Notes under the pieces: model-generated
Databases searched by the model: none
Told to the model about the DNA's origin: nothing
Seen by the model: only the letters and a program-made list of their open reading frames with translations
Translations under genes and position numbers: made by a program
Shown: positions 1 through 64,000 of the stretch, piece after piece
Layout of the letters: every line of letters starts with the position of its first letter
How positions within the stretch are numbered: the first letter of the stretch is position 1
Assembly (NCBI RefSeq): GCF_030719295.1
Contig: NZ_CP120997.1
Span: 4,847,501-4,911,500, forward strand
DNA from: Streptomyces sp. Mut1
GTDB lineage: Bacteria > Actinomycetota > Actinomycetes > Streptomycetales > Streptomycetaceae
Length of the DNA: 64,000 nt
Reading direction: 5' to 3'

Positions 1-1067
1 TCCGGGTGGAGGACGTCGAGGCGGGCGGCGAGTACGAGGTCAGGGCCAAACAGGTGGTCAACGCCACCGGCGTCTGGACGGACGACACCCAGTCGCTGAT
101 CGGTGAGCGCGGCCAGTTCCATGTCCGGGCCTCCAAGGGCATCCACCTGGTCGTCCCGAAGGACCGCATCCACTCCTCGACCGGCCTGATCCTGCGCACC
201 GAGAAGTCCGTGCTCTTCGTCATCCCCTGGGGCCGGCACTGGATCGTGGGCACCACGGACACCGACTGGGACCTGGACAAGGCGCACCCGGCCGCCTCCA
301 GCGCGGACATCGACTACCTGCTGGAACATGTGAACGAGGTCCTGTCCACGCCCCTGACCAGGGACGACGTCGAGGGTGTCTACGCCGGGCTGCGGCCCCT
401 GCTGGCCGGCGAGTCGGACGCCACCAGCAAGCTGTCCCGCGAGCACACCGTGGCCCATCCGGTGCCCGGCCTCGTCGTCGTCGCCGGCGGCAAGTACACG
501 ACGTACCGGGTGATGGCCAAGGACGCCGTGGACGAGGCGGTGCACGGGCTCGACCAGCGGGTGGCCGCCTGTGTCACGGAGGACGTCCCGCTGCTGGGCG
601 CCGAGGGCTACCGCGCCCTGTGGAACGCGCGCGCCAGGATCGCCGCCCGCACCGGCCTCCACGTCGCCCGGGTGGAGCATCTGCTGAACCGGTACGGCTC
701 GATGACCGAGGAGCTGCTGGAGCTGATCGTCGCCGACCCGGTGATGGGCGAACCGCTGCCGGCCGCCGACGACTACCTCAAGGCCGAGATCGTCTACGCC
801 GCCTCGCACGAGGGGGCGCGTCACCTCGACGACGTCCTGACCCGGCGGACCCGGATATCCATAGAGACCTTCGACCGGGGCACCCGCTCCGCCCGGCTCT
901 GCGCGGAGCTGATGGCGCCGGTCCTCGGCTGGGACGCGGGGCAGATCGACCGGGAGGCCGCGCACTACGAGAAGCGGGTGGAGGCGGAACGCGAGTCGCA
1001 GCGCCAGCCGGACGACCTGACGGCGGACGCGGCGAGGCTGGGCGCACCGGACATCGTGCCGCTCTGA
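1..1067 (+). CDS. glpD: Glycerol-3-phosphate dehydrogenase, 3' part (5' end outside window)
   Basis: FAD-dependent glycerol-3-phosphate dehydrogenase, a membrane-associated enzyme that oxidises glycerol 3-phosphate to dihydroxyacetone phosphate and feeds electrons to quinone. The reading frame is already open at base 3, so the N-terminal FAD Rossmann motif lies upstream and about 354 codons are visible. Visible family features are VVNATGVWTD, the substrate-site stretch FVIPWGRHWIVGTTDTDWD, GLRPLL, and GGKYTTYRVMAKDAVDEA, followed by the helical C-terminal domain. Full-length members are about 530-570 residues, so roughly a third is missing. The gene converges on the minus-strand serine hydrolase. 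The identity is secure; the true start cannot be seen. Confidence 0.93.
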   Translation, partial: RVEDVEAGGEYEVRAKQVVNATGVWTDDTQSLIGERGQFHVRASKGIHLVVPKDRIHSSTGLILRTEKSVLFVIPWGRHWIVGTTDTDWDLDKAHPAASSADIDYLLEHVNEVLSTPLTRDDVEGVYAGLRPLLAGESDATSKLSREHTVAHPVPGLVVVAGGKYTTYRVMAKDAVDEAVHGLDQRVAACVTEDVPLLGAEGYRALWNARARIAARTGLHVARVEHLLNRYGSMTEELLELIVADPVMGEPLPAADDYLKAEIVYAASHEGARHLDDVLTRRTRISIETFDRGTRSARLCAELMAPVLGWDAGQIDREAAHYEKRVEAERESQRQPDDLTADAARLGAPDIVPL

Positions 1068-1084
1068 CGGCGGCCGGGCGAGGG

Positions 1085-1138
1085 GCGGCCGGGTGTGGTG
1101 GCGGCCGGGCGTGGTGGCCCCGGACGGCCGGGCGTGGG
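1085..1138. repeat. Short GC-rich tandem repeat between convergent genes
   Basis: A 16-bp unit GCGGCCGGGTGTGGTG is followed directly by GCGGCCGGGCGTGGTG and, 6 bp later, by a third copy GACGGCCGGGCGTGGG. It lies in the 165-bp spacer between the convergent glpD and serine hydrolase genes. No function is evident. It may help termination through its G/C-rich hairpins. Confidence 0.6.
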
Positions 1139-1232
1139 GCCTCGTTCCGGGCCGCCGTTGCGGGGCCCAGTCCTCGTGCCCGCGCCCGCGCCCCCGCCCC
1201 GCCCTTGTCCTCATCCCGCCCCGCGTGCCGGC

Positions 1233-2300
1233 TCAGCTCGGGCAGAACTCCGCTTCCAGGAGTGCCGGTTCCAGGGTGTCCGCTTCGTCCAGGGTGTCCG
1301 TGTCGATGCGGTAGGTCAGGGTGTGCCGGCCGTCGCGGGTGGCGGCGGTGCGGACGTAACTGCCGCTGATGCGGCCGTTGTGGCCCCAGACGGTGACGCC
1401 GCAGGACAGGCGCTCCGGGAAGACGCCGAGGCCGTAAAGCCCGTGCGACGCCGAGGTGTCGAGCAGGGCGGACAGCTGAGCCGGCCTCAGCAGCCGTCCG
1501 CCCAGCAGGGCCGCGTAGAAGCGGTTCAGGTCGGCGAGCGTGGAGATCAGCTCGCCCGCGGCGCCCGCGGTGCGCGGGTCGAGGGCGGTGACGTCGGTGA
1601 GGCGGCCGTCGGACGGATCGCGCGTGTAGGCCCGGCCGTGCGGTGCGGGCAGGGTGGTGCGGCTGCCGGGGAGGGAGGTGCCGGCGAGGTGGAGGGGGCC
1701 GATGACGCGGCGGCGGATCTCGGTCGCGTAGCCGTGGCCGGTGACGCCGCGGACGACGAGGCCGAGGACGGCGTAATCGGTGTTGGAGTACGCGTAGGTG
1801 CCGGGTGCGGCCGTGGGGCGGTGGGCCGTCGCCGTACGGAGCGCGGCCGTGGCGGTCAGGGGGTGGGCGGAGGTGTCGTCCGCGTAGTCGTAGAGGCCGC
1901 TGGTGTGGCTGAGCAGGGCGCGCAGCGTGATGCGGCGGCCGTCGTTGCCGTGGCCCCGGACCAGTCCGGGCAGGAAGCGCTCGACGGGGTCGGACAGCCG
2001 CAGCCTTCCCTCTCCGGCGAGTTGGAGGACGACGACGGCGACGAAGGTCTTGGTGATGCTGCCCGCCCGGAACCGGTCCGCGTACCGGATGCCGGGGCCC
2101 GTCGAACGGTAGGTGTCCCGCGGTGCCGATGAGACGTCGTGCGCCAGAAGTGCCGCGTCCGGTGCGCCCCCCTGGACGGCGAGCCGGGGGAGGTAGGAGG
2201 CTGCGGGAGTGAGGTGTGATTCGCTGGGCAGGGGCCCCGTTCCGAGGCCGCACAACAGCAGCACCACCAGGGTGACGAGTGGCGCCCTGAGCATCGGCAT
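1233..2300 (-). CDS. Secreted serine hydrolase, beta-lactamase / D-Ala-D-Ala carboxypeptidase family
   Basis: A 355-residue penicillin-binding-type serine hydrolase (class C beta-lactamase / DD-peptidase fold). Residues 1-20 form a hydrophobic signal peptide, so it acts outside the cell. The three catalytic boxes are present: SxxK as S81-I-T-K84, YxN as Y171-S-N173, and the third box as H307-N-G309. HNG rather than KTG is usual for the carboxypeptidase/esterase-like branch, so a cell-wall peptide or ester substrate is more likely than a true beta-lactam. The ATG at 2300 has GGAGG a few bases upstream on the minus strand. It converges with glpD and diverges from the first kinase gene with a 119-bp spacer. 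Confidence 0.88.
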   Translation of the reverse strand: MPMLRAPLVTLVVLLLCGLGTGPLPSESHLTPAASYLPRLAVQGGAPDAALLAHDVSSAPRDTYRSTGPGIRYADRFRAGSITKTFVAVVVLQLAGEGRLRLSDPVERFLPGLVRGHGNDGRRITLRALLSHTSGLYDYADDTSAHPLTATAALRTATAHRPTAAPGTYAYSNTDYAVLGLVVRGVTGHGYATEIRRRVIGPLHLAGTSLPGSRTTLPAPHGRAYTRDPSDGRLTDVTALDPRTAGAAGELISTLADLNRFYAALLGGRLLRPAQLSALLDTSASHGLYGLGVFPERLSCGVTVWGHNGRISGSYVRTAATRDGRHTLTYRIDTDTLDEADTLEPALLEAEFCPS

Positions 2301-2419
2301 GGCTGGAGGTCCCTTCGTCGGGGCCCATCATGGCCGAGCCCGGACCCGGCACCGGGACCGGTCCCGGGGTGAGGGACAATGAACGCTCTGCCAGGGCGGG
2401 TTGATCGCAGAGGGGACGC

Positions 2420-4363
2420 ATGTCGGAGGCGGAGCAGGCACGGGAGCCCCAACGGGACAAGGACGGACGTCTCCTTGCGGGGCGGTACCGGCTCGGGGAG
2501 GTGCTCGGCCGGGGCGGTATGGGTACGGTCTGGCGTGCCGTCGACGAGACGCTGGGCCGCACGGTGGCGGTCAAGGAACTGCGGTTCCCCTCGGCCATCG
2601 ACGACGACGAGAAGCGCAGGCTGATCACGCGTACGCTGCGCGAGGCCAAGGCGATCGCGCGCATCCGCAACAACGGCGCCGTCACGGTCTACGACGTGGT
2701 CGACGAGGACGACCGGCCGTGGATCGTCATGGAGCTCATCGAGGGCAAGTCGCTGGCCGAGGCAGTGCGCGAGGACGGCGTCCTGACGCCGAAACGTGCC
2801 GCCGAGGTCGGCCTCGCCATCCTCGACGTGCTGCGCTCGGCGCACCGCGAGGGCATCCTGCACCGCGACGTGAAGCCGTCCAACGTGCTCATCGCCGAGG
2901 ACGGCCGGGTCGTGCTCACCGACTTCGGCATCGCGCAGGTCGAGGGCGACCCCTCCGTCACCTCCACGGGCATGCTCGTCGGCGCGCCCTCGTACATCTC
3001 GCCGGAGCGGGCGCGCGGCCACAAGCCGGGCCCGCCCGCCGACCTGTGGTCGCTGGGCGGCCTGCTGTACGCGAGCGTCGAGGGCTGCCCGCCGTACGAC
3101 AAGGGCTCCGCCATCGCGACCCTGACCGCCGTGATGACCGAGCCGCTCGACCCGCCGAAGAACGCGGGCCCGCTGGAGGAGGTCATCTACGGGCTGCTCG
3201 CCCGGGACCCCGAGCAGCGGCTCGACGACGCGGGCGCGCGTGCCCTGCTCAACGACGTCATCAGCTCCTTCGACCAGCCGGAGCGTCCGGTGCCGGCCCC
3301 GGCCGACGCCACCCAGGTCATGGCCCTGCCCAAGGGCGTCACCGACGCCGGGGCGGCGAAGTCCGGGGAGACCGGCGAGGGCGCCCGCGACCGGCTGCGC
3401 GGCGCGCTGCGCTCCGTACGCAACGCGAAGGCGACGCCCGCCGCCGGCGCCGTCGCGGCCCCCGCCACCGCACCGCCCGTCCCGGCCCGGCCCACCCCCG
3501 CCCCCGGCGCCGCGACGCCCTCGGGAGCCGTACCGCCGCAGCGCCCGGCCACTTCGCCGGTCACCGCGCCCCGGGCGTCCCTCACCGACGTCGTGCCGCG
3601 CCGCACCCTGGCGATCATCGCGGCCGTCATCGCGCTCGCCGTCCTCGGCACGGTTCTCGCGCTCACCCTCGGCGGCGACGACACGTCCGACGACTCCGGC
3701 GCGAAGAAGCCCGGCGCGTCCGCACCCGCCGGGACCCCCACCGCCACCGGCTCCGGGTCGGCCGACACCGAACAGGGCGGCAGCGGCAAGGAACAGGACG
3801 CGGGCAAGGGCGACGACGACGGCCGGGGCCAGGACGACGACGCGGACAAGGGGGCGAAGGACGGCGACGACGACGGCGCGAAGGGCGACGAGGACGCCGA
3901 CGCCCTGCCCGCCGGGTACCACGCGGTGACGAACAAGCGGTTCCACTTCACCATCGCGATGCCCAAGGACTTCCGCTTCGACGCCACATCGGGCCAGGGC
4001 GCCGGCGCCATCTACAACGCCGACGGCGGCTTTCCCCGCCTCCAGGTCGACTACACCGGTTCGCCCGGCGGCGACGCGGCGCTCGCCTGGAACACGGCCC
4101 GCGGCGGAGTCGCCGCCTCCAGTACGAACTACCACCACATCGGCATCAAGAAGGTGGAGTACAAGGGCTACCCCACCGTCGCCGACTGGGAGTTCGAACG
4201 GACCCAGCACGGCCAGCGTGTCCGGGTGCTGAACCGCGGCTTCAAGGCCGACGCGAAGCACGGCTACGCGATCATGATCAGCTGCAAGGCGGACGAGTGG
4301 GACGGCAAGGAGTGCCGGACGCTGCGCGAGACGGCGTTCGCATCGTTCCAGCCGGTCGACTGA
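2420..4363 (+). CDS. Membrane Ser/Thr protein kinase with extracellular C-terminal domain
   Basis: A 647-residue PknB-type (Hanks) kinase. The catalytic domain covers about residues 15-285: glycine loop LGRGGMGTVWRA, catalytic lysine in VAVKEL, HRDVKPSN catalytic loop, TDFGIA magnesium loop and ISPERARG. All key residues are intact, so it should be active. A Pro/Ala-rich juxtamembrane stretch leads to one transmembrane helix at about 394-417, then a very acidic D/K/G-rich linker (about 440-490). The extracellular domain begins ALPAGYHAVTNKRFHFTIAMP and resembles the C-termini of the next two kinases. It is first of three tandem kinase genes. Start ATG is preceded by AGGGGACGC. Confidence 0.93.
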   Translation: MSEAEQAREPQRDKDGRLLAGRYRLGEVLGRGGMGTVWRAVDETLGRTVAVKELRFPSAIDDDEKRRLITRTLREAKAIARIRNNGAVTVYDVVDEDDRPWIVMELIEGKSLAEAVREDGVLTPKRAAEVGLAILDVLRSAHREGILHRDVKPSNVLIAEDGRVVLTDFGIAQVEGDPSVTSTGMLVGAPSYISPERARGHKPGPPADLWSLGGLLYASVEGCPPYDKGSAIATLTAVMTEPLDPPKNAGPLEEVIYGLLARDPEQRLDDAGARALLNDVISSFDQPERPVPAPADATQVMALPKGVTDAGAAKSGETGEGARDRLRGALRSVRNAKATPAAGAVAAPATAPPVPARPTPAPGAATPSGAVPPQRPATSPVTAPRASLTDVVPRRTLAIIAAVIALAVLGTVLALTLGGDDTSDDSGAKKPGASAPAGTPTATGSGSADTEQGGSGKEQDAGKGDDDGRGQDDDADKGAKDGDDDGAKGDEDADALPAGYHAVTNKRFHFTIAMPKDFRFDATSGQGAGAIYNADGGFPRLQVDYTGSPGGDAALAWNTARGGVAASSTNYHHIGIKKVEYKGYPTVADWEFERTQHGQRVRVLNRGFKADAKHGYAIMISCKADEWDGKECRTLRETAFASFQPVD

Positions 4364-4370
4364 GGCGGCC

Positions 4371-4422
4371 CGGCGCGGCCGGGGGCGGCCGCGGGGCCGG
4401 GTTGTGCCGACCGGCCGCGCCG
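4371..4422 (+). terminator. Hairpin after the first kinase gene
   Basis: CGGCGCGGCCGG at 4371-4382 is perfectly complementary to CCGGCCGCGCCG at 4411-4422, giving a 12-bp stem over a GC-rich 28-nt loop that can itself fold. There is no U tract, as is common in Streptomyces. It may attenuate rather than fully block read-through to the next kinase gene. Confidence 0.45.
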
Positions 4423-4567
4423 CCGCCGCAGGACACGTATGGTGAGATCCCGTAGACCGTACGCAGCCGAAACAGACAGTCAATTGCACCGCAAGTGACT
4501 GTGATTGACGGATTCGGTGCGGAGCGGTCTGCGTGACCGGGGGGACAGCGCGCTCTGGGGAGGCGTC

Positions 4568-7500
4568 GTGGACGACTACGCGGGTCGGGTGCTTGCCGAC
4601 CGCTACCGCCTTCCGCTGCCTCCGGCCGACGCGTACGAACTGGTCGAGACCCGGGCATTCGACACATACAGCGGCCAGGAGGTCCTGGTCCGTCAGGTGC
4701 CGCTGCCCGAGGTCGTGGACGCGGAGTTCGTCGAGGGCGACGGCCGCGCCTCCGCCGTGCCGCGCTCCGGCGGACGTGCGGTCGGCCGGCCCACGGAACC
4801 GGCCGTGCGGCGCGCCATCGAGGCCGCCCAGGCGGCGGCCCAAGTGCCCGACCATCCACGGCTCGACCAGGTCTTCGACGTGTTCGCGGAGCAGGGTTCG
4901 CTCTGGATAGTGAGCGAACTGGTGGCGTCCCGCCCGCTGGCCGCGCTCCTCGCGGAGCGCCCGCTCAACCCGTTCCGGGCCGCCGAGATCGGCTCCGACG
5001 TGCTGACGGCGCTGCGTGTGCTGCACGCCCACGGCTGGACCCACCGCAACATCACCGTGCGCACGGTGCTCGTCTGCGACGACGGGCGGGTCGTCCTGAC
5101 CGGGCTCGCGGCCGGCGCGGCCGAGGAGGCGCTGTGCGGTTACAACCCGGTGCCGCACCCCGACGACGAGGAGCCGGACGAGGACGGGTACGGCGGCCCC
5201 GCAGTCGAGTCCGGCCCCACCGGCCCCTACGTCCCGCCCGAGGCCGACCCGGAGCCGCCCGGCCCGTACGCCCCCGGCGAAACCGAGGCCGGCTACCTGC
5301 CGGCCTCCCGGGGCCCCGCGGCGATCGAGTCGGGGCCGGGCGCCGAACTCGCGCCTCCGTACGGCGGCGAGGCGGACCGCGTCGTGCCTCCGTACGGCGG
5401 CGAGGCTGACCCCGCGCGCCGGCCGGTGCCGCCCGGCGGGCTGCCCGTGCCCGCCGCCGGGACGGACAGCGCCGCCCACGCCAGGGCCGCACGGGCCGGG
5501 GCCATCGCCGCGTACCGGGCGGGCGCCCGCGCCGCCGCCGCCCGCGTCAGCGAGGAGGAACGCCGCGCGGGGAACGCCCCGGGCGCGCGCCCCGCGCTCC
5601 CGCAGCCTTCGGCCGGCGCGGACGACGAGCGCGGCACGGAACCCGCGCCGGACGCCTGGCCGGGACGCCCACAGCCGCCGGACGACAGGGACGAGCCATA
5701 CGGCGCCGACCCCGACGCCTGGCCCGTGCTTCCGCAGGCCCAGGGTCGCGCGGGCGACGGGCGTGACGTCGAACCCGCCACCGACGCGTGGCCCGTGCTT
5801 CCGCAGGCTCCGCGTGGTGCGGAGGCCGTGTCCGGCGAGGACGGTCGCTCGCCGTACCGGCAGTCGGCCGGTGAGGGCGATGGGCGCGGCGTCGAACCCG
5901 CCACCGACGCGTGGCCCGTGCTTCCGCAGGCTCCGCCTGGTGCGGGTGAGACGCGTGGTGCGGAACCCGCCACCGACGCCTGGCCGGTGCTTCCGCAGGC
6001 TCAGGGTCGCGCAGGCGACGCGCGTGGCGGCGAACCCGCCACCGACGCCTGGCCCGTGGTCCCGCGGGCCCCGGGTTCCGGCGCGCGTCCCGGGTACGGG
6101 CGGCCGGGCGGTGAGGACTCCGATGGTGAGGGCGAGCGCACCGCGTCCCGGCCCGTGCTTCCGCAGTTGCCCGGGGGCTGGGTGCGGGGGACCGAGGCGC
6201 AGGAGCCGTACGACGGCTATGCGTACGACGTGGACGACGAGGAGGACGACGACGAGGATGACGACGGCGGGCAGGCGCCGCCCCGGCGGCTGCACCTGAC
6301 CGGTTCCTGGGACGACGGGCCCGGCTCCGGGCGGCCCGTGCCCGCCGGCGGGTCCGGCGAGGACGCCCTGCGTGCCGACGCCGCCCGGCGGGCCCCCGCA
6401 CCCGCGCTGCCCCCGGCCACCGGCTCGGGGGCCGGGCGCTGGGACGACGTCGCCGCCCCGGACCAGGGCGGCCCCGCCTACCGGGGCCCCGCCACCACCC
6501 TCGCCGCCGAGCGGGCGCGCCAGGCACGGATCGCCGTCGTCGGCGCGGTCACCGAGCGGTGGGCGCCCGAACAGGCCGGGCCCGTCCACGGGAACTGGCA
6601 GCTGGCCCCGCCCATCGGCCCCGCCACCGACCTGTGGGCCCTCGGCGCGCTGCTCTACCGCGCGGTGCAGGGGCACGCCCCGTACCCCGAGGACAGCGCC
6701 CCCGAGCTCGTCCAGATGGTCTGCGGCGAACCACCCGCCTTCGCCGAGGAGTGCGGGCCGCTGCGCCCGGTCGTGGAGTCGCTGCTGCGCCAGGACCCGA
6801 CCGAGCGGCCCGACGTCGAGGAGCTGAGCGGCTGGCTGCGCTCCCTCGTACGCTCGGCGCCGGAACCGGAGGCCGGGCTCGACGTCGTGACGCTGCCCGC
6901 CGAGGACACCACGCGGCTGCCCGTCGTACGCCGTCGCGGCGAGCTCGTCCGCAAGCGGCGCGGCCGGCGCGGCGGGGCGGCGCACGGCCGGCACCGCCAC
7001 ACCGGGGAGGCCGCCGACCGCACGGTCGGCACGTACCACGAGCCGCGCCTGAAGGCGCCCCGCGAGCCCAAGGGCCCCAAGGCGCTGCGCACCCCGCCCG
7101 ACCGCCCGCCGCGCCGGCTGGGCAGGCTGCTGCTCGTCCTGATCCTGCTGGTGCTCGTCGCGGTCATCGCGTACGCCGTGATGTTCATGCCCAAGTCCGA
7201 CGCGGACAAGGGGACCGGCGCCGCGCCCGCCCCCACCGCCTCCGCGCCGTCCGGCTCCGCGACGCCCGACCCCGGGCCGACCGGGTCGAAGGAGCCGTCA
7301 CCGGCCAAGTCCTCGGGGGCGCAGCAGCCGCAGACCAGCCGCTCCGCCGCCGCGCTCGCGCCGGGCTACACGCTGCGCAAGGACGCCGAGGGCTTCGAGG
7401 TCGGCATCCCCAAGGGCTGGCAGCGCAGCCCGGCCAACGCCGAGCGCCAGGTCCACTACGGGAGCGACGGCTTCAGCGTGCTGATCGTCCCCGGCCGCGA

Positions 7501-7810
7501 CACCGCCAAGGCCAACGGCAGCGACCCGCTGGACTACCAGCGGGACAAGGAGCCGGAGTTGAAACCGTTCCGCGACTCCACCTGGTCGTCGGCGAGCGGA
7601 CTGCGCCGCACCGACGTCGGCCGACAGGCCATGGCCGAGGGCCAGTTCACCTGGCAGGACGGCAACGGCCGCGAGGTGTACGTCCGTAACCTCGTCATGC
7701 TGGTCGACGGCCGCTACCACATCCTCCAGGTCATCGGCCCGGAGGACCAGCGGGACGAGGTCACCGAGATCTACCAACAGGCCAGCGTCTCCTACCGTGT
7801 GACGGGCTGA
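4568..7810 (+). CDS. Ser/Thr pseudokinase membrane protein with giant low-complexity insert
   Basis: A 1080-residue kinase-like protein, started at GTG 4568 because GGGGAGG lies just upstream; an in-frame TTG at 4505 lacks a ribosome site. The kinase fold is recognisable but dead: the VAVK lysine is replaced (LVRQVPL), HRD reads HRN (about residue 160) and DFG reads TGL (about 178). The C-lobe resumes only at about residue 664 with WAPEQ and DLWALGALLYRAVQG. The roughly 480 residues between form a disordered insert of Pro/Gly/Glu repeats, an acidic run (about 554-570) and repeated DAWPVLPQA motifs. A transmembrane helix at about 851-873 precedes an extracellular domain (LAPGYTLRKDAEGFEVGIPKG) like that of its neighbours. 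Probably a regulatory or scaffold partner of the flanking kinases. Confidence 0.85.
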   Translation: MDDYAGRVLADRYRLPLPPADAYELVETRAFDTYSGQEVLVRQVPLPEVVDAEFVEGDGRASAVPRSGGRAVGRPTEPAVRRAIEAAQAAAQVPDHPRLDQVFDVFAEQGSLWIVSELVASRPLAALLAERPLNPFRAAEIGSDVLTALRVLHAHGWTHRNITVRTVLVCDDGRVVLTGLAAGAAEEALCGYNPVPHPDDEEPDEDGYGGPAVESGPTGPYVPPEADPEPPGPYAPGETEAGYLPASRGPAAIESGPGAELAPPYGGEADRVVPPYGGEADPARRPVPPGGLPVPAAGTDSAAHARAARAGAIAAYRAGARAAAARVSEEERRAGNAPGARPALPQPSAGADDERGTEPAPDAWPGRPQPPDDRDEPYGADPDAWPVLPQAQGRAGDGRDVEPATDAWPVLPQAPRGAEAVSGEDGRSPYRQSAGEGDGRGVEPATDAWPVLPQAPPGAGETRGAEPATDAWPVLPQAQGRAGDARGGEPATDAWPVVPRAPGSGARPGYGRPGGEDSDGEGERTASRPVLPQLPGGWVRGTEAQEPYDGYAYDVDDEEDDDEDDDGGQAPPRRLHLTGSWDDGPGSGRPVPAGGSGEDALRADAARRAPAPALPPATGSGAGRWDDVAAPDQGGPAYRGPATTLAAERARQARIAVVGAVTERWAPEQAGPVHGNWQLAPPIGPATDLWALGALLYRAVQGHAPYPEDSAPELVQMVCGEPPAFAEECGPLRPVVESLLRQDPTERPDVEELSGWLRSLVRSAPEPEAGLDVVTLPAEDTTRLPVVRRRGELVRKRRGRRGGAAHGRHRHTGEAADRTVGTYHEPRLKAPREPKGPKALRTPPDRPPRRLGRLLLVLILLVLVAVIAYAVMFMPKSDADKGTGAAPAPTASAPSGSATPDPGPTGSKEPSPAKSSGAQQPQTSRSAAALAPGYTLRKDAEGFEVGIPKGWQRSPANAERQVHYGSDGFSVLIVPGRDTAKANGSDPLDYQRDKEPELKPFRDSTWSSASGLRRTDVGRQAMAEGQFTWQDGNGREVYVRNLVMLVDGRYHILQVIGPEDQRDEVTEIYQQASVSYRVTG
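5650..6175 (+). repeat. In-frame DAWPVLPQA repeats inside the pseudokinase
   Basis: The motif DAWP(V/G)(L/V/R)P(Q/R) occurs six times (near 5650, 5710, 5779, 5903, 5977 and 6046), with a degenerate PVLPQL copy at about 6150. The DNA around 5764-5810 and 5887-5934 is nearly identical over about 45 bp, showing recent in-frame duplication. Copies are spaced unevenly by 60-125 bp. Confidence 0.85.
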
Positions 7811-7920
7811 ACCCCCGGGGCGACAAGCATCACAGTGCGGTCTCGTGCGCGATGCGAGGTTCCGTGGCCGCGCGTGCGATCCGTAACCTGTCTTCCGAAG
7901 CAACGGGGGCGGGGACACAC

Positions 7921-9573
7921 GTGGATGGATCACAGGGCACGGACGCCGGACTTCTGCTGGCCGGGAGGTACCGGCTGGGCGACGTCCTCGGACGCGGGGG
8001 CATGGGCAAGGTCTGGCGGGCCCACGACGAGGTGCTGCACCGCACCGTGGCCGTCAAGGAGCTGACCGCCGGTCTTTACGTCACCGACGCGGACCGGCTC
8101 GTCCTGCACGCCAGGACCCAGAAGGAGGCCCGAGCGGCGGCCCGCATCACCCACCCCGGTGTCGTCACCGTGCACGACGTGGTCGAGTACGACAACAGGC
8201 CGTGGATCGTCATGCAGTACGTCGACGGCCCGTCGCTCGCCGACCGCGCGAAGGAGTACGGCGAGGTCGAGGCGCGCGAGGCCGCCAGGATCGGGCTGCA
8301 CGTGCTGGGCGCGCTGCGCGCCGCGCACGACGCCGGGGTGCTGCACCGCGATGTGAAGCCGGGCAACGTGCTGCTCGCCCGGGACGGCCGGGTCCTGCTG
8401 ACCGACTTCGGGATCGCCGCGATCGAGGGCGACTCCACCATCACCAGGACCGGTGAACTCGTCGGCTCCATCGACTACCTGGCGCCCGAGCGGGTACGCG
8501 GCGGCGACCCCGGCCCGGCGTCCGACCTGTGGTCGCTGGGCGCCACGCTGTACACGGCGGTCGAGGGGCGCTCGCCGTTCCGCCGGACCTCCCCGATATC
8601 GACCATGCAGGCAGTCGTCACCGAGGACCCGCCGCCGCCCGGCAGGGCCGGGGCGCTCGCCCCCGTCATCACCGCGCTGCTGCGCAAGGAGCCGGAGGAC
8701 CGGCCGTCGGCCGCGGAGACCGAGCGGATGCTCATGGAGGCCATGGAGGGCCGCGCGCCGAGGAGCGCCCAGGCGTTCGTCCCGACACAGCAGGTCTCCG
8801 AGGAGATGCTGCGCGGGGGCACCGCCGTGCTGCCGCAACTCGGGCCGGCCCCCGGCCCGGCTCCCGCCCCGGCCCCCGCCCCGGCTCCCCGCCGCAGCCG
8901 GTGGCGTACGACCGTCCTGGTCATCGCGCTGGCCGCGGTGCTCGGTGGCGGTGCGGGCATCGCCGCGATGATGTACGCGCACCGCACGGAGGCCGCGGGC
9001 ACCGCGAGCGGCGGCACCGGCACCCACGGCCCCCACACCCCGGGGCCGGTCACCCCGACGCCCTCGCCCACCCCGACGCCCACCGAGTCGGCCTCGAAGG
9101 ACCCGGCGACGCAGGGCGTTCCGGACGGCTGGCGGCGGGTGGAGGACCCGGCCGGGTTCAGCATCTTCATGCCGGAGGGCTGGGAGCGCCGGATGGAGGG
9201 CACCAACATCGACTACACCCCGGACGGCGGCGTGCACTACCTCCGGATCAGCGTCGACCCGGCCCCCGACTTCGACAACTCCTACGACCACATGCTGGAA
9301 CTGCAGACGACGCTCAGCAAGCGGCTGCCCCAGTACGTGAACCTGGAGCTGAACTCCAACGTCTACCGCGACTGCCCCGGGTCCATCTGGGAGTTCACCT
9401 GGACCGAGAAGAACGGCGAGGCGCGGCACGCCATCGACCAGATGTATTTCGCGAAGGAGGGCGGCCCGGAGTACGCGCTCTACATGACGGGCCCCGCGGA
9501 CGACTGGGACAACACCCGGGACCGGTTCAACACGATGCTGCGCAGCTGGCGCGCCCCGGCCGACACCGACTGA
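7921..9573 (+). CDS. Membrane Ser/Thr protein kinase
   Basis: A 550-residue Hanks-type kinase, started at GTG 7921 just after a purine-rich GGGGCGGGGA stretch; an in-frame ATG at 7852 would add 23 atypical residues. The catalytic set is complete: LGRGGMGKVWRA, VAVKEL, HRDVKPGN, TDFGIAAIEG, YLAPERVRG. The kinase domain ends near residue 275. A Pro/Ala linker precedes one transmembrane helix at about 330-353, then a Thr/Pro-rich spacer. The extracellular domain starts VPDGWRRVEDPAGFSIFMPEGW and matches the C-terminal domains of the two upstream kinase-like proteins, suggesting the three sense related signals. The gene follows the pseudokinase by 110 bp. Confidence 0.92.
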   Translation: MDGSQGTDAGLLLAGRYRLGDVLGRGGMGKVWRAHDEVLHRTVAVKELTAGLYVTDADRLVLHARTQKEARAAARITHPGVVTVHDVVEYDNRPWIVMQYVDGPSLADRAKEYGEVEAREAARIGLHVLGALRAAHDAGVLHRDVKPGNVLLARDGRVLLTDFGIAAIEGDSTITRTGELVGSIDYLAPERVRGGDPGPASDLWSLGATLYTAVEGRSPFRRTSPISTMQAVVTEDPPPPGRAGALAPVITALLRKEPEDRPSAAETERMLMEAMEGRAPRSAQAFVPTQQVSEEMLRGGTAVLPQLGPAPGPAPAPAPAPAPRRSRWRTTVLVIALAAVLGGGAGIAAMMYAHRTEAAGTASGGTGTHGPHTPGPVTPTPSPTPTPTESASKDPATQGVPDGWRRVEDPAGFSIFMPEGWERRMEGTNIDYTPDGGVHYLRISVDPAPDFDNSYDHMLELQTTLSKRLPQYVNLELNSNVYRDCPGSIWEFTWTEKNGEARHAIDQMYFAKEGGPEYALYMTGPADDWDNTRDRFNTMLRSWRAPADTD

Positions 9574-9586
9574 CACCGACTGACCC

Positions 9587-9602
9587 GTCCGGCCGCCCGG
9601 AC
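9587..9602 (+). terminator. Short hairpin after the third kinase gene
   Basis: GTCCGG (9587-9592) and CCGGAC (9597-9602) form a 6-bp stem with a CCGC loop, 14 nt past the stop codon. It is short, so this is only a possible terminator. Confidence 0.3.
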
Positions 9603-9624
9603 CGGCGGGGGCTGGCGGATAGCC

Positions 9625-9659
9625 CCTGATCAGGACTTATGTCGCCAGTGATCACTGGC
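9625..9659. promoter_or_regulatory. Two perfect palindromes upstream of the semialdehyde dehydrogenase gene
   Basis: CCTGATCAGG (9625-9634) and the 16-bp perfect palindrome GCCAGTGATCACTGGC (9644-9659) lie about 100-130 bp before the next start codon. A perfect 16-bp dyad in intergenic DNA is typical of a dimeric repressor or activator operator. No regulator gene is adjacent, so the cognate protein is unknown. Confidence 0.5.
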
Positions 9660-9742
9660 TGGGTCGGCGGGTGGGTGGCGGGACTCCGGGAGAGACGGTG
9701 AAAAGCTGTTACCCACGGGTACCCAAAGCCTTCCGGCCGACG

Positions 9743-9748
9743 TACTCT
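9743..9748 (+). promoter_or_regulatory. -10 element TACTCT for a probably leaderless mRNA
   Basis: TACTCT fits the actinobacterial TANNNT -10 pattern and ends 7 nt before the ATG at 9756, so transcription would begin at or next to the start codon. No Shine-Dalgarno sequence is visible in front of that ATG, which agrees with leaderless translation. Confidence 0.5.
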
Positions 9749-9755
9749 CGCCCTC

Positions 9756-11384
9756 ATGACGGACTCGCAGGCCCCCACGTCCACCTCCGCCGCCGCTGCC
9801 GGCACCAACCCCGTGGCCGCCGCGCCCGCGGGCGTGCGCACGGCCGCCGATGTCGTGACGCCCGAGGTGATCGCCCAGCTGACGCGCGGCGTCGTCGGCT
9901 CCGGCCGTACCGCCAACCACACGCCCTTCACCGGTGCGAAGCTGGCCGACCTGCCGGAGTCCACCCCCGAGGACGTGGCGACCGCCTTCGAGCGGGCGCG
10001 CGCCGCCCAGCCCGTCTGGGCCGCCCTGCCGGTACGGGACCGGGCCGCGGTCCTCCTGCGTTTCCACGACCTCGTCATCGGCCGCCAGTCCGAGGTCCTC
10101 GACCTCATCCAGCTGGAGACCGGCAAGGCCCGTCTGCACGCCCACGAGGAGGTGCAGGCGGTCGCCGTCGCCGCCCGGCACTACGGCCGCAAGGCCGCCG
10201 CGTATCTGAAGCCCAAGCGCCACACGGGTGTCGTACCGACCCTCACCAAGGTCACCGAGCTGCGTCAGCCGCGCGGGGTCGTCGGCCAGATCGCCCCCTG
10301 GAACTACCCCTTTGAGCTGTCCGTCGGCGACGCCCTGCCCGCCTTCGTCTCCGGCAACGCCGTGGTGATGAAGCCCGACACCGAGACCGCGCTGACCGCC
10401 CTGTGGGCCCGCGACCTGCTCATCGAGGCGGGGCTCCCGGCCGAGGTCTTCCAGGTCGTCCTCGGTGACGGCCCGGTCATCGGCCCCGAGGTCGTCAAGC
10501 ACGCCGACTACGTCTCGTTCACCGGCTCCACCCGCACCGGCCGCGAGGTCGCGCAGGGCGCGGCGGCCCGGCTCGTCGGCGTCTCGCTGGAGCTCGGCGG
10601 CAAGAACGCCATGCTGGTCCTGGCGGACGCCGACGTGGAGAAGGCCGCCGCCGGCGCCGTCCGCGCCTGCTTCTCCTCGGCCGGCCAGCTCTGCATCTCC
10701 ATCGAGCGGCTGTACGTCCACGAGTCCGTCGCCGACGCCTTCGTGGAGCGGTTCGCCGCCCGTACCAAGGCGATGCGGCTCGGCAGCTCCCTCGCGTACG
10801 GCGCCGACATGGGCTCGCTGGTGGGCGAGCGGCAGCTGGAGACCGTCAGCCGGCATGTCGCGGAGGCCGTCGAGAAGGGCGCCAAGCTGGTGGCCGGCGG
10901 GGTCGCCCGCCCCGACATCGGCCCGCTCTTCTACGAGCCGACGATCCTGGACGGTGTGGAGGCCCCGATGGCCGTCTGCACCGAGGAGACCTTCGGCCCG
11001 GTCGTCTCGGTCTACCGCTTCAGCGACGAGGACGAGGTTGTGGAGCTGGCCAACGCCACCCCGTACGGCCTCAACTCCAGCGTCTGGACCAAGGACGGCA
11101 GGCGCGGCCACCGGGTCGCCGCCCGGCTGCGCACCGGCACGGTCAACATCAACGAGGGGTACGCCCCCGCGTACGGCAGCGTGCAGTCGCCGATGGGCGG
11201 CATGAAGGACTCCGGTCTCGGTCGCCGGCACGGCTCCGAGGGCATCCTCAAGTACACCGAGGCCCAGACCGTCGCCCAGCAGCGGCTGATCCCGCTCGCC
11301 CCGTCCTTCGGGATGGACGACGAGAAGTACGCGGCGTTCATGAGCCGCAGCCTGAAGGCGATGAAGGCGTTCCGCCTGCGCTGA
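9756..11384 (+). CDS. gabD: Succinate-semialdehyde dehydrogenase (NADP+-type aldehyde dehydrogenase)
   Basis: A 542-residue member of the aldehyde dehydrogenase superfamily, likely oxidising succinate semialdehyde to succinate at the end of the GABA route. The N-terminal 35 residues are Ala/Thr-rich. Motifs in order: APWNYPFELSVGDALPA, the cofactor motif FTGSTRTGREVA, the general-base glutamate in LELGGKNAMLV, the nucleophilic cysteine in SSAGQLCIS (about residue 312), and EETFGPVVSVYRF. The exact aldehyde substrate cannot be proved from sequence. It precedes a GMC oxidoreductase gene by 51 bp, probably co-transcribed, so the pair may oxidise an alcohol and then its aldehyde, though that link is inference. 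Confidence 0.87.
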   Translation: MTDSQAPTSTSAAAAGTNPVAAAPAGVRTAADVVTPEVIAQLTRGVVGSGRTANHTPFTGAKLADLPESTPEDVATAFERARAAQPVWAALPVRDRAAVLLRFHDLVIGRQSEVLDLIQLETGKARLHAHEEVQAVAVAARHYGRKAAAYLKPKRHTGVVPTLTKVTELRQPRGVVGQIAPWNYPFELSVGDALPAFVSGNAVVMKPDTETALTALWARDLLIEAGLPAEVFQVVLGDGPVIGPEVVKHADYVSFTGSTRTGREVAQGAAARLVGVSLELGGKNAMLVLADADVEKAAAGAVRACFSSAGQLCISIERLYVHESVADAFVERFAARTKAMRLGSSLAYGADMGSLVGERQLETVSRHVAEAVEKGAKLVAGGVARPDIGPLFYEPTILDGVEAPMAVCTEETFGPVVSVYRFSDEDEVVELANATPYGLNSSVWTKDGRRGHRVAARLRTGTVNINEGYAPAYGSVQSPMGGMKDSGLGRRHGSEGILKYTEAQTVAQQRLIPLAPSFGMDDEKYAAFMSRSLKAMKAFRLR

Positions 11385-11435
11385 ACCCCCGCCCCTGCCC
11401 GCACCACTTCTGTCCTTTTCGTACCGAGGAGTGTC

Positions 11436-13319
11436 ATGTCCCAGGACAGCCCTGCCCAGAATCAGGACCGGCCGGCCGGTGCGGCCGACGACGACGCCGC
11501 GTACGACTACGACGTGATCGTCGTCGGTTCGGGCTTCGGCGGCGCGGTCTCGGCACTCCGGCTGAGCGAGAAGGGATACCGGGTCGGCGTCCTGGAGGCG
11601 GGCCGCCGCTTCACCCCCGGCACCCTCCCCAAGAACTCCTGGGACCTGAAGAACTACCTCTGGGCCCCCGCCCTCGGCCTCTTCGGCATCCAGCGCGTGC
11701 ATCTGCTCGGCAAGGTGATGGTGCTGGCCGGCGCCGGGGTCGGCGGCGGCTCGCTGAACTACGCCAACACGCTGTACGTGCCCCCCGCGCCGTTCTTCGA
11801 GGACCGCCAGTGGGCGCACATCACCGACTGGCAGGACGAGCTGAAGCCGTTCTACGACCAGGCCAAGCGGATGCTCGGGGTCCGGCTCAACCCGACGACG
11901 ACCCCCTCCGACGTCCACCTCAGGGCGACCGCCGAGGCGATGGGCGTCGGCGACACCTTCCACCTGGCCCCGGTCGGCGTCTTCTTCGGTGACGGCGAGG
12001 ACGCCGACGGCACCGCGCGGGCGAAGCCGGGCGGCACGGTCGCCGACCCCTACTTCGGCGGCGCGGGCCCGGCGCGCAAGGCGTGCACCGAGTGCGGCGA
12101 GTGCATGACGGGCTGCCGCCACGGCGCGAAGAACACCCTCAACGAGAACTACCTCCACCTCGCCGAGAAGGCGGGCGCGGTCATCCACCCCATGACCTCC
12201 GTCATCGGCGTCACCGATCACCCCGACGGCGGCTACCGCGTCGCCACCGTGCCCACCGACCGCCGGAGGAAGGCGAAGCCCACCGCGCTGCGCGCCCGCG
12301 AGGTGGTCGTCGCGGCGGGCACGTACGGCACCCAGACCCTGCTGCACACGATGAAGGACAAGGGACTGCTGCCCCGGCTCTCCGCCCGGCTCGGCGAACT
12401 GACCCGGACCAACTCCGAGGGGCTCGTCGGCGCGCAGACCTCCGACCGCCGCTACCGCAAGAAGCACGGAACGAAGCCCGACTTCACCAAGGGCGTCGCC
12501 ATCACGTCCTCGATCCACCCCGACGAGAACACCCACATCGAACCGGTCCGCTACGGCAAGGGCTCCAACGCCATGGGCGGGATGACCATCCTCCAGGTCC
12601 CCTACAGCACCCACCGGGTCCTCGCCTGGTTCGGGAACCTGGCCAAGCACCCCACGCTCGCCGTGCGTTCGCTCTCCAACCGGCGCTGGTCGGAGCGGAC
12701 CATCATCGGCCTCGTCATGCAGTCGCTCGACAACTCCCTGACCGCCTACCGCAAGCCGGGCGGCATCGGAAAGGGCCTGCTCACCGCCCGCCAGGGCCAC
12801 GGCGCGCCCAACCCGACGCAGATCGCCGAGGCGACACAGAGCGCCTCGCTGCTCGCCGACGAGATCAACGGCTTCCCCGGCTCCAACATCGGTGAGCTGA
12901 TGGGCACCCCGCTCACCGCCCACTTCCTCGGCGGCTGCCCGATCGGCGCCGACGCGGACGAGGGGGTCATCGACCCGTACCACCGGCTGTTCGGGCACCC
13001 GGGCATCTCGGTCGTCGACGGCTCGGCGGTCTCCGCGAACCTCGGCGTCAACCCCTCGCTGACGATCACCGCGCAGGCGGAACGCGCCATGTCATTCTGG
13101 CCCAACAAGGGCGAGCGCGACCCGCGCCCGGCGCAGGGAGAGGCGTACGAGCGGCTGGCCGCGGTCGAGCCGCAGGCACCGGCCGTCCCGAAGGAGGCGT
13201 TCGGCGCGCTGCGGTTGCCGTTCCTGGGGATGCCCGCGGTGCCGCCGAAGAAGGAGCCGTCCGACAAGGCGCACAAGGCGCACGAGGCCGACGAGGCGCA
13301 CCGGGCGGACCAGGCATAA
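11436..13319 (+). CDS. GMC-family FAD oxidoreductase (cholesterol-oxidase-like) with Cys cluster
   Basis: A 627-residue glucose-methanol-choline oxidoreductase. The FAD dinucleotide motif VVGSGFGGAVSALRLSEKG is at about residues 29-47, GVGGGSLNYANTLYVPP is the flavin-attachment region, and the C-terminal GMC segment (GGCPIGADADEGVIDPYHRL, then SVVDGSAVSANLGVNPSLT) carries the usual active-site histidine region. Unusually, C217-TE-C220-GE-C223-MTG-C227 has the CxxCxxCxxxC spacing of a ferredoxin [4Fe-4S] site. The last 30 residues are a charged HKA/DEA repeat tail. GAGGAG precedes the ATG. Substrate unknown; sterol or long-chain alcohol oxidation is the family expectation. Confidence 0.88.
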   Translation: MSQDSPAQNQDRPAGAADDDAAYDYDVIVVGSGFGGAVSALRLSEKGYRVGVLEAGRRFTPGTLPKNSWDLKNYLWAPALGLFGIQRVHLLGKVMVLAGAGVGGGSLNYANTLYVPPAPFFEDRQWAHITDWQDELKPFYDQAKRMLGVRLNPTTTPSDVHLRATAEAMGVGDTFHLAPVGVFFGDGEDADGTARAKPGGTVADPYFGGAGPARKACTECGECMTGCRHGAKNTLNENYLHLAEKAGAVIHPMTSVIGVTDHPDGGYRVATVPTDRRRKAKPTALRAREVVVAAGTYGTQTLLHTMKDKGLLPRLSARLGELTRTNSEGLVGAQTSDRRYRKKHGTKPDFTKGVAITSSIHPDENTHIEPVRYGKGSNAMGGMTILQVPYSTHRVLAWFGNLAKHPTLAVRSLSNRRWSERTIIGLVMQSLDNSLTAYRKPGGIGKGLLTARQGHGAPNPTQIAEATQSASLLADEINGFPGSNIGELMGTPLTAHFLGGCPIGADADEGVIDPYHRLFGHPGISVVDGSAVSANLGVNPSLTITAQAERAMSFWPNKGERDPRPAQGEAYERLAAVEPQAPAVPKEAFGALRLPFLGMPAVPPKKEPSDKAHKAHEADEAHRADQA

Positions 13320-13343
13320 GGACAACGGCATAAGGACAGCAGA

Positions 13344-13375
13344 AGGGGCTGCACCCCCCTCCAAGTGCAGCCCCT
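13344..13375 (+). terminator. Terminator of the dehydrogenase-GMC operon
   Basis: AGGGGCTGCAC (13344-13354) pairs perfectly with GTGCAGCCCCT (13365-13375), an 11-bp stem with a C-rich 10-nt loop, 25 nt after the GMC stop codon. Confidence 0.85.
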
Positions 13376-13477
13376 CACGCTGTAACCGGTCCGTCGCACA
13401 ACAACCGACAACCGGTGTTCCGCATGCATGACCTGCCAGCCGTCCCGATGGTTGTCCTCGCACTGACGAAATCTTTA

Positions 13478-13493
13478 TGTGAGCTGGATCACT
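13478..13493. promoter_or_regulatory. CRP-type palindrome TGTGA-N6-TCAC
   Basis: TGTGAGCTGGATCACT matches the Crp/FNR-family operator form TGTGA-N6-TCACA except for the final base. It lies 120 bp upstream of the surface-protein gene, consistent with an activator or repressor site. Streptomyces encode a Crp protein with this type of half site; assignment here is by sequence only. Confidence 0.45.
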
Positions 13494-13612
13494 TCGCTGG
13501 GTGTACTCGATCCGTGATCTGATCGCGCGCAACTTTTCCCGCCCTCCCCTGGTCGTACCCATATCGCTGTCACAGCGGTCACACAGCTCCCGACGACCCC
13601 AGAGGGCCCGAG

Positions 13613-15331
13613 ATGAGAAGCACGACCCCGTTCCGCCGTGCGGCGGGCATCCTTGCCTCGGCCGGCCTGCTGGCCGCCGGCACGCTCGCGCTGGGCGGAC
13701 CGGCGCGCGCAGCCGTCCCCGAGTTCACGCTCGGCGGCCCCGTCGAAACGGCCCTGCACCCGTATCCGGCCACGGGCACCCCGCAGAAGGCCACCCTGGG
13801 GCTCACGGTCACCAACCCCTCGGAAGACGTGGAGAACGGCGTCTTCGACGGCGAGTACACCGTCCGCTTCGACTTCGGGAAGCTCGCCGGGGTCGCGGAC
13901 GTCTCCTTCGGCGAGGGCGGCGGCCTCGACTGCGAGCGGACCGGGACGACGGCCGTCTGCCACGACTACGGGATCTGGCCGGGCCTGAGCACCCTCGCCG
14001 AACTCGACGTCACAGCCGCCGAGGGCAGCGAGGACGGCGACAGCGGAACCATCGCGGTCACGGCCGAGGCGGAGGGAGCCACCTTCAAGGCGTTCACCGC
14101 GCATGTCTCCATCGGCGGCCCCGACCTGTCGATGAAGCGGCTGCCGTTCAGGACGGAGCTGAAGCCGGGGGACACCCAGCCGGTGCCCATCACCTTCACC
14201 AACAACGGCACCCGCGCCGCCGAGGGCGTTCTGCTCACCCTGCGCAACACCCGGGGCATGGAGTTCACCGAGCGGTACCAGAACTGCGAGTACAGCGAGG
14301 ACGACCTGGGCATGGGCAGCCCCGGCGCCTGGACCACCGCCCTGTGCACCTTCCCCGGCAGCTACGAGCCCGGCGCCACCTACACGCTGGCCGAGGCGCC
14401 CGTGATCCGTGCCACCGAGCACGCCTTCTACGACTCGTTCCTCTACCGCATCGCCGAGGACGGCACCGACGCCCGCGCCGCGCTGCGGGCCGGCGCCCGG
14501 TTCAGCTCCGGCAAGGGCGCGACGCTCGCCCTGCGCGAGAACCCGGCGACCCGCTCCGCCGACCTGGAGCCGGACGACAACCAGCAGGACGTCGACTTCC
14601 GCACGGACAACAGCGCCGACTTCGCGGCCTACGGCGACAAGGCCGACGGCGCGGCCGGTGACACGGTCGACGTGACCGTCGGCTTCCGCAACCAGGGGCC
14701 CGCCTGGGTCGGGTACATCCGCTCCGGTGAGGACGTCGCCACCGTCGACGTCACGGTCCCCGAGGGTGCCACGGTGCTCACCAAGCCGGCCTCCTGCCGG
14801 GGCGTGACCAAGGACGGGCAGTACCGCGAGGACCAGACGGCCGCCCCGCGCTACGTCTGCCCCACGCCGATGTCCGTGCGCGAGGACGCGGACTTCGCCC
14901 TTCCCTTCCGGCTGAGGATCGACAAGGCCGTCACGGGGGCGTCCGGCGCGGTCGTGGTCCGCAACCCCTTCCTCCAGGACCCCGAGCTGCGCTTCGACCC
15001 GGCTCCCGCGAACAACACCGCGTCCCTGGTGCTCAACGCCGGGGACTCCGGCGCCACGGCCGGCCAGTCCGCCTCGGGCGGCTCGACGGCCACGGGCGGC
15101 TCCACCGGAGGCTCGGGTGACACCGGCGCGACCGGCTCCGGTTCGGCCGGCTCGTCCTCGGCCGGTACGACGGGCACGGGCGGCTCGACGGGCTCCGCTT
15201 CCGGCGGCTCGGGCGGGGGCGCGCTCGCCTCCACCGGGACCGTCGCGCTCGCGGCGTCCGGCGCGGCGCTCGTCGCGCTGCTCGCGGGCGGCGTCCTGTT
15301 CATGTCCTCCCGCCGCCGCGCCACCCGCTGA
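13613..15331 (+). CDS. Sortase-anchored (LAxTG) cell-wall surface protein
   Basis: A 572-residue exported protein. It has a signal peptide (residues 1-33, cleavage likely after GGPARAA), a body with two or more beta-sandwich, DUF11/CARDB-like segments (for example PVPITFTNNGTRAAEGV and VDVTVGFRNQGPAWVGYIR), a Ser/Gly/Thr-rich stalk (about residues 480-538), and a C-terminal sorting signal: L-A-S-T-G, a hydrophobic helix and the tail SSRRRATR. LAxTG is the motif used by class E sortases in Streptomyces, so it is expected to be covalently linked to peptidoglycan. Six cysteines in the ectodomain could form disulfides. Function unknown; a structural or adhesive role is a guess. It stands alone between two terminators. 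Confidence 0.85.
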   Translation: MRSTTPFRRAAGILASAGLLAAGTLALGGPARAAVPEFTLGGPVETALHPYPATGTPQKATLGLTVTNPSEDVENGVFDGEYTVRFDFGKLAGVADVSFGEGGGLDCERTGTTAVCHDYGIWPGLSTLAELDVTAAEGSEDGDSGTIAVTAEAEGATFKAFTAHVSIGGPDLSMKRLPFRTELKPGDTQPVPITFTNNGTRAAEGVLLTLRNTRGMEFTERYQNCEYSEDDLGMGSPGAWTTALCTFPGSYEPGATYTLAEAPVIRATEHAFYDSFLYRIAEDGTDARAALRAGARFSSGKGATLALRENPATRSADLEPDDNQQDVDFRTDNSADFAAYGDKADGAAGDTVDVTVGFRNQGPAWVGYIRSGEDVATVDVTVPEGATVLTKPASCRGVTKDGQYREDQTAAPRYVCPTPMSVREDADFALPFRLRIDKAVTGASGAVVVRNPFLQDPELRFDPAPANNTASLVLNAGDSGATAGQSASGGSTATGGSTGGSGDTGATGSGSAGSSSAGTTGTGGSTGSASGGSGGGALASTGTVALAASGAALVALLAGGVLFMSSRRRATR

Positions 15332-15332
15332 A

Positions 15333-15424
15333 GCGGCACACAGAAAAGCGACACACGAAGAAACGGTACACGAAGAAACGGCACGCAGGAAAGCGACACG
15401 AAGAAACGGCACGCAGAGAAACGG
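15333..15424. repeat. Degenerate A-rich tandem repeats downstream of the surface protein
   Basis: Units related to GAAGAAACGGCACGCAG recur about five times (two near-exact copies, plus variants reading GAAGAAACGGTACAC and GGAAAGCGACAC). They are purine-rich on the plus strand, unlike their surroundings. The frame carries no convincing gene. Confidence 0.65.
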
Positions 15425-15454
15425 CCGGCCCCGGGCGTCCCCGGAGCCGGCCGT
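15421..15454 (+). terminator. Terminator after the LAxTG protein
   Basis: ACGGCCGGC (15421-15429) pairs with GCCGGCCGT (15446-15454). After one mismatch an inner CCGGG/CCCGG stem extends the hairpin to about 14 bp with a 4-nt loop. The following 260 bp to the chorismate mutase stop shows no gene. Confidence 0.75.
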
Positions 15455-15716
15455 TCCTGGAGGAACCCACGGGCCCCTCCGAGTGACCGGGCTGCTGTCC
15501 CCTGCCGACCGGTCACGCACGCCGGTGCGCGGTCCCACGGCGTGCACGCGGCACGCCACACACCCCGGCGGAGCCACGCGTGGTTTCCATCGAGAGCCGC
15601 CCCTGGCTGGCACGACACCGGGACCAACGAAGCCGCGCCGGACCCGGTCACGCGCCGTACGGGTGAGACCCCGCCCGAACTGGGATACGCCCCTACAGCC
15701 CCCCGAGCGCGTCCGC

Positions 15717-16016
15717 TCAGACCCGGCCCCGGCACAGCTCCAGCAGCGTCATCGCCAGTGAGGTGCCCGGCTTGCCCAGCGCGTCCCGGTAGCGGGCCAG
15801 GATCTCCATCTCCCGGGACAGGTTGACCCGGCGGCCGCCCGAGGTCATCCGGGCCTCCTGGATCACCGAGGACACGGCCATCCGTTCCTGGACGAGCCCG
15901 ATGATCCGGTCGTCCAGGGCGTCGATACGGGTGCGGGCGTCGCCGATCAGGGACGCGGCCTCGTCGGTGCGGGCGCCGGTCGCCTCGGCGGCGGAGGTGG
16001 CGGTGCTGCTGCTCAT
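15717..16016 (-). CDS. Chorismate mutase (AroQ class, stand-alone)
   Basis: A 99-residue all-helical AroQ-type chorismate mutase that converts chorismate to prephenate, the branch point to phenylalanine and tyrosine. Typical features are RTRIDALDDRIIGLVQERMA for helix 1 (active-site Arg and family signature), a middle segment with ARMTSGGRRVNLSREMEIL, and the C-terminal helix. The first 20 residues are a Ser/Ala/Thr extension. GGGAGA lies 6 nt upstream of the ATG. The 110-nt leader between the upstream aromatic leader peptide and this start holds a strong terminator hairpin, so expression is likely controlled by attenuation in response to Phe/Tyr. It diverges from guaA. Confidence 0.9.
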   Translation of the reverse strand: MSSSTATSAAEATGARTDEAASLIGDARTRIDALDDRIIGLVQERMAVSSVIQEARMTSGGRRVNLSREMEILARYRDALGKPGTSLAMTLLELCRGRV

Positions 16017-16076
16017 GCGGGTCTCCCGGTGAGTGCGGTGCGGCTCCCCGGGGCCGTCGGGCCCGGAACGCCAGAA

Positions 16077-16102
16077 CGCCCCGGGCCTGTCGGCCCGGGG
16101 CG
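16077..16102 (-). terminator. Attenuator-type terminator before chorismate mutase
   Basis: CGCCCCGGGCC and GGCCCGGGGCG form a perfect 11-bp stem with a 4-nt loop, 24 nt after the leader-peptide stop and 60 nt before the chorismate mutase start. On the minus strand the 3' flank starts TTCTGG, with only a weak U-rich part. The 5' arm contains CGGGCCG, which can instead pair with CGGCCCG inside the leader ORF (plus positions 16153-16159), giving a possible antiterminator. Confidence 0.75.
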
Positions 16103-16126
16103 CCTGGAACGTTGCTTGTCAGTTGC

Positions 16127-16198
16127 TCAAGCAGCACGACCATGGCAGCCGGCGGGCCGGATGCCATAGGTAAAGACGAAGGTCGTGTGCTGACGCAT
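16127..16198 (-). CDS. Aromatic leader peptide (23 aa) of a probable attenuator
   Basis: A 23-codon ORF starting with ATG at 16198 and ending with TGA at 16127. It contains Phe-Val-Phe-Thr-Tyr at residues 7-11, a clustering of the two amino acids made from the product of the downstream enzyme, chorismate mutase. On the minus strand CATACT/TACTGT lies 5-7 nt before the ATG, so the transcript is likely leaderless and translation starts at its 5' end. The peptide is followed at once by a strong terminator. Peptide content, position and hairpin together match classical amino-acid attenuation. No homologue search was possible. Confidence 0.72.
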   Translation of the reverse strand: MRQHTTFVFTYGIRPAGCHGRAA

Positions 16199-16238
16199 GG
16201 GGACAGTATGGCCCGCCGCCCGCGCCGGCCGGTACCGG

Positions 16239-16291
16239 GCCCGGATGGTGAGACGCGGGGGCGGGCCCGTCCGGCCCGGATGGTGAGACGC
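16239..16291. repeat. 18-bp exact direct repeat in the chorismate mutase / guaA spacer
   Basis: GCCCGGATGGTGAGACGC occurs at 16239-16256 and again at 16274-16291, a 35-bp period (about 3.3 helical turns). It lies upstream of the leader-peptide promoter and of the guaA -10. It may be a double operator or a small local duplication. Confidence 0.8.
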
Positions 16292-16332
16292 AGGACGCCC
16301 CCCGTCCGGCGAGGGACGCTCCCGGCCGCCGG

Positions 16333-16338
16333 TAGAAT
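16333..16338 (+). promoter_or_regulatory. Probable guaA -10 element TAGAAT
   Basis: TAGAAT within GGTAGAATTGG is a near-consensus -10 in very GC-rich DNA, 42 bp upstream of the guaA GTG. A good -35 is not evident. Confidence 0.5.
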
Positions 16339-16379
16339 TGGGAGGACCGACCCCCTCTCCACCGCCGGAAGGCCGCCCC

Positions 16380-17966
16380 GTGCCAGCAGCACCCCCCGCC
16401 GCCCCCGACACCACCACCGACGTGGTTCTCGTTGTCGACTTCGGCGCGCAGTACGCCCAGCTCATCGCCCGACGCGTCCGTGAGGCCCGGGTCTACAGCG
16501 AGATCGTGCCGTCCACGATGCCGGTGGCCGAGATGCTGGCCAAGAACCCCCGGGCGATCATCCTGTCCGGCGGGCCCTCCTCGGTGTACGCCGAGGGCGC
16601 GCCCTCGCTCGACCGCGCGCTGTTCGAGGCCGGGGTCCCCGTCTTCGGCATGTGCTACGGCTTCCAGCTGATGGCGACCACGCTCGGCGGCACCGTCGAC
16701 GACAACGGCGCCCGCGAGTACGGCCGCACCGCGCTGGCCGTCTCCAAGACCGGCTCCACCCTCTTCGAGGGCACCCCCGCCGAGCAGCCGGTGTGGATGT
16801 CGCACGGCGACGCCTGCTCCGCCGCCCCCGAGGGCTTCACCGTCACCGCGTCCACCGACGTCGTCCCGGTCGCCGCCTTCGAGAACGACGAGAAGAAGCT
16901 CTACGGCGTCCAGTACCACCCGGAGGTCCTGCACTCCACCCACGGCCAGCAGGTCCTGGAGCACTTCCTCTACCGGGGCGCCGGCATCGAGCCGAACTGG
17001 ACGACCACCAACGTCGTCGAGGAGCAGATCGCCGCGATCCGCGCCCAGGTCGGCGACAAGCGCGCCATCTGCGGCCTCTCCGGCGGCGTGGACTCGGCGG
17101 TCGCCGCGGCCCTCGTACAGAAGGCCATCGGCTCCCAGCTCACCTGCGTCTACGTCGACCACGGTCTGATGCGCAAGGGCGAGACCGAGCAGGTCGAGAA
17201 GGACTTCGTCGCCGCGACCGGCGCGAAGCTGAAGGTCGTGGACGCGGAGAAGCGCTTCCTCGACGCCCTGGCCGGCGTGTCCGACCCGGAGCAGAAGCGG
17301 AAGATCATCGGCCGCGAGTTCATCCGGGTCTTCGAGCAGGCCCAGCTGGAGATCCTCCAGGAGGACGGCCCCGAGGTCGCCTTCCTCGTGCAGGGCACGC
17401 TCTACCCGGACGTCGTGGAGTCCGGCGGCGGCACCGGCACCGCCAACATCAAGTCCCACCACAACGTGGGCGGGCTTCCCGACGACATCGAGTTCGAGCT
17501 CGTGGAGCCGCTGCGCCAGCTGTTCAAGGACGAGGTCCGGATGGTCGGCCAGGAGCTCGGCCTGCCCGACGAGATCGTCCAGCGCCAGCCCTTCCCCGGC
17601 CCCGGCCTCGGCATCCGCATCGTCGGTGACGTCACCAAGGAGCGGCTCGACCTGCTGCGCGAGGCCGACGCCATCGCCCGCGAGGAGCTGACCGCCGCCG
17701 GCCTGGACCGCGACATCTGGCAGTGCCCGGTGGTCCTGCTCGCGGACGTCCGCAGCGTCGGCGTCCAGGGCGACGGCCGCACCTACGGCCACCCGATCGT
17801 GCTGCGCCCGGTCTCCTCCGAGGACGCCATGACCGCCGACTGGTCGCGGCTGCCGTACGAGACCCTCGCCAAGATCTCGACCCGGATCACCAACGAGGTC
17901 GCCGACGTCAACCGCGTGGTGCTCGACGTGACGAGCAAGCCGCCGGGGACGATCGAGTGGGAGTGA
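16380..17966 (+). CDS. guaA: GMP synthase (glutamine-hydrolysing)
   Basis: A 528-residue GMP synthetase that aminates XMP to GMP with ATP and glutamine, in the cytosol. GTG 16380 is the start because GGAAGG lies 7 nt upstream. The class I glutaminase domain (about 14-210) has the nucleophile C92 in [10 protein letters not shown] and QYHPEVLHS. The ATP pyrophosphatase domain has the P-loop [13 protein letters not shown] at about residue 232. The C-terminal dimerisation domain has [10 protein letters not shown] and ends KPPGTIEWE, the family's usual C-terminus. The length is normal. It diverges from chorismate mutase and is closed by a strong terminator. Confidence 0.98.
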
Positions 17967-17985
17967 CCCTCCCCGCAGTACGCGA

Positions 17986-18021
17986 CCGATGCCGCCGCCC
18001 GGAGTTCCGGGAGGCGGCATC
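17986..18021 (+). terminator. guaA terminator
   Basis: CGATGCCGCC (17986-17995) pairs perfectly with GGCGGCATCG (18012-18021), and an inner CCCGG/CCGGG stem extends it. It starts 19 nt after the stop codon and is one of the strongest hairpins in the window. Confidence 0.88.
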
Positions 18022-18080
18022 GTCGTACCGGGTGGAAATCCCCTGGCACGTGCCTCCCGCCCGTGGCAGGCTTCGCGCCC

Positions 18081-18836
18081 ATGTCCGCCGACGAGATCCG
18101 CGCCCTGATGTCCGCCGCCCACAACGAGCGCCTGACCTGGAACACCCCGCTCTGCGACGAGCACGCCGCCCGCCTCGTCGCGGCCTGCGCCCCCGCGCCC
18201 GGGGCACGCCTCGTGGACCTGGGCAGCGGCTGGGGCGAGCTGCTGATGCGCCTGGTGGAGTCGGCGCCCGGCAGCACCGGGGACGGCGTCGAGACCGACG
18301 CCGAGGCCGTCGCGCGCGGGCGGGCCCTGGCGGAGGAGCGGGGACTCGGCCGGTGCGTGCGGTTCCACGAGGTGGCCGCCGCCGAGTGGCCGGAGAAGGG
18401 CTACGACCTGGCCGTCTCCATCGGCGCCTCGCACGCCTGGCCCGGCGGGACCTCCGAGGCGCTGGCGGCGCTGCGCGCGGCCGTGCGGCCCGGGGGACGG
18501 GTGCTGTTCGGAGACGGTTTCTGGGAGCGGGAGCCCGACGAACGGGCGCTGGCCGGTCTCGGCGCCGGGCCGGGGGACTTCGTTTCGCTGCTCACCTTGA
18601 TCCGGCAGGCCGAGGCCGCCGGGCTGCGACCGCTCCAGGTGACCGTCGCCGACCAGCGGGAATGGGACCTCTTCGAGTCGGAGGCCAACATCGGCCGGGG
18701 CGAGCGGTGGGCCCTGGCCCACCCGGACCACCCGCTGCACGACGGGGTCGTCGCGGCGGTGGACGAGCGGCGCACCGGCTACTACGGCGGCTACCGGGGC
18801 ACGCTCGGCCTCGCCTACCTCGTCCTCAGCGCGTGA
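18081..18836 (+). CDS. SAM-dependent methyltransferase
   Basis: A 251-residue class I methyltransferase. The AdoMet motif I is LVDLGSGWGELLMRL (about residues 44-58), with an acidic residue after beta-2 (DGVETDAEAV), DLAVSIGASHAW as motif II, and RPGGRVLFGDGFWE as motif III. ATG 18081 is chosen; an in-frame GTG 18 bp earlier adds nothing conserved. No methyl acceptor can be inferred. The context (guaA before, an aldolase-like gene after) gives no pathway clue. Confidence 0.85.
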   Translation: MSADEIRALMSAAHNERLTWNTPLCDEHAARLVAACAPAPGARLVDLGSGWGELLMRLVESAPGSTGDGVETDAEAVARGRALAEERGLGRCVRFHEVAAAEWPEKGYDLAVSIGASHAWPGGTSEALAALRAAVRPGGRVLFGDGFWEREPDERALAGLGAGPGDFVSLLTLIRQAEAAGLRPLQVTVADQREWDLFESEANIGRGERWALAHPDHPLHDGVVAAVDERRTGYYGGYRGTLGLAYLVLSA

Positions 18837-18941
18837 AGCACGTCCCGCCCGCACCGGAATCGGTACGTGATGGCTCTGGCCACCTGCGGTGACCGGCGGT
18901 AGCTTCCGTGCGAATGCCCTGGGAGCCCCCGAGGAGTCGCC

Positions 18942-19712
18942 ATGCCCGAGCCCGCGCCCCTGCCCGTCGAGCAACTGCACTTCGCGATGCCGCCCGTCCA
19001 CCGGTCGCCCGACGAGGAACGCGTCCACCGCAAGGAGCGGCTGGCCGGAGCGCTGCGGCTGTTCGGTTCGTACGGCTACGAGGACGGCGTCTCCGGCCAC
19101 ATCACCGCGCGGGATCCGGAGTTCACCTCCTGCTTCTGGGTCAACCCGTTCGGCGTGCCCTTCGACGAGGCACACCCCGACGACCTGATCCTGGTCAACG
19201 GCGAGGGGCAGGTCCTCCAGGGGCGCCACCACGTCAACCAGGCGGCGTTCACCGTCCACGCCCAGGTCCACCTGGCCCGCCCGGACGTCGTCGCGGTCGC
19301 CCACACCCACTCCGAGCACGGCAGCGCCCTGGCCGCGCTGGGCGAGCTGATCGACCCCCTCACCCAGGAGTCCTGCGCCTTCTACGAGGACCACGCCCTG
19401 TACGACGCGTACACCGGGGTCGTGGTGGACGAGGAGGAGGGGCGCCGGATCGCCGGTGCGCTCGGGGGCCGCAAGGCGGTCATCCTGCGCAACCACGGGC
19501 TGCTGACCGTGGGCGACTCGGTGGACGCGGCGGCCTGGTGGTTCCTCTCCCTGGAGCGGTCCTGCCGCATCCAGCTGGCCGCGCGGGCGGCCGGGAAGCC
19601 CGTGCTGATCGAGCACCGGGACGCGGTCGCCACCCGCGAACAGCTCGGCAGCGATCTCGTCGCCTGGATCAACTACCAGCCGCTCTGGCGCCGCATCGCT
19701 CGAACATTCTGA
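18942..19712 (+). CDS. Class II aldolase/adducin family protein
   Basis: A 256-residue class II aldolase (fuculose-1-phosphate aldolase / adducin head fold). The fold's metal-binding elements are visible: GVSGHITARDPE near residue 45, the HTHSEHGSALAAL histidine pair near residue 126, and the third metal histidine in AVILRNHGLLTVG near residue 186. It should be a Zn-dependent cytosolic enzyme acting on a sugar phosphate or related carbonyl; the substrate is unknown. CGAGGAG precedes the ATG by 6 nt, and GGTAGCTT at about 18897 may be its -10 element. It is transcribed in the same direction as its neighbours but is probably monocistronic. Confidence 0.88.
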   Translation: MPEPAPLPVEQLHFAMPPVHRSPDEERVHRKERLAGALRLFGSYGYEDGVSGHITARDPEFTSCFWVNPFGVPFDEAHPDDLILVNGEGQVLQGRHHVNQAAFTVHAQVHLARPDVVAVAHTHSEHGSALAALGELIDPLTQESCAFYEDHALYDAYTGVVVDEEEGRRIAGALGGRKAVILRNHGLLTVGDSVDAAAWWFLSLERSCRIQLAARAAGKPVLIEHRDAVATREQLGSDLVAWINYQPLWRRIARTF

Positions 19713-19838
19713 CGAAGTGGGCCGCCCGGTGCGCCCCGATGCGGCAACCACCCGCCACGTACGGCACAATTCGCAGCAATCACAGCCGAGTTGATCGGCC
19801 AATGGCGGTATCAGGGGCGGGAAAGGGCGGCGTTCTCC

Positions 19839-21104
19839 GTGGCGTTGGACGAGGCACGACAGGGCGCGCACGGCGGAGGCTGCACCTGCGGCGACTGCCC
19901 GCACGGGGCGCGCCAGGGACACCGGCGCGCGGTGGCCGCCTTCCTGGCCAAGCGGGACGAATTCGCCGCGGGACAGGGGCTGCCCGCCGGGGTCGCCCAG
20001 TCCGCCTCCGCGACCCGGCAGTGGGTCTCCGACGAACTCACCGAGTCCGCGCGGGCCGTCGCCGACCGGGGCCGGGAGGCCGGTGACGCCTGGCTGTACC
20101 GGGTCTGGCAGCGCACCCTGATCATCGTCTGGGGCGCCCTCGCCGTGCTGGCGATCGCCGAGGCCGCCACCGCGATCGGCGCGGGCTGGAGCCACGCCCG
20201 TACCGCCGGACTGGTCGCCGGCTTCGTCACCGCCGCGCTGCTGACCGGCGCCGCCCACGTCCACCGGGCGCGCGGCGGCCTCCTCGCCCCGCTGATCGGC
20301 GAGGACAACCGGCTCTCCACCTCCCGCACGGTCGCCGCGTCCTGGGTGCTGCTCGCCGTCTTCTCCGTCCTCGTCCTCGCCCTCCAGCTGGCCGCCGCCT
20401 CCGACCACGCGCGGCGCGACGAGCTGATCGAGGGCCTGGACCTGGCGCGCGGCGCCGGGGTGGTCTCCGTGCTGGCGCTGGTGTGCGCCGTCGCGGTCGC
20501 CGTCCGCCGGGTGGTGAGCGTACGGGTGCTGTCCGGGCGGCTCCAGAAGCTGCGGGCCGACCGGCCGCGCGCCGCGGACCTGCTCACCGATGACTCGGGG
20601 CGCGGCGGCTTCACCGATGTGCAGTACGTGCTGGTGTCCACCGTCGCCGTGGTGTTCGCCGCGGTCCGCCTCGCCCGCCGCCCCGAGCAACTGCCCGACC
20701 TGCCGTGGGGGCTCGCCCTGCTGGTGGCCGTCTCGGCGGCCGTCTACTTCACCGGGAAGTACGGCGAGGGCGGCCGGCCCGTCGTGCTGTCGGTCGTCAG
20801 GTCCCGGGAGGCGGGCGACCTGGACGCCCCGATCCGGACCGGCGACGACATCGAGATCCGGGGCGCGGGGTTCGTGCCGCCCGGCTCCGGATCGCCGGAC
20901 CGGCTGGCCCGCGTCGTCGTACGCATCGGCTCCGTCCACGTCCATGTCCCGCTCGTCCCGGTCACCGGCGGCTTCGCGAACCCCTCCGACACCCTGCTGA
21001 CCGTGCCGGTGCCGGTGGAGGTGGAGCCGGGCGTGGTCGAGGTGCAGGTCGTGACCGCTGCGGGGACCGAGTCCAACCGTGTCGCGATCGACGTCACCGA
21101 CTGA
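19839..21104 (+). CDS. Conserved actinobacterial membrane protein with C-terminal IPT/TIG-like domain
   Basis: About 421 residues. The N-terminal cytoplasmic part has a Cys/His cluster (GGGCTCGDCPHGARQGH) that could bind metal. Six or seven hydrophobic helices follow between about residues 90 and 330. The C-terminal beta-rich segment (GDDIEIRGAGFVPPG to ESNRVAIDVTD) resembles an IPT/TIG immunoglobulin-like domain. The start is uncertain: GTG 19839 has an AAAGGGCGG stretch upstream, while TTG 19791, in frame, would add 16 residues. I do not recognise a function. Confidence 0.72.
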   Translation: MALDEARQGAHGGGCTCGDCPHGARQGHRRAVAAFLAKRDEFAAGQGLPAGVAQSASATRQWVSDELTESARAVADRGREAGDAWLYRVWQRTLIIVWGALAVLAIAEAATAIGAGWSHARTAGLVAGFVTAALLTGAAHVHRARGGLLAPLIGEDNRLSTSRTVAASWVLLAVFSVLVLALQLAAASDHARRDELIEGLDLARGAGVVSVLALVCAVAVAVRRVVSVRVLSGRLQKLRADRPRAADLLTDDSGRGGFTDVQYVLVSTVAVVFAAVRLARRPEQLPDLPWGLALLVAVSAAVYFTGKYGEGGRPVVLSVVRSREAGDLDAPIRTGDDIEIRGAGFVPPGSGSPDRLARVVVRIGSVHVHVPLVPVTGGFANPSDTLLTVPVPVEVEPGVVEVQVVTAAGTESNRVAIDVTD

Positions 21105-21272
21105 CCGCACCCCCCCCCGCACCCTGTGAACCGGGACCGCGCGGGGTCGTTCCGCCGGCTTCGTACGTAAGGTCGGGTGACGGGCCGCACGGTCCGGTGG
21201 CGGCGGCCGGGTGGCCGCAACGGCGCGGCACGCACGGCACACAGCGGTGCGGTCGCGGAAGGCGGGAGAAGC

Positions 21273-21782
21273 ATGCACGGGTACGGCGGTAACGGGCGGG
21301 GCCTCGGCGAGGCCAGGAGCCTGCGGGACCTGGCACGGGAGCACGCCCTGCTGCCCCTGCGGATCTTCCTCGGGGTCACCTTCGTCTACGCGGCGCTCGA
21401 CAAGCTCACCGACAGCGCGTTCTTCCACGCCACCGGAGCCGGATCGATCGGCGAGCAGATGAGCGCGGTGCGCGACTCCGCCGCGATCCCCGGCCTGGTC
21501 GACCTGGCGCTGAAGGGTCCGTCCGGCTTCGGATACGCCATCGCCTTCGGTGAACTCGCTGTCGGGATCGGCACCCTCCTCGGGCTGTGGACCCGGATCG
21601 CCGCGCTCGGCGGGGTCCTGATCTCGCTGAGCCTGTGGCTGACCGTCAGCTGGCAGGTCTCCCCGTACTACCTCGGCAACGACCTGGTCTACCTCGTGGC
21701 CTGGCTGCCGCTGCTGCTCGGCGGGGCCGCGTCCTTCTCCCTGGACGCCTTTCGCGCGGCCCGGCGGCGGCGTATCCGGTAG
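21273..21782 (+). CDS. DoxX-family membrane protein
   Basis: A 169-residue four-helix inner-membrane protein of the DoxX family (LLPLRIFLGVTFVYAALDKL, then GYAIAFGELAVGIGTLLGLW, then LISLSLWLTVS). It may take part in quinone- or thiol-linked redox. ATG 21273 is preceded by GGGAGA. The 3' end overlaps a convergent small gene by 94 bp, so the arginine-rich tail is encoded opposite another protein. Confidence 0.82.
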   Translation: MHGYGGNGRGLGEARSLRDLAREHALLPLRIFLGVTFVYAALDKLTDSAFFHATGAGSIGEQMSAVRDSAAIPGLVDLALKGPSGFGYAIAFGELAVGIGTLLGLWTRIAALGGVLISLSLWLTVSWQVSPYYLGNDLVYLVAWLPLLLGGAASFSLDAFRAARRRRIR

Positions 21783-21952
21783 CCGATCCAGGTGACCAGG
21801 AGGGCCGTCCACAGGCCGCCGGTGAACAGCCCGATGAAGAACTCCGGCGGGGCGTCCCAGAAGCCCGCCGCGTCCCCCGCGTAACCGGCGGCCAGCGCCA
21901 GCATCACCAGACCGGCCACGGCCCGTCCGGGCCGGAACTCATGACGCGGCAC
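21689..21952 (-). CDS. Small two-helix membrane protein, coupled to the PspC/LiaF-like gene
   Basis: An 87-residue protein with two hydrophobic helices (AVAGLVMLALAAGYAGDAAG and FFIGLFTGGLWTALLVTWI) and a basic/serine tail. Its GTG start at 21952 lies 14 bp inside the 3' end of the upstream minus-strand gene, a typical translational-coupling arrangement, and its 3' end overlaps doxX on the other strand. The membrane topology and coupling favour a real gene. No family is recognised. Confidence 0.6.
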   Translation of the reverse strand: MPRHEFRPGRAVAGLVMLALAAGYAGDAAGFWDAPPEFFIGLFTGGLWTALLVTWIGYRIRRRRAARKASREKDAAPPSSSGSQATR

Positions 21953-23249
21953 GGTTGACCTCCACCTGTCCGTAACCGACTTCCAGATCCAGCTCGATCG
22001 TGCCGCCCGGCTTGCTGCCCTCGGCCGGGGGCAGCGTCCGGCGCTCGTCCTGCGAGGCGCGGATGTCCAGGTCGCCCCTGCTGTGCCCGTCCAGCACCAC
22101 GATCGCGCCGACGCGGGTCTTCGCGTGCACCTCGACCGTGGCGTCCCGGGGCACGTGCACCAGGACCCGGCCCGCGCGCGCCTCGACCCGCGTCCGCACC
22201 GTCTCGCCCTTGGGCACGGTGACCCGGCTGAGGTCCAGCTCGGCCTGGCCGGAGGCGACCGCGTAACGCGGCTGCACCGCGGCCACCGACACCGGATGCC
22301 ACTGCTCGCGCACCCAGTGCGTGGGGATGTCCTTGGGCAGCACCGCCGCGCCGGCCAGCAGCCCGGCCGTGATCATCGCCAGCAGCAGCGTGCCGAAACC
22401 GGTCCGCCCGACGAAGGCGCTGACCAGCATCGCCAGACCGAACACCGCGAGCGCGGCGGCGAGCCCGATCTGAAGGCTCGTACCGAGCGGCTGGGCGTCC
22501 CAGCTCAGGCCCGTGCCCAGACCGCCCGCCAGCAGGGCGGTCAGGAACGCCAGGCCGGCTATGGACCTCGGGCCGCGCACCTCCCGCGACCTGGGCGGCG
22601 GCGGACGGAACGGCGCATCGGGTGTCGCCCCGCGCGGCTCCCCGTCGAGCACCGCGTCGTGCGGCCCCCACAGATAGCCGATCGCCACCTTGCCCGTCGA
22701 CCCGTCCTTGACGATCGGGTCGCGCCACCAGGACGGCCACGACAGTGTCGGCGGCGCCATGACCTCGGGCGGCGCGTCCGACGCCGCCTGCGCGGCCGCC
22801 GCGTGCAGCGGGTCCTGGGGATCGGCCGTCCTGCGCCGCTGCGTCCACACGGAGAAGCCGACGACCGCGACCGACAGCATCGCCGCGAACGCGAGCGTGC
22901 CGCCGTTGCCCAGCATCGACAGGAACAGACCGCAGCCGATCAGCGCGCACAGCACCGCGATCAGCGACGCCCCCTCGACGCGCCCCGACAGCAGCCGGCG
23001 CGCCTCGTTCTCGTCCTCGCCCTCCAGCGGGATCAGCAGCCAGGCGAAGCCGTAGAAGATCAGCCCGAGGCCGCCGGTCACCGAGAGCACACCGAGCACG
23101 ATCCGGAAGATCACCGGGTCGACGTCGCAGTACCGGCCGAGCCCGCCGCACACCCCGGCCACCACCTTGTGCCGCGGGCTGCGGTGCAGCCGCGGTGCGG
23201 GCGCGGGGGGCGGTGCGGCGCCGGGCGGCGCGTCCTGGGGAACGGTCAT
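21939..23249 (-). CDS. PspC-domain membrane protein with LiaF/DUF4097-like C-terminus
   Basis: A 436-residue protein started at ATG 23249 (GGAG upstream). A Pro/Ala leader is followed by a PspC domain (about residues 24-80: LHRSPRHKVVAGVCGGLGRY, then GLGLIFYGFAWLLIPL). Several transmembrane helices follow, then an exported beta-strand domain (AELDLSRVTVPKGETVRTRV to LDLEVGYGQVEVNRAAS) resembling the LiaF C-terminal/DUF4097 beta-helix. It diverges, 185 bp apart, from a histidine kinase that also begins with PspC. Together they look like a LiaFSR-type envelope-stress module in which this protein could restrain the kinase. Confidence 0.82.
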   Translation of the reverse strand: MTVPQDAPPGAAPPPAPAPRLHRSPRHKVVAGVCGGLGRYCDVDPVIFRIVLGVLSVTGGLGLIFYGFAWLLIPLEGEDENEARRLLSGRVEGASLIAVLCALIGCGLFLSMLGNGGTLAFAAMLSVAVVGFSVWTQRRRTADPQDPLHAAAAQAASDAPPEVMAPPTLSWPSWWRDPIVKDGSTGKVAIGYLWGPHDAVLDGEPRGATPDAPFRPPPPRSREVRGPRSIAGLAFLTALLAGGLGTGLSWDAQPLGTSLQIGLAAALAVFGLAMLVSAFVGRTGFGTLLLAMITAGLLAGAAVLPKDIPTHWVREQWHPVSVAAVQPRYAVASGQAELDLSRVTVPKGETVRTRVEARAGRVLVHVPRDATVEVHAKTRVGAIVVLDGHSRGDLDIRASQDERRTLPPAEGSKPGGTIELDLEVGYGQVEVNRAAS

Positions 23250-23434
23250 GGCTCCATGGTGACGGGCGCCGGGCCCCGGCGGCACCCGCCCCGACCCTGG
23301 CCGATCCCTGATATTGACCCGCCGCTCCCTCAGGGACGCCGCCCCGCCGCTCCGCCTCGCGCCTCCCGGTCTCAGGGTCGAACCGGGGGCCGACCCTGAT
23401 GCCACCACCCGTACGGGCATGTGACGATCGGGTC

Positions 23435-24733
23435 ATGCCAGCCGCCACCACCCGAGCCGCAAGCTCCCACGCCCCCGACCCGGAGGAGCCGCCGCTGCGC
23501 AAGCTGTACCGCAGCGCCGACGGCCGGCTGCTGGGCGGAGTGGCGCGCGGGCTCGCCGGGCACCTCGGACTGCCGGTGGCCTGGGTGCGGTTCGTCTTCC
23601 TCGGGCTGTTCTTCGCGGACGGCCTCGGCGCCCTCCTGTACGCGGTGTTCTGGATCGTCGTCCCGCTCGGCGTCGGCGGTGTCGAGACCCCCCAGTCCGT
23701 CTTCGAGACCGCCCCCGACGGCAGACGCCGCCTCCGCAAACCCGACAAGGGCCAGGTCTTCGCCCTCATCGCGCTGCTCATCGGCGCCGTGACCTTCGTC
23801 GGCAATGTCGACATGGGCAGCAAGGCCGACCGCTACATCTGGCCCACCCTGCTCATCGGCGCCGGCTCCGTCCTCGTCTGGCGCCAGGCGGACAACGCCC
23901 GCCGCGCCCGCTGGATGGAGGTCGGCAGCCGCCGCCGCGTCCTGCACCTGGCCCGCGCCCTGGCCGGGGTCGCCCTGGTCGGCCTCGGCCTCGCCGGCTT
24001 CATGGTCGTACGCGGCTCCGCCGCCCAGCTCGGCAACGTCCTCACCGCGTCCATCGCCGTGCTCACCGGCATCGCCCTGCTCGCCGGCCCCTACCTCGTG
24101 CGTATGACCCAGGACCTCTCCGAGGAACGCCTCATGCGCATCCGGGCCCAGGAGCGGGCCGAGGTCGCCGCCCACGTCCACGACTCCGTGCTGCATACCC
24201 TCACCCTGATCCAGCGCAACGCCGACGACGGCGGCGAGGTCCGCCGGCTGGCCCGCGCCCAGGAACGCGAGCTGCGCAACTGGCTGTACAACCCCGAGGG
24301 CACCGGCAAGGACGAGGACGACGAGCCCGAGACCCTGGCCGAGGCCGTCAAACGGGCCGCCGCCGAGGTCGAGGACAAGCACGGCGTCCCGCTGGAGGTC
24401 GTCGTCGTCGGCGACTGCCCGCTCGACGAGAGGCTGACGGCACAGATGCAGGCCGCACGCGAGGCGATGGTCAACGCCGCCAAGTACGGTGGCGAGGGCG
24501 GTGCCGTCCAGGTCTACGCGGAGGTCGAGGGCCGGACGGTCTTCGTCTCCGTGCGCGACCGGGGCCCGGGATTCGACCTGGACTCCGTACCGGGGGACAG
24601 AATGGGCGTACGAGAATCGATCATCGGCCGGATGCAGCGCAACGGCGGCACCGCCCGGCTGCGTTCGGTGCCCGGTGGGGGCACGGAAGTCGAGCTGGAG
24701 ATGGAGAGGACGAGCGATGAACGGGACCACTGA
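23435..24733 (+). CDS. PspC-domain sensor histidine kinase
   Basis: A 432-residue membrane histidine kinase. Residues about 20-80 form a PspC domain (LYRSADGRLLGGVARGLAGH), followed by several transmembrane helices. The phosphoacceptor region of the HisKA_3-like class reads EVAAHVHDSVLHTLTLIQRN, so His in VHDS is the likely phosphorylation site. The ATPase domain has AREAMVNAAKYGG (N box) and VRDRGPGFDLDSVP (G1 box). Its stop overlaps the response-regulator start by 17 bp, so the two are co-translated partners. A shared PspC domain with the divergent gene points to membrane-stress sensing. Confidence 0.9.
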   Translation: MPAATTRAASSHAPDPEEPPLRKLYRSADGRLLGGVARGLAGHLGLPVAWVRFVFLGLFFADGLGALLYAVFWIVVPLGVGGVETPQSVFETAPDGRRRLRKPDKGQVFALIALLIGAVTFVGNVDMGSKADRYIWPTLLIGAGSVLVWRQADNARRARWMEVGSRRRVLHLARALAGVALVGLGLAGFMVVRGSAAQLGNVLTASIAVLTGIALLAGPYLVRMTQDLSEERLMRIRAQERAEVAAHVHDSVLHTLTLIQRNADDGGEVRRLARAQERELRNWLYNPEGTGKDEDDEPETLAEAVKRAAAEVEDKHGVPLEVVVVGDCPLDERLTAQMQAAREAMVNAAKYGGEGGAVQVYAEVEGRTVFVSVRDRGPGFDLDSVPGDRMGVRESIIGRMQRNGGTARLRSVPGGGTEVELEMERTSDERDH

Positions 24734-25421
24734 GGCGACCGGGGGCCACGAGGGCCCGGAGCGCCGGGTACGAGTCGTGCTCGTCGACGACCACCGGATG
24801 TTCCGCACCGGAGTACAGGCCGAGATCGGCCGCACCGAGGAGACCGGCGTCGAGGTCGTCGGCGAGGCGGCCGACGTCGACCAGGCGGTCACCGTCATCA
24901 CGGCGACCCGCCCCGAGGTCGTCCTCCTCGACGTCCACCTCCCCGGCGGCGGCGGCGTCGAGGTGCTCCGCCGCTGCGCACCCCTGATGGGCACAGCGGA
25001 GAACCCGGTGCGCTTCCTCGCGCTGTCCGTCTCGGACGCCGCCGAGGACGTCATCGGAGTCATCCGGGGCGGCGCCCGCGGCTACGTCACCAAGACGATC
25101 ACCGGCACCGACCTGGTCGACTCGGTCTTCCGGGTCCAGGACGGCGACGCGGTGTTCTCGCCCCGCCTGGCCGGCTTCGTCCTCGACGCCTTCGCCTCCA
25201 CGGACGCGCCCCCGGTCGACGAGGACCTCGACCGGCTGACCCAGCGCGAGCGCGAGGTGCTGCGGCTGATCGCCCGGGGCTACGCGTACAAGGAGATCGC
25301 CAAGCAGCTGTTCATCTCGGTGAAGACGGTCGAGTCCCACGTCTCGGCGGTCCTGCGCAAGCTCCAGCTCTCCAACCGCCACGAGCTGACCCGCTGGGCC
25401 ACCGCCCGCAGGCTGGTCTAG
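24717..25421 (+). CDS. LuxR/NarL-family response regulator
   Basis: A 234-residue regulator partnered with the preceding kinase (17-bp overlap). The receiver domain (about 17-140) has VVLVDDHRMFRTG, the phospho-acceptor Asp in VLLDVHLPGGGG and the conserved Lys in GYVTKTI. The C-terminal LuxR helix-turn-helix reads LTQREREVLRLIARGYAYKE then VKTVESHVSAVLRKLQLSNR. Probable targets are its own divergent promoter region and the PspC/LiaF-like gene. The gene ends 46 bp before a convergent acetyltransferase. Confidence 0.93.
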   Translation: MNGTTEATGGHEGPERRVRVVLVDDHRMFRTGVQAEIGRTEETGVEVVGEAADVDQAVTVITATRPEVVLLDVHLPGGGGVEVLRRCAPLMGTAENPVRFLALSVSDAAEDVIGVIRGGARGYVTKTITGTDLVDSVFRVQDGDAVFSPRLAGFVLDAFASTDAPPVDEDLDRLTQREREVLRLIARGYAYKEIAKQLFISVKTVESHVSAVLRKLQLSNRHELTRWATARRLV

Positions 25422-25467
25422 GGCCGGCCCGCCCTCCGGGCGAACGACGGGAATGTGACGACAGGTC

Positions 25468-26235
25468 CTAGGACCCTTCCGGGTCGAGCGAGATGTTCAG
25501 CTTCTCGCCGGCCCTGCGGAAGCCGATCGACGCGTAGATCCGCTCCACGTCGGCGTCGCCCGGCTCCAGCCACACCACCCGGCAGCCCCGCTCGAACGCG
25601 GTGCGCGTCAGGTGTGCGGAGAGCGCCGCCCCGATGCCCCGGCGGCGGAAGTCCGCGCCCACCGCGAGGCCCGCCAGCTCGGTGAGCCCGTCGACCGGGA
25701 CCGAGCAGCCGCCCGCGCCGACCGGGGTGCCCTCGACGGTGGCGAGCGCGGCGACCCCGCCGCCGGCCGCCGCGTCGCGCAGCCAGGCGGCCGTGCCGTC
25801 CTCGGGTTCGCCGGTCCCGCCGTAGCCGAGGTGCTGGACGAGGGCCGCGGCGTCGAACTCCGCGTCGGTGGCGGGCTCCGCGACGGCCAGGTCCGCCACC
25901 GGCTTCGGGGCCAGCAGGTCACCGGGGGCGCAGGCCAGGATCGGGGCGCGGTTCTCGACGGTGAACCCGGCGGCGAGCAGCGCCGGTTCGACCGCCGGGG
26001 CCCAGCCGGGCAGGAACTCCAGGCGCGGCATCCGGTCCAGGTCGCGGAAGGCCGCCACGAGGGCGTCGAGTTCGCCGGGGGTCGGCTCCGCCCCTTGGTC
26101 GGGGATGGCGTAATTGGCGTACTTCAGGGACCAGTCCGGGTTGTAGCGGATCGCGAACGGGCCGACGCGGACATGGTCGGGGGAGCGGAGCGTGAGCGTG
26201 CGGGCGTGGGTCTGGACGTCGATGTCCAATGACAT
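25468..26235 (-). CDS. GNAT-family N-acetyltransferase
   Basis: A 255-residue protein. The C-terminal half is a GNAT acetyltransferase: the acetyl-CoA motif A reads LAVGADFRRRGIGAALSAHL (about 187-206), followed by YASIGFRRAGEKLN. The N-terminal half (VGPFAIRYNPDWSLKYANY) may be a degenerate second GNAT-like domain, as in two-domain members. The acceptor substrate is unknown. It converges with the response regulator, and the 42 bp to the next minus-strand start hold no signal. Confidence 0.82.
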   Translation of the reverse strand: MSLDIDVQTHARTLTLRSPDHVRVGPFAIRYNPDWSLKYANYAIPDQGAEPTPGELDALVAAFRDLDRMPRLEFLPGWAPAVEPALLAAGFTVENRAPILACAPGDLLAPKPVADLAVAEPATDAEFDAAALVQHLGYGGTGEPEDGTAAWLRDAAAGGGVAALATVEGTPVGAGGCSVPVDGLTELAGLAVGADFRRRGIGAALSAHLTRTAFERGCRVVWLEPGDADVERIYASIGFRRAGEKLNISLDPEGS

Positions 26236-26277
26236 GCGTGGGTGTCCTCACGGCGGTTGGGCTCGGAAGCCGGGAGC

Positions 26278-27324
26278 CTATGCCACCCGGGTCGCCCCCG
26301 CGAAAGGCATTTCGTTGATCGGCGCGACCCGGACCGGGGCCCCCGGGCGTGGGGCGTGGATCATCTGCCCGTTGCCGATGTACAGGCCGACATGGGTGAC
26401 GCCGGAGTAGAAGAACACCAGGTCTCCCGGGGCCAGTTCGGACCGGGAGACCCGCCGGCCCGCGTTGATCTGGGTGTACGTGGTCCGGGGGAGCGAGACC
26501 CCGGCCGCGCGCCAGGCGGCCTGGGTGAGGCCCGAGCAGTCGAACGAGGCGGGCCCGGTGGCGCCCCAGACGTACGGCTTGCCCAGCGCGCTGTAGGCGA
26601 AGGCGACGGCCTGGGCCGCGCGCGCGTTGGGGGCGGCGACCGCGCCGCGCGGGGCGCCGCGGTCGGCGTGGCCGGCGCCCCGGCCGTCCTCGGAAGCGGC
26701 GTAGGCGGCGCGCTCGGCGGGGGAGAGGCGGGCGAGCAGGCGCCGGGCCTCGGCGAGCTTGGCGCGGACGGTCGCCCGGTGCTCCTTCAGGGCGGCCTGG
26801 CGGGCGGCCAGCTCGGTCAGCTTGTCGGCCGCCTCGGCGCGCACCTGGGCGATGTCGGCGACCTGGCGCCGCACCGAGCCGAGTTCCGCCGCCCGGCGCT
26901 CGTCGGCCCGCTCCACGTACGAGGCGCGCCGGAGGTACTGGTCGGGGTCGGAGGAGAGCGCCAGCTGCACGGAGGGGTCGATCCCGGCGGAGCGGTACTG
27001 CGCGGCGGCGTACGAGCCGAGGGCGTCCCGGGCGGAGTTGAGGCGGCCGGTCCTGCGGGCGGCCTCGTCGCGCAGGGCGTCGACCGACTTCGCGGCTGCG
27101 GCCGCCTCGGTCTTCGCGCCGTTGTACTTCTCGGTGGCGGCCTCGGCCTCCCGGTACAGCCGGTCCACCTGGGCCTTGACCTGGGCGGCGGTCGGGGCCG
27201 GGTCCGCGTGCGCGGCTCCGGGCAGCACGGCGGCGGTCGCGGCTCCGGCGAAGGCGAGGGTCGCCGCGGTGCGGGCCGCGGAGCCGGTGTACAGGCGCTG
27301 CCTGGGCTTGCGATGCGCTGCCAC
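26278..27324 (-). CDS. Secreted NlpC/P60 peptidoglycan endopeptidase
   Basis: A 348-residue cell-wall hydrolase that likely cuts D-Glu-mDAP bonds in peptidoglycan stems. The GTG start at 27324 is followed by a signal peptide (to about residue 41, AHADPAP), a long coiled coil (about 45-205), and a C-terminal NlpC/P60 domain. The catalytic Cys is in SFDCSGLTQAAW, the His in VTHVGLYIGNG, and the third residue is probably the His in MIHAPRPG. It is a paralogue of the next gene. Its 5' leader contains GCCGGTAGACC and GGAAGGA but lacks the riboswitch core seen in front of the paralogue. Confidence 0.92.
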   Translation of the reverse strand: MAAHRKPRQRLYTGSAARTAATLAFAGAATAAVLPGAAHADPAPTAAQVKAQVDRLYREAEAATEKYNGAKTEAAAAAKSVDALRDEAARRTGRLNSARDALGSYAAAQYRSAGIDPSVQLALSSDPDQYLRRASYVERADERRAAELGSVRRQVADIAQVRAEAADKLTELAARQAALKEHRATVRAKLAEARRLLARLSPAERAAYAASEDGRGAGHADRGAPRGAVAAPNARAAQAVAFAYSALGKPYVWGATGPASFDCSGLTQAAWRAAGVSLPRTTYTQINAGRRVSRSELAPGDLVFFYSGVTHVGLYIGNGQMIHAPRPGAPVRVAPINEMPFAGATRVA

Positions 27325-27629
27325 GAGGGCGGGCGTCCTTCCGTGCGACTGCCCGGCGGGGTCTACCGGCGGGCTTCATCGGCGGTCCGGCCAGGACAGT
27401 GTCCGGGTACGGCCGCCGGGAAGGGACGCTAATCCGAGGACACGGTCGGGAGTCGTTTTGACGCCTATTGCCTGCTCTTGGCGTGGCATTGTCGCCGGGC
27501 GATCGTGAATGGCCATGAATGACAACAAAAATTGCCGCAGATTCAGGCAATAGGTACATCTGTCATTTAATTGTCCGTACGCCCCACCTGGGTGACGGGC
27601 GCCGGGACGCCCGGGGCTATGGTGCGGCC
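27325..27629. other. Divergent 305-bp spacer with an 11-bp inverted repeat and AT-rich core
   Basis: This spacer between the NlpC/P60 gene (minus) and the small membrane protein (plus) contains CCTATTGCCTG at 27464-27474 and its exact reverse complement CAGGCAATAGG at 27544-27554. An AT-rich core around 27508-27570 is unusual for this chromosome. It probably holds both promoters. No gene is seen. Confidence 0.6.
27618..27623 (+). promoter_or_regulatory. -10 element TATGGT, probable leaderless start
   Basis: TATGGT ends 6 nt before the ATG at 27630 and there is no Shine-Dalgarno sequence, so the small membrane protein is likely translated from a leaderless mRNA. Confidence 0.45.
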
Positions 27630-27983
27630 ATGCGCGTACTCATCGATTTCGTCGTCGCCCTGCACATCATCGGCATCGCCGCCCTGCTCGGCGGTTTCCT
27701 CGGACAGATGAAGGCGATGAAGGCCGGCACGGCCCGGTTCGTCCCCGGAATGCTGCACGGTGCGCTGACCATGCTGGTCACCGGAGTCGCCCTGGTCGGG
27801 CTCGACCAGGCGGACGACCACCCCGTGAACAACGTCAAGATCGGCATCAAGCTGCTGATCCTGGTCGTGATCCTCGGGCTGGTCTACGTCAAGCGGGACG
27901 AGGAGAAGGTCGGCAAGGGCCCCTTCGCGGCGGTCGGCGCCCTGACCGTCGCCAACATCTTCATCGCCACGCTCTGGACCTGA
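27630..27983 (+). CDS. Small integral membrane protein (117 aa)
   Basis: A 117-residue protein with four hydrophobic helices (VLIDFVVALHIIGIAALLGGF, MLHGALTMLVTGVALVGL, IKLLILVVILGLVYV, and the C-terminal VGALTVANIFIATLW). It resembles the small integral-membrane proteins common in actinobacteria, without a known activity. ATG 27630 has no ribosome site but lies directly after a TATGGT -10. It lies between the two NlpC/P60 genes and is transcribed against the second. Confidence 0.78.
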   Translation: MRVLIDFVVALHIIGIAALLGGFLGQMKAMKAGTARFVPGMLHGALTMLVTGVALVGLDQADDHPVNNVKIGIKLLILVVILGLVYVKRDEEKVGKGPFAAVGALTVANIFIATLWT

Positions 27984-27993
27984 GGAACGCCCC

Positions 27994-28019
27994 GGGCCGG
28001 CCCGCTTTTGGACCGGCCC
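27994..28019. terminator. Hairpin between convergent genes
   Basis: GGGCCGG (27994-28000) and CCGGCCC (28013-28019) can pair around a loop containing CTTTT. It is placed to serve both the small membrane protein and the minus-strand NlpC/P60 gene. Confidence 0.45.
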
Positions 28020-28029
28020 CCTTCCCCGG

Positions 28030-29166
28030 TCAGGCCGGGCGCACGCTTCCGTAGATCGGCATGTAGTAGATCGACTCCTCGCGCACGTTCGCCCCGGGCT
28101 TCGGCGCGTGGATCATCATCCCGTCGCCCTTGTAGATCCCGACGTGGCTGATGTCGTCGTAGAAGAAGACCAGGTCACCGGGTTGGAGATCGGCCGTGGC
28201 GATCCGGGTCCCGACGTTCACCTGGTCCCAGGTGGTCCGCGGTATGTCGACCCCGGCCGCCTTCCACGCCGCCTGGGTGAGCCCCGAGCAGTCGTACGAG
28301 GAGGGGCCGGTCGCCCCCCAGACGTACGGCTTGCCGATCTGGGCGCGGGCGAACGCGAGGACCTTCTCCGCCTTCGTGGACGCGCTGGAGCCGGAGTCCG
28401 AGCCGGAACCCGAACCCGTCTCCGTACCGCCGCCCGACTCCTCGGCCTTGCGCTCGGCCTCCTTCTTGGCGGCGGCCTGCTTCTTCGCCAGCTCCTCCGC
28501 CTTGCGCTTGGCCTCCGCCTCCTTCTTGCGCTCCAGCTCCGCCAGGCGTGCCTTCTCCTCGGCGGTCAGCTTCGACAGCAGCGTCCGGGCCTCGGTCAGC
28601 TTGTTCTGGACGTTCTGCTTGCTGGTGCGCAGCGCGGTCTGCGACTCGGTGAGCGTCTCCAGGCTCTCGACCGCCTGGGCGCGCTGCTTGGACGCCTTCG
28701 CCTGCTGCGTACGGAACTCGTCGACCGCCTGCTGCTGGCGGTCGGCCATCCGGTTCATCAGGTGGGTCTGGTCGAAGAACGACTGCGGGTTGTCGGCCAG
28801 GAAGAACGTCGCGGTCGGCGCGAGGGCGCCGTCGCGGTACTGCGCGGCGGCGTAGTTGCCGAGCGTCCTGCGCGCGTCGTTCAGCTTCGCGGTGCGCTTG
28901 GCCACGTCCTCCAGCAGCGTGTCGACCTTGGTCCGCTGCTTGTCCGCGGCCTCCTTGGCCTGGTTGTACTTCTGGGTCGCGGTGCCCGCCTGCCGGTAGA
29001 GGTCGTCGACCTTCTTCTGTACGTCCTCGATGCTGGGCTTGGGAGCCGGGGCGGCCATCGCGCTCTGCGAGGACAACAGGGTGACCGTCGCGAGCGCGGC
29101 GGAGGTGAGCCCCACGACAGGGGCGGCGGAGCGCACCCGGGGGCGCGGTTTGCGATGCGACGCCAA
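28030..29166 (-). CDS. Secreted NlpC/P60 endopeptidase under riboswitch control
   Basis: A cell-wall hydrolase of 378 residues if started at TTG 29166. The upstream ATG 29175 directly abuts GGAAGGAG, leaving no spacing, whereas TTG lies 9 nt beyond it and aligns with the GTG start of the paralogue (xASHRKPRPR versus xAAHRKPRQR). It has a signal peptide to about residue 40 (SAMAAPAPK), a long coiled coil with an AEAKRKAEELAKKQ segment, a Gly/Ser linker and a C-terminal NlpC/P60 domain with the catalytic Cys in YDCSGLTQAAW and the His in ISHVGIYKGDG. An upstream c-di-AMP riboswitch should switch it with osmotic or cell-wall state. Confidence 0.92.
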   Translation of the reverse strand: MASHRKPRPRVRSAAPVVGLTSAALATVTLLSSQSAMAAPAPKPSIEDVQKKVDDLYRQAGTATQKYNQAKEAADKQRTKVDTLLEDVAKRTAKLNDARRTLGNYAAAQYRDGALAPTATFFLADNPQSFFDQTHLMNRMADRQQQAVDEFRTQQAKASKQRAQAVESLETLTESQTALRTSKQNVQNKLTEARTLLSKLTAEEKARLAELERKKEAEAKRKAEELAKKQAAAKKEAERKAEESGGGTETGSGSGSDSGSSASTKAEKVLAFARAQIGKPYVWGATGPSSYDCSGLTQAAWKAAGVDIPRTTWDQVNVGTRIATADLQPGDLVFFYDDISHVGIYKGDGMMIHAPKPGANVREESIYYMPIYGSVRPA

Positions 29167-29184
29167 GGCCGGCATCTCCTTCCG

Positions 29185-29325
29185 TGGACCGCCTACCGGG
29201 TTAGCTGTCGGGTTCGGGCGGAACGGAAGGCTGCCCTACGGTCCAGTGGGGACGCGGACCGATTCACCCCGGTGATGCGTGTGGGTCCCCGGTTCCGGGC
29301 GGGCCCGGATTCGGCGTGGACGCCC
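29185..29325 (-). ncRNA. c-di-AMP riboswitch (ydaO/yuaA class)
   Basis: On the minus strand the order of conserved blocks fits the actinobacterial ydaO class: CGCCGAATCC (29316-29307), GGAACCGGGGACCCAC (around 29296-29281), GGGGTGAATC (29270-29261), GGGCAGCCTTCC, then CCCGAACCCGACAGCTAACC and CGGTAGGCGG (29219-29190). The 5' GCC and 3' GGC can close helix P1. It sits directly before the NlpC/P60 start, a known target class for this switch, where c-di-AMP normally turns expression off. Confidence 0.88.
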
Positions 29326-29456
29326 GCTCGGCGTGGGTCGCCTCTGGGGGTACGGGCCGTCCGAACGAGCACGCTAACCAACGCGGGGTGCCGCTGGGAA
29401 GCTTGATGTTCGATATGCCCGATACATTTTCGTGACCTTTTCGGAGCGGGGCCGAG

Positions 29457-29478
29457 TGTCAGTGGGGGGCTCTAGACT
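29457..29478 (+). promoter_or_regulatory. DNA-damage (RecA-NDp / PafBC-type) promoter of pcrA
   Basis: TGTCAGTG (29457-29464), an 8-nt spacer and TAGACT (29473-29478) match the tTGTCRgtg-N8-TAnnnT motif of the LexA-independent actinobacterial DNA-damage promoter, apart from the leading T (here G). The -10 ends 9 nt before the pcrA ATG, so the 5' leader is only a few nucleotides long. Confidence 0.75.
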
Positions 29479-29487
29479 CGGGGAGCG

Positions 29488-31959
29488 ATGAGCAGCCTCT
29501 TTGACGACAGTTTCCTGACCGGCCTCCAGTCCGAGGAGGAAGGGCCCCCGCCGCCCCCCGAGGACTCCGCACCCGAAGCGGTGCCGGAGGACCTTTTCGC
29601 GGGCGTGTTCGACGGCCCGCCGCCGCGCGACGCGTACTACCGCGACGGTGCCCACCGCCCCGTCATCGACCCCGCGGCCCTGCTCGACGGGCTGAACACC
29701 GAGCAGCGCGCCGCCGTCGTGCACGCCGGGTCCCCGCTGCTCATCGTCGCCGGGGCCGGCTCCGGCAAGACCCGGGTGCTGACCCACCGCATCGCCCACC
29801 TCCTGGCCGAGCGCGGTGTGCACCCCGGCCAGATCCTGGCGATCACCTTCACCAACAAGGCCGCCGGCGAGATGAAGGAGCGCGTCGAGCAGCTGGTCGG
29901 GCCCCGGGCCAACGCCATGTGGGTCATGACCTTCCACAGCGCGTGCGTCCGCATCCTGCGCCGCGAGTCGAAGAAGCTCGGCTTCACCTCCTCGTTCTCG
30001 ATCTACGACGCGGCCGACTCCAAGCGGCTGATGGCCCTGGTCTGCCGCGACCTGGAGCTGGACCCGAAGCGCTACCCGCCGAAGTCGTTCACGGCCAAGG
30101 TCTCCAACCTCAAGAACGAGCTCATCGACGAGGAGACCTTCGCCGGGCAGGTCGCGGGGGGTACCTCCCATTCGGGCGAAGCCGAGAACGGGGGAGGTTT
30201 CGAGAAGACCCTGGCCCAGGCGTACGCGATGTACCAGGCCCGGCTGCGCGAGGCCAACGCGCTGGACTTCGACGACATCATCATGACGACGGTCCACCTG
30301 CTCCAGGCCTTCCCCGACGTCGCCGAGCACTACCGCCGCCGCTTCCGCCACGTCCTGGTCGACGAGTACCAGGACACCAACCACGCCCAGTACACCCTCG
30401 TACGCGAGCTGGTCGGCCCGGCCGGTCCCGAGGACGCCCCCGCCGAGCTGTGCGTCGTGGGTGACGCGGACCAGTCGATCTACGCCTTCCGGGGCGCGAC
30501 CATCCGCAACATCCTCCAGTTCGAGGAGGACTACCCGGACGCGACGACGATCCTGCTGGAGCAGAACTACCGCTCCACCCAGACGATCCTGTCCGCCGCC
30601 AACGCGGTCATCGAGCGCAACGAGAGCCGCCGCCCCAAGAACCTGTGGACCAACGCCGGCACCGGCGCCCGCATCACCGGCTACGTCGCGGACACCGAGC
30701 ACGACGAGGCGCAGTTCGTCGCCGAGGAGATCGACCGCCTCACCGACGCGGGCGACGCCAAGGCCGGAGACGTAGCCGTCTTCTACCGGACGAACGCGCA
30801 GTCCCGTGTCTTCGAGGAGATCTTCATCCGCGTCGGCCTGCCCTACAAGGTCGTCGGCGGAGTGCGCTTCTACGAGCGCAAGGAGGTCCGGGACGTCCTG
30901 GCCTACCTCCGGGTCCTCGCCAACCCCGAGGACACCGTCCCCCTCCGCCGCATCCTGAACGTGCCCAAGCGCGGCATCGGCGACCGTGCCGAGGCGATGA
31001 TCGACGCCCTGTCCCTGCGCGAGAAGATTACCTTCCCGCAGGCGCTGCGCCGTGTGGACGAGGCGTACGGCATGGCCGCCCGTTCGGCCAACGCCGTGAA
31101 GCGGTTCAACACGCTGATGGAGGAGCTGCGCACGGTCGTGGAGTCCGGCGCGGGCCCTGCCGTCGTGCTGGAAGCGGTCCTGGAGCGTACGGGCTACCTC
31201 GCCGAGCTCCAGGCATCCACCGACCCGCAGGACGAGACCCGCATCGAGAACCTCCAGGAGCTGGCCGCCGTCGCGCTCGAATTCGAGCAGGAGCGCGGCG
31301 AGGAGGAGGGGGCGGGCACCCTCGCCGAGTTCCTGGAGAAGGTCGCGCTCGTCGCCGACTCCGACCAGATCCCCGACGAGGACGAGGACGGCTCCGGCGT
31401 CATCACGCTGATGACCCTGCACACGGCGAAGGGCCTCGAATTCCCGGTGGTCTTCCTGACCGGCATGGAGGACGGCGTCTTCCCGCACATGCGGGCGCTG
31501 GGCCAGGTCAAGGAGCTGGAGGAGGAGCGCAGGCTCGCGTATGTCGGCATCACCCGCGCCCGCGAGCGCCTGTACCTGACCCGCGCGGCCATGCGCAGCG
31601 CCTGGGGCCAGCCCTCGTACAACCCGCCGTCGCGGTTCCTGGAGGAGATCCCGGACCAGCACCTGGAGTGGAAGCGCAAGGGCCCGATGGCCGCCCCCGC
31701 CGGGCCGACCTCCGGCATCACCTCGTCGCTCTCCGCCTCCCGCGCCCGCTCCGGCCCTTCGGGCTTCGCCACCCGGCGGACCTCGGACCGGCCGACGATC
31801 ACCCTGGTGGCGGGCGACCGGGTCACACACGACCAGTTCGGTCTGGGCACGGTGACGGCGGTCGAGGGCGTCGGCGACCAGGCGAAGGCCACGGTCGACT
31901 TCGGCGACGACCGCCCGAAGAAGCTGCTCCTGCGGTACGCGCCGGTGCAGAAGCTCTGA
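29488..31959 (+). CDS. pcrA: ATP-dependent DNA helicase PcrA/UvrD
   Basis: An 823-residue superfamily 1A helicase, 3'-5', acting in nucleotide-excision repair and plasmid replication. An acidic 60-residue N-terminal extension precedes LNTEQRAAVVHAGSP (Q motif). Then come Walker A VAGAGSGKTRVLTHR, motif Ia TFTNKAA, Walker B LVDEYQDTN, motif III GDADQSIYAFRGA, motif IV QNYRS, motif V TLHTAKGLEF and motif VI YVGITRARERLYLTRA. The C-terminal basic tail ends in the Tudor-like RNA-polymerase-binding domain (VTHDQFGLGTVTAVEG). Codons about 222-236 are a palindromic in-frame insert. A DNA-damage promoter lies just upstream and a terminator follows. Confidence 0.97.
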   Translation: MSSLFDDSFLTGLQSEEEGPPPPPEDSAPEAVPEDLFAGVFDGPPPRDAYYRDGAHRPVIDPAALLDGLNTEQRAAVVHAGSPLLIVAGAGSGKTRVLTHRIAHLLAERGVHPGQILAITFTNKAAGEMKERVEQLVGPRANAMWVMTFHSACVRILRRESKKLGFTSSFSIYDAADSKRLMALVCRDLELDPKRYPPKSFTAKVSNLKNELIDEETFAGQVAGGTSHSGEAENGGGFEKTLAQAYAMYQARLREANALDFDDIIMTTVHLLQAFPDVAEHYRRRFRHVLVDEYQDTNHAQYTLVRELVGPAGPEDAPAELCVVGDADQSIYAFRGATIRNILQFEEDYPDATTILLEQNYRSTQTILSAANAVIERNESRRPKNLWTNAGTGARITGYVADTEHDEAQFVAEEIDRLTDAGDAKAGDVAVFYRTNAQSRVFEEIFIRVGLPYKVVGGVRFYERKEVRDVLAYLRVLANPEDTVPLRRILNVPKRGIGDRAEAMIDALSLREKITFPQALRRVDEAYGMAARSANAVKRFNTLMEELRTVVESGAGPAVVLEAVLERTGYLAELQASTDPQDETRIENLQELAAVALEFEQERGEEEGAGTLAEFLEKVALVADSDQIPDEDEDGSGVITLMTLHTAKGLEFPVVFLTGMEDGVFPHMRALGQVKELEEERRLAYVGITRARERLYLTRAAMRSAWGQPSYNPPSRFLEEIPDQHLEWKRKGPMAAPAGPTSGITSSLSASRARSGPSGFATRRTSDRPTITLVAGDRVTHDQFGLGTVTAVEGVGDQAKATVDFGDDRPKKLLLRYAPVQKL
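30155..30198. repeat. Palindromic element inserted in frame in pcrA
   Basis: CCTCCC (30164-30169) and GGGAGG (30192-30197) flank TTC/GAA and GGG/GCC pairs around a CGAA loop, making an imperfect stem-loop. The GGGGTACCTCCC start and GGGGGAGG end resemble a small palindromic repeat I recall as recurrent in Streptomyces genomes. It encodes a Gly/Ser/Glu/Asn-rich loop (AGGTSHSGEAENGGGFE) in a place where helicases are variable. Confidence 0.6.
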
Positions 31960-31970
31960 GACGCGTGTGA

Positions 31971-31997
31971 CGGCCGGGGCCCCGAGGGCTCCGGCCG
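31971..31997. terminator. pcrA terminator
   Basis: CGGCCGGGGCC (31971-31981) pairs with GGCTCCGGCCG (31987-31997), 11 bp with one G-U pair and a 5-nt loop, 11 nt after the pcrA stop. It lies just before the convergent M23 gene end. Confidence 0.75.
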
Positions 31998-32013
31998 CCG
32001 GCCGCTCACCGGC

Positions 32014-33591
32014 TCAGGTGGGGTTGACGTCGTGGCTGCGGAGCCAGGGCAGCGGGTCGATGGCCGCGCCGCCGCCGGGCCGCACCTCGAAGTGCATGTG
32101 CGGGCCGGTCGAGTTCCCGGAGCTGCCGGAGTACGCGATGACGTCGCCCGCCTTGACCTGGCCCGAGCGGATCCGGGTGCTGCTGAGGTGGCAGTACCAG
32201 GTCTCGGTGCCGTCGGCCATGGTCACGATGGCCATGTTGCCGTAGGCGCTGTTGTACTGCGTGCGGACGGTGCCGTCGGTCGCGGCCATCACCGGGGTGC
32301 CGTACTGGACCGGGAAGTCGATGCCCGTGTGCACGGACATCCAGTTGACGCCCGCCTGGCCGAAGTACGCGCTCAGCCCGTGCTCCTTGACCGGCATCAC
32401 GAACTTGGGGCGCAGGGCCTCCTTGCGGGCCGCCTCCTCCTCGCGCTTCTTCTTCTCGGCGGCCTGCCGCGCCTTGAGGTCGATGCGCTCCTGGGTGCGG
32501 CTGGCGCGGTCCGCGAAGTTCTCCGCGTCGGCGCTGAGGTTGGCGAGCTGGGTGTCCAGTTCGTTGTTGGCCGCGACCGGCTCGACCGTGCCGGGGTCGG
32601 CGGCGGCCATCGTCGTGGTGTCGTCCTTCTTCGTCTCGCCCCCGCCCATGCCGCCCACGGAGGCGGCGGCGATCCCGGCCACGCTCATCACGCAGGCGGA
32701 GGGAACGGCGACGGTGAGGAGTGCGGAACGCTTCGCGGGGGAACGCCTGCGGCTGCGGCCACCGCTGCGGGTGACGGGCCGGCCGGCGGGGCGGTGCGCG
32801 TCGGCCGGGGCGAGGTCGGGATGGCCGCCGGGGCCCGTGCCGGGGTCCGCGTCGGGACGCGCGTCGAGATCCGCTTCGGGGTGGTCGGCGGCGTCTTCGC
32901 TCTCGGCGGTCCGGTAGGGCTCGTACGGGTCGTAGGCGGAGTGCTCGTACGTCTCGTACGTGTCATGCGCCTTGTACGTGTCGTGAGCGTCGTACGTGTC
33001 ATGCGCCTCGTACGAGTCGTGAGCGTCGTACGTCTCGTGCGACCCGTACGTCTCGTGTGCCTCGTACGTCTCGTGCGCCTCGTACGTGTCTGCCCGGGGG
33101 GCCTGTTCGGCTTCGTTCGACCCCGCCAGGTTTTGCATACTTTGCTGTGTGTGCTCGGGCGTGGCGCCGGTGTTCCAGGCGGTGGCGTCGTATGCGCCGG
33201 TGTCGTACGAGGCGGTGTTCCAGGCGGTGGTGTCCCACTGGCCGGAGGAGTCCGGGGCGTAGCCCTGCGTCGGCAGCCAGGTGGCGCCGGTGTCGTACGG
33301 GGACGGGGCGTCGTACTGCGGGTGCTGCTGGGCCTGGCCGGCGTAGTCCGGGTAGCCGGTGAAGTCGCTGTACGCGGCGGCCTGGTGAGCGCCCGTGTCC
33401 CACTGGGTGGTGTCGTACGAGCCGCTGTATCCGGTCTGTTCGCCGGTGTACGGGACGCCGTAGCCCCCCGCGGTGTCGTACGAGCCGTCGTAGGAGCCGG
33501 GGAGGGAGCCGAAGAGCGGGTCACTGTCGAAGCTGCCCGTGGGGTGGCTGTCGTATCCGGCATACCCGGCGTGGGGGTGCTGGTCGTTCAC
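32014..33591 (-). CDS. M23 metallopeptidase (LytM-type) with long repetitive cytoplasmic region
   Basis: A 525-residue membrane-anchored peptidoglycan endopeptidase. The GTG start at 33591 follows GAGAGAAG. The N-terminal half is a Tyr/Asp/Ala/Gly-rich low-complexity region, including seven YxAH(E/D)T hexapeptides and an acidic DPDADPGTGPGGHPD stretch. A basic patch (SGGRSRRRSPAKR) precedes one transmembrane helix, a coiled coil (DNELDTQL-type heptads into KKKREEEAARKE), and the zinc M23 domain with HTGIDFPVQYGTPV and PHMHFEVRPGG. The topology puts the repeats in the cytoplasm and the peptidase outside. It may belong to the elongation or division machinery. Convergent with pcrA; 200 bp downstream of the lipase-like gene on the same strand. 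Confidence 0.9.
   Translation of the reverse strand: MNDQHPHAGYAGYDSHPTGSFDSDPLFGSLPGSYDGSYDTAGGYGVPYTGEQTGYSGSYDTTQWDTGAHQAAAYSDFTGYPDYAGQAQQHPQYDAPSPYDTGATWLPTQGYAPDSSGQWDTTAWNTASYDTGAYDATAWNTGATPEHTQQSMQNLAGSNEAEQAPRADTYEAHETYEAHETYGSHETYDAHDSYEAHDTYDAHDTYKAHDTYETYEHSAYDPYEPYRTAESEDAADHPEADLDARPDADPGTGPGGHPDLAPADAHRPAGRPVTRSGGRSRRRSPAKRSALLTVAVPSACVMSVAGIAAASVGGMGGGETKKDDTTTMAAADPGTVEPVAANNELDTQLANLSADAENFADRASRTQERIDLKARQAAEKKKREEEAARKEALRPKFVMPVKEHGLSAYFGQAGVNWMSVHTGIDFPVQYGTPVMAATDGTVRTQYNSAYGNMAIVTMADGTETWYCHLSSTRIRSGQVKAGDVIAYSGSSGNSTGPHMHFEVRPGGGAAIDPLPWLRSHDVNPT
32937..33090 (-). repeat. 18-bp repeats encoding Tyr/His hexapeptides
   Basis: Seven or more copies of an 18-bp unit related to TCGTACGTCTCGTGCGCC (plus strand) encode Y-(E/D/K/G)-(A/S)-H-(E/D)-(T/S). 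The copies differ slightly, so they are older than a fresh expansion, but the reading frame and the Tyr/His positions are kept. Confidence 0.88.
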
Positions 33592-33791
33592 CAACTTCTC
33601 TCTCGCCTCGGCAGCAGGACCAGTCCGGGGCGTGGGGACCCCGGGGCTAAGCAGTGGCCGCGACTGTACCCGGCGGTATCCGCCGCCGACAATCTTCGAC
33701 GGCCCCATGGCGCCCGGGAAAAGGGGCAATCGGCCGTCTTTCGGCGGCGTCCGCACAGAGCTTTGGCTCTACGTTCGAAACGTGTTCGGTT

Positions 33792-34712
33792 TCAGGCGAC
33801 GGAGGCCGAGCCGGCGGCCCCACTGGACCCGTGGGCGGGCTCCGCCGTGTCGAGCGCCTGGCGTACGGCGGCCGCCACGGCCGGGTGCACGGGCAGGGCG
33901 AGGTGTCCGATGCCGGTGACGCGGACGTTCACCGCGTCGAGGTCGGGGTGGTCGACGCAGGCCGCCTCGGGCGGGACGATCACCTGGTCCAGCTCGCTCC
34001 AGAAGCTGACGAACCGGGTGCGGCAGCCGGGCGCGGGCAGCCTCAGCTCCTCGATGGGGGCCGAGCCGCCGCGCATCTGGCGCACGATGGGCAGGGCGCC
34101 GGCCAGCGGGGCGACGGCGGTGCCGGCATGCGGCGTACCCAGCGTGACCAGGGTGCGGACCCGGTGGTCACCGCCCAGTCGCTGGACGTAGTAGCGAGCG
34201 ATGAGGCCCCCGAGGCTGTGGCCCACGATGTCGACCCGTTCGTGCCCGGTGCGGGCGCAGATCTCCTCGATGTGCCGGCCCAGCAGCTCGGCGGCCGTAC
34301 GGACGTCGCTGGTCAGCGGCGAGTGGTTGAGCGACTCCAGATGGCGCCAGCCGTGCCGGGCCAGCGAGCGGCGCAGCAGGACGAAGACCGAGCGGTTGTC
34401 GATGAAACCGTGCAGGAGGACGACGGGCGGCCGGCCGGCCGCCTCGCCCGGCAGTCGCCCGGTGGCGCGGGGGTCCGGCGTCGGGGCCGGCTCGGGGTGC
34501 CGTTCGCCGGCGATTCCGGTGGGGTACAGCAGCGCGTGTCCGGCGAGCACCGCGAGTTCCAGCGCGGTCGCTCTCAGCAGCGCGGTCGGCACGGCGGGTA
34601 TCGGGAGGCGGCGGATCGGCAGGGAGGGGATCGGGAGGCGACGGATCGGCAGGGAGGGGATCGGCAGGGAGCGGATTGGAAGGGAGCGGATCGGAAGGCT
34701 CGGGGTCTTCAT
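33792..34712 (-). CDS. Alpha/beta-hydrolase, triacylglycerol-lipase-like, with LPI pentapeptide repeats
   Basis: A 306-residue hydrolase. ATG 34712 follows GCAGGAGG. The first 40 residues are seven copies of a pentapeptide (S/R)LPI(R/P), then a hydrophobic helix (LLRATALELAVLAGHALLYP). The catalytic domain has the oxyanion motif PPVVLLHGFIDN and the nucleophile elbow VDIVGHSLGGLIARYYVQ, with the Asp/His probably in LDQVI and GIGHLALP. GHSLGG and the HGF region are typical of bacterial lipases and esterases. The N-terminal basic-hydrophobic leader suggests export or membrane anchoring. Substrate unknown. Confidence 0.85.
   Translation of the reverse strand: MKTPSLPIRSLPIRSLPIPSLPIRRLPIPSLPIRRLPIPAVPTALLRATALELAVLAGHALLYPTGIAGERHPEPAPTPDPRATGRLPGEAAGRPPVVLLHGFIDNRSVFVLLRRSLARHGWRHLESLNHSPLTSDVRTAAELLGRHIEEICARTGHERVDIVGHSLGGLIARYYVQRLGGDHRVRTLVTLGTPHAGTAVAPLAGALPIVRQMRGGSAPIEELRLPAPGCRTRFVSFWSELDQVIVPPEAACVDHPDLDAVNVRVTGIGHLALPVHPAVAAAVRQALDTAEPAHGSSGAAGSASVA
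34596..34703 (-). repeat. 15-bp tandem repeat encoding (S/R)LPI(R/P)
   Basis: A minisatellite with a 15-bp unit, on the plus strand of the form GGGATCGG(C/G)AGG(G/C)(A/G)G, is repeated about seven times at the 5' end of the lipase-like gene. The multiple-of-three unit keeps the frame, so copy number could vary between strains without disrupting the gene. Confidence 0.88.
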
Positions 34713-35020
34713 GGTCGACCTCCTGCTCCGGCACCCGGAGAAGGGCGGCTCCCTTCCCGTATGCCCTGGCGGGAAGCCGTGTCGGAGGTCCGGACCATGC
34801 GGGCGGTGGCCCGTACCACCGTGCCGTGCGGCTGACGGCGCGGTGATACGGCGACCTGACGCGGCTCCCCGGGCGCCCGGTCTCTGCGCCCGTGAACAAT
34901 GTCCCATGTGTGATTTCCCCCTCCCGGCCCACCGCGAAACGGCGGCTTGCGGGATGCTGTGGATAACGTTCGTTCACATCCCCGGCCCTTCAGGCACGGG
35001 AGACGCATGTGGAGGCAGTG
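34713..35020. other. 308-bp divergent spacer, no gene
   Basis: This is the promoter region for the lipase-like gene (minus) and the B12-binding gene (plus). It includes TGTGGATAA at 34958-34966, which resembles both a DnaA box and a -10 (GGATAAC), about 55 bp before the plus-strand start. Nothing else could be assigned. Confidence 0.5.
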
Positions 35021-35434
35021 ATGGGTGTGACCGGTCCGATCCGTGTGGTGGTGGCCAAACCGGGCCTCGACGGCCATGACCGCGGGGCCAAGGTGATCGC
35101 GCGTGCGCTGCGGGACGCCGGTATGGAGGTCATCTACACGGGGCTCCACCAGACGCCCGAGCAGATCGTCGACACCGCCATCCAGGAGGACGCCGACGCG
35201 ATCGGGCTCTCGATCCTCTCGGGCGCGCACAACACGCTGTTCGCGAAGGTGATCGAGCTGCTGAAGGAACGGGAGGCGGAGGACATCAAGGTCTTCGGCG
35301 GCGGCATCATCCCGGAGGCGGACATCGCACCGCTGAAGGAGCAGGGCGTCGCGGAGATCTTCACCCCCGGCGCGACGACCACCGCGATCGTCGACTGGGT
35401 CAACGCGCACGTCCGCCAGCCGGCCGGCGCCTGA
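35021..35434 (+). CDS. Cobalamin-binding protein (methylmalonyl-CoA mutase C-terminal type)
   Basis: A 137-residue stand-alone B12-binding domain. The base-off/His-on signature [16 protein letters not shown] is at about residues 15-30 and supplies the lower axial histidine. It is followed by [13 protein letters not shown] and [13 protein letters not shown], as in the small subunit or C-terminal domain of acyl-CoA mutases. It needs a separate catalytic chain, not found nearby, such as a methylmalonyl- or isobutyryl-CoA mutase large subunit. ATG 35021 follows GGAGG; GTGs at 35009 and 35018 are alternatives. Confidence 0.9.
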
Positions 35435-36403
35435 CCCGGCCGGGGGCCTCGGCCGCCCCGCAGGGCGCGGAGGTCCCATCGGCCGCGCTGATACCGGGCG
35501 GCGCCCCCCTGCCGGGGGCGACGGACCTGCGCGGCGCCGGGGGCCGCCTCGCGCCGGGTGGTGAGGAACGCGCCCGGTGCTGTGCCGGCCGCGCCCGCCC
35601 CGAGGCCTTTGCGCCGCGCGCGCCACAGTGGCCGCGCCCGCATTGCGCGGCCTGAACCCCCGCGCCGCGTCGGCCGCGCCCCGTCTGTACGTGCGCGACC
35701 CGGAACGCCACCGGACCGCCGCGTGCCGTGCCGGCCGTGCCCCGCCGCAGGGCCTGAACCCGCGCGCCGCGATGGCCGCGCCTGTGCCCGGTCCCAAGCG
35801 TGGGCGAGCGTGAGCGCGCCCGCTCGCAGCATCGGTCGGCCTTGCAGCCGGCCGGGACCGAGGCGGTCCCGTGCGCGCGCCCACGGGGCGGCCCCATGCC
35901 CGCGCACCGGGTCGCTCCGTGCCCGCGCGGGGCCCGGACTCGCGCCCGCGCGCGATGTCGGCTGCACAGCCCGGCCCCGTCCCACCGGCTGCCCACGCGC
36001 CCGCACGGGGGCGGTCCCGCCCCCGCGCCGCCCCGTCGTGCTCGGCCGCCCGTACCGGCGCGCCGCGTTGGCCGTGCCGCCCGTACCACTCGACGCACCC
36101 GGCGGCCTACGTGGCCGCGCCCGCTTCACGCCGGCCCGCGCCGGCCCGTCGTGCCCGGCCGCCCGTACCCGCGCGCCGCGTTGGCCGTGCCGGCCGTACC
36201 CCTCGGCACCCGGCGACCCACGTCGCCGCACCCGCTTCACAGCAGCCCGCGCATCCGCCCCCGCTTTACGCCGGTCCGCGCCGGCCCGTCGTGCTCGGCC
36301 GCCCGTACCCGCGTGCCGCGTTGGCCGTGCCGGCCGTACCCCTCGGCGCGACCGGCGGCCCACGTGGCCGCCCCGCACCGCCTCGCCGGTCGCCCGCGTG
36401 GCT
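35435..36403. repeat. 969-bp GC-rich repeat region without a credible gene
   Basis: This is a spacer between convergent genes. Three imperfect copies of a roughly 100-bp unit beginning CCCGTCGTGCTCGGCCGCCC start at 36032, 36145 and 36285 (periods 113 and 140, the extra 27 bp being an insertion in the second copy). A shorter 32-bp unit is repeated at 35649-35680 and 35751-35782. Long open frames exist on both strands but they are Arg/Pro/Ala-rich, change with the repeat phase and lack start signals. I therefore call no gene here. Confidence 0.75.
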
Positions 36404-38086
36404 TCACCCGTCTTCCGGGGGCGGGGACAGCTCGCTGTCCATCGTCGCGCGTAGGCGCAGGGTGGAGACCAGGCGCTGGAAGGCCTCCGACCAGTAGCCG
36501 TTCGCGCCGGGGGAGGCGTCCGCCGGTTCGGCGGGGGTGGTGGTCAGGACCTCCAGGCGGGTTGCCTCGGCCGGGGTCAGGCAGCGTTCCGCCAGGCCCA
36601 TGACGCCGCTGAAGCTCCAGGGGTAACTGCCCGCGTCCCGGGCTATGTCGAGGGCGTCGACCACCGAGCGCCCGAGCGGCTCCGCCCAGGGCACCGGGCA
36701 GACCCCGAGCAGCTGGAACGCCTCCGACAACCCGTGCGCGGCGACGAAGTCGGCCACCCAGCCCGCCCGTTCCGCAGGGGGCAGCACCGCCAGGAGCTTC
36801 GCCCGCTCGGCGAGCGACGCCGTGCCGGGGCCGTTCGACGGGGGCGTCGAAGGGGGGCCGAGCAGGGCCCGCGCCCATGCCTCGTCGTTCTGCCGCACCG
36901 CCGCCCGGCACCACGCCGCGTGCAGTTCCTCGCCCCAGCCGTCCGCGACGGGCATCGCCACGATCTCCTCCGCGCCGCGCCCCCCGAACCGCGCGGGCCA
37001 GACGGAGAGCGGGGAGGCCTCCACCAACTGGCCGAGCCACCACGACCGTTCGCCCCGGCCGGACGGCGGGAGAGCCACCACCCCGTCGCGCTGCATCTCC
37101 GCGTCGCACTCGTGCGGGGCCTCCACCGCCACGAACGGCTTGTCACCGGTCAGCCCGGGGCTGACGCAGGACAGCGCGCGGTCCGCCATCCGGCGGGCAA
37201 GCGCCGAACCGGGCAGTGCGGACAGCAACTCGGCGGCGGTCGCCCGGACATTGCGGCTGCGGTCCGCGAGCGCCTGTTCGAGGAACTCCTCGTCCGCGCA
37301 GGACAGCCCCGTGCGCAGCGAGTCGACGAACATGAGCCGGTCCTCGGCCCGTTCCGTCCTCCAGGTGGTGGCGAGCAGCGCGCGGGCCGCCTCCGCGTCC
37401 CGCGCCCGTACAGCCCCGAGCAGGGCGACCCGCTCCGCGAACAGGCCCTCCTCCCACAGCCGTCGCACCGCTTCCGGATCGGTGAGGGACGGCAGCAGAC
37501 CGCTTCCGGACGCACCGCGCAGCGCGAACTTCCACTCCGGGTTCAGCCCGGCCAGCCACAGCCCGCGCGGCCCCGCGAACTCCAGGGCCTGGGGCCGCAG
37601 ATCGGTCCTGGCCCTGGCGGCGTCCAGCAGGGCGGGCAGCGCGGAGTCGGGCGCCCGGTAGCCGTGCAGGTTGGCGGTGGCCAGCCACTGCGGGATGAGC
37701 TCCGTCAGGTCGGGGGCCGTACCGCGTCTGCCGCCGGAACCGCCTGCCGCGGCCCGGTCCGCGAGGAGCTGCGCCAGCCGGCCGCGGGCGGCCTCGGGCA
37801 GCGGCGGGCGGGGGTCGTCGGGCGCGGGCGCGGGCCGGGGCGAGGCGGCGGCGGGCAGGAGCCCGGCCCGGCGCCGCACGGTGTGCAGCGCGGCGGCGTC
37901 CAGCAACGCCGAGGCCGCCCCGTCCGGGCCGGCGCCCGATGCGCCCCCTGGCGGGCGGCGGTCCGTGCCGAGCAGGGCCGAGGTGACCAGGTCCTCCCAC
38001 GACGTGGCCGCGACCGCGTCGGCGAGGTCCCCCGACGCGGATGCGGACGCGGACGCGGGTGTGGTGGGTGAGGTGGTGCGGGACAT
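36404..38086 (-). CDS. DUF5691-type protein of the MoxR-VWA cluster
   Basis: A 560-residue, mostly helical cytosolic protein with HEAT-like stretches (for example RSRNVRATAAELLSALPGSA and EEFLEQALADR). ATG 38086 follows GGAGG by 4 nt. After a Ser/Thr/Ala leader, the conserved N-terminal motif WEDLVTSALLGTDRRPP matches my memory of the DUF5691 family found beside SWIM and MoxR genes. It lies 29 bp downstream of the SWIM gene on the same strand, so both come from the same promoter. Its biochemical role is unknown; adaptor or scaffold activity is a guess from the helical repeats. Confidence 0.78.
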   Translation of the reverse strand: MSRTTSPTTPASASASASGDLADAVAATSWEDLVTSALLGTDRRPPGGASGAGPDGAASALLDAAALHTVRRRAGLLPAAASPRPAPAPDDPRPPLPEAARGRLAQLLADRAAAGGSGGRRGTAPDLTELIPQWLATANLHGYRAPDSALPALLDAARARTDLRPQALEFAGPRGLWLAGLNPEWKFALRGASGSGLLPSLTDPEAVRRLWEEGLFAERVALLGAVRARDAEAARALLATTWRTERAEDRLMFVDSLRTGLSCADEEFLEQALADRSRNVRATAAELLSALPGSALARRMADRALSCVSPGLTGDKPFVAVEAPHECDAEMQRDGVVALPPSGRGERSWWLGQLVEASPLSVWPARFGGRGAEEIVAMPVADGWGEELHAAWCRAAVRQNDEAWARALLGPPSTPPSNGPGTASLAERAKLLAVLPPAERAGWVADFVAAHGLSEAFQLLGVCPVPWAEPLGRSVVDALDIARDAGSYPWSFSGVMGLAERCLTPAEATRLEVLTTTPAEPADASPGANGYWSEAFQRLVSTLRLRATMDSELSPPPEDG

Positions 38087-38115
38087 CGCGCCTCCTTCGA
38101 GAAGTCCTTCTGGGG

Positions 38116-39510
38116 TCAGATGAGCGGTACGGTCTCGACGCCGGCGAGCCCCGCCCGCGGGGCCACCGCGGGCCAGGCGGCGAGCGGGTCGAAGCCGCGG
38201 TGGCCGCACTCGCCGAAGACGGTGAGAGGCCCGCCGCCCGAGACCGCGACGAGCTTCCAGAGCGCCGGCCGGGACAGCGCGGCGGCGGTGACGGGCAGCG
38301 CCTCACGGCCCTGCGCGTCCACCAGCTGCCAGCCGTCCACGCCCGGCACGGGTATGACGTCGCGCAATGTCACCGGCCAGGACTCCAGCCACGGATCGTC
38401 GCCCAGCGCCCGCCCGTACGCGGTGATCGCCTCGCCGACCGGCACCCCCGGCGGGGGCGTACCGGCCGGCTCGGGCACACCGAACCGCTCGCCCAGCTCG
38501 GCCCGCAGCCGGCCGGACCCCGGATGGGGCGTCAGCTCGGCGTCGATCGTCACCCCCACGGGCAGGGCGTGCCCCGGGGAGCGCCCGGCCGCCCCGAAGG
38601 ACAGGAGCAGCGCCGTGCGGCCCGACTCCCCGCCGTACAGCCAGATGCGGCGGGTGACGATCTTGCCCTCGGGGGTGTCGTACTGGGCGAGGACCAGCCA
38701 GCGGTCGCGGACCGGCGGCCCCTCCGCCGGGGCCGGCAGGCCCACGCGGGTGCGGACCGTGGCCGCCAGCGGCTGCGGCAGGCGGTCGAGGCCCAGCCAG
38801 GCCGTGTCCAGCAGATGGAGCAGCGCGCACTCCTCCAGCAGCCGCACCGGCCAGCCGGGGCCCGACGCCGCGACCGACCCCAGCTCCCGCACCCGGCCCG
38901 CGAGACCCGGCGCCTGGGCGTCGACCATGCGGGCCGCCGTCTCCTCCCACAGCCCGTACCCCGCCTGCTCGACCGACGCGAGCCCCCCGCGCAGCAGGTC
39001 GGTCAGCCGCTGCTCCAGCTCCCGCGCACCGCCCCCTATCCGCTCCGCGCGCCTCTCCGCGCGCTTGCGCGCGGCCACCGGGTCGGCCGGCCCGTCACCC
39101 CCGGCGGCGGGCCGCGCCTTCGCCTCCGCGCGGTCGCGGCGGCCGGCCAGCCACTCCTCGGCCCAGTCCGGCGGTGACCCGGCGGGCACAGCCGTGCCGT
39201 CGGCCGCGCGCAGCAGCAACAGACCCAGCGCGTGTTTGCAGGGGAACTTCCGGCTGGGGCAACTACAGCGGTACGCGGGGCCGGTGGTGTCGACCACCGT
39301 CCGGTACGGCTTGCTGCCGCTCCCCTTGCACAGCCCCCACACCGCACCCGTGCCGTCCAGCCCGGTGTCCGACCAGGACGCGGACGCACCGAGCTTGTTC
39401 CCCGCCTTGCGTGAGGCGTCGTCAGGAGCCAGGGCCAATACCTGCTCCACCGTCCAGCGCGCCGCCGGAGCAGCGGCGCCCAAGGGTTCTCCCCCGTCAG
39501 TCAGCAGCAT
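38116..39510 (-). CDS. SWIM zinc-finger protein of the MoxR-VWA cluster
   Basis: A 464-residue protein. The SWIM zinc finger is CSCPSRKFPCKHALGLLLL at about residues 82-100 (C-x-C...C-x-H). SWIM domains bind DNA or protein. The region around it (KAGNKLGASASWSDTG, and GLCKGSGSKPY) is typical of bacterial SWIM proteins; the rest is helical followed by beta-rich, without a known domain. ATG 39510 is chosen because no Shine-Dalgarno precedes it and a complete damage-type -10 lies 7 nt upstream, predicting a leaderless mRNA. It is divergent from the MoxR gene and operonic with the DUF5691 gene. Confidence 0.85.
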   Translation of the reverse strand: MLLTDGGEPLGAAAPAARWTVEQVLALAPDDASRKAGNKLGASASWSDTGLDGTGAVWGLCKGSGSKPYRTVVDTTGPAYRCSCPSRKFPCKHALGLLLLRAADGTAVPAGSPPDWAEEWLAGRRDRAEAKARPAAGGDGPADPVAARKRAERRAERIGGGARELEQRLTDLLRGGLASVEQAGYGLWEETAARMVDAQAPGLAGRVRELGSVAASGPGWPVRLLEECALLHLLDTAWLGLDRLPQPLAATVRTRVGLPAPAEGPPVRDRWLVLAQYDTPEGKIVTRRIWLYGGESGRTALLLSFGAAGRSPGHALPVGVTIDAELTPHPGSGRLRAELGERFGVPEPAGTPPPGVPVGEAITAYGRALGDDPWLESWPVTLRDVIPVPGVDGWQLVDAQGREALPVTAAALSRPALWKLVAVSGGGPLTVFGECGHRGFDPLAAWPAVAPRAGLAGVETVPLI

Positions 39511-39517
39511 GCCAACG

Positions 39518-39540
39518 ACGTTAGGCCGCCCCACTGACAA
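39518..39540 (-). promoter_or_regulatory. Full-match DNA-damage promoter driving SWIM-DUF5691
   Basis: Read on the minus strand, TTGTCAGTG, an 8-nt spacer and TAACGT fit the RecA-NDp / PafBC motif tTGTCRgtg-N8-TAnnnT at every defined position. The -10 ends 7 nt before the ATG, so the +1 should fall on the start codon. Confidence 0.8.
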
Positions 39541-39565
39541 TCGCCCTGACCTGCGCAAAGGCCAA

Positions 39566-39588
39566 TTGTCAGTGCCATGGTGCACGGT
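39566..39588 (+). promoter_or_regulatory. DNA-damage-type promoter driving MoxR-DUF5682-VWA
   Basis: TTGTCAGTG (39566-39574), an 8-nt spacer and CACGGT (39583-39588) give a perfect upstream element and a -10 differing from TAnnnT only at its first base. With the minus-strand copy it forms the inverted repeat CACTGACAAT / ATTGTCAGTG separated by 23 nt. The mRNA would have a leader of about 45 nt containing the GGAGGGGG ribosome site. Confidence 0.7.
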
Positions 39589-39638
39589 GGGAACCACACC
39601 AGGCCGAGCGATCTGCCGAACGATCTGGAGGGGGATCC

Positions 39639-40751
39639 ATGACCGTGCCCGAAAACACCGAGGCCACCGCCGGCGAGGTCCTGCGCCCGCATGCCGAGGA
39701 CGCCTTCGCCGACGAGCTGAAGGCGCTCGCCGCCGCCGACGACCGCCCGCGCCCCGAGCGCTGGCGCCTGTCGCCCTGGGCCGTGGCCACGTATCTGCTC
39801 GGCGGCACCCTGCCCGACGGCACCGTCATCACACCCAAGTACGTGGGCCCGCGCCGCCTCGTCGAGGTCGCCGTCACCACGCTCGCCACCGACCGGGCAC
39901 TACTGCTCCTCGGCGTCCCCGGCACCGCCAAGACCTGGGTCTCCGAACACCTGGCGGCCGCCGTCAGCGGCGACTCGACGCTGCTCGTCCAGGGCACGGC
40001 GGGCACCCCGGAGGAAGCCGTCCGCTACGGGTGGAACTACGCCCAGCTGCTCGCGCACGGCCCCAGCCGCGACGCGCTGGTGCCCAGCCCGCTGATGCGC
40101 GCCATGTCCCTGGGCATGACCGCCCGCATCGAGGAACTGACCCGTATCCCCGCCGATGTGCAGGACTCGCTGATCACGATCCTGTCGGAGAAGACGCTGC
40201 CCCTGCCCGAACTGGGCCAGGAGGTCCAGGCGGTGCGCGGGTTCAACGTCATCGCGACGGCCAACGACCGCGACCGGGGCGTCAACGAGCTGTCCAGCGC
40301 CCTGCGGCGCCGGTTCAACACGGTGGTGCTGCCGCTGCCGGCCACCCCGGAGGCAGAGGTTGACATCGTGTCCCGGCGCGTCGACCAGGTCGGGCGCTCG
40401 CTCGACCTGCCGCCCGCGCCCGACGGCCTCGCGGAGATCCGCCGCGTCGTCACGGTCTTCCGTGAACTGCGCGACGGCGTCACCAGCGACGGCCGCACCA
40501 AACTCAAGTCTCCCTCGGGGACGCTGTCCACGGCCGAGGCCATCTCCGTCGTCACCAACGGACTCGCTCTCGCCGCCCACTTCGGGGACGGCGTGCTGCG
40601 TCCGGGCGATGTCGCGGCCGGCATCCTCGGCGCGGTCGTCCGCGACCCGGCGGCCGACCGGGTGGTCTGGCAGGAGTACCTGGAGACCGTGGTGCGGGAG
40701 CGGGACGGCTGGAAGGACTTCTACCGGGCCTGCCGGGAGGCGTCCGTATGA
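39639..40751 (+). CDS. MoxR-family AAA+ ATPase
   Basis: A 370-residue MoxR-type AAA+ ATPase, likely a chaperone or remodeller acting with the VWA protein of the same operon. Walker A is LLLLGVPGTAKTWVSEHL (about 88-105), the Walker B/pore region is RIEELTRIPADVQDSLITIL, sensor 1 is NVIATANDRDRGVNELSSAL, and the arginine finger region is LRRRFNTVVLPLP. A C-terminal helical lid follows. GGAGGGGG precedes the ATG. The stop overlaps the next start (ATGA), so the three plus-strand genes are translationally coupled, which fits a stoichiometric complex. Confidence 0.92.
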   Translation: MTVPENTEATAGEVLRPHAEDAFADELKALAAADDRPRPERWRLSPWAVATYLLGGTLPDGTVITPKYVGPRRLVEVAVTTLATDRALLLLGVPGTAKTWVSEHLAAAVSGDSTLLVQGTAGTPEEAVRYGWNYAQLLAHGPSRDALVPSPLMRAMSLGMTARIEELTRIPADVQDSLITILSEKTLPLPELGQEVQAVRGFNVIATANDRDRGVNELSSALRRRFNTVVLPLPATPEAEVDIVSRRVDQVGRSLDLPPAPDGLAEIRRVVTVFRELRDGVTSDGRTKLKSPSGTLSTAEAISVVTNGLALAAHFGDGVLRPGDVAAGILGAVVRDPAADRVVWQEYLETVVRERDGWKDFYRACREASV

Positions 40752-43177
40752 CCACCGCCCGCGCTTCGGGGCCGCTGCTGCTGGGGGTGCGGCACCACGG
40801 CCCCGGTTCCGCCCGCGCCGTCCGCGCCGCCCTGGACGCGGCCCGCCCGCGGGCCGTGCTCATCGAGGGCCCGCCCGAGGGCGACGCGCTCCTGTCGCTC
40901 GCCGCCGACGAGCAGATGCGGCCCCCCGTCGCCCTGCTCGCCCACGCCGTGGACGACCCGGGGCGGGCGGCGTTCTGGCCGTTCGCCGAGTTCTCCCCCG
41001 AGTGGGTCGCGATCCGCTGGGCCCTGGCGGGCGACGTCCCCGTCCGCTTCATCGACCTGCCCGCGGCCCACTCGCTGGCCATGGCGGAGGCGGGGACGGA
41101 CCGGGACGAGGGCTCCGCCGAGGAGGACGGGCCGCCTGCCGCCGTGCCCGTCGACCCGATCCGGGTGCTCGCCGGGACCGCGGGGTACGACGACCCCGAG
41201 CGCTGGTGGGAGGACGTCGTCGAACACCGGGCCCCGGGCAGCGGCGAGGCGGCCGGCCCGCTCGCCGCGTTCGCCGCGCTCGGCGAGGCGATGACCGCCC
41301 TGCGCGAGGTGTACGGGGACGGCGGACATCCGCGCGACGCGGTCCGTGAGGCGTACATGCGCGTCCAGCTGCGCACGGCGGCCAAGGAGTTCGGCGACGA
41401 CTTCGCCGTCGTGTGCGGCGCCTGGCATGTGCCCGCCCTGCGTACGCGCACGACGCTCACCGCCGACCGGGCCCTGCTCAAGGGGCTCCCCAAGGCCAAG
41501 GCGGAGCTGACCTGGGTGCCGTGGACCCACCAGCGGCTCGCCCGGCACAGCGGATACGGGGCGGGGATCGAGTCGCCCGGCTGGTACCAGCACCTCTTCG
41601 CCGCCCCGGACCGCCCGATCGAGCGCTGGATGACGAAGGTCGCCGGACTCCTGCGCGACGAGGACCGGTTCGTCTCCTCCGCCCATGTCATCGAGGCGGT
41701 CCGGCTCGCCGAGACGCTCGCCGCGATGCGCGGCCGGCCGCTCGCCGGGCTGAGCGAGACGACCGACGCGATCAGGGCCGTCATGTGCGAGGGCTCCGAC
41801 GTTCCGCTCGCGCTCGTCCGGGACCGCCTCGTCGTCGGCTCCACGCTGGGCGAGGTCCCCGACACCGCCCCCGCCGTCCCCCTGCAACGCGACCTCACCC
41901 GGCAGCAGCGCACCCTCCGCCTCAAACCGGAGGCGGGCGAGCGGGAGACGGAGTTCGACCTCCGCAAGGAGACCGACGCCTCCCGCAGCCGACTGCTGCA
42001 CCGGCTGCGCGTCCTCGGCATCGGCTGGGGCGAACCCGCCGCCGGCCGGGGGAGCACCGGCACCTTCCGGGAGAGCTGGCGGCTGCGCTGGGAGCCCGAG
42101 CTGTACGTGCGCGTCGCGGAGGCGGGCGTCTGGGGCACCACCGTGCTCTCCGCCGCCACCGCCCGCGCCGAGTCGGACGCCCTCGCCGCCACCGCGCTCG
42201 CCGAGGTCACCGCGCTGGCCGAGCGCTGCCTGCTGGCCGACCTGCCAGCCGCGCTGCCCGTCGTGATGCGGGCCCTCGCCGACCGCGCCGCGCTCGACAC
42301 CGATGTCGGCCACCTCGCCGACGCCCTGCCCGCCCTGGCCCGCACCCTGCGCTACGGGGACGTCCGCTCCACGGACACCACCGCCCTCGGCGAGGTCGCC
42401 GCCGGCCTCGCGGAACGCATCTGCGTCGGCCTGCCGCCCGCCTGCACCGGGCTCGACGCCGACGGGGCCGAGGCGCTGCGCCGCCAGGTGGACGGTGTCC
42501 ACACGGCGATCGGGCTGCTCGCCGGCGCCGTCCCTTCGAGCGCGGACGGGCTGCGCGAGCGCTGGCGGGCCGTGCTCCACAAGCTCGCCGTCCGGGACTC
42601 GGTCGCGGGAGTGATCCGGGGGCGGGCAGCCCGGCTGCTGCTGGACGACGGACACCTCGACCAGGACGCCGCGGCCCGGCTGATGGGCCTCGCCCTCTCC
42701 CCGGGCACACCGCCGGCCGACGCCGCCGCCTGGATCGAGGGCTTCGTCGGCGGGGCGGCGGGCGGCGGCATGCTCCTCGTCCACGACGAGCGGCTGCTCG
42801 CCCTGGTCGACTCCTGGCTCACCGGCGTCCCCGCCGACACCTTCACGGACGTACTGCCGTTGTTGCGCCGCACCTTCTCGGCGTACGAACCGGGCGTCCG
42901 GCGCACACTGGGCGACCTCGTCCGGCGCGGCCCGGCCCCCGCCGGGTCCCCGGGGAACGGCCCGGCGGGCGGCGGGACGACGGCCCCCGGCTTCGGCCCG
43001 GTCCTGGACACGGCCCGCGCGGACGCGGTGGTCCCGGTCCTGCGCCTCCTGCTCGGCCTGGACGAGCACCCCGCGACGGCAGAACCCGAAGCACCCGACG
43101 CCCCCGCCCACCCCGGGCGCCCCGCGACCGCGGCCCCCGCCCGCCACGACGACCCGCATCTGGGGGAAACGGCATGA
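40748..43177 (+). CDS. DUF5682-type protein of the MoxR-VWA cluster
   Basis: An 809-residue cytosolic protein. The N-terminus GPLLLGVRHHGPGSARAVRA then PRAVLIEGPPEGD resembles the start of the TraB/ChaN/EreA-like fold, where the histidines bind metal or ligand. The remainder is helical with alternating Ala/Leu/Arg repeats, and the last 60 residues are Pro/Ala-rich. I associate it with the DUF5682 family, which in my recollection accompanies MoxR and VWA genes. It overlaps its neighbours by 4 bp on both sides (ATGA). The enzymatic role is unproved. Confidence 0.82.
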   Translation: MTTARASGPLLLGVRHHGPGSARAVRAALDAARPRAVLIEGPPEGDALLSLAADEQMRPPVALLAHAVDDPGRAAFWPFAEFSPEWVAIRWALAGDVPVRFIDLPAAHSLAMAEAGTDRDEGSAEEDGPPAAVPVDPIRVLAGTAGYDDPERWWEDVVEHRAPGSGEAAGPLAAFAALGEAMTALREVYGDGGHPRDAVREAYMRVQLRTAAKEFGDDFAVVCGAWHVPALRTRTTLTADRALLKGLPKAKAELTWVPWTHQRLARHSGYGAGIESPGWYQHLFAAPDRPIERWMTKVAGLLRDEDRFVSSAHVIEAVRLAETLAAMRGRPLAGLSETTDAIRAVMCEGSDVPLALVRDRLVVGSTLGEVPDTAPAVPLQRDLTRQQRTLRLKPEAGERETEFDLRKETDASRSRLLHRLRVLGIGWGEPAAGRGSTGTFRESWRLRWEPELYVRVAEAGVWGTTVLSAATARAESDALAATALAEVTALAERCLLADLPAALPVVMRALADRAALDTDVGHLADALPALARTLRYGDVRSTDTTALGEVAAGLAERICVGLPPACTGLDADGAEALRRQVDGVHTAIGLLAGAVPSSADGLRERWRAVLHKLAVRDSVAGVIRGRAARLLLDDGHLDQDAAARLMGLALSPGTPPADAAAWIEGFVGGAAGGGMLLVHDERLLALVDSWLTGVPADTFTDVLPLLRRTFSAYEPGVRRTLGDLVRRGPAPAGSPGNGPAGGGTTAPGFGPVLDTARADAVVPVLRLLLGLDEHPATAEPEAPDAPAHPGRPATAAPARHDDPHLGETA

Positions 43178-44397
43178 CGACGACCACGGACACCGCGGCA
43201 CCCGGCACCACGCCCTCCGCCCGCGAGGAGCGGCTGCGGCGCTGGCGCCTGGTGCTGGGCGCGGACAGCGCCGAGAGCACCGGCCGCACCCTCACCGGGC
43301 GCGACGCCGCGATGGACGGGGCGCTCACCGCGCTCTACGAGAACGGCAACGGGGGACGGCCCGGCGGCCGGGGCGGCGGCGGGCGCTCGGCCGGACTCGG
43401 CGCCTCCGCCCCGTCCGTGGCCCGCTGGCTCGGCGACATCCGCACGTATTTCCCCAGCTCCGTCGTGCAGGTCATGCAGCGCGACGCCATCGACCGCCTC
43501 GGCCTCTCCGCGCTCCTGCTCGAACCGGAGATGCTGGAGGCCGTCGAGGCGGACGTCCACCTCGTCGGCACACTGCTCTCCCTCAACAAGGCGATGCCCG
43601 AGACGACGAAGGAGACCGCGCGAGCCGTGGTCCGCAAGGTCGTGGAGCAACTGGAGAAGCGGCTCACCACCCGCACCCGGGCCACCCTCACGGGCGCGCT
43701 CGACCGCTCGGCGAAGGTCACCCGGCCCCGCCACCACGACATCGACTGGGACCGCACCATCCGGGCCAACCTCAAGAACTACCTGGAGCTGCCCGGCCGG
43801 GAAGGCGCCGGCACGGTCGTCCCCGAACGACTCATCGGCTACGGGCGGGCCGCGCAGTCCGTGAAGAAGGACGTCATCCTCTGCATCGACCAGTCGGGCT
43901 CGATGGCGGCCTCCGTGGTCTACGCGTCGGTGTTCGGCGCGGTGCTCGCCTCGATGCGTGCCCTGCGGACCCGGCTCGTCGTCTTCGACACGGCGGTGGT
44001 CGATCTCACCGACCAGCTGGACGACCCGGTCGACGTCCTGTTCGGCACCCAGCTCGGCGGCGGCACCGACATCAACCGCGCCCTGGCCTACTGCCAGTCC
44101 CGGATCACCCGGCCGGCCGACACCGTCGTGGTCCTCATCAGCGACCTCTACGAGGGCGGCATCCGCAACGAGATGCTGAAGCGGGTCGCCGCGATGAAGG
44201 CCTCCGGCGTGCAGTTCGTCACCCTGCTCGCCCTCTCCGACGAGGGCGCCCCGGCCTACGACCGCGACCACGCCGCGGCACTGTCCGCCCTCGGCGCGCC
44301 CGCCTTCGCCTGCACGCCGGACCTCTTCCCGGACGTGATGGCCGCCGCGATCGAGAAGCGTCCCCTGCCGATACCCGACAAGGAGGCCGTCCGCTGA
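43174..44397 (+). CDS. VWA-domain protein (CoxE-like), MoxR partner
   Basis: A 407-residue protein. The N-terminal helical part includes a Gly/Arg-rich linker (about 58-72). The C-terminal von Willebrand A domain has the MIDAS motif D-Q-S-G-S-M in VILCIDQSGSM, the threonine loop GGTDINRALAYC and the distal VLISDLYEGG, so metal-dependent ligand binding should be intact. MoxR ATPases typically remodel clients through such VWA partners. It overlaps the DUF5682 gene by 4 bp and is last in the operon. Confidence 0.9.
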   Translation: MTTTTDTAAPGTTPSAREERLRRWRLVLGADSAESTGRTLTGRDAAMDGALTALYENGNGGRPGGRGGGGRSAGLGASAPSVARWLGDIRTYFPSSVVQVMQRDAIDRLGLSALLLEPEMLEAVEADVHLVGTLLSLNKAMPETTKETARAVVRKVVEQLEKRLTTRTRATLTGALDRSAKVTRPRHHDIDWDRTIRANLKNYLELPGREGAGTVVPERLIGYGRAAQSVKKDVILCIDQSGSMAASVVYASVFGAVLASMRALRTRLVVFDTAVVDLTDQLDDPVDVLFGTQLGGGTDINRALAYCQSRITRPADTVVVLISDLYEGGIRNEMLKRVAAMKASGVQFVTLLALSDEGAPAYDRDHAAALSALGAPAFACTPDLFPDVMAAAIEKRPLPIPDKEAVR

Positions 44398-44425
44398 GGT
44401 CCGACCGGCCCCACCAGCGCGATTC

Positions 44426-44441
44426 TGTGACCGTAATCACC
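44426..44441. promoter_or_regulatory. CRP-type palindrome upstream of sucCD
   Basis: TGTGACCGTAATCACC has the TGTGA-N6-TCACA architecture of Crp/FNR-family operators, one base short of consensus, about 190 bp before sucC. A second dyad, GTGAC-N6-GTCAC, is at 44538-44553. A candidate -10 TAACCT at 44486-44491 lies between them. Confidence 0.45.
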
Positions 44442-44619
44442 GCCCAGGTGTGATCTGCGATTTAGGGCCACACGGGGCTCGGGGATAACCTGCGAGATGG
44501 ACATGCCGCGTATCCGGTCACCGTGTGCGCCTTCCTGGTGACACAGCAGTCACGTTGCCCCTCGCGGCACGCCCACGCAGAAAACCAACCGCGAGACCAT
44601 TGATAAGGGACGGACGCGC

Positions 44620-45801
44620 GTGGACCTGTTCGAGTACCAGGCGAGGGACCTCTTCGCCAAGCACGGTGTACCGGTGCTGGCCGGTGAAGTCATTGACACG
44701 CCTGAGGCAGCCCGCGAGGCGACCGAGCGGCTGGGCGGCAAGTCGGTCGTCAAGGCGCAGGTGAAGGTCGGCGGCCGCGGCAAGGCCGGTGGCGTGAAGC
44801 TGGCAGCCGACCCCGACGAGGCGGTCGCCCGCGCGACCGACATCCTCGGCATGGACATCAAGGGCCACACGGTCCACAAGGTGATGATCGCCGAGCTGTC
44901 CCCGGAGATCGAGGCGGAGTACTACGTCTCGTACCTCCTCGACCGCACCAACCGCACCTTCCTGGCCATGGCCTCGGTGCAGGGTGGCATGGACATCGAG
45001 GAGGTCGCGGAGAAGACCCCCGAGGCCCTCGCGAAGGTCCCGGTCAACGCCGTCGACGGGGTCGACATCGCCAAGGCCCGCGAGATCGTGGCCCAGGCGA
45101 AGTTCCCGGCCGAGGTGGCCGAGGGCGTCGCCGAGGCCATGGTGACGCTGTGGGACACCTTCGTCGCCGAGGACGCGCTCCTCGTCGAGGTCAACCCGCT
45201 GGTGAAGACCAAGGACGGCCGCATCCTGGCCCTGGACGGCAAGGTCTCGCTCGACGAGAACGCCGACTTCCGCCAGCCCGAGCACGAGGCCCTTGAGGAC
45301 AAGGCGGCGGCCAACCCGCTGGAGGCCGCGGCCAAGGCCAAGAACCTCAACTACGTCAAGCTCGACGGCGAGGTCGGCATCATCGGTAACGGTGCCGGTC
45401 TGGTCATGTCGACCCTGGACGTCGTCGCGTACGCCGGTGAGAAGCACGGCAACGTGAAGCCCGCCAACTTCCTCGACATCGGTGGCGGCGCCTCCGCCGA
45501 GGTCATGGCGAACGGCCTGGAGATCATCCTCGGCGACTCGGACGTCAAGTCCGTCTTCGTCAACGTCTTCGGTGGCATCACCGCCTGCGACGAGGTCGCC
45601 AACGGCATCGTCCAGGCGCTCGAACTGCTCAAGTCCAAGGGCGAGGACGTCACCAAGCCGCTGGTCGTGCGCCTCGACGGCAACAACGCGGAGCTGGGTC
45701 GCAAGATCCTCTCCGACGCCAACCACCCGCTGGTGCAGCGCGTGGACACCATGGACGGCGCGGCCGACAAGGCCGCCGAGCTCGCCGCGGCTGCGAAGTA
45801 A
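44620..45801 (+). CDS. sucC: Succinyl-CoA synthetase beta subunit (ADP-forming)
   Basis: A 393-residue ATP-grasp subunit of the TCA-cycle enzyme that makes succinate and ATP or GTP from succinyl-CoA. It has the N-terminal [19 protein letters not shown], the nucleotide loop [15 protein letters not shown] (about 47-61), [13 protein letters not shown], and the alpha-subunit contact region [21 protein letters not shown] 44620 is preceded by AAGGGA. sucD follows 21 bp downstream, and together they form the heterotetramer. Confidence 0.98.
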
Positions 45802-45822
45802 GGAAGAGGGACTCAGACCACC

Positions 45823-46707
45823 ATGGCTATCTTCCTCACCAAGGACAGCAAGGTCATCGTCCAGGGGATGACCGGCGCCACCGGCATGAAGCACACCAAG
45901 CTCATGCTCGGCGACGGCACCAACATCGTCGGCGGCGTGAACCCCCGCAAGGCCGGCACGACCGTCGACTTCGACGGCACCGAGGTACCCGTCTTCGGCT
46001 CCGTCGCCGAGGCGATGGAGAAGACCGGCGCCAACGTGTCCGTCCTCTTCGTGCCGCCGGCCTTCGCGAAGGCCGCCGTCGTCGAGGCGATCGACGCCGA
46101 GATCCCGCTCGCCGTCGTGATCACCGAGGGCATCGCCGTCCACGACTCGGCCGCCTTCTGGGCGTACGCCGGCTCGAAGGGCAACAAGACCCGCATCATC
46201 GGTCCGAACTGCCCCGGCCTGATCACCCCCGGCCAGTCCAACGCCGGCATCATCCCGGGCGACATCACCAAGCCCGGCCGCATCGGTCTCGTGTCCAAGT
46301 CCGGCACGCTGACCTACCAGATGATGTACGAGCTCCGTGACATCGGCTTCTCGTCCGCCGTCGGCATCGGTGGCGACCCGGTCATCGGCACGACGCACAT
46401 CGACGCCCTGGAGGCGTTCGAGGCCGACCCCGAGACCGACCTGATCGTCATGATCGGCGAGATCGGCGGCGACGCCGAGGAGCGTGCGGCGGAATTCATC
46501 GCGAAGAACGTCACCAAGCCGGTCGTCGGTTACGTCGCGGGCTTCACCGCCCCCGAGGGCAAGACCATGGGCCACGCCGGCGCCATCGTCTCCGGTTCCT
46601 CCGGCACCGCGCAGGCGAAGAAGGAGGCCCTTGAGGCCGCCGGCGTCAAGGTCGGCAAGACGCCGACCGAGACCGCCAAGCTGGCGCGCGAGATCCTCGG
46701 CGCCTGA
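45823..46707 (+). CDS. sucD: Succinyl-CoA synthetase alpha subunit (ADP-forming)
   Basis: A 294-residue alpha subunit carrying the CoA-binding Rossmann domain ([18 protein letters not shown]) and the phosphohistidine, residue 251 in [16 protein letters not shown], that shuttles phosphate during the reaction. It also has [13 protein letters not shown] and [15 protein letters not shown]. The length is normal. AAGGAAGAGGGA precedes the ATG, and a very stable terminator ends the sucCD operon. Confidence 0.98.
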
Positions 46708-46745
46708 CGCACGCGGCCGCGCGGCAGCGCGGCACCGTACGCATG

Positions 46746-46787
46746 ACGCGGGCCCGTCCCTCCGGATTCGGAGGGACGGGCCCGCGT
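46746..46787 (+). terminator. sucCD terminator
   Basis: Nineteen-nucleotide arms (ACGCGGGCCCGTCCCTCCG at 46746-46764 and its perfect complement at 46769-46787) close a 4-nt GATT loop, 39 nt after the sucD stop. It also ends 23 bp before the convergent gene. Confidence 0.95.
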
Positions 46788-46810
46788 CGTTGTGCGGGGG
46801 GATCTCCCGC

Positions 46811-48292
46811 TCAGCCGGCCCGGGGGACCAGCCGGGCCGGGCCGTGGACCAGTTCGTCGCCGAGCTTCTTCCGCAGCTTCACATCCCCGGGCGTCAGCTT
46901 CTGCGGGCCCCCGACCGGAGGCACCCCGCCGACCTGCTGGGCGGGCGACGGCGGCGATTCGTACTTCCGGGGAGCCGTTGCCAGGGCGATCAGGGTGAGA
47001 CCGACGATCAGCACGGTGAACGCGATGGCCGACCGGGCCCACAGCTGTGCCTTGCGCTCACTGCCGGTACGGATCAGCTCCGGCACCGGAAGCGAGGAGG
47101 CGGGCTGGGTACGGGCCAGGGCACCCAGGTGCTCGTGGAGCAGGGCGGACCGCCCGTCCTGCGACTCGGGCTCCGCGACCTCGGGCAGCCGCTGTCCGAC
47201 CGCCGCCCGCGCGGTCACCAGCCGCCCGGCCGCGGCGCGTGTGCTCGCCTCGGTCTCCGCTGCGGTCTCCGGTAGCCCGAGCCCCACGCCGTCGTGCAGC
47301 ACCAGCGTGCGCCGGTACGAGGGCGGCAGCTCCAGCAGCGCGTCGAGCAGCGCGCGCTGCCCCGGTGCCTCGGGCGGGGGGTCGAGGCGCCGGTGCTCCC
47401 CGCGCAGCCGGCGCCAGGGCGACATCGCGTGCTCGTAGGCGGCGGCCCGTACCCAGCCCACCGGGTCCCGGTCCACCGCCACCTCCGGCCAGCGCTGCCA
47501 GGCCAGCTCGAACGCCTTGGCCACCGCCTCGCGGGACAGGGCGCGCCGCCCGGTCAGCAGATACGTCTGGTGGAAGAGGGCCGCCGCGGCGTGACCGTAC
47601 AACGCGTCGAACGCCTCGGCGGGCGAAAGCCCGGCCCCAGCCGTCCCGTCCGCCCGGTCGGTCTCGGCGGCCTCGCCCGTCCCGGTGGCCTCCCGCTCCT
47701 CATCGGCCGCCACGGGCGCAGCGACCGGCACAGGGGCAGGCGCGACCGTGGGCACGGGCGGAGCCGTCGGAGGTTCGGGCGTGGTGCCCCCGCCGGGCTC
47801 GGCGGAGGCCATGGCGGCATCACTCCCGGCGGCTTCGACGAGGACCGGCGGAGGGGGGTCGGCCGGCGCGGACCTCTCCGGCTCCGCGAGGACCGGCGGA
47901 GGGGACACCACCGGCTCCACCGGCTTCTCCGGCGCGACCGGCGCGAGCGGCTTCTCCGGCTCCACCGGCTCGGCGGCGGTGGTGGTGGCGGCGGTGGCAG
48001 GTGGTGGTTTCGGCTGCTCGGTGGAGGGCTTCGGCGTGGCGTTCGAAGCCTTCCTTTCGGCGGGGGAAGGGGCTGGAGTGTCGATCGTCCCGATCAGCCG
48101 GGCGTACGCCTCGCGCTTGCGTCCGCGCGGGCTGGTGCGGCCCGTCTCCCATGCCCGCACCGTGGCCCGGGTGACGCCCACGGCCGCCGCCACCTGCTCC
48201 TCGGTCAGCGACTTGGCCTCCCGCAGCCTGCGCCGTTCCTTGGGTGAGGGGAGCGGAGCGGCGGTGGCCGTGCCCGACGTGCTCTGCGTCAT
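46811..48292 (-). CDS. HTH / sigma-factor-like / transmembrane fusion protein
   Basis: A 493-residue protein of unusual architecture, started at ATG 48292. Residues about 15-70 form an XRE-type helix-turn-helix (LTEEQVAAAVGVTRATVRAW). A Pro/Glu/Val linker spans about 70-235. Then come an ECF-sigma region-2-like helix set (FDALYGHAAAALFHQTYLLT, then AKAFELAWQRWPEVAVDRDP) and a region-4-like segment (LLDALLELPPSYRRTLVLHD). A single transmembrane helix (about 418-438) precedes a 55-residue exported tail. It could be a membrane-tethered transcription factor. Convergent with sucCD and divergent from the DUF6350 gene. Confidence 0.75.
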   Translation of the reverse strand: MTQSTSGTATAAPLPSPKERRRLREAKSLTEEQVAAAVGVTRATVRAWETGRTSPRGRKREAYARLIGTIDTPAPSPAERKASNATPKPSTEQPKPPPATAATTTAAEPVEPEKPLAPVAPEKPVEPVVSPPPVLAEPERSAPADPPPPVLVEAAGSDAAMASAEPGGGTTPEPPTAPPVPTVAPAPVPVAAPVAADEEREATGTGEAAETDRADGTAGAGLSPAEAFDALYGHAAAALFHQTYLLTGRRALSREAVAKAFELAWQRWPEVAVDRDPVGWVRAAAYEHAMSPWRRLRGEHRRLDPPPEAPGQRALLDALLELPPSYRRTLVLHDGVGLGLPETAAETEASTRAAAGRLVTARAAVGQRLPEVAEPESQDGRSALLHEHLGALARTQPASSLPVPELIRTGSERKAQLWARSAIAFTVLIVGLTLIALATAPRKYESPPSPAQQVGGVPPVGGPQKLTPGDVKLRKKLGDELVHGPARLVPRAG

Positions 48293-48408
48293 GAGGGCCG
48301 CCCGCGCGGCCTGCACCGAGTGAAAAAGTACATAAACGTATATTGAGCGACACAACGGCCGTTCGCCCGTTACACGGAATAAGCGCGTGTCGTTGGCAGC
48401 ATGACGGC

Positions 48409-50079
48409 GTGACCCAAGTGACCGAACGCAGCCCGTCGTTGTCGGCCGAGCAGGCGGGGCCCGCCGTACTGGTCGCGGCCGCGCTGCGCGGGGCCGTCGC
48501 GGCAGGGCTCGGACTGGGCTCCCTCGCGGTCCTCGTCGCAGCCGTCTGGATCAGTTCCCCGGCCCCCGACAGCGGGCCCGGCGAGGCGTTCCACGCGGCA
48601 GCGGGCCTGTGGCTGCTGGCGCACGGCGCCGAGCTGGTCAGGACGGAGACCCTGACCGGAGCCCCGGCTCCGGTGGGCGTCGTCCCACTGCTGCTCGCCG
48701 CCCTGCCGGTGTGGCTGGTGCACCGGGCGGCCAGGGATGTCCTGGATCCGGAGGAGGGGCGCGCGGCCCCGTCGCCCGGGGGTGCGTTCGCCCTGGTGAC
48801 GGGCGGATATCTGCTGGTCGGTGCCGCGGTCGCCCTCTACGCGCGGGGTTCCTCGCTGTCCGCCGGGCCGCTGTCCCTGCTGTTCCCCGCGGTGCCGGTG
48901 GTGGCGGGTGCGGCGGCCGCCGGGGTGTGGACGGCCTGCGGGCGCCCCCTCGGCCCGCCGCCGTCCTGGGCGCCGGTCCGGCTGCACGAGGCGATGGCGC
49001 GCACCCGGTTCGTGCGGCGGGCCGAGGCGGTGGGCCGGTCGGCGGCGGCCGGGACCGCGGTGCTGCTGGGCGGGGGAGCGCTGGTCGTGGCGGTGGCGCT
49101 GGTGTGGCACGGGGGGCCGGTGCAGGATTCCTTCCTGCGCCTCGCGGGGGACTGGGGCGGGCGGGTCGCCGTCCTCCTGCTGGCGCTCGGCCTGGTGCCG
49201 AACGCGGCGGTGTGGGGTGCGGCGTACGGACTCGGTCCGGGCTTCGCCCTCGGTACGGAGTCGACGGTGACCCCGCTCGCCTTCGCGGGGCACCCGGCGG
49301 TACCGGACTTCCCGCTCCTCGCCGCGATGCCGGCCCAGGGCCAGGGCACGCCGCTGAACTGGGCGGCCGGCGCGGTCCCGGTCGCGGCGGCGCTGACGGT
49401 CGCCTGGTTCACCGTACGGCGGGCGGCACCGGCCGGAGGTGTACGGGAGGAGGCATGGAGTCTGCGGGAGACGGCGCTCACCACCGCGCTGGCGGCGGTC
49501 GGCTGCGGAATCGGTGCGGCCCTGCCGGCAGCCGCGGCGGGCGGGCCGCTCGGCACGCACGCTCTCGCGGACTTCGGCCCGGTGTGGTGGCTCACCGGGG
49601 CGGCGGCGCTGGTCTGGACGGCCGTGCTCGGCGTCCCGGCGGCCCTGCTGCTGCGGGCCTGGCGACTGCGCGGACGTACGGATGAGGAGCGGCCGGGGGC
49701 CGTACCGGACAGCGCCGGAGAGGTGCGGGCGCGACCGGAGCCGAAGGCGTCCGGGGCCACGGAGAAGGGCCCCCGGCGCAGGTGGTGGCCCCGCCGTGGA
49801 AGCCGCGGCACGGAGGAGGAGCCGGAAGCGCGGAGCGGGGAGGCGCCCGCCCCCGTGCCCGCCCCGGCGCCCGGCGGCGGCCTGGACGAGGACATCGAGG
49901 CGTACGACTTCCTGCCGACGGACCCCTGGCACGCCCGGACGGCCGACGAGCCCCCGGCCCCCGCGCCGGAGCCCGCACCCGTGGCCGCGACTACGGACGC
50001 CGAGCCGCACAAGGCCCCGGAGGCGGCGAGGGATCCGGAGGCCGAGCCGGAGCCCGGCCCCCCGGCCGCTACTTCTTGA
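48409..50079 (+). CDS. DUF6350-type polytopic membrane protein
   Basis: A 556-residue integral membrane protein with about ten hydrophobic helices in the first 420 residues (for example [17 protein letters not shown] and [20 protein letters not shown]). A charged, Pro/Glu-rich cytoplasmic tail follows, containing [20 protein letters not shown]. Its position directly before purN-purH and its helix pattern fit the DUF6350 family seen at this locus in Streptomyces. The start is uncertain: GTG 48409 or GTG 48418, neither with a good ribosome site. The 3' end overlaps the convergent next gene by 11 bp. Function unknown. Confidence 0.78.
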
Positions 50080-51007
50080 CGCCGAAGAAGGGTTCCAGCG
50101 GCTTCGGGAGCAGATCGTTGCAGGCCACCTCGCCCGACTTGGTGAGGGCGTCGTTCACGCAGGTGTAGTAGTCGCGGTAGACCAGCTGCACGGTGAACGT
50201 CGTCGCGACGATCGCCAGCGCGACCAGCCCCGTCACCAGACCGCCGACCGCGGCCGTGGTCTGCTGCCGGCCCATGCGCTGGGTGGCCTGGGTGTCCTTC
50301 GCGCCGGCGGTCCCCTGCCCGGCGGGGGCGGCGGGGCCCCAGGCGTTGGGCCGCTGCCCCGGCCCGCCGTCGGAAGCCGCACCGTCCGCCCCGGGAGCGG
50401 GAGCGGGCGTGCCCGGCCGGGCCGCAGGGTCCTTCGGCCTTCCCCGCAGCGCGCTGATCGACCAGTAGGTGGCGAGCGCGCCGAGCAGCAGGGCGATCTC
50501 CGGGAAGTCGAAGATCGCGAAGAAGAAGGCCCACATGCCGCCGAGCAGCGCGTAGCGGGCGCGGCGCTGGATGGGGTCGGTCGGGTCCCAGCGCGGTCCG
50601 GCGGGGGCGCCCTCGGGGCCGCCCTTGCCGTTCGGTCCGCCCGGCCCCGCGGGCCGGCCGCCGAAGCCGCCGTTCTGGCGGCCCGGCTGCCGGCTGCTCC
50701 ACTGGCTGCCCCATACGGGCCGCTTGTCGGAGGACTGGCTGTCGTTCCCGTCGTCCCCGCCGTCGCCGTTGCCCTCCGGGCCGCCGCCGGCCGGGTGGCG
50801 CGGCTGCCAGGGCTGGTCGGGCCGGCCCTCGGGCGGCGGCGCGAACGGATTGTCGTCGCCCTGCGGATTTTCGGAGGACCCGGAGGACCCCGACCCGGAC
50901 GGAGAGGAGGACGAGGAAGAAGAGGAGGAGGCGCGCTCCCGCATCAGCAGGGTGGCCTGCCCGGGCAGCGGACGGTGGAAGGCGGTGCGGCGGCGTCGGT
51001 CCGGCAT
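50069..51007 (-). CDS. Membrane protein with Ser-rich and Gly/Pro-rich N-terminal region
   Basis: A 312-residue protein. The N-terminus has a nine-serine run followed by Gly/Asn/Pro low-complexity sequence (to about residue 150). Two transmembrane segments ([20 protein letters not shown] and [14 protein letters not shown]) and a third near residue 260 ([20 protein letters not shown]) follow, then a short tail with two cysteines ([20 protein letters not shown]) that may pair outside the cell. ATG 51007 follows GGGGAAG; an internal ATG 63 bp on is possible. Common beside purN in Streptomyces; role unknown. Confidence 0.8.
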
Positions 51008-51338
51008 GTGGTGAACGTCTTCCCCATCTCGTCATTTCCGCCCGGTGGACGGTTCGCTGTCCCCTGACGCTACCTTCCGGCGACGAGGGGCCGAAAGCGG
51101 GGAGCGCGGGCGTGACGCCCGGACCGGCGGACCGGCGGCCCGGGGCTCCCTCACCCCGTCAGGCAGGGGCCCGGCGAGGTGCCGGTATCGTTGCTGACGG
51201 CCGGCCCGTTCGTAGAGTTCCCCGTATCGGGGAGCGCGCTTCTTTCGTACGACCGTACAAACCGCATTGCCGTCGCCCCAGCGCCGTGGTGGCGGGCCGG
51301 CCGCTTCGAACCGCTCGCACGCGAGAAAGGGCCCAGCC

Positions 51339-51998
51339 GTGGCCTCCCCGCTCTCCTCCTCCGCCGCCCCGGCCCGCGTGGTCGTCCTGGTCTCCGGGTC
51401 CGGTACGAATCTTCAGGCCCTGCTCGACGCGGTCGGCGCCGACCCGGACGGGTACGGTGCCCGGATCGTCGCGGTCGGCGCCGACCGCACCGGCATCGCC
51501 GGACTGGAACGGGCCGAGCGTGCCGGGCTCCCCACCTTCGTGTGCCGCGTCAAGGACCACGCCTCCCGCGAGGAGTGGGACGCCGCGCTCGCCGAGGCCA
51601 CCGCCGCGCACCGGCCGGACCTCGTCGTCTCCGCCGGGTTCATGAAGATCGTGGGCAAGGAGTTCCTCGCCCGCTTCGGCGACCGGTTCGTCAACACCCA
51701 CCCCGCCCTGCTTCCCAGCTTTCCCGGTGCCCACGGAGTGCGTGACGCGCTCGCGCACGGTGTGAAGGTCACCGGGTGCACCGTCCACTTCGTCGACGAC
51801 GGTGTCGACACCGGTCCGATCATCGCGCAGGGCGTGGTCGAGGTGACCGAAGAGGACACCCCGGAGGGCGAAGCGGCCCTTCAAGAACGCATCAAGGAAG
51901 TCGAGCGCAAGCTGCTCGTCGAGGCCGTGGGGCGGCTCGCCCGTGACGGCTATCGCATTGAGGGACGAAAGGTTCATCTCGGTCATGTCGGTGAATAA
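51339..51998 (+). CDS. purN: Phosphoribosylglycinamide formyltransferase 1
   Basis: A 219-residue GAR transformylase, using 10-formyl-tetrahydrofolate to formylate GAR in step 3 of purine synthesis. It has the phosphate-binding [14 protein letters not shown] near residue 17, the catalytic Asn/His pair region in [20 protein letters not shown], and the active-site Asp loop [21 protein letters not shown] 51339 is preceded by GAGAAAGG at 8 nt. purH overlaps its end by 14 bp, so the two are coupled, and folD (2.4 kb away) supplies the same cofactor pool. Confidence 0.97.
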
Positions 51999-53538
51999 GC
52001 CCATCCGCCGCGCCCTGGTCAGCGTCTACGACAAGACGGGGCTCGAAGACCTCGCCCGCGGTCTGCACGAGGCGGGTGTCGAACTGGTCTCCACCGGCTC
52101 CACCGCCGGAAAGATCGCCGCCGCCGGCGTCCCCGTCACCAAGGTCGAGGAGCTGACCGGCTTCCCCGAGTGCCTCGACGGCCGCGTCAAGACGCTGCAC
52201 CCCCGCGTCCACGCCGGCATCCTCGCCGACCTGCGCCTGGACGCGCACCGCGAGCAGCTGGCCGAGCTCGGCGTCGAGCCGTTCGACCTGGTGGTCGTCA
52301 ACCTCTACCCGTTCAAGGAGACCGTCGCCTCCGGTGCCTCCGCCGACGAGTGCGTCGAGCAGATCGACATCGGCGGCCCCTCGATGGTCCGCGCCGCCGC
52401 CAAGAACCACCCGTCCGTGGCCGTCGTCACCAGCCCGGAGCGCTACGCCGACGTGCTGGCCGCGGTCGGGGACGGCGGCTTCGACCTGACCGCCCGCAAG
52501 CGGCTCGCCGCCGAGGCCTTCCAGCACACCGCCGCCTACGACGTGGCCGTAGCCGCCTGGTTCGCCGCCGACTACGCCGCCGCCGACGACTCGGGCTTCC
52601 CCGACTTCCTCGGTACGACGTACGCCCGCGAGAACGTCCTGCGCTACGGCGAGAACCCGCACCAGCCCGCCGCGCTCTACACCTCCGGCGCAGGCGGCCT
52701 CGCCGAGGCCGAGCAGCTGCACGGCAAGGAGATGTCCTACAACAACTACACGGACACCGACGCCGCCCGCCGCGCCGCCTACGACCACGCCGAGCCGTGC
52801 GTCGCGATCATCAAGCACGCCAACCCGTGCGGCATCGCCATCGCCGACGACGTGGCCGAGGCCCACCGCAACGCCCACGCCTGCGACCCGGTGTCGGCGT
52901 ACGGCGGGGTCATCGCCGTCAACCGCCCGGTGACGGTCGCCATGGCCGAACAGGTCGCGGAGATCTTCACCGAGGTCATCGTCGCCCCGGCGTACGAGGA
53001 CGGCGCGGTCGAGATCCTGTCCCGCAAGAAGAACATCCGCGTGCTGCGCTGTCCCGAGGCCCCGTCCGCCGAGGTCGAGGTCAAGCAGATCGACGGCGGC
53101 GCGCTGCTCCAGGTCACCGACCGCCTCCAGGCCGAGGGCGACGACCCGGCCAACTGGACGCTCGCCACGGGCGAGGCGCTCTCCGCCGACGAACTGAAGG
53201 AGCTGGCCTTCGCCTGGAAGGCGTCCCGCGCGGTCAAGTCCAACGCGATCCTGCTCGCCAAGGGCGGCGCCTCGGTCGGCGTCGGCATGGGCCAGGTCAA
53301 CCGGGTCGACTCCGCGAAGCTGGCCGTCGAGCGCGCGGGCGCGGAGCGGGCGGCCGGTTCGTACGCGGCGTCCGACGCGTTCTTCCCGTTCCCCGACGGG
53401 CTGGAGATCCTGACCGCGGCCGGCATCAAGGCCGTGGCCCAGCCGGGCGGTTCGGTCCGCGACGAGCTGGTGATCGAGGCCGCGAAGAAGGCGGGCGTGA
53501 CGATGTACTTCACCGGTACCCGGCACTTCTTCCACTGA
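51985..53538 (+). CDS. purH: Bifunctional AICAR transformylase / IMP cyclohydrolase
   Basis: A 517-residue enzyme catalysing the last two steps of IMP synthesis. The N-terminal MGS-like cyclohydrolase domain shows [36 protein letters not shown] and NLYPFKET. The C-terminal transformylase has the signature [24 protein letters not shown] and [20 protein letters not shown], ending [13 protein letters not shown] 51985 lies inside the purN 3' end (14-bp overlap); a GTG 6 bp later is also possible. A strong terminator follows. Confidence 0.98.
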
Positions 53539-53562
53539 GCCGGCCGGTCCAGCGCGGTACGA

Positions 53563-53609
53563 CCGAGGGCCGTAACCCCACGCGACGAGCGTGCGGTTAC
53601 GGCCCTCGG
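53563..53609. terminator. purNH terminator
   Basis: CCGAGGGCCGTAACC (53563-53577) is perfectly complementary to GGTTACGGCCCTCGG (53595-53609). An inner CACGC/GCGTG stem extends it, with one mismatch. It can serve the convergent RDD gene too. Confidence 0.93.
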
Positions 53610-53626
53610 GTCCGTTTGAGGCGCGG

Positions 53627-54214
53627 TCAGCCGGCCTTGACGACCACGGTGGAGCAGATCTTGTCCGCGAACGTCTGGTTCTTGTCGTCCCACAGCGGCC
53701 ACAGCCAGCCGATGTAGCAGGCGAGGCTGTCCAGGAAGTGGGCGATGTAGCGGACGAACGCCATGCCGAAGCCGAGCGGCCGGCCGTCCGCCTCGCGCAG
53801 GAGGCTGATGCCGAGGGCCTTCTTGCCGATCCACTGACCGGTCGTGCCCTCCTTGTACAGCTTGAAGAGGCCGAGGCCGATGCCGACGATGAGGCCCAGG
53901 AAGGCGAGCAGGCCGCCCGCGTTGCCGCCCATCGCGCCGCCGATCCCGATGAGGAGACCGTAGGGGACACCGATGACGATGCCGTCGACGAGGAGCGCGG
54001 CGAAGCGGCTTCCCCAGCCGGCGAGCGGCGGGCGGGCTCCCTGGGGCTGACCGTAGTCACCGCCGGAGACGGGCGGGGCCGACGGGTAGCCGTAGCCCTG
54101 CTGCGGCACACCCTGCGGGGCCTGCTGGGGGTAGCCGTAACCGGGCTGGCCCTGCGGCGGCTGGCCGGGCTGCTGCCCGTAGGGGTTGTTCGGGTTCGGG
54201 TCGCCGAAGCTCAT
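53627..54214 (-). CDS. RDD-family membrane protein
   Basis: A 195-residue protein. The N-terminal 60 residues are Pro/Gln/Gly/Tyr-rich (NNPYGQQPGQPPQGQPGYGY), typical of actinobacterial cytoplasmic tails. The RDD domain follows, with LAGWGSRFAALLVDGIVIGV (here the R-D pair), three transmembrane helices, and GQWIGKKALGISLL, then a conserved C-terminus (WDDKNQTFADKICSTVVV). ATG 54214 follows GGAGG. RDD proteins may be ion or substrate transporters; no specific function is known. Confidence 0.88.
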   Translation of the reverse strand: MSFGDPNPNNPYGQQPGQPPQGQPGYGYPQQAPQGVPQQGYGYPSAPPVSGGDYGQPQGARPPLAGWGSRFAALLVDGIVIGVPYGLLIGIGGAMGGNAGGLLAFLGLIVGIGLGLFKLYKEGTTGQWIGKKALGISLLREADGRPLGFGMAFVRYIAHFLDSLACYIGWLWPLWDDKNQTFADKICSTVVVKAG

Positions 54215-54442
54215 AAGGGTCGTTCCTCCAACAGACGTACGGGGACGAGTGCGGCCGCGCGGAGGAGAGAAAACGTCAGCGGTCCGCCCCCCGGGTACTG
54301 CCTGCGGCACTGCGGCCTTCATCGTTATAAGCGGTAAGTAAGTTTGTCCAGCCGCTGCGTAAGAAGTTGTCCAAGTGCAACCTTGCGTCCACCGCCCGTA
54401 CCTGATTGGTCCGAGGGCGGGGTCATCCGCGAGTATGGGGAC

Positions 54443-55318
54443 ATGACTGCCCAGATTCTCGATGGCAAGGCCACCGCAGCCGCGATCAAGTCCGATCTGA
54501 CCGTCCGCGTGGCGGCCCTCAAGGCCCGGGGCATCACCCCCGGCCTGGGAACCCTGCTCGTCGGGGACGACCCGGGCAGCAGGTGGTACGTGAACGGCAA
54601 GCACCGCGACTGCGCGCAGGTCGGTATCGGCTCCATCCAGCGCGAACTGCCCGACACGGCCACGCAGGAGGAGATCGAGGACGTCGTCCGCGAGCTCAAC
54701 GCCGACCCCGCGTGCACCGGTTACATCGTGCAGCTTCCCCTCCCCAAGGGAATCGACACCAACCGCGTCCTGGAACTGATGGACCCGGCCAAGGACGCCG
54801 ACGGCCTCCACCCGATGAGCCTGGGCCGGCTCGTGCTCAACGAGACGGGCCCGCTGCCCTGCACCCCGCAGGGCGTCGTCCAGCTGCTGCGCCACCACGG
54901 CGTCGAGATCAACGGGGCGCACGTCGTGGTCGTCGGACGCGGCGTCACCATCGGCCGCTCCATCCCGCTGCTGCTGACCCGCAAGTCGGAGAACGCCACG
55001 GTGACCCAGTGCCACACCGGTACGCGTGACCTCTCCGCCCACCTCCGGCAGGCCGACATCATCGTCGCCGCCGCGGGCGTGCCGCACATCATCAAGCCCG
55101 AGGACGTGAAGCCGGGCGCCGCCGTGCTCGACGTCGGTGTCAGCCGCGACGAGAACGGCAAGATCGTCGGCGACGTCCACCCGGGCGTGGCCGAGGTCGC
55201 CGCCTGGATCTCGCCGAACCCGGGCGGTGTCGGACCGATGACCCGCGCCCAGCTGCTCGTCAACGTGGTCGAGGCCGCCGAGCGCGACGCCGACGCCGAC
55301 GCCGTCTCCGCCGGCTGA
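54443..55318 (+). CDS. folD: Methylenetetrahydrofolate dehydrogenase / cyclohydrolase
   Basis: A 291-residue bifunctional enzyme that interconverts 5,10-methylene- and 10-formyl-tetrahydrofolate and supplies one-carbon units to PurN and PurH. It has the N-terminal [14 protein letters not shown], the catalytic-Lys region ([15 protein letters not shown], Tyr/Lys), [24 protein letters not shown] and the NADP-binding [17 protein letters not shown] 54443 has GGGGAC just upstream. The last codons ([11 protein letters not shown]) share a 24-bp exact repeat with the next gene, 20 bp downstream and probably in the same operon. Confidence 0.97.
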
Positions 55319-55338
55319 TCCGGCCCGGAAGGAACCCC

Positions 55339-56097
55339 ATGGGTGCTGGTACGAGTCCGGCCGACCGGGCCGCGTCGGAGACCGGTCCGGCCACCGAAGG
55401 GGCCGCCCCGGAGCGGGAGGCGGCCGAGTCCGCCACGGGCGAGGCGGGCGCCGCGCCGGCGGGCGCCGGGGCTGCGAATGCCGGGGCTGCGGATGCCGAG
55501 TCCGCCGAGCGCGACGCCGACGCCGCGACCGTCGGGGCTGCCGACGCCGGGGCCGCCGACGCCGAGCGCGACGCTGCCGACGCCGCGACTGCCGGGGCCG
55601 GTGAGGCCGCATCCGTCGACGCTGCCTCCGGCCCGTCCGCCCCGTCCGCCTCCGGCTCGTCGCCCGTGGGTGAGGCCCCCGCGGGCGAGGCCGGCGGGGC
55701 GCGCCGGTCGCGGCGGTTCTCGTTGACGCGGGACACCGCGCGGCCCGAGGGCGGCGGCCGGGCGGCCGCCGGGGACGCTCCCGCACCCGCCCGTCAGTGG
55801 CCGCTGCTCGCCGTGCTCTGCACGGCCGGCGCCGGACTGCTGATCGTGGCGGCCAACCCCTTCGACGAGGCCTTCCGCATCGGCACGATACTGATCGGCG
55901 TCGCGCTCGTCGCGGGAGCGGTCCTGCGCCTCGTGGTCCGTTCGGTCGGCATGCTCGCGGTGCGCTCCCGCTTCACCGACCTGGTGACGTACGGGCTGCT
56001 GGGCGTCCTCATCGTGATGCTCTCGCTGGTGGCGCAGCCGAAACCGTGGCTGGACATCCCGTTCCTGGAGGACGCGGTCCACTTCACGGTGCGCTGA
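55339..56097 (+). CDS. DUF3017-type membrane protein with Ala/Asp/Glu-rich N-terminal repeats
   Basis: A 252-residue protein. The first 150 residues are low-complexity, built of AADAE, AERDA and GAAD-like repeats. The C-terminal 100 residues hold three transmembrane helices (PLLAVLCTAGAGLLIVAA, IGTILIGVALVAGAVLRLVV, LVTYGLLGVLIVMLSLV), matching the DUF3017 family that sits between folD and mdh in Streptomyces. GGAAGGA precedes the ATG. Function unknown. Its stop is followed by a terminator. Confidence 0.82.
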   Translation: MGAGTSPADRAASETGPATEGAAPEREAAESATGEAGAAPAGAGAANAGAADAESAERDADAATVGAADAGAADAERDAADAATAGAGEAASVDAASGPSAPSASGSSPVGEAPAGEAGGARRSRRFSLTRDTARPEGGGRAAAGDAPAPARQWPLLAVLCTAGAGLLIVAANPFDEAFRIGTILIGVALVAGAVLRLVVRSVGMLAVRSRFTDLVTYGLLGVLIVMLSLVAQPKPWLDIPFLEDAVHFTVR

Positions 56098-56114
56098 CCT
56101 GCCCGTTCGAAGAA

Positions 56115-56154
56115 CCGGTGCCCGTCCCCTCCCCCGAGAAGGGACGGACACCGG
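56115..56154 (+). terminator. folD-DUF3017 terminator
   Basis: CCGGTGCCCGTCCC (56115-56128) pairs with GGGACGGACACCGG (56141-56154) with one mismatch, giving a 13-bp stem 17 nt past the stop codon. The remaining 268 bp to the next gene show only a 13-bp tandem repeat. Confidence 0.8.
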
Positions 56155-56300
56155 AGCGGGGCAACCCGGAGCGAAATGCTCCGAACGTGGCGACTTGAGC
56201 GGCCTTGCCCCGTCCTGCTTCCAGCCTTGTCGACCCGGCCCGGCCGTTCAAGGGATGGCTGGGGCCTGTGGCACGGAAGTGACCATTCCGCCATCGTGTG

Positions 56301-56326
56301 ATCGTCAGGCAACATCGTCGGGCAAC
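56301..56326. repeat. 13-bp tandem repeat upstream of the HTH gene
   Basis: ATCGTCAGGCAAC is followed without gap by ATCGTCGGGCAAC (one mismatch), about 100 bp before the HTH-DUF2690 start. It could be a tandem half-site for a regulator, including the downstream HTH protein itself. Confidence 0.6.
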
Positions 56327-56422
56327 GGTGGCAGACTGACCGGCGCAGTCCGGGTACGGCAGGACCACCGGGTCCGGACAGAGGCGGAAGCAGGGGCGGA
56401 CGCAGACGTGTAGGGGGAAGTC

Positions 56423-57547
56423 ATGCCGCGTTGGAAGGCACTGCCGCCGGATCTCGATCCGCAGATCCGGGAGTTCACCGGCCAGCTGCGCCGGCTCGTG
56501 GACCGGAGCGGGCTCAGCCTCGCCGCGGTGGCCGACCGCACCGGATACAGCAAGACGTCCTGGGAGCGGTATCTGAACGGCCGGCTGCTCGCGCCCCGGG
56601 GCGCGATCTACGCGCTCGCCGAGGTGACGGGCACCAACCGCGTCCACCTCAACACCATGTGGGAGCTGTCGGAGCGGGCCTGGAGCCGCGCCGAGATGCG
56701 CCAGGACATGACGATGGAGTCCATCCGGATCACCCAGGCACGGGCCGCGCTCGGCGAGTCCGGCCAGAACCCGCCCGGCCACGGCAGGAGCCGCTCCACC
56801 GGCGGCGTCGGTACCGCCCCGGGACGCGGTACGCCCGGCCACGGCCGCCGCCCCGCCCCCGTACCCCCGCGAGGCGGCACGGTCCCGCACCCCCGGCAGC
56901 CGCGGTCCGGGGCGGACGTGCCCCCGGGCGGCCCGGGCCTGCCGCCCGCCGTGGCGTACGCGGCCGGCCTCGGCGGTCCGCCGCCGCCCGAGCCCCGGGC
57001 CCGCAGGCGTCCCGGACCCGTCCTGATCGCGGCCGTCGCGGCCGGTGTCGTGGCGGTGGCCGTCACCGTGGCACTGCTGACCGGCTCGGACGACGACGCC
57101 GGGCGCACCGGGACCGCCGCCGCGACCACCCCCACGCCGTCCGCGACACCGTCGGCGACGCGGCCCGCGACGCCGGCGGCCACGGCGCCGGAGCTGCCCG
57201 CCGGGGTCGAGTGCTCCGGTGCCGGCTGCGCCGGGAAGGACGCCGACGACATGGGCTGCGGCGGCGAGCACGTGCGTACGGTTTCGAGCGTCACGGTGGG
57301 CGGCGCGTTCGTCGAGGTGCGCTACAGCGAGACCTGCTCGACGGCCTGGGCCCGGATCACCAAGGCCGCGCCGGGCGACACCGTGGAGATCACCTCGGGT
57401 CCGGGCGGCGGCCAGGACAGTGCGGTGAAACAGGCCTCGGCGGAGACGTACACGGCGATGGTCGCCGTCGAGCGCGTCGCCGACATCGAGGCCTGCGCCA
57501 CCCTCGCCTCCGGAACGCGGGGATGCACGGCCGAAGCGTCCCCGTGA
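56423..57547 (+). CDS. HTH (XRE) membrane protein with C-terminal DUF2690-like domain
   Basis: A 374-residue protein. The N-terminal XRE helix-turn-helix (SLAAVADRTGYSKTSWERYL, about 30-50) is followed by a Pro/Gly/Arg-rich linker (about 115-205), one transmembrane helix (GPVLIAAVAAGVVAVAVTVA, about 200-220), a Thr/Pro stalk, and an extracellular Cys-rich domain (VECSGAGCAGKDADDMGCGG, then VEVRYSETCSTAWARI) typical of DUF2690. A DNA-binding domain inside and a Cys domain outside suggest a one-component transmembrane regulator. The ribosome site AGGGGGAA is clear. Confidence 0.87.
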   Translation: MPRWKALPPDLDPQIREFTGQLRRLVDRSGLSLAAVADRTGYSKTSWERYLNGRLLAPRGAIYALAEVTGTNRVHLNTMWELSERAWSRAEMRQDMTMESIRITQARAALGESGQNPPGHGRSRSTGGVGTAPGRGTPGHGRRPAPVPPRGGTVPHPRQPRSGADVPPGGPGLPPAVAYAAGLGGPPPPEPRARRRPGPVLIAAVAAGVVAVAVTVALLTGSDDDAGRTGTAAATTPTPSATPSATRPATPAATAPELPAGVECSGAGCAGKDADDMGCGGEHVRTVSSVTVGGAFVEVRYSETCSTAWARITKAAPGDTVEITSGPGGGQDSAVKQASAETYTAMVAVERVADIEACATLASGTRGCTAEASP

Positions 57548-58699
<1,152 letters not shown>

Positions 58700-58741
58700 T
58701 CCACCGCCCGTGCGCGCGGGTACGCACACGTTCGCGCGGGT

Positions 58742-58787
58742 ACGCACACGCCCCCGGCAGCCAGGCGGCTGCCGGGGGCGTGTGCGT
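58742..58787. terminator. mdh terminator
   Basis: Perfect 21-nt complementary arms at 58742-58762 and 58767-58787 (core CCCCCGGCAGCC / GGCTGCCGGGGG) flank a 4-nt AGGC loop. An 18-bp direct repeat CGCGCGGGTACGCACACG overlaps its start. It also serves the convergent gene. Confidence 0.95.
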
Positions 58788-58794
58788 GCCGCGC

Positions 58795-59526
58795 TCAGAC
58801 GCTCCGCAGTTCGTCCGCGATCCCGCGCACGGCCGCCATCGCCCGGCGCTGAAGACCGGGGCCGAAGGTGATCCGGGTGGCGCCCAGCTCACCGAGGCGG
58901 CGCGGTCCGGGTCCGTCCGGCCGGGCCAGCGCGTTCAGCGGCTGCCCCGGCAGAGCCTCGGCCAGCGGGCCGAACAGCTCGGGCGGGGCGGCGATCGGGT
59001 AGACGCAGTCCGCGCCCGCGGCCGTGTACAGCCGGGCCCGGCGCAGGGTCTCCGCCGCCGGGTCCGTACCGTCCGCAACGCCCGTGACGTAACAGTCCAC
59101 CCGGGCGTTCACGAACAGCGCGTCCCCGGCCACCGCACGCACCTCGGCCAGCCGGTCCGCCTGCCGGCCGGCGTCCACCAGGACACCGCCCGCCGTGTCC
59201 TCCAGATTGCAGCCGACGGCCCCCGTGGCGAGCAGCCGCTCCACCAGCTCCCCGGCCGCCAGTCCGTACCCGCCCTCGATGTCGGCGGTCACGGGTACGG
59301 GCACGGCCCGGACGATCCGCGCCACCGCCGCGAACATCTCATCGGCGGGCGTCTCCCCGTCCTCGTACCCGAGCGAGGCCGCGACCCCCGCGCTCGGCGT
59401 GGCGAGCGCGGGGAACCCCGCGTCGGCGAGGACCCGGGCGCTCGCCGCGTCCCACGGGCCGGGGAGGACCAGCGGGTCGCCGGGGGTGCGCCCGTGGTGC
59501 AGGGCGCGGAGGTCGGACGCGGTCAT
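58795..59526 (-). CDS. Isocitrate lyase / PEP phosphonomutase family protein
   Basis: A 243-residue TIM-barrel enzyme of the PEP mutase/ICL superfamily. Metal and substrate residues are visible in PGPWDAASARVLADAGF, DIEGGYG, NLEDTAG and VNARVDCYV. The KKCGH cysteine loop of true isocitrate lyase is absent, so cleavage of isocitrate is unlikely; a carboxyphosphonoenolpyruvate- or oxaloacetate-type reaction is possible. It lies 40 bp downstream of the AhpD-like gene on the same strand, probably in an operon, and converges with mdh. Confidence 0.87.
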   Translation of the reverse strand: MTASDLRALHHGRTPGDPLVLPGPWDAASARVLADAGFPALATPSAGVAASLGYEDGETPADEMFAAVARIVRAVPVPVTADIEGGYGLAAGELVERLLATGAVGCNLEDTAGGVLVDAGRQADRLAEVRAVAGDALFVNARVDCYVTGVADGTDPAAETLRRARLYTAAGADCVYPIAAPPELFGPLAEALPGQPLNALARPDGPGPRRLGELGATRITFGPGLQRRAMAAVRGIADELRSV

Positions 59527-59566
59527 CGCGTTGCTCCAGACGGGGGAGGGGCGGGGAACGCGCGGG

Positions 59567-60076
59567 TCAGCGGTGGTCGCCGGGGGTGTAGTGGCCCGGG
59601 ACCATGCGGGTGGACACGGCGAACCGGTTCCAGGCGTTGATCGTGATGATCGAGGCGATGAGGTGGGCCAGCTCCTCCTCGCCGAAGTGCTTCGCGGCCC
59701 GCGCGTACACCTCGTCCGGCACGAAACCGTCGGTCAGGACGGTCACCGCCTCGGTCAGCTCGATCGCCGCGATCTCCTTCGGCGTGTAGAAGTGCCGCGC
59801 CTCCTCCCACGCGCTGAGCTGGACGATCCGCTGCGCCGACTCGCCGGCCGCGAGCGCGTCCTTGGTGTGCATGTCCAGGCAGAACGCGCAGTGGTTGAGC
59901 TGCGAGGCGCGGATCTTCACCAGCTCGGCGATCACCGGGTCGGTGCCCTTGCGGGAGGCGGCCTCCAGCCGGGCCATCGCCTTGTAGACGTCGGGGGCGT
60001 GCTCGGACCAGTTCATGCGCGGGGTGTGCTCGGGGCAGTAGTCGGAGGTCGGGCGGCTGTGCTCGTTCGTCGTCAT
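59567..60076 (-). CDS. Carboxymuconolactone decarboxylase / AhpD-like protein
   Basis: A 169-residue all-helical protein of the CMD/AhpD family. The redox-active C-x-x-C motif plus histidine appears as NHCAFCLDMHTKDAL (about 57-71), as in alkylhydroperoxidase D-type thiol peroxidases, rather than the gamma-carboxymuconolactone decarboxylase active site. ATG 60076 faces the divergent MocR regulator across 47 bp. The likely role is peroxide or organic radical detoxification. Confidence 0.9.
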   Translation of the reverse strand: MTTNEHSRPTSDYCPEHTPRMNWSEHAPDVYKAMARLEAASRKGTDPVIAELVKIRASQLNHCAFCLDMHTKDALAAGESAQRIVQLSAWEEARHFYTPKEIAAIELTEAVTVLTDGFVPDEVYARAAKHFGEEELAHLIASIITINAWNRFAVSTRMVPGHYTPGDHR

Positions 60077-60095
60077 GGGTACGACGCTACGGGGT

Positions 60096-60121
60096 GAGTG
60101 GCGCAGGGGTATGGTCCACTC
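60096..60121. promoter_or_regulatory. Divergent AhpD-like / MocR control region with a 6-bp dyad
   Basis: GAGTGG (60096-60101) and CCACTC (60116-60121) form an inverted repeat, with TATGGT (60110-60115) as the probable -10 of the MocR gene between them. MocR proteins often bind the spacer shared with their target, so this is a candidate autoregulatory site. Confidence 0.45.
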
Positions 60122-60123
60122 CC

Positions 60124-61527
60124 ATGACGGATCAGTGGGCCACTTTCGGCGCGGACCTGCACATCGACCCCAACGGCGCGACCGGTCTGCGGGCGGGCCT
60201 GATGGACGCCCTGCGCGAGGCGGTCAGGACCGGCCGGCTGACCCCCGGGACCCGGCTGCCGTCCTCCCGCACGCTCGCCGCCGACCTCGGCATCGCCCGC
60301 AACACCGTCGCCGACGCCTACGCCGAACTGGTCGCCGAGGGCTGGCTCACCGCCCGCCAGGGCTCCGGCACCCGGGTGGCACAGCGCGCCGAGTCCCGCC
60401 CGGCCACGGCGAAGGCACCGCGTCCCCGGCCGCCCCGCACCGCCCCGGTCCACAACCTGAAGCCGGGCTCGCCCGACCTGTCGACGTTCCCGCGCGCCGA
60501 CTGGCTGAAGGCGGCCCGCCGCGCCCTGGCCGCCGCCCCCAACGACGCCTTCGGCTACGGCGACCCGCGCGGCCGTATCGAGCTGCGCACCGTCCTCGCC
60601 GAATACCTGGCCCGAGCGCGCGGGGTGTACGCGGACCCCGAACGCATCGTGGTCTGCGCTGGCTTCGTGCACGGCCTGATGCTGCTGGGGAGGGTGCTGC
60701 GGGGGCGCCGGGTACGGGAGGTGGCCGTCGAGTCGTACGGTCTCCACGTGCACACCCGCCTGCTCACCGAGGCCGGACTGCGCATCCCCTGCCTGCCGCT
60801 GGACCACCTCGGCTCCCGCACCGGCGAACTCCACGCGCTGCGCGGCGCGGGCGCGGTGCTCCTGACGCCCGCGCACCAGTTCCCGACGGGGGTCCCGCTC
60901 CACCCCGACCGGCGGGCCGCGGCGGTCGACTGGGCGCGCGGTACCGGCGGGCTGATCCTGGAGGACGACTATGACGGGGAGTTCCGCTACGACCGCCAGC
61001 CGGTCGGCGCGCTCCAGGGCCTGGACCCCGAACACGTCGTGTACCTGGGCACCGCCAGCAAGTCCCTGGCGCCCGGGGTGCGGCTGGGCTGGATGGTGGT
61101 CCCGGAGAACCTGGTGGGCGAGGTCACCGCGGCGAAGGGCGTGAGCGACTGGGCCTCCAGCGCGCTGGACCAGCTGACGCTCGCGGAGTTCATGTCCTCC
61201 GGCGCGTACGACCGGCATGTGCGCTCCATGCGGCTGCGCTACCGCAACCGCCGCGACCAGCTCGTCGCGGCGCTGGCCGAACGCGCCCCCTCCATCCGGG
61301 TCAGCGGGATCGCCGCCGGCATGCACGCCGTGCTGGAACTCCCGGAGGGCAGCGAGGCGGAGGTCATACGGGCGGCGGCCTGGCAGGGTCTCGCGGTCGA
61401 GGGCCTGGCCTTCTTCCGCCACCCGGACGCCGACCTGCGGCGCGAGGCGCTGGTCATCGGCTACGGCACCCCGACCGACAGCGCCTGGGCGGGCACGCTG
61501 GAGGCGCTGCTGCGGGTGCTGCCGTAG
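60124..61527 (+). CDS. MocR/PdxR-type GntR transcription regulator
   Basis: A 467-residue fusion. The N-terminal GntR winged helix has LTPGTRLPSSRTLAADLGI then RNTVADAYAELVAEGWL. The C-terminal class I aminotransferase-like domain binds pyridoxal phosphate: the PLP lysine is in YLGTASKSLAPGVRLGW, with EDDYDGEFRYDRQP upstream. It likely regulates the divergent AhpD/PEP-mutase operon and itself. ATG 60124 lies 8 nt after TATGGT, with no ribosome site, so the mRNA may be leaderless. Confidence 0.93.
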   Translation: MTDQWATFGADLHIDPNGATGLRAGLMDALREAVRTGRLTPGTRLPSSRTLAADLGIARNTVADAYAELVAEGWLTARQGSGTRVAQRAESRPATAKAPRPRPPRTAPVHNLKPGSPDLSTFPRADWLKAARRALAAAPNDAFGYGDPRGRIELRTVLAEYLARARGVYADPERIVVCAGFVHGLMLLGRVLRGRRVREVAVESYGLHVHTRLLTEAGLRIPCLPLDHLGSRTGELHALRGAGAVLLTPAHQFPTGVPLHPDRRAAAVDWARGTGGLILEDDYDGEFRYDRQPVGALQGLDPEHVVYLGTASKSLAPGVRLGWMVVPENLVGEVTAAKGVSDWASSALDQLTLAEFMSSGAYDRHVRSMRLRYRNRRDQLVAALAERAPSIRVSGIAAGMHAVLELPEGSEAEVIRAAAWQGLAVEGLAFFRHPDADLRREALVIGYGTPTDSAWAGTLEALLRVLP

Positions 61528-61893
61528 GGCGGGGCGCGGGGCCCGGACCGGGCGCGCCCCGCGCAAGGCGCCGAGCGCCCGACGCCGGCCGGGCCCCTGC
61601 GCCGCCCACCGGGCAGGGGCACGCGTGCCGGCCGGGCGTACGCGTGCTGGCCCGGGGCACGCGTGTCGGCACGAGGCACGCCCCGCCCCCGAGCCGGCCC
61701 GCCGGCCCGGGGCACGCGTGTCGGCCCGGGGCGCGCCCAGCGGCCCGGCGCACGCCCACCAGCCCGGCGCACGCCCACCAGCCCGGCGCACGCGTGCCGA
61801 CCCCGCCCCGAGCGCTCGCTCCGCACCCGAGTCGGTTCGCCGGCCGAGCCGCAGAGCCCGCCCCGCGTCCGGCGCCGAGCACCCGTCCCCGGC
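61528..61893. repeat. 366-bp GC-rich repeat spacer between convergent genes
   Basis: No gene is seen. An exact 22-bp direct repeat with core CCCGGGGCACGCGTGTCGG occurs at 61649-61670 and 61704-61725. A 19-bp unit GCCCGGCGCACGCCCACCA occurs twice in tandem at 61743-61780, followed by a 13-bp partial third copy. The first 60 bp are G/C runs able to form several hairpins that may terminate the MocR gene. Confidence 0.75.
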
Positions 61894-63099
61894 TCAGCTG
61901 CGCAGGACCTCGCGCAGCTGCTCCAGACCCCAGTCCAGGTCCTCCTTGCTGATCACCAGGGGCGGTGCGATCCGGATCGTCGAGCCGTGGGTGTCCTTCA
62001 CCAGCACCCGGCGTTCCATCAGCTTCTCGGAGATCTCCCGGCCGGTGCCCCGGTCCGGGTCGATGTCGACGCCGGCCCACAGCCCGCGCCCCCGTACGGC
62101 CTCCACCGCCCCGCCGCCCACCAGCAGGCCCAGCTCGTGGTGGAGATGGTCGCCCAGCTCGGCGGCCCGCTGCTGGTACTCGCCGGTGCGCAGCATGTCG
62201 ATGACCTCAAGGGCCACCGCGCAGGCGAGGGGATTGCCGCCGAACGTCGAGCCGTGCTCCCCGGGCCGGTACACCCCGAGCACCGCCGCCGACGACACCA
62301 CGGCCGACACCGGCACCACGCCGCCGCCGAGCGCCTTGCCGAGCAGGTACATGTCCGGCACGACGCCCTCGTGCTCACAGGCGAAGGTCTTCCCCGTCCG
62401 GCCCAGGCCCGACTGGATCTCGTCGGCGATGAACAGCACGTTCCGCTCGCGGGTCAGCTCCCGGATCCCGGGGAGATAGCCGGGCGGCGGCACCAGGACC
62501 CCCGCCTCGCCCTGGATCGGCTCGATCAGCACCGCCACGGTGTTCTCGGTCATGGCCTCCCGCATCGCGGTGAGATCCCCGTACGGCACGATCTCGAAGC
62601 CGGGCGTGTACGGGCCGAAGTCGGCCCGCGCCTCGGGGTCCGTGGAGAAGCTGACGACGGTGGTCGTGCGGCCGTGGAAGTTGTCGGCGGCGACGATGAT
62701 CTTCGCCATGCCGTCCGGTACGCCCTTGACCCGGTAGCCCCACTTGCGGGCGGTCTTCACGGCCGTCTCCACGGCCTCCGCCCCCGTGTTCATCGGCAGC
62801 ACCATCTCCATGCCGCACAGCTCGGCCAGGCCCGTACAGAAATCGGCGAAGCGGTCGTGGTGGAAGGCGCGCGAGGTGAGCGTCACCCGCTCCAGCTGCG
62901 CCTTCGCGGCGTCGATCAGCCGGCGGTTGCCGTGGCCGAAATTGAGCGCCGAATACCCCGCGAGCATGTCGAGGTAGCGCCGCCCCTCGACATCGGTCAT
63001 CCAGGCCCCGTCCGCCGTGGCGACGACGACGGGCAGCGGGTGGTAGTTGTGCGCACTGTGCGCCTCGGCGGAGGCGATGGCGTTGTCCGTGGTCGACAC
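61894..63099 (-). CDS. rocD: Ornithine aminotransferase
   Basis: A 401-residue PLP enzyme, ornithine-oxo-acid transaminase, making glutamate 5-semialdehyde for arginine/ornithine catabolism. It has the fold-type I signatures NYHPLPVVVATADGAWMTDV, LDMLAGYSALNFGHGN, MNTGAEAVETAVKTARKWGY, FIADEIQSGLGRTGKTFACE and the PLP-lysine motif LLGKALGGGVVPVSA. GTG 63099 is preceded by CGGAGA. Ornithine, rather than acetylornithine or GABA, is suggested by SALNFGHGN and the overall pattern. Confidence 0.93.
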   Translation of the reverse strand: MSTTDNAIASAEAHSAHNYHPLPVVVATADGAWMTDVEGRRYLDMLAGYSALNFGHGNRRLIDAAKAQLERVTLTSRAFHHDRFADFCTGLAELCGMEMVLPMNTGAEAVETAVKTARKWGYRVKGVPDGMAKIIVAADNFHGRTTTVVSFSTDPEARADFGPYTPGFEIVPYGDLTAMREAMTENTVAVLIEPIQGEAGVLVPPPGYLPGIRELTRERNVLFIADEIQSGLGRTGKTFACEHEGVVPDMYLLGKALGGGVVPVSAVVSSAAVLGVYRPGEHGSTFGGNPLACAVALEVIDMLRTGEYQQRAAELGDHLHHELGLLVGGGAVEAVRGRGLWAGVDIDPDRGTGREISEKLMERRVLVKDTHGSTIRIAPPLVISKEDLDWGLEQLREVLRS

Positions 63100-63349
63100 G
63101 GGATCTCCGTTCGGTCGTCGTGCGGTGCGGGCTGGGGTGTGCCCACTTTGTATCGTCGGTCGGATCCCCACCGAGGAAACCTCCACTTCGCGGCGTGCCC
63201 GTGTTTTCCCCTGCCGGGACGCGGGCAGTGCGTGGGCCGATGTCCGGGCCTCCCGCGGTCCCGAGGCCGAAAGGCTTCTTGCGCCTACAGACTGTGCGGG
63301 TAGCGTTACAGCACTCCGCGGTTGGTGATGCGTATGCAAAGGGGGATGC

Positions 63350-63778
63350 ATGTCATTCAGGGAGGACGGGGCGCGGCTCAAGGCGGACGCGGTTCCTCGG
63401 GAGGAGGCGGCGCCGATGCGGCTTGCCTCTGCCGAGCCCGGACCTCTTACCGCCTGGAACACGACCGGCACGGATTTAGGACTGGCGGACGGGCCGATAC
63501 GGACCAAGGCATCCGGAATTCGCACAGCGAGCTCCGAAGCCAATGAGAAGTCGAAGCTCGACGACGCGGAAGCGGTGGGGAGACTGCACTCCGGGTGGTT
63601 CGCCGGCGCCGCGAGCAACGACTGTGTGGCCGCCTGGCAGAGGCATCTGCACGGACTCAGCGACCTTGTCGAGGACGCTGCCGCCGCCTTGACCAAGGCG
63701 ATGGACAGCCAGATCAGCGAAGACGTATCCCTTGCCCAGCGGCTCAGGGCCCAGGCCGACTGGCTGGAGGATGCCTGA
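63350..63778 (+). CDS. Hypothetical protein upstream of a WXG-like gene
   Basis: A 142-residue soluble protein. The last 90 residues are helical with WFAG, AAWQRHL and SDLVEDAAAALTKAM, reminiscent of WXG100/type VII secretion substrates or their partners. The first half is Ala/Glu/Thr-rich and probably disordered. AAAGGGGG precedes the ATG. The stop (TGA) shares its last base with the next start (TGATG), so the two are co-translated. Codon use and local GC are less extreme than in upstream genes. Function not recognised. Confidence 0.7.
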   Translation: MSFREDGARLKADAVPREEAAPMRLASAEPGPLTAWNTTGTDLGLADGPIRTKASGIRTASSEANEKSKLDDAEAVGRLHSGWFAGAASNDCVAAWQRHLHGLSDLVEDAAAALTKAMDSQISEDVSLAQRLRAQADWLEDA

Positions 63779-64000
63779 TGGTCTCGGTCGGTGAACTGAG
63801 CGGCGCCCAGCCCGGCAAGTGGCGAGATGCCGCCGATGACGCCATCGCAGCTGCGAAGCAATGCGAAGGCATCAGCTCCTACGCCCGGGACGAAGTCGCT
63901 TCCACACTCGGACAGTGCTGGGTGGGAGACACCGGGCGCGCGGCACGCGGCCGTTTCGTGAAGCACGCCGACGACTACGAGGCGGCGTCCATGGCGCTGC
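63778..64000 (+). CDS. WXG-like protein, 5' part (continues beyond window)
   Basis: The first 74 codons start MVSVGELSGAQPGKWRDAAD and continue with helical sequence containing CWVGDTGRAARGR, a W-x-G type turn between helices. Together with the coupled upstream gene this suggests a type VII secretion/polymorphic-toxin style pair: the rest of this ORF could carry a toxin or scaffold domain. The 3' end lies outside the window, so product and length are unknown. Confidence 0.6.
   Translation, partial: MVSVGELSGAQPGKWRDAADDAIAAAKQCEGISSYARDEVASTLGQCWVGDTGRAARGRFVKHADDYEAASMAL

Follow-up and report, generated by a model that had tools for sequence, protein, structure and literature searches.

Divergent RecA-NDp-type promoters between a SWIM gene and a MoxR gene suggest that a conserved Streptomyces gene cluster belongs to the DNA-damage response

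Promoters of the RecA-NDp or P1 type are known from recA of Streptomyces rimosus and from the mycobacterial PafBC regulon, and consist of the element TTGTCRGTG, eight free bases (N8) and a -10 hexamer. PafBC is activated by single-stranded DNA (ssDNA), and both the -26 motif and a complex of PafBC with RNA polymerase on this motif have been reported (PMC11804915). The in vivo binding sites of PafBC carry the motif (PMC6789036), and the consensus bound by PafBC is very similar to RecA-NDp (PMC8223512). In S. coelicolor, SCO6735 has a RecA-NDp promoter and is induced fivefold by UV (PMC5087735), and SIGffRid tied TGTCAGT motifs to 67 genes of this species (PMC2375139). An initial search suggested that the PafBC motif of M. 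smegmatis is not conserved in S. venezuelae, and the same source states as an open question whether Streptomyces has a RecA/LexA-independent response (PMC9380542).

Probable S. coelicolor counterparts of the genes compared here also have a history in work on DNA topology. Upon TopA depletion, sco4804, coding for a protein of 815 aa at a location conserved in the genus, rises about eightfold together with its adjacent genes (PMC8120823). Disruption of the gene, which is polar on sco4805, lowers topA expression, and the topA promoter becomes more active when sco4804 is overexpressed, with no direct action on topA found (PMC8120823). TopA depletion also raises recA, recX, dinP, dnaE2, uvrA and polA (PMC6637917). 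SCO4803-SCO4805 are induced by TopA depletion like DNA-repair genes; the authors favour LexA for the repair genes (PMC6637917) and supercoiling for sco4804, presenting the three genes as a supercoiling-linked influence on topA (PMC8120823). In the available text of PMC8120823, the term "DNA damage" has no occurrence and no DNA-damage role is given for SCO4803-SCO4805. Pairs of MoxR and VWA proteins elsewhere are chaperone-like (PMC9976466, PMC10585395), and MoxR-vWA ternary conflict systems combine such a pair with a third component (PMC7159879).

The window analysed here is a stretch of 64,000 nucleotides from Streptomyces sp. Mut1. It contains five neighbouring genes, transcribed in two directions from a common spacer, see Table 1. 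The MoxR protein is identical to MoxR of Streptomyces sp. ATexAB-D23. The gap between the SWIM stop and the DUF5691 start is 29 nt, and the MoxR/DUF5682 and DUF5682/VWA junctions are both ATGA overlaps, which makes two operons, SWIM-DUF5691 and MoxR-DUF5682-VWA, likely. In S. coeruleorubidus and similar loci the order is MoxR, DUF5682 (~800 aa), VWA, ~2 kb and then sucC; this fits the order SCO4803, SCO4804, SCO4805 and sucC, the last of which we take to be SCO4808 in S. coelicolor. From gene order, position near sucC and length, SCO4803-SCO4805 are probably the counterparts of MoxR-DUF5682-VWA.

Table 1. Features of the divergent cluster and of the pcrA comparison site, in positions of the window.
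Feature	Position	Strand	Details
DUF5691 protein	36404..38086	-	Pfam PF18944, E 2.5e-176
SWIM zinc-finger protein, 464 aa	38116..39510	-	Pfam PF04434, 26.2 bits against a cut-off of 19.6
SWIM ATG, predicted leaderless start	39508..39510	-	7 nt past the -10
Putative RecA-NDp/PafBC-type promoter of SWIM-DUF5691	39518..39540	-	-26 TTGTCAGTG 39540-39532, N8, -10 TAACGT 39523-39518
Putative RecA-NDp/PafBC-type promoter of MoxR-DUF5682-VWA	39566..39588	+	TTGTCAGTG 39566-39574, N8 ending in GGTG, -10 CACGGT 39583-39588
MoxR-type AAA+ ATPase, 370 aa	39639..40751	+	PF07728, E 2.6e-37
DUF5682 protein, 809 aa	40748..43177	+	PF18934, E 1.7e-297
VWA (CoxE-like) protein, 407 aa	43174..44397	+	PF05762, E 1.1e-59
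Comparison site GTGTCAGTG-N8-TAGACT, one change	29456..29478	+	9 nt before the pcrA ATG, 10 kb from the promoter pair
pcrA	29488-31959	+	PcrA equivalog TIGR01073, 1083.7 bits against 911.2

No paper naming DUF5682 or DUF5691 was found in the literature searched. In E. coli, a comparable set of MoxR, DUF5682-like, VWA and SWIM genes presumably stands together as yehL-yehM-yehP-yehQ. The likeness to the ternary conflict systems lies in the MoxR and VWA pair with a further component, and DUF5682, DUF5691 and SWIM have no occurrence in the available text of PMC7159879. Among the five proteins, bpMoxR remained below its cut-off and PADLOC gave no match at E <= 0.01. In those systems the third component is a VMAP, iSTAND, FtsH or beta-propeller protein with variable effectors, and a search with the general Pfam profiles gave no such match over the cut-off in the five genes. 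By analogy, the MoxR-VWA pair is probably a chaperone that remodels its substrates at the expense of ATP, in which DUF5682 would be the adaptor and the SWIM protein the recogniser of the target.

The original prediction had described an inverted repeat with a 23-nt gap in the spacer, and this is what we find: two ten-base arms, CACTGACAAT (39532-39541) and ATTGTCAGTG (39565-39574), are perfect inverted copies of each other. The -26 element TGTCRGTG is present in both divergent copies, each time as TTGTCAGTG. The minus copy, read from 39540 to 39518 as TTGTCAGTG-GGGCGGCC-TAACGT, is an exact match to the consensus with a TAnnnT -10 eight bases downstream, and the full match claimed for this strand is thereby confirmed. 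The plus copy (39566-39588) deviates from TTGTCNGTG-N8-TANNNT at a single position, as its hexamer CACGGT has no T at the first place. The SWIM ATG lies 7 nt past TAACGT and the MoxR ATG lies 50 nt past CACGGT, the latter preceded by a GGAGGGGG stretch that resembles a ribosome-binding site. The locus thus shares the motif, its spacing and the -10 with the RecA-NDp/P1 promoters. It differs from them in having two copies back to back, one with a constant CAnnnT -10 after GGTG, and in the genes served, which form an unstudied chaperone-like cluster.

To follow the two sites through the genus, we searched 119 genomes of the order for MoxR. Of these, 116 gave a match at E <= 1e-60, three of them with only a paralogue of ~45% identity. 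Within the 104 genomes of the same genus, the orthologue proper (at least 85% identity) exists in 101, only the paralogue in 2, and neither in 1. Motifs were counted upstream of MoxR, within 450 nt for the plus copy and 1500 nt for the minus copy. Each copy is exact in 96/101 Streptomyces orthologues and both are exact in 93/101; the remaining 8 genomes also have both copies, and all ten non-exact ones (5 plus, 5 minus) have the first T changed. The -10 is CAnnnT in 96/96 exact plus copies and TAnnnT in 96/96 exact minus copies, with an ATG exactly 7 nt on in 94/96 of the latter. At the plus promoter GGTGCA is the consensus at a level of at least 95%. Among 556 named loci, the best 80 were compared as well; they probably share members with the set of 101 orthologues and give a similar picture: 77 have the exact plus copy, 74 the exact minus copy and 72 both, while the rest have one mismatch, two of these inside TGTCAGTG. 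Here the SWIM ATG is found at 7 nt in 70/74 loci and one nt nearer in the other 4. According to the column profile, the flanks of both elements are mostly unconserved. We also observe that GGTG before the CAnnnT -10 is nearly constant in Streptomyces and in the sister family, which is more than contact with PafBC or sigma alone seems to require.

In the genus, the two elements lie anywhere between 25 and 700 nt apart, and therefore the site is better described as two promoters than as one operator; the view of the inverted repeat as a single unit does not survive the comparison. If a local repressor or an autoregulator, for example the SWIM protein, bound the repeat as a palindromic operator, this would explain the perfect ten-base arms and the common spacings of 36-38 nt (45/93) and 49 nt (19/93). 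However, besides the variable distance, the -10 of each arm stays at exactly 8 nt from it, the motifs of the sister family point the same way before separate genes, and a single copy of the element stands before recA and uvrB and, with one change, before pcrA. We consider an operator very improbable.

The plus-strand site proposed with CACGGT is indeed there, but its hexamer is a constant CAnnnT variant and not a decayed -10. The missing T at the first -10 place could be taken to mean that only the SWIM promoter is real and that the MoxR arm is decayed or a chance half-site. This is hard to reconcile with a plus element that is exact in most orthologues, always followed by CAnnnT and nearly always with GGTG before it, and that is kept in 4/5 sister-family genomes. 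Sites with a CAnnnT -10 are also found elsewhere in the genome, before dinB, polA, a Lhr-like helicase gene and a topoisomerase-A gene, and we give the half-site hardly any credence.

In the window, the loose pattern alone is weak evidence: TTGTCNGTG-N8-TANNNT with up to two mismatches has 5 matches against a shuffle mean of 2.17, and at least 5 were reached in 6/100 shuffles. The core TGTCAGTG-N8-nAnnnT occurs three times, namely as the divergent pair and once before pcrA. At the level of the 8 Mb genome, the exact form TTGTCNGTG-N8-TAnnnT has 24 sites against 0 for the reversed control, and the open place is always A or G. There are 51 copies of TTGTCAGTG against 5 of the reversed word, and in 41/51 the hexamer at a distance of exactly 8 nt conforms to nAnnnT, having A in its second and T in its sixth position, where about one coincidence is expected (2%, assuming independent bases and a GC content of 71.5%). 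The genome scan for nAnnnT sites gave 56 sites in all, of which 15 have TTGTCGGTG. A start codon lies 6-8 nt past the -10 at 13/24 exact sites and 12/20 further sites, against 4.7% for random positions of two genome stretches.

DNA-repair genes are frequent behind these sites. Twenty of the 24 genes at exact sites were scanned by NCBIfam, six of them also by Pfam, and 9/20 code for repair or replication proteins: ung, a RarA-like AAA protein, ruvC, a RecD2-type helix-hairpin-helix protein, uvrB, a DnaN-type clamp, a UvrD-like helicase, recA and a DinG/YoaA-like helicase. The other 11/20 have no evident repair role (PhoH-like, folC, an ECF sigma factor, tnpB, PrsW, DUF2797, an ABC-permease-like protein, another SWIM protein and three without a match). 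A further 20 sites lack the T at the start of the -10; ten of their genes, picked by hand, were scanned, and 6/10 are repair or replication genes; the ten comprise dinB, polA, a second polymerase-A-family protein, a Lhr-like helicase, a gyrase/topoisomerase IV A subunit, a polymerase III epsilon-type exonuclease, NADAR, a pentapeptide protein and two proteins with methyltransferase domains. The SIGffRid TGTCAGT set contains types also found here, namely dinP, ung, uvrB, DNA polymerase I, dinG and dnaN, and its available text states no link to MoxR or SWIM (PMC2375139). The five-gene cluster may already be among the 67 S. coelicolor genes of that set.

Three further sites deserve mention in their own right. 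The gyrase/topoisomerase IV A-subunit gene (L191) stands 68 nt behind TTGTCAGTG-N8-CACAAT and is another link of the gene set to DNA topology. A gene for a TnpB-type RNA-guided nuclease (L019) has an exact RecA-NDp promoter with the ATG 7 nt on, and L193 looks alike. An exact RecA-NDp site also lies 6 nt ahead of the ATG of a third SWIM-domain gene (L001, 1501-1523; L147, 9751), which is followed by a gene with matches to DUF7824, DUF7825 and DUF6493, of which only DUF7824 is over the cut-off.

As in the systems with known RecA-NDp/P1 promoters, PafB and PafC are encoded in the genome together with repair genes that carry the element. Both (locus L144) lie 1.7 kb from a Pup-ligase-family gene and match the solved PafB and PafC chains with E 9.4e-55 and 3.8e-54. 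The genome has 7 WYL matches in all, and the element could be real and yet read by another regulator, either ClgR or another WYL protein. ClgR recognises the mycobacterial P1 promoter, and clgR mutants, like pafBC mutants, show impaired upregulation of recA (PMC5656591). Against this stand the in vivo PafBC sites (PMC6789036), the PafBC-RNA polymerase complex on the motif (PMC11804915) and the close PafB and PafC homologues encoded here, and we regard a different reader as improbable. A strict SOS box (GAACN4GTTC) was found in 0/101 orthologues in the 300 bp before MoxR, a range that takes in the SWIM side only at short spacers. This is a weak test, and the strict form did not turn up at recA either.

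Outside the genus, the promoter in front of orthologous clusters is mostly conserved in the sister family and largely missing further away, so the expected conservation holds for Streptomyces and most of the sister family and fails for other families. In the sister family, all genes run in one direction in the order SWIM, DUF5691, MoxR, DUF5682, VWA. In 4/5 genomes (loci of 14-16 kb), TTGTCAGTG-GCGTGGTG-CACAAT is located between SWIM and DUF5691, i.e., with the same GGTG/CAnnnT variant as in Streptomyces. Before the SWIM gene, an exact site is present in 2/5 and a site with the first base changed in a third; a scan of the whole locus L152 gave neither site. The exact motif is absent from 16/17 orthologous clusters of other families, where in two of the 17 the SWIM start is off the contig, and exact TAnnnT sites are also few in these genomes as a whole (0-12). 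One of the 17 has a DUF5682 identical to that of Planomonospora. The tie between motif and cluster is therefore a feature of this order, or it was lost elsewhere. One sister-family genome (G017, e.g. L294-L303) has 78 exact motif matches. Most of them read TTGTCGGTG-N8-TAGCAT and lie within a longer recurring sequence that has an A/T-rich leader, and they could belong either to a dispersed repeat or to a large family of promoters.

Many Streptomyces also have a second MoxR of ~45% identity. Its operon has the order SWIM-like protein, 472-aa protein, VWA, MoxR and 931-aa protein, where the SWIM-like head protein has CxH-type cysteines by eye and no Pfam match. A TAnnnT motif site heads this operon in 20/22 Streptomyces (18/20, one with the first base changed, and 2/2; L148, L149, L274-L293). 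The site was not found at another MoxR locus (L150) nor at the sister-family copy (L153). It can be speculated that machines of SWIM, VWA and MoxR proteins are a dedicated arm of the PafBC response in Streptomyces, that they use ATP to remodel proteins which are stuck on DNA under damage or topological stress, and that ssDNA sensing by PafBC explains the "supercoiling" induction of sco4804. This idea is tentative, and we would put its chances somewhat below even.

The near letter-for-letter conservation of the promoters through the genus suggests that the five-gene cluster is part of the DNA-damage response. From the motif and its conservation, the context of the gene set and the presence of the PafBC genes, we infer with good confidence a LexA-independent, PafBC-driven co-induction of both operons together with the repair genes, in promoter type as well as in response. 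In the proposed mechanism, ssDNA arising from damage or topological stress would activate PafBC. The activated factor, on RNA polymerase with the housekeeping sigma, would contact TGTCAGTG as the -26 element of each of two independent divergent RecA-NDp-type promoters in the spacer, and TAnnnT or CAnnnT eight bases further would serve as the -10. On the minus strand, transcription would plausibly start at or next to the A of the SWIM ATG, giving a predicted leaderless SWIM-DUF5691 mRNA. On the plus strand, it would start ~44 nt before the MoxR ATG and give a MoxR-DUF5682-VWA mRNA with a leader of that length, if the predicted start is right. The five proteins would then be produced together with RecA, UvrB, Pol I, Pol IV and PcrA.

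The cluster could instead respond to DNA supercoiling as such, with an incidental motif, as was proposed for sco4804. This agrees with the rise of sco4804 upon TopA depletion and with the indirect shift of topA promoter activity by the sco4804 level (PMC8120823). However, recA, recX, polA, dinP and uvrA are induced by the same depletion (PMC6637917), and the motif is present here at recA, at polA and at a dinB-type gene. We find supercoiling as the sole signal unlikely, if less so than a different reader of the element. The supercoiling and PafBC readings can also both hold, since ssDNA from hypernegative DNA would activate PafBC. For the DNA-damage reading, the TopA-depletion data are indirect evidence.

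Promoters of the PafBC type are a simple candidate cause of the induction of sco4804 by TopA depletion. For the repair genes that rise in the same depletion, PafBC as an alternative to LexA fits their promoters. A RecA/LexA-independent response in Streptomyces becomes likely in view of the genes marked by the motif and of the PafBC genes. The placement of the cluster and of the second MoxR-VWA operon among the genes with DNA-damage promoters would give a concrete condition under which these proteins can be studied.
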